This document shows, piece after piece, positions 1 to 6,501 of a stretch of DNA of 6,501 bases (positions within the stretch are counted from its first letter, which is position 1; each line of letters starts with the position of its first letter). Source of the stretch: Lachnospiraceae bacterium (GTDB lineage Bacteria > Bacillota_A > Clostridia > Lachnospirales > Lachnospiraceae); assembly GCA_024691045.1 (NCBI GenBank), contig JAILOC010000138.1:1-6501 (forward strand). Reading direction: 5' to 3'. The notes under the pieces were generated by a model. The model ran no database searches and was not told the DNA's origin. It saw nothing but the letters and a program-made list of their open reading frames with translations. The position numbers were made by a program, and so were the translations under genes.

Positions 1-15
1 CCGTCCCCCTGTTTC
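1..15. repeat. 15-base dispersed repeat, copy 1 (possibly truncated by the window edge)
   Basis: CCGTCCCCCTGTTTC occurs here and again, exact and in the same orientation, at 2416-2430. This copy lies 20 bases before the hisA start and begins at the first base of the window, so the element may extend further left. Bases after the repeat differ between copies. A 15-mer match is not expected by chance in 6.5 kb. From memory, GGGACGG/CCGTCCC-type sequences are scattered as REP-like elements in many Firmicutes genomes; I cannot confirm that this one belongs to them. Confidence 0.6.
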
Positions 16-34
16 ACAGCTTCAAGGATAGATT

Positions 35-808
35 ATGAGATTTCGTCCCTGTATAGATATTCACAACGGAACGGTAAAGCAGATCGTCGGTTCGTCCCTT
101 AAGGATGAAGGCTCATCTGCATCCGAGAATTTCGTATCCGCGTACGATTCGGTTTACTATGCGGAAATGTTCAAAGAGCGCGGACTTAAAGGCGGACATG
201 CCATCATCCTTAATAAGAAGGGTACTCCAGAATATGAAGCTTCATATGAAGCGTGCCTGAAAGCACTTAAGGCTTATCCCGGAGGACTGCAGGTCGGCGG
301 AGGGATTCTTCCGGAGAATGCGAAAGAGTTTCTGGATGCTGGCGCATCCCACGTCATAGTCACTTCGTATGTCTTCTCGAACGGCAGGATCAACTACGAT
401 AATCTTGAGAAGATAAGCAGCGCAGTTACTCCGAAAAAGCTCGTACTCGACCTGAGCTGTAAGAAGACAGGTGATTCGTACATAGTCATGACGGACAGAT
501 GGCAGAAGGAAACACAGGCGGTGGTGGATGCAAAGCTTCTTTCAGGGCTGTCCGGTTACTGCGACGAATTCCTTATCCATGCGGTAGATTCCGAGGGCAA
601 GGCGAATGGTCCGGAAAAAGGAGTGCTTGAGATGCTGAAAGGCTTCACGCTCAGACCCGTTACATATGCCGGCGGCATTGCATCTTATGATGACATACTT
701 TCCATTCGTGATATGTGTGACGGAAAAGTTGACATCACTGTCGGTTCTGCACTCGATATCTACGGAGGAAAACTCGAGATGGATGAGATCATAAAGCTAT
801 GCTCGTAA
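35..808 (+). CDS. hisA: Eukaryotic-type HisA: phosphoribosylformimino-5-aminoimidazole carboxamide ribotide isomerase
   Basis: This cytosolic TIM-barrel enzyme isomerises ProFAR to PRFAR, the step before HisHF in histidine biosynthesis. The 257-aa product has the layout of yeast HIS6 and plant HISN3, not of the usual bacterial HisA. It opens with RPCIDIHNGTVKQIVGS (residues 4-20), and continues with YPGGLQVGGG (81-90), GASHVIVTSYVF (103-114), LDLSCKK (138-144), TDRWQK (153-158), YAGG (211-214) and VGSALDI (236-242). Asp8 and Asp139 sit where the acid/base catalytic aspartates are expected; the glycine-rich motifs form the phosphate sites. Length matches the family (about 260 aa). The ATG at 35 is preceded by AAGGA at 24-28, 6 nt upstream. 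No promoter is visible in the 34 bases available, so it could be first in its unit or the end of an operon to the left. It is closed by its own terminator. Identity is very secure. Confidence 0.96.
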   Translation: MRFRPCIDIHNGTVKQIVGSSLKDEGSSASENFVSAYDSVYYAEMFKERGLKGGHAIILNKKGTPEYEASYEACLKALKAYPGGLQVGGGILPENAKEFLDAGASHVIVTSYVFSNGRINYDNLEKISSAVTPKKLVLDLSCKKTGDSYIVMTDRWQKETQAVVDAKLLSGLSGYCDEFLIHAVDSEGKANGPEKGVLEMLKGFTLRPVTYAGGIASYDDILSIRDMCDGKVDITVGSALDIYGGKLEMDEIIKLCS

Positions 809-820
809 TTGTAAAAATAT

Positions 821-851
821 GGGCTCCGGGTACTCCCGGAGCTCTTTTTTT
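821..851 (+). terminator. Intrinsic terminator after hisA
   Basis: GCTCCGGG (823-830) and CCCGGAGC (835-842) form a perfect 8-bp GC-rich stem with a TACT loop. It is extended by a G-U and a G-C pair to 821/844 and followed directly by seven T (845-851). It starts 12 nt after the hisA stop. This is a textbook Rho-independent terminator and isolates hisA from the envelope genes downstream. Confidence 0.95.
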
Positions 852-922
852 GCCAAAAATCATTCTTTTTTGGTCAGATATAGTTAAAATTTCATAAATA
901 TTACGATATTATTGCAAATTGT

Positions 923-951
923 TTGCATTCCGATTTTTTAACGGATATAAT
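923..951 (+). promoter_or_regulatory. Sigma-A promoter of the LytM-like/bactofilin operon
   Basis: A -35 box TTGCAT (923-928) and a perfect -10 box TATAAT (946-951) are separated by 17 nt. Transcription should start near 958, giving a leader of about 30 nt before the ATG at 990. The -35 overlaps a 15-base palindrome, TGCAAATTGTTTGCA (913-927), which could be an operator. The call rests on consensus matching alone. Confidence 0.75.
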
Positions 952-989
952 TACCCATTATCGGAAAGCGTTCAGATTATGGAGGTTTA

Positions 990-1814
990 ATGGATTCACG
1001 CTTTGTGTATGTGCTTAAAGATTCCAGGCACAGAAAAAAAATCAATCGCCAGATGATCGTTGCATCAAGCGATGTTAACGAAAGGATCAGACCCGTTGTC
1101 GTTCATAAGGGACTCATCTGGTTCGGCGTGATCTTCTTAGCCATCTTTATCGGTATATCCATAGGATATTTTGCAAATGAAGCAGGTATCATAAACGGAT
1201 ATAACGAGAGTATAAATATCAGGAATGCCAGGATATCCGAGCTGGAATCGCAGATCAACAGTCTTAATGCAACCATAGCTTCCAGGGATACGGAAATACA
1301 GGTTCTGAGCCAGACGGTAAATACCAAGAGTGAAGAGCTTGGCATGCTGAATGCCCAGATTGAGAATATGTATATTCCCACCGATTTTCCCTTGAGCGGA
1401 TCCGCCTCGATGCGTACTGCCGAAGACGGCGAAATCCCTGTGATCATCTTAACCGGATCGGAAGGCGACTTCGTAAGGGCAACTGCCTGCGGAACAGTCG
1501 TCGAGATCAGGACAAATTCAAAAAGAAATGATAGCGGCTCGATAGCCGAATACTATGTCGCGGGCGAGAGCACCGACGGCAGTGATAAAGAAGTCAAAGA
1601 CCTCGGTTTCTATAACGTCATCACCATCGATCACGGCAACGGATATATGACCGTGTATATGAATGACGGTGATCCTGTTGTGTCCGAGGGTGATACTGTT
1701 TCTGTAGGAAATACACTTTACAATCTCAAAACGGGAAATACCGCATTGGGATACGAGATGATCCGCAACGGAGAATACATCGATCCCGATGAGGTCATGA
1801 TAATAAGCGGCTGA
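990..1814 (+). CDS. Single-pass membrane protein with coiled coil and zinc-ligand-less LytM (M23-like) domain
   Basis: A basic N-terminus (residues 1-40) precedes one hydrophobic segment (about 41-62). A probable extracytoplasmic coiled coil follows (about 71-127) and then a C-terminal LytM-type beta domain (about 154-270). The fold is recognisable from IDHGNGYMTVY (213-223), V-EGD-VSVGN (231-241) and RNGEYIDP (259-266). The active site is absent: the usual HLHFE is ALGYE (252-256), the YAHL histidine is Asn225, and no HxxxD motif precedes it. It is therefore probably not a peptidase. Non-catalytic LytM proteins such as EnvC and NlpD activate murein hydrolases, and M23-family genes often accompany bactofilins. 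A scaffold or activator role at the cell wall, working with the downstream bactofilin, is an inference. GGAGG at 981-985 supports the ATG at 990, although the spacing is short (4 nt). Confidence 0.85.
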   Translation: MDSRFVYVLKDSRHRKKINRQMIVASSDVNERIRPVVVHKGLIWFGVIFLAIFIGISIGYFANEAGIINGYNESINIRNARISELESQINSLNATIASRDTEIQVLSQTVNTKSEELGMLNAQIENMYIPTDFPLSGSASMRTAEDGEIPVIILTGSEGDFVRATACGTVVEIRTNSKRNDSGSIAEYYVAGESTDGSDKEVKDLGFYNVITIDHGNGYMTVYMNDGDPVVSEGDTVSVGNTLYNLKTGNTALGYEMIRNGEYIDPDEVMIISG

Positions 1815-1848
1815 TCTCTGCCGCACCTATCAAAAGGGAGTAAAGGTA

Positions 1849-2343
1849 ATGAAAAATCAGAAACTGAATATTAGCACGCTTCTTGGCAAGGGATCCGTTG
1901 TGAACGGTGATTTTGCCGCTCCTGGTTCTGCACGTATCGACGGCAAGATCACCGGAAACGTTAATGTTGAAGGTACTCTTGTAATAGGTACCAGCGGCGT
2001 GATAAAGGGCAATGTAAAATGCAGCGGCATAATTGTCGGCGGCGATATTGAAGGTAACATTATTGCTCCCGAAAGAGCGGAGCTGTCTTCCACCTCCAGG
2101 ATCATCGGAGACATCCATACCGGAAATATCATCATTGATGAGAATGCTCTTTTCCAGGGCAAGATCATCATGAGTGAAAACGGCGTACCCGAGAGGGACA
2201 GGTATAAGCTTTCCTACAAGGCAAAGGAAAGAAAGGATCAAAAGAGTGCGGCATCCGAGGTAAGGGATGCACTCGAAGATGCCAGCGAGAATGAGCCCGA
2301 GCCTGTTGAAGAAAATATCGTTGAGGCTGATTCCGAGAATTAA
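1849..2343 (+). CDS. Bactofilin (polymer-forming cytoskeletal protein)
   Basis: Bactofilins polymerise without nucleotide into filaments, often at the membrane, and position cell-wall enzymes. The 164-aa product has the family's right-handed beta-helix, about residues 14-108, built of short repeats: GSVVNGDF (15-22), ARIDGKITGNV (28-38), GVIKGNV (50-56), GGDIEGNI (64-71), SRIIGDIHTGNI (83-94) and ALFQGKI (100-106). A short N-terminal segment precedes it, as usual. The C-terminal tail is first basic (about 119-132) and then strongly acidic (about 142-164). AGGGAG at 1835-1840, 8 nt upstream, supports the ATG. The gene begins 34 nt after the LytM-like gene with no terminator between, so the two are very probably co-transcribed. 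That fits bactofilin as the scaffold for the membrane partner. Family assignment is secure; the cellular role (shape, division or sporulation) is unknown. Confidence 0.94.
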   Translation: MKNQKLNISTLLGKGSVVNGDFAAPGSARIDGKITGNVNVEGTLVIGTSGVIKGNVKCSGIIVGGDIEGNIIAPERAELSSTSRIIGDIHTGNIIIDENALFQGKIIMSENGVPERDRYKLSYKAKERKDQKSAASEVRDALEDASENEPEPVEENIVEADSEN

Positions 2344-2358
2344 ACAGACGACATATTA

Positions 2359-2388
2359 AAAGGACGGTTGCATATGCAACCGTCCTTT
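2359..2388. terminator. Perfect 30-base palindrome: bidirectional terminator between convergent genes
   Basis: The 15-base arms (2359-2373 and 2374-2388) are perfectly self-complementary, centred on GCATATGC. The stem has AAA at one end and TTT at the other, so a hairpin with a U-rich flank forms on either strand. The two inner pairs will open to make a loop. It lies 16 nt after the bactofilin stop and 43 nt beyond the end of the minus-strand regulator, the correct place to terminate both. The T tracts are short (TTTAT on plus, TTTTAATAT on minus), so termination strength is uncertain. Confidence 0.82.
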
Positions 2389-2415
2389 ATATTGCGGTGA
2401 TATGAAATACCGGAA

Positions 2416-2430
2416 CCGTCCCCCTGTTTC
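2416..2430. repeat. 15-base dispersed repeat, copy 2
   Basis: This is an exact copy of window bases 1-15 and directly abuts the stop codon (TTA at 2431-2433) of the minus-strand regulator. Bases 2414-2421 (AACCGTCC) also equal the right arm of the nearby terminator hairpin (2378-2385), so this copy could compete for pairing with the left arm at 2362-2369. Confidence 0.6.
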
Positions 2431-2730
2431 TTACTGCTTGTCCTCGTCCTTCATTCTGGCAAGAACGATATCGTATCCGTCATTTCCGTAGGTGAGGCTT
2501 CTGTTTACGCGGCTTATGGTTGCGGTGGAAGCACCGGTCTTGGCCGATATGGCGAGATATGTCTGGCCCTCCTTGAGCATCTTGGCTACCTCGAATCTCT
2601 GGGACATACTTACAAGCTCACCGATGGTGCAGAGGTCCTCGAAAAAGGAATAGCATTCCTCCACGGTCCTGAGCTCCAGGATTCCCTTGAACAGCTGATC
2701 AACTGATTCGGATCTTAATTTATCGTTCAT
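2431..2730 (-). CDS. yerC: TrpR-family transcriptional regulator, YerC/YecD type
   Basis: This small helix-turn-helix protein of 99 aa has the typical family length (about 100 aa). Hallmarks are DQLFKGILEL (11-20), VEECYSFFEDLCTIGEL (23-39), the QRFEVAKML core helix (44-52) and the TrpR-like HTH, GASTATISRVNRSL (66-79), followed by YGNDGYD (81-87). An upstream ATG at 2790 is in frame, but the start at 2730 is preferred. It has AGGAG (2742-2746, minus strand), the protein then begins like the family, and the predicted transcript starts near 2792, which would leave the longer form almost no leader. From memory, comparative genomics has proposed YerC-like proteins as histidine-biosynthesis regulators (HisR), which would fit the hisA gene nearby. 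The ligand here is not shown. Paired palindromes over its own promoter suggest autoregulation. Confidence 0.92.
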   Translation of the reverse strand: MNDKLRSESVDQLFKGILELRTVEECYSFFEDLCTIGELVSMSQRFEVAKMLKEGQTYLAISAKTGASTATISRVNRSLTYGNDGYDIVLARMKDEDKQ

Positions 2731-2783
2731 TTTTAAGGATTCTCCTTTATTGCGGTGCCTGTTAGCGGGCGTTTTCATTAATG

Positions 2784-2823
2784 CTTTCACGAGATAAAAT
2801 TTTAATACTTTATCTTGCGAAAG
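2784..2823. promoter_or_regulatory. Imperfect palindrome over the regulator's -10: candidate operator
   Basis: Left arm CTTTCACGAGATAAA (2784-2798) and right arm TTTATCTTGCGAAAG (2809-2823) are inverted with 13 of 15 positions complementary, one of the other two being a G-T pair. The 10-base centre (2799-2808) contains the predicted -10 box of the minus-strand regulator. A T tract does not follow on either strand, so a terminator is unlikely. A DNA-binding site for a dimeric repressor, plausibly the YerC-like protein itself, is the simplest reading. Confidence 0.6.
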
Positions 2824-2827
2824 TAAA
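2799..2827 (-). promoter_or_regulatory. Sigma-A promoter of the YerC-like regulator
   Basis: On the minus strand, TTTACT (2827-2822) serves as -35 and TAAAAT (2804-2799) as -10, with a 17-nt spacer. Transcription would begin near 2792, giving a leader of about 60 nt before the ATG at 2730. Both boxes are embedded in inverted repeats. Confidence 0.6.
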
Positions 2828-2850
2828 TACCAAATTATTTGGTTTTACTT
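2821..2850. promoter_or_regulatory. Second inverted repeat over the regulator's -35: candidate operator
   Basis: AAGTAAA-T-ACCAAAT (2821-2835) faces ATTTGGT-TTTACTT (2837-2850) across a single T. All 14 arm positions are complementary, apart from one extra T at 2828. It shares bases 2821-2823 with the right arm of the preceding palindrome and covers the -35 at 2822-2827. The two repeats do not share an obvious half-site, so they may bind different proteins. Confidence 0.5.
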
Positions 2851-2860
2851 AAGAAATAAG

Positions 2861-2889
2861 GTGTCAACGAGCCTTGTATCGTGTATAAT
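2861..2889 (+). promoter_or_regulatory. Sigma-A promoter of the GGDEF-STAS-ATP-grasp-MATE operon
   Basis: A perfect -10, TATAAT (2884-2889), lies 17 nt after GTGTCA (2861-2866), which matches the -35 consensus at four of six positions. The start point would be near 2896, leaving a leader of about 25 nt. A small inverted repeat, ATGAA-GTGA-TTCAT (2891-2904), spans the presumed start point. The -10 is convincing and the -35 is weak, so an activator may be involved. Confidence 0.6.
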
Positions 2890-2921
2890 TATGAAGTGAT
2901 TCATCATATCGGGGGGTATTT

Positions 2922-4142
2922 ATGGATTATGAGAAGATCATCAGCGATTTTGTAAAAAATCGCGCCGGAGAATTCATCATTACCGACAGACAGGGAAAGA
3001 TACTCTATCGAAACAGAGTAGAGAATTTCTCCGATGAACAGTGGTCGGCGTGGTCTGCGTTCAATATTGATACGGAGACGATCGATCACGAAGAAGACTG
3101 GGAGATTTCAGACAGAGCCGGTGGCAATTATTACACAGCCCGTTCCCTTCCCGTTACTCAGGACGGAAACGAGGTGATATTGCATCATGTCTATAATACC
3201 AGTCAGTACGCAACACTTCTGCGTGACGTTTCGGGCTATCTTAAGGATTGGAGAGAACTGAGTGCTTTCCAGACGGCAATGCTGGAGAAGCTTTCGGGTA
3301 ACTACGAATCCTGTCTGCCGGTTGTTCTTAAATATTTCAAAGTTTCAAGTGTCGTTATGTATATAGGCCGCGGCAGGAAGATGGAGAGACATCTTCTTGA
3401 TAAAGAGACCAAATCTATACAGAGCGCACGCATCGAAAGAGAGGATGTTTTCGACGCCACCAAGGGTGAGTTCAGAAAGCTTCCGGGTCTCGGTGACAAG
3501 GATTATCTTTGTTACATCTGTGACAGTGCCATTCACGGTACCGATTATTCACTTTACCTGTATGCCGAAGGTCTTGAGGATGATGACAGCTTCAGCATGC
3601 ATTACAACGTTATAAAGCTGTTCATTGAAAACGGATTGCTGCGTGAACAGATCACTTACGAAAGCGAGCACGACAAACTTACCGGTCTTTACAACAAGGG
3701 CAAGTATATGTCGATGCTTTCAGATTTCATGCCCAAGCAAAGCCAGGTTGCCATTTACAATATGGACGTCAACTATCTCAAGAGGACCAACGACAATCTC
3801 GGACATGAAGCGGGAGATGCACTTTTGGTCAAGGCAGCCAGAAGTCTTCAGGCTGTTGAGAGGGAGAATGTCTACGGCTTCCGTATGGGCGGAGACGAGT
3901 TTATGCTCCTTGGCTGGAACATGACCGAGACGGAAGCACAGAAGCTTAAGAAGGACTGGGAAGATGCCCTTGCCAGACTCAATGAGAACAAGGAAGAAGT
4001 CGAGTGTGTTATCGCATGCGGTCTTGCTTACGGCAAGGACGAATTCGATCTGAAGGAACTTCTTAAACTTGCGGACGACCGCATGTATGAGAATAAAGTA
4101 GCAATTAAATTGTCACGGGGAGAGGATCCTAACGCCCGGTGA
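2922..4142 (+). CDS. GGDEF diguanylate cyclase with N-terminal PAS/GAF-like sensory region
   Basis: The 406-aa product should make cyclic di-GMP from two GTP. Its C-terminal domain (about 248-395) is intact: HDKLTGLYN (250-258), metal-binding Asp282 in NMDVNYLKRTND (280-291), GHEAGD (294-299), the signature RMGGDEF (321-327) and DDRMYENK (385-392). The product-inhibition I-site is broken: the RxxD five residues before GGDEF reads RENV (314-317), so feedback by c-di-GMP is probably lost. The N-terminal part (about 1-90) resembles a PAS fold (EFIITDRQGKILYRN, 17-31). Residues about 110-240 look like a GAF-type domain, both weakly conserved. I see no transmembrane segment and no EAL domain, so it appears soluble and synthase-only. 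A G-rich ribosome binding site (2911-2916) sits 5 nt before the ATG. It is first in a four-gene operon and is divergent from the YerC-like gene. Confidence 0.93.
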   Translation: MDYEKIISDFVKNRAGEFIITDRQGKILYRNRVENFSDEQWSAWSAFNIDTETIDHEEDWEISDRAGGNYYTARSLPVTQDGNEVILHHVYNTSQYATLLRDVSGYLKDWRELSAFQTAMLEKLSGNYESCLPVVLKYFKVSSVVMYIGRGRKMERHLLDKETKSIQSARIEREDVFDATKGEFRKLPGLGDKDYLCYICDSAIHGTDYSLYLYAEGLEDDDSFSMHYNVIKLFIENGLLREQITYESEHDKLTGLYNKGKYMSMLSDFMPKQSQVAIYNMDVNYLKRTNDNLGHEAGDALLVKAARSLQAVERENVYGFRMGGDEFMLLGWNMTETEAQKLKKDWEDALARLNENKEEVECVIACGLAYGKDEFDLKELLKLADDRMYENKVAIKLSRGEDPNAR

Positions 4143-4164
4143 TCATATAAAAAAGGAGAACAAC

Positions 4165-4464
4165 ATGACTATCGACAAAACTCTTGAAGGCACCAAACTT
4201 GAGATCTCTCTTGAAGGAAGACTTGATACCATGACAGCGCCCCAGCTTGAGGAAGAGGTCAAGAACAATATCGAGGGCATCAAGGAGCTTATCTTCGATC
4301 TTAAGAATCTTGCGTATGTTTCATCCGCCGGTCTCCGTGTGCTTCTTTCCGCTCAGAAGATCATGAACAAGCAGGGAAGCATGACTATCAGGAATGCCAA
4401 TGAAGAAGTTATGGAGATCTTCGAGGTCACCGGTTTCATCGATATTCTGAATATTGAGGAGTAA
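4165..4464 (+). CDS. STAS-domain anti-sigma factor antagonist (SpoIIAA/RsbV-like)
   Basis: This 99-aa single-domain STAS protein has LEISLEGRLDT (12-22), LIFDLKNLAYVSSAGLRVLL (42-61) and a C-terminal FEVTGFIDIL (86-95). The serine in the SSAGL loop (Ser53/Ser54) occupies the site phosphorylated in SpoIIAA and RsbV. Family knowledge: unphosphorylated STAS protein binds a partner kinase/anti-sigma factor (RsbW/SpoIIAB type) and releases its target; phosphorylation switches this off. No kinase or phosphatase is encoded in the window, so its partners are unknown. AAGGAG (4153-4158) precedes the ATG. The gene follows the GGDEF gene by 22 nt with no terminator, so the two signalling proteins are made together. 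Confidence 0.93.
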   Translation: MTIDKTLEGTKLEISLEGRLDTMTAPQLEEEVKNNIEGIKELIFDLKNLAYVSSAGLRVLLSAQKIMNKQGSMTIRNANEEVMEIFEVTGFIDILNIEE

Positions 4465-4474
4465 TCCGGTTTTT

Positions 4475-5620
4475 ATGAATACTTTACCCTCAGGCTTTCA
4501 GGTCTTTAAAGACAATCTCTATACGATGATCACCGGAAAGTATCATGAAGGCAGCACCAGCCTTGATCTTCTTAACAATGCGGCTGTAATGCGTCTTTCA
4601 AGGTCCATTACCCTGCCTTCGTTCAAGGGTATTCCGGAGCTTACTCCCGAGCAGAAGAAAGCCGTGGAGGAATTCTACCGTCCGTATGTGCGTCATATGG
4701 ACGGAAAATACCATCGCCTGTATACTTACCGCTCGGGCGGAAAATTCTATCCGGAATATATTCCGGAAGATTTTTATTTTATGTATGTAGACAGGTTCTA
4801 CAATGACAGGCATGAATCCTGCTACATGGATAATAAGTGCTACTATCACAAGCTTTTCCCCGATACCAGACAGCCTCGGACAATTGTGATGCGTGTCGGG
4901 AAAAACTGGCTTGATGAAAAGGGAACGCTCCTTACCCCCGCGGAAGTCAAAAAGCGCATCATGGCGGAAGATGAGATAGTGCTTAAACAGGCGGTGTTAT
5001 CCGAGGGCGGATTCGGTGTTCACTTCATCTCGGGTGATAACAAATTTGATGAATTCAGAAAGGTGCTCCGCGGCATAAGTACCGATGTGATAATCCAGGA
5101 GCCCATAAAGCAGCACGCCGATATGGCCGCGCTTAATCCTTCATCGGTAAACACCATCCGAATCATGACATGGATCGACGGAACCGAGGTCAAAGTGCTT
5201 AGGGCGATGTCAAGGATAGGCGTCGGCGGAGACCGTGTCGATAACAGCTCACACGGCGGAGTCATCTGCGGGATAGGTGAAAACGGCCGGCTGACCGAGA
5301 CCGGAGTATTCCATGACGGACGTCAGAGTAAGACCCATCCCGAACTCGGATACAGCTTCGGCGATAAGAGGCTTGTTTATATCGACAAAGCATATGAGCT
5401 TGCCAAGAAAGCACATCCTTCGATAGGCCATTTCAGACTGGTGGGATGGGATGTTGCGATCGATGAGAACGGTGAAGCCGTACTTGTTGAAGTCAATTTC
5501 ACCCTTTGCGGTATCAATGACATGCAGGTTACCTGCGGACCTCTTTTCGGTTCCGATACCAAAAAGATGCTTGATGAAGTATTTAAAGGAAAGAAGGCCA
5601 AGTTCTCGACTTTACTATGA
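4475..5620 (+). CDS. ATP-grasp enzyme of the sugar-transfer-associated family (ATPgrasp_ST-like)
   Basis: This 381-aa protein has ATP-grasp features in its C-terminal two-thirds: a probable ATP-binding lysine in IVLKQAVLSEGGFGV (168-182), IIQEPIKQH (206-214), the family signature NPSSVNTIRIMTW (221-233), HGGVICGIG (260-268), GWDVAID (324-330) and metal-binding LVEVN (337-341). This pattern matches proteins annotated 'sugar-transfer associated ATP-grasp', found in capsule and exopolysaccharide loci. ATP-grasp enzymes usually form a carboxylate-amine or related bond via an acyl phosphate, but the substrate of this family is not established. The start is ambiguous. TTG at 4454 would overlap the STAS gene and lacks a ribosome site. 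ATG at 4475 follows AGGAG (4457-4461) at a long 13-nt spacing and is preferred. It overlaps the next gene by 4 nt, implying translational coupling. Confidence 0.85.
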   Translation: MNTLPSGFQVFKDNLYTMITGKYHEGSTSLDLLNNAAVMRLSRSITLPSFKGIPELTPEQKKAVEEFYRPYVRHMDGKYHRLYTYRSGGKFYPEYIPEDFYFMYVDRFYNDRHESCYMDNKCYYHKLFPDTRQPRTIVMRVGKNWLDEKGTLLTPAEVKKRIMAEDEIVLKQAVLSEGGFGVHFISGDNKFDEFRKVLRGISTDVIIQEPIKQHADMAALNPSSVNTIRIMTWIDGTEVKVLRAMSRIGVGGDRVDNSSHGGVICGIGENGRLTETGVFHDGRQSKTHPELGYSFGDKRLVYIDKAYELAKKAHPSIGHFRLVGWDVAIDENGEAVLVEVNFTLCGINDMQVTCGPLFGSDTKKMLDEVFKGKKAKFSTLL

Positions 5621-6501
5621 ACTACGACGACAGTTTTTTACGCAGACAATATCTGATCAATCTTTTCCCGATCATGTTCTCTATATTGGGAGGAACGATC
5701 AACGCTCTGATCGACAGTGTCTTTATCTCTCTTGTACTCGGAAAGGACGGACTCAGTGCAGTCACCCTGTCGATGCCCGTATACCTCGTACTGTGCAGTC
5801 TCGGTGCTCTCATTGCTTCGGGCGGAAGCCTGCTTTCCGCACGTGAAGCCGGCAAGGAGAATATCAAGTCGGCAGTTGAGTATTATCACAGTTCTCTGAC
5901 GCTTACCTTTATATGCGGAGTGCTTTTTTCCGCATTTGCATTTTTCTGCAGACCGCTTTCAGATCTGCTTGCACAGGGAAGTGTGTTGAACGAATATATC
6001 TATCAGTATATATTCGTATCCCTTTTGGGCTCGCTCTCTTTTATGATGCTTTATTCTCCGGTTTTCTATCTCCAGCTTGCCGGAAAACGCAAGGAGATAA
6101 CCATGATGACATTTATCATGGTGAGCCTGGATACCATACTTGATGCGGTTCTTCTTTTCATTTATCCGATGGGAATAACCGGTGCAGCGATCGCAAGCGT
6201 TGCTTCCACACTGATCGCATGTATTTACGGGTTTGCATGTCTTAACAGGAATGGATCGGATTACAGGTTCTCTTTCAAAATGATAGGTGTCAAAGGTACG
6301 GGATCCATTATCCGTTTCGGAAGTCCGACCGCACTCGGCAATTTCTATGATGCGGTAAGGCTGCTCATTATCAATGCCCTGATACTTAAGATAGCAGGAG
6401 TCAGCGGTGCTGCCGTTTGGGCAATATTAAATACGCTTTCGGAGCTGTCACTGATCATTGTATCCGGAATCCCGCAGGCTGCGGCACCCATGACCGGAGT
6501 A
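5617..6501 (+). CDS. MATE-family efflux transporter, N-terminal part (runs off the window)
   Basis: The reading frame stays open for 295 codons to the last base, so the gene is 3'-truncated by the window; MATE proteins are usually about 440-460 aa. It begins with ATG inside the ATGA overlap with the ATP-grasp stop. MATE features include LFPIMFSILGGTINALIDSVFIS (16-38, with the conserved Asp33), the GKDGLSAVTLSMP motif (42-54) and an AGGK/REAGK-like loop (76-80). MGITGAAIASVAS follows at 185-197, and GSPTALGNFYD opens the second repeat (235-245). Several hydrophobic helices are evident, for example about 97-112, 128-152, 162-182 and 186-208. MATE pumps export drugs or metabolites by Na+ or H+ antiport and belong to the MOP superfamily with polysaccharide flippases. 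Tight coupling suggests it may export what the ATP-grasp enzyme makes (inference). The C-terminus and any fused domain are outside the view. Confidence 0.9.
   Translation, partial: MNYDDSFLRRQYLINLFPIMFSILGGTINALIDSVFISLVLGKDGLSAVTLSMPVYLVLCSLGALIASGGSLLSAREAGKENIKSAVEYYHSSLTLTFICGVLFSAFAFFCRPLSDLLAQGSVLNEYIYQYIFVSLLGSLSFMMLYSPVFYLQLAGKRKEITMMTFIMVSLDTILDAVLLFIYPMGITGAAIASVASTLIACIYGFACLNRNGSDYRFSFKMIGVKGTGSIIRFGSPTALGNFYDAVRLLIINALILKIAGVSGAAVWAILNTLSELSLIIVSGIPQAAAPMTGV

Follow-up and report, generated by a model that had tools for sequence, protein, structure and literature searches.

A conserved clostridial gene cassette in which a phosphorylation partner switch may directly gate a MATE exporter of amide natural products

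Introduction

Partner switches are best known for the control of sigma factors. The locus described here resembles, in its relatives, the Bacillus modules SpoIIAA/SpoIIAB/SpoIIE and RsbV/RsbW/RsbU, as a STAS-only protein with a conserved serine, a GHKL kinase and a SpoIIE-type phosphatase occur together. It differs from them in two ways: a sigma factor could not be recognised in the recurrent cassette genes scanned, and the transporter of the cassette carries the kinase fold a second time, in a degenerate form. Gut Clostridia also harbor NRPS clusters with a terminal reductase, which produce dipeptide aldehydes and pyrazinones. NRPS genes (condensation, adenylation, carrier and reductase domains) likewise adjoin two wider relatives of our transporter that combine MATE and HATPase domains (L155 and L158), whereas the cassette of the 6,501-nucleotide stretch of Lachnospiraceae DNA analysed here (hereafter the window) has an ATP-grasp gene, and its relatives also a GH3 gene, in place of the NRPS.

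Three further systems are close in part. The SiaABCD system of Pseudomonas aeruginosa links a phosphatase, a kinase, a switch protein and a diguanylate cyclase (PMC8457831; compare PMC7647112). The same functions are predicted in our cassette, in which the GGDEF gene is nevertheless optional, enzymes and an exporter are added, and the cyclase of the window falls far below the cut-off of the SiaD equivalog model (NF038266, 76 bits against 290). The SulP/SLC26 transporters with a STAS domain (PMC8256260, in excerpt) are also membrane transporters bearing an anti-sigma/anti-anti-sigma-type module; the MATE protein of our cassette bears instead the kinase-like partner, and the STAS domain is a separate protein. 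Finally, the bacterial GH3-like enzyme OlsH, which synthesises N-acyl-ornithine, shares the family and its recognisable motifs I-III with the GH3 proteins reported below, but its gene neighbourhood differs and neither MATE nor ATP-grasp is mentioned in the main text of its description (PMC12493201).

Neither a MATE transporter bearing an RsbW-like domain nor this set of genes was the subject of any of the open-licence literature matches listed, taken at the level of titles and abstract starts. Open-licence searches likewise returned no paper joining three or more of the terms MATE family, SpoIIE, STAS domain and GH3, and none pairing HATPase_c_2 with MatE.

Results

The following features were located in the window, all four genes scoring above the cut-off of their Pfam families (GGDEF, STAS, ATPgrasp_ST and MatE).

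2861..2889, + strand: promoter-like site GTGTCA-17-TATAAT (sequence match)
2922..4142, + strand: GGDEF gene, diguanylate cyclase-type, 406 aa (PF00990, E 3.3e-25)
4165..4464, + strand: STAS-only anti-anti-sigma-type gene, 99 aa (PF01740 and TIGR00377 above cut-off)
4475..5620, + strand: ATP-grasp ligase gene (ATPgrasp_ST), 381 aa (PF14397, E 1.6e-34)
5617..6501, + strand: MATE-family transporter gene, first 295 codons, cut at the window end (PF01554)

The original prediction of four same-strand genes packed behind a promoter-like site is borne out. Spacers of 22 and 10 nt separate the first three genes, the last two overlap by the 4 nt ATGA, and the -10 box of the promoter-like site is identical in all six aligned upstream regions (window, L001, L002, L004, L005, L006), the -35 box being variable among them. 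An internal terminator, which would have spoken against a single unit, was not seen: a scan of the window gave no terminator-like match at any of the three junctions, and the + strand matches lie inside the ATP-grasp and MATE genes.

Eighty-eight related ATP-grasp loci were found, of which 80 were kept for comparison; ATP-grasp is linked to MATE in 38 of these. The order GGDEF-STAS-ATP-grasp-MATE recurs in nine loci (L001-L006, L022 and, with the ATP-grasp doubled, L029 and L034) and is therefore not confined to one strain. In L001, L002, L005 and L006, which share with the window the upstream order HisA-M23-bactofilin-YerC, three more genes follow MATE, encoding an amide synthetase of the GH3 type, a SpoIIE phosphatase anchored in the membrane and a kinase resembling RsbW (HATPase). 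Among the 22 MATE-linked loci with at least 5.5 kb of downstream sequence, GH3 and SpoIIE are each present in 22 and the kinase in 18. Among the 27 with at least 2.5 kb upstream, 14 have a STAS gene no farther than 2.5 kb from the block and 13 have none there, and a GGDEF gene is present in nine and absent in 18. As STAS is missing in 13/27 loci and the kinase in 4/22, the switch partners are encoded elsewhere, or the domain works differently, in some species. Many hosts of the related loci are rumen or gut bacteria. The window may thus plausibly be read as the opening portion of a cassette conserved in rumen and gut Clostridia, (GGDEF)-STAS-ATP-grasp-MATE-GH3-SpoIIE-HATPase; in the window's own genome, the C-terminal domain of the MATE protein and the three downstream genes are predicted from these relatives. 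The RsbW-like kinase and PP2C-type phosphatase that were to be sought past the window end were accordingly both found in relatives, adding a partner switch beside a biosynthesis and export pair; the glycosyltransferase to be sought with them was not recognised among the recurrent cassette genes scanned.

The MATE protein extends well beyond the window. The window copy ends after codon 295, whereas the gene of its nearest relatives has 574 codons (574 aa in L001), and over these 295 aa it is 97% identical to P0125, which is 574 aa long and ends in an RsbW-like domain. This domain escaped the original prediction because it lies past the window end. The MATE of L001 has two PF01554 stretches, the window holding the first repeat only, and 10-11 hydropathy peaks were counted in L001 and P0125, in keeping with the two MatE repeats and about 12 TM helices of the family. 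A profile of 33 MATE C-termini aligned to a profile of 13 stand-alone HATPases of the same cassettes with an hhalign probability of 97.3 (E 2e-11), versus 0.3 for the STAS profile. The AF2 model of the domain (pLDDT 89.8, pTM 0.84) was compared to the PDB using Foldseek, and its best 19 matches are all anti-sigma/serine-kinase entries (UsfX, SpoIIAB, RsbW, sigF-anti-sigma; TMq 0.64-0.78). The C-terminal domain of the relatives' MATE is therefore predicted to have the SpoIIAB/RsbW fold. A PDB profile search with the same C-terminal profile returned no GHKL protein, but designed repeat proteins and a sulfatase, and the Pfam scan of the MATEs of L001, L113 and L165 did not report the domain; PF13581 was found above cut-off beside MatE in six of the eight wider relatives scanned (of 21). 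The C-terminal region matched 32 database proteins, every one a MatE protein 554-603 aa long, in a search that admitted only lengths near that of the query. The N-box Asn and G1 Asp, ATP-binding residues required for kinase activity, are found in 0/33 MATE domains of this clade, and both are kept in 18/21 wider relatives. Tentatively, the ancestral MATE domain would have kept the kinase residues and the GH3/ATP-grasp clade would have turned it into a pseudokinase receptor.

Of 24 sites with a domain-bearing MATE, 14 have a SpoIIE gene within 6 kb; for ordinary MATEs the figure is 1 of 122 across these 22 genomes (Fisher p 2e-12). This p value is too small, as several of the genomes look closely related and full independence of the 24 sites does not hold. 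The 24 sites are best matches, weaker ones, many of them stand-alone proteins, being left out; the 122 ordinary MATEs are those among the best matches listed, and SpoIIE matches below 49 bits were excluded. Wider regions were read for 20 of the 24 sites and for G027 and G051; G002 is L002, and G308:C30 was left out. Six of the 20 wider loci (L146, L155, L157, L159, L163 and L164) display no switch gene in the stretch read, and L158 is the only NRPS-type locus with both NRPS and switch-gene neighbours. Some loci of the SpoIIE-linked MATE class are also tied to NRPS or GH3/ATP-grasp synthesis genes.

The STAS protein of the window scores above the cut-off of TIGR00377 and below that of the SpoIIAA equivalog. 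The motif SSAGLR is present in 13/13 aligned STAS proteins and its Ser54 in the window is, by comparison with SpoIIAA, a candidate phosphoserine, so that a STAS-only protein with a predicted phosphorylatable serine, as found in partner switches, is at hand. Beyond the window, the stand-alone HATPase (PF13581 in L003) keeps both N-box Asn and G1 Asp in 17/17 relatives, as a GHKL serine kinase would. The relatives' phosphatase (PF07228, E 4.8e-44 in L001) carries the motifs GGDF and ADVSGKG, with the metal-site Asp residues of PPM/SpoIIE enzymes, in all 28 covering sequences of 31, and probably has an outside sensor region between two hydrophobic helices.

Concerning the enzymes, the 'sugar-transfer' function originally attributed to the ATP-grasp protein stands only as a Pfam family label (ATPgrasp_ST). 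PDB sequence searches gave no match, and the structure model (pLDDT 90.6) resembles RimK, Ddl and an ATP-grasp peptide ligase at a TM of about 0.4, that is, at fold level only. The ATP-grasp alignment comprises 26 of 163 matches, 120 of them listed. The gene is doubled (two matches) in 11/38 MATE-linked loci, two domains lie within one protein in L024, and distant relatives adjoin a glycosyltransferase (L036) or amino-acid enzymes (L043). The relatives' GH3 resembles plant GH3.12/JAR1. Motifs I (SG[TS]), II (SE) and III (G[LF]YRY) are present in 29, 28 and 29 of 30 aligned relatives, the 'GD' of motif III reading 'ED' in L001-L006; by these motifs, the proteins belong with the GH3 acyl-acid amido synthetases. 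Within the order, a GH3 match was obtained in 19 of 196 genomes (18 above cut-off). The 2.6-3.9 kb read around it were cassette-like only in L087, L102 and L112, with STAS and SpoIIE placed divergently in L093; most GH3 genes of the order therefore sit in other contexts.

The GGDEF protein of the window has an intact motif (RMGGDEF), as do 9/9 orthologues, and no TM helix by hydropathy. In L004, GGDEF and STAS share one reading frame, which may reflect an assembly indel, as the GGDEF tail differs from that of L001. The idea of c-di-GMP as the core controller was rejected: with GGDEF in only 9/27 loci, c-di-GMP is an add-on.

Discussion

With a probability of roughly one half, we read the cassette as a partner switch that gates a MATE exporter, the exported amide being a product of GH3 and ATP-grasp. 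Judging from family membership, GH3 would activate a carboxylic acid by adenylation and couple it to an amine or amino acid. A further amide bond would come from ATP-grasp, and the product would cross the membrane via the MATE protein. Of the two products originally envisaged, the small conjugated metabolite is favored by GH3 in 22/22 loci and by the NRPS genes near some wider MATEs. The envelope polymer was dropped as first choice because the recurrent cassette genes scanned revealed no glycosyltransferase and the ATP-grasp model matches peptide/amide ligases, albeit at fold level only. We infer the direction of the switch as follows. The SpoIIE phosphatase would remove the phosphate from the STAS protein and the stand-alone kinase would put it back, the most likely output being the transporter itself. 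Since the MATE domain has the predicted SpoIIAB/RsbW fold but lacks the ATP-site residues, export would be gated by the docking of unphosphorylated STAS on this domain. The diguanylate cyclase of the window's lineage would serve as an additional input or output. More tentatively, clostridial MATE exporters of this kind would form a class on which a phosphorylation partner switch acts directly as its output: STAS, once dephosphorylated by SpoIIE, would gate the export of amide natural products.

The alternative that survives best, although we consider it unlikely, is an ordinary partner switch, in which STAS, HATPase and SpoIIE act on a sigma factor or another regulator whose gene lies elsewhere, the biosynthetic genes are part of the regulon, and the RsbW-like domain of the transporter is a STAS sink or structural tail only. 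It fits the classical Rsb/SpoIIA logic (PMC8256260, in excerpt), the degenerate state of the MATE domain in this clade and the 13/27 loci without a nearby STAS gene, but leaves aside the lack of a recognised sigma factor among the scanned cassette genes and a MATE domain that is conserved and tied to SpoIIE neighbours. A SiaABCD-like module appears more improbable. The phosphatase-freed STAS would activate the GGDEF protein, c-di-GMP would drive an envelope output and MATE would flip an envelope amino-lipid, for which a GH3 enzyme is able to make the precursor (PMC12493201, in part). Excerpts of PMC8457831 describe the binding and activation of the cyclase SiaD by SiaC in Pseudomonas, and GGDEF lies directly 5' of STAS in nine loci, sharing a reading frame with it in L004. 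Against this stand the 18/27 loci keeping MATE without GGDEF, the low SiaD score and the doubtful nature of the L004 fusion. Least probable is a detoxification device, in which GH3 and ATP-grasp would attach amino acids to an incoming acid of plant or bile origin and MATE, under stress control, would expel the conjugate. In its favor, multidrug export is a known function of MATE proteins, plant GH3 enzymes (by the names of the matched proteins) conjugate hormones and benzoates and many hosts are rumen or gut bacteria, but the dedicated multi-gene cassette and the NRPS genes next to some wider relatives suggest export of an own product.

Should the gating of the exporter by the partner switch hold true, small-molecule secretion would be controlled at the protein level by a system known mainly for the control of transcription, and a new on/off control would be added to a drug-type exporter. 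The combination of MatE with HATPase_c_2, or with its degenerate form, would offer a genomic handle for amide natural-product clusters without NRPS genes. A kinase-fold domain in a SpoIIE-linked exporter would tie environmental sensing directly to metabolite release in the gut and rumen.

Conservation of the gene cassette

The following features were recognized in the window:

2861-2889, + strand: promoter-like site, preceding the four + strand genes below
2922-4142, + strand: GGDEF gene
4165-4464, + strand: STAS gene
4475-5620, + strand: ATP-grasp gene, starting at ATG 4475
from 5617, + strand: MATE gene

The gaps of 22 nt and 10 nt and the subsequent 4-nt overlap described in the original prediction were confirmed. 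The ATP-grasp start at ATG 4475 matches the start in the nearest relatives; TTG 4454, proposed in the ORF list, disagrees with them. The -10 box is identical in all six upstream regions aligned, and the -35 box varies among them. A YerC family gene (TIGR02531) is located upstream of the GGDEF gene on the opposite strand. An inverted repeat lying between the two (2792-2815, AGATAAA-N10-TTTATCT) is kept in 6/6 aligned genomes and is maybe the operator of the YerC/TrpR-like regulator. Two copies of CCGTCCCCCTGTTTC are present in the window (1-17 and 2413-2432), and among the 80 related loci the sequence recurs in L001 and L006; it resembles a dispersed intergenic repeat. Shortly ahead of the four genes (990-2343), an M23 peptidase gene immediately precedes a bactofilin gene, an arrangement kept in L001-L006.

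Related loci were searched using an alignment of the window's ATP-grasp protein and 26 of its 163 matches, in a collection holding one genome per species; 88 loci were obtained and 80 kept. The HMM map links the ATP-grasp gene to a MATE gene in 38 of these, and the 42 loci without a MATE match by the rule of the table are mostly more distant relatives. The window's order HisA-M23-bactofilin-YerC-GGDEF-STAS-ATP-grasp-MATE is common to L001, L002, L005 and L006, where the MATE gene is followed by a GH3 protein (PF03321, PF23571 and PF23572 in L001), then by a phosphatase of the SpoIIE type (PF07228 in L001) and a HATPase resembling RsbW, recognized by HMM in these four loci and as PF13581 in L003. 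Of the MATE-linked loci, 22 extend 5.5 kb or more downstream; all 22 have GH3 and SpoIIE, and 18 have HATPase, the HMM map finding none in L017, L028, L030 and L032. The 27 that extend 2.5 kb or more upstream include 14 with STAS and 9 with GGDEF. An ATGA junction joins ATP-grasp and MATE in 21 of the 31 direct pairs. Gene order is variable: several loci are MATE-first, L035 is GH3-first, and L113 displays STAS-GH3-MATE-SpoIIE-HATPase with no ATP-grasp match.

An RsbW-like domain on the transporter

The MATE protein of L001 comprises 574 residues, and its final hydrophobic peak ends at residue 426. The database protein P0125 has the same length and shares 97% identity with the 295 MATE codons of the window. 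Pfam reports no RsbW-like domain in the L001 MATE, and no GHKL protein was found upon comparison of the C-terminal profile with PDB sequences. Profile comparison of 33 MATE C-terminal stretches with 13 stand-alone HATPases from the same cassettes nevertheless gave a probability of 97.3 (E 2e-11, 119 columns); another alignment pair gave 97.5, and a STAS profile 0.3. An AlphaFold2 model of the domain (pLDDT 89.8, pTM 0.84) has anti-sigma entries as its best 19 PDB matches (UsfX, SpoIIAB, RsbW and a sigF-anti-sigma complex), SiaB-SiaC ranking 38. A search of the region against 5.8 billion proteins returned 32 matches, all MatE proteins of 554-603 aa, although this search admits only proteins near the query's length.

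Matches to the C-terminal profile occur in 39 of the 391 genomes of the class; at the weaker end they include frames the size of stand-alone HATPases. Wider regions were fetched for 20 of the 24 best sites, and all 20 proved to be MATE proteins carrying the domain; PF13581 was above cut-off in 6 of the 8 wider MATEs scanned. The N-box Asn and G1 Asp are both retained in 18/21 wider MATE proteins (exceptions L113, L156 and L165), in 17/17 stand-alone HATPases and in 0/33 MATEs of the ATP-grasp clade. The simplest reading of these residues is that the domain was originally a normal-looking GHKL domain, which would then have decayed in the window's clade.

In 22 genomes, a SpoIIE match lies within 6 kb of 14/24 domain-bearing MATEs as against 1/122 ordinary MATEs (Fisher p 2e-12). 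This value is to be taken as a guide only, since the ordinary MATEs are limited to the best matches, several genomes seem to be close relatives of one another, and three domain-bearing sites (G002, G051 and G027) are within GH3-type cassettes. The corresponding counts are 10/24 versus 0/122 within 3 kb and 16/24 versus 4/122 within 10 kb. Of the 20 loci fetched, 6 have no switch gene in the stretch read.

Proposed switch

Each element is already known (partner switches, MATE exporters, GH3 enzymes); their union was not found in the open-licence literature, among the matches listed. In the proposed cycle, SpoIIE would dephosphorylate STAS and the HATPase would rephosphorylate it, following the pattern of the Rsb and SpoIIA switches (PMC8256260). 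The SpoIIE signal is probably sensed from outside the cell, as two N-terminal hydropathy peaks about 180-205 residues apart are present in 30 of 31 aligned proteins (three showing a third peak; L037 has a single one). No sigma factor was recognized among the recurrent cassette genes scanned, which leaves the degenerate domain of the transporter as the conserved partner. We therefore propose that unphosphorylated STAS would bind this domain and thereby gate export. The GGDEF enzyme, whose motif is intact in 9/9 orthologues, may add a SiaD-like branch (PMC8457831) in the lineage of the window. What speaks most against a self-contained switch is the lack of STAS in 13/27 loci and of the kinase in 4/22.

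At L004 (2765-4306), GGDEF and STAS share one reading frame of 513 codons. The GGDEF tail is unlike that of L001, so the two genes may be fused or the assembly may contain an indel. Near the MATE fusion genes of L147, L153 and L162, single proteins are matched by both STAS and HATPase profiles; in L147 the two regions are separated, according to Pfam, by a phosphotransferase-like APH domain.

Possible product of the cassette

The L001 GH3 protein resembles plant GH3.12 and JAR1 (E 1e-28). The three adenylation motifs are found in 29, 28 and 29 of 30 aligned sequences, which include L059 (not MATE-linked) and the divergent second GH3 of L031; in motif III, ED replaces GD in L001-L006. The bacterial GH3 enzyme OlsH is described as using ATP to join free fatty acid and ornithine into N-acyl-ornithine (PMC12493201); a term search of the main text of that paper found neither MATE nor ATP-grasp. 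The modeled ATP-grasp structure (pLDDT 90.6) shows similarity, at TM about 0.4, to RimK, to D-Ala ligases and to an ATP-grasp peptide ligase from Streptomyces. Eleven loci (L023-L026, L028-L034) contain two ATP-grasp domains, combined in L024 (2441-4687) within a single 748-aa polypeptide, with similar cases elsewhere, which suggests two successive ligations.

In L043 and some 18 further loci, most of them from Bacilli and Clostridia, a distant ATPgrasp_ST gene forms part of a conserved cluster. Its partners (PLP decarboxylase-like, PALP and arginase-family proteins, a second ATP-grasp ligase and a radical SAM protein) would make up an amino-acid-based pathway.

Among wider relatives, NRPS genes with condensation, adenylation, carrier and terminal reductase domains adjoin the MATE+HATPase fusion genes of L155 and L158, the same cluster being present in L157 and L159, and an adenylation-carrier-reductase gene adjoins the MATE of L164. 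In the stretch read, L158 is the sole case among L155, L158 and L164 with STAS and a SpoIIE/HATPase gene. Other wider MATEs have quite different surroundings, for example genes for a PHP protein and a HAD phosphatase (L147) or for a sodium:solute symporter (L163). Taken together, the GH3 likeness, the ATP-grasp model matches and the NRPS neighbors favor amide-bond products, rather than sugar polymers, for the window's cassette.
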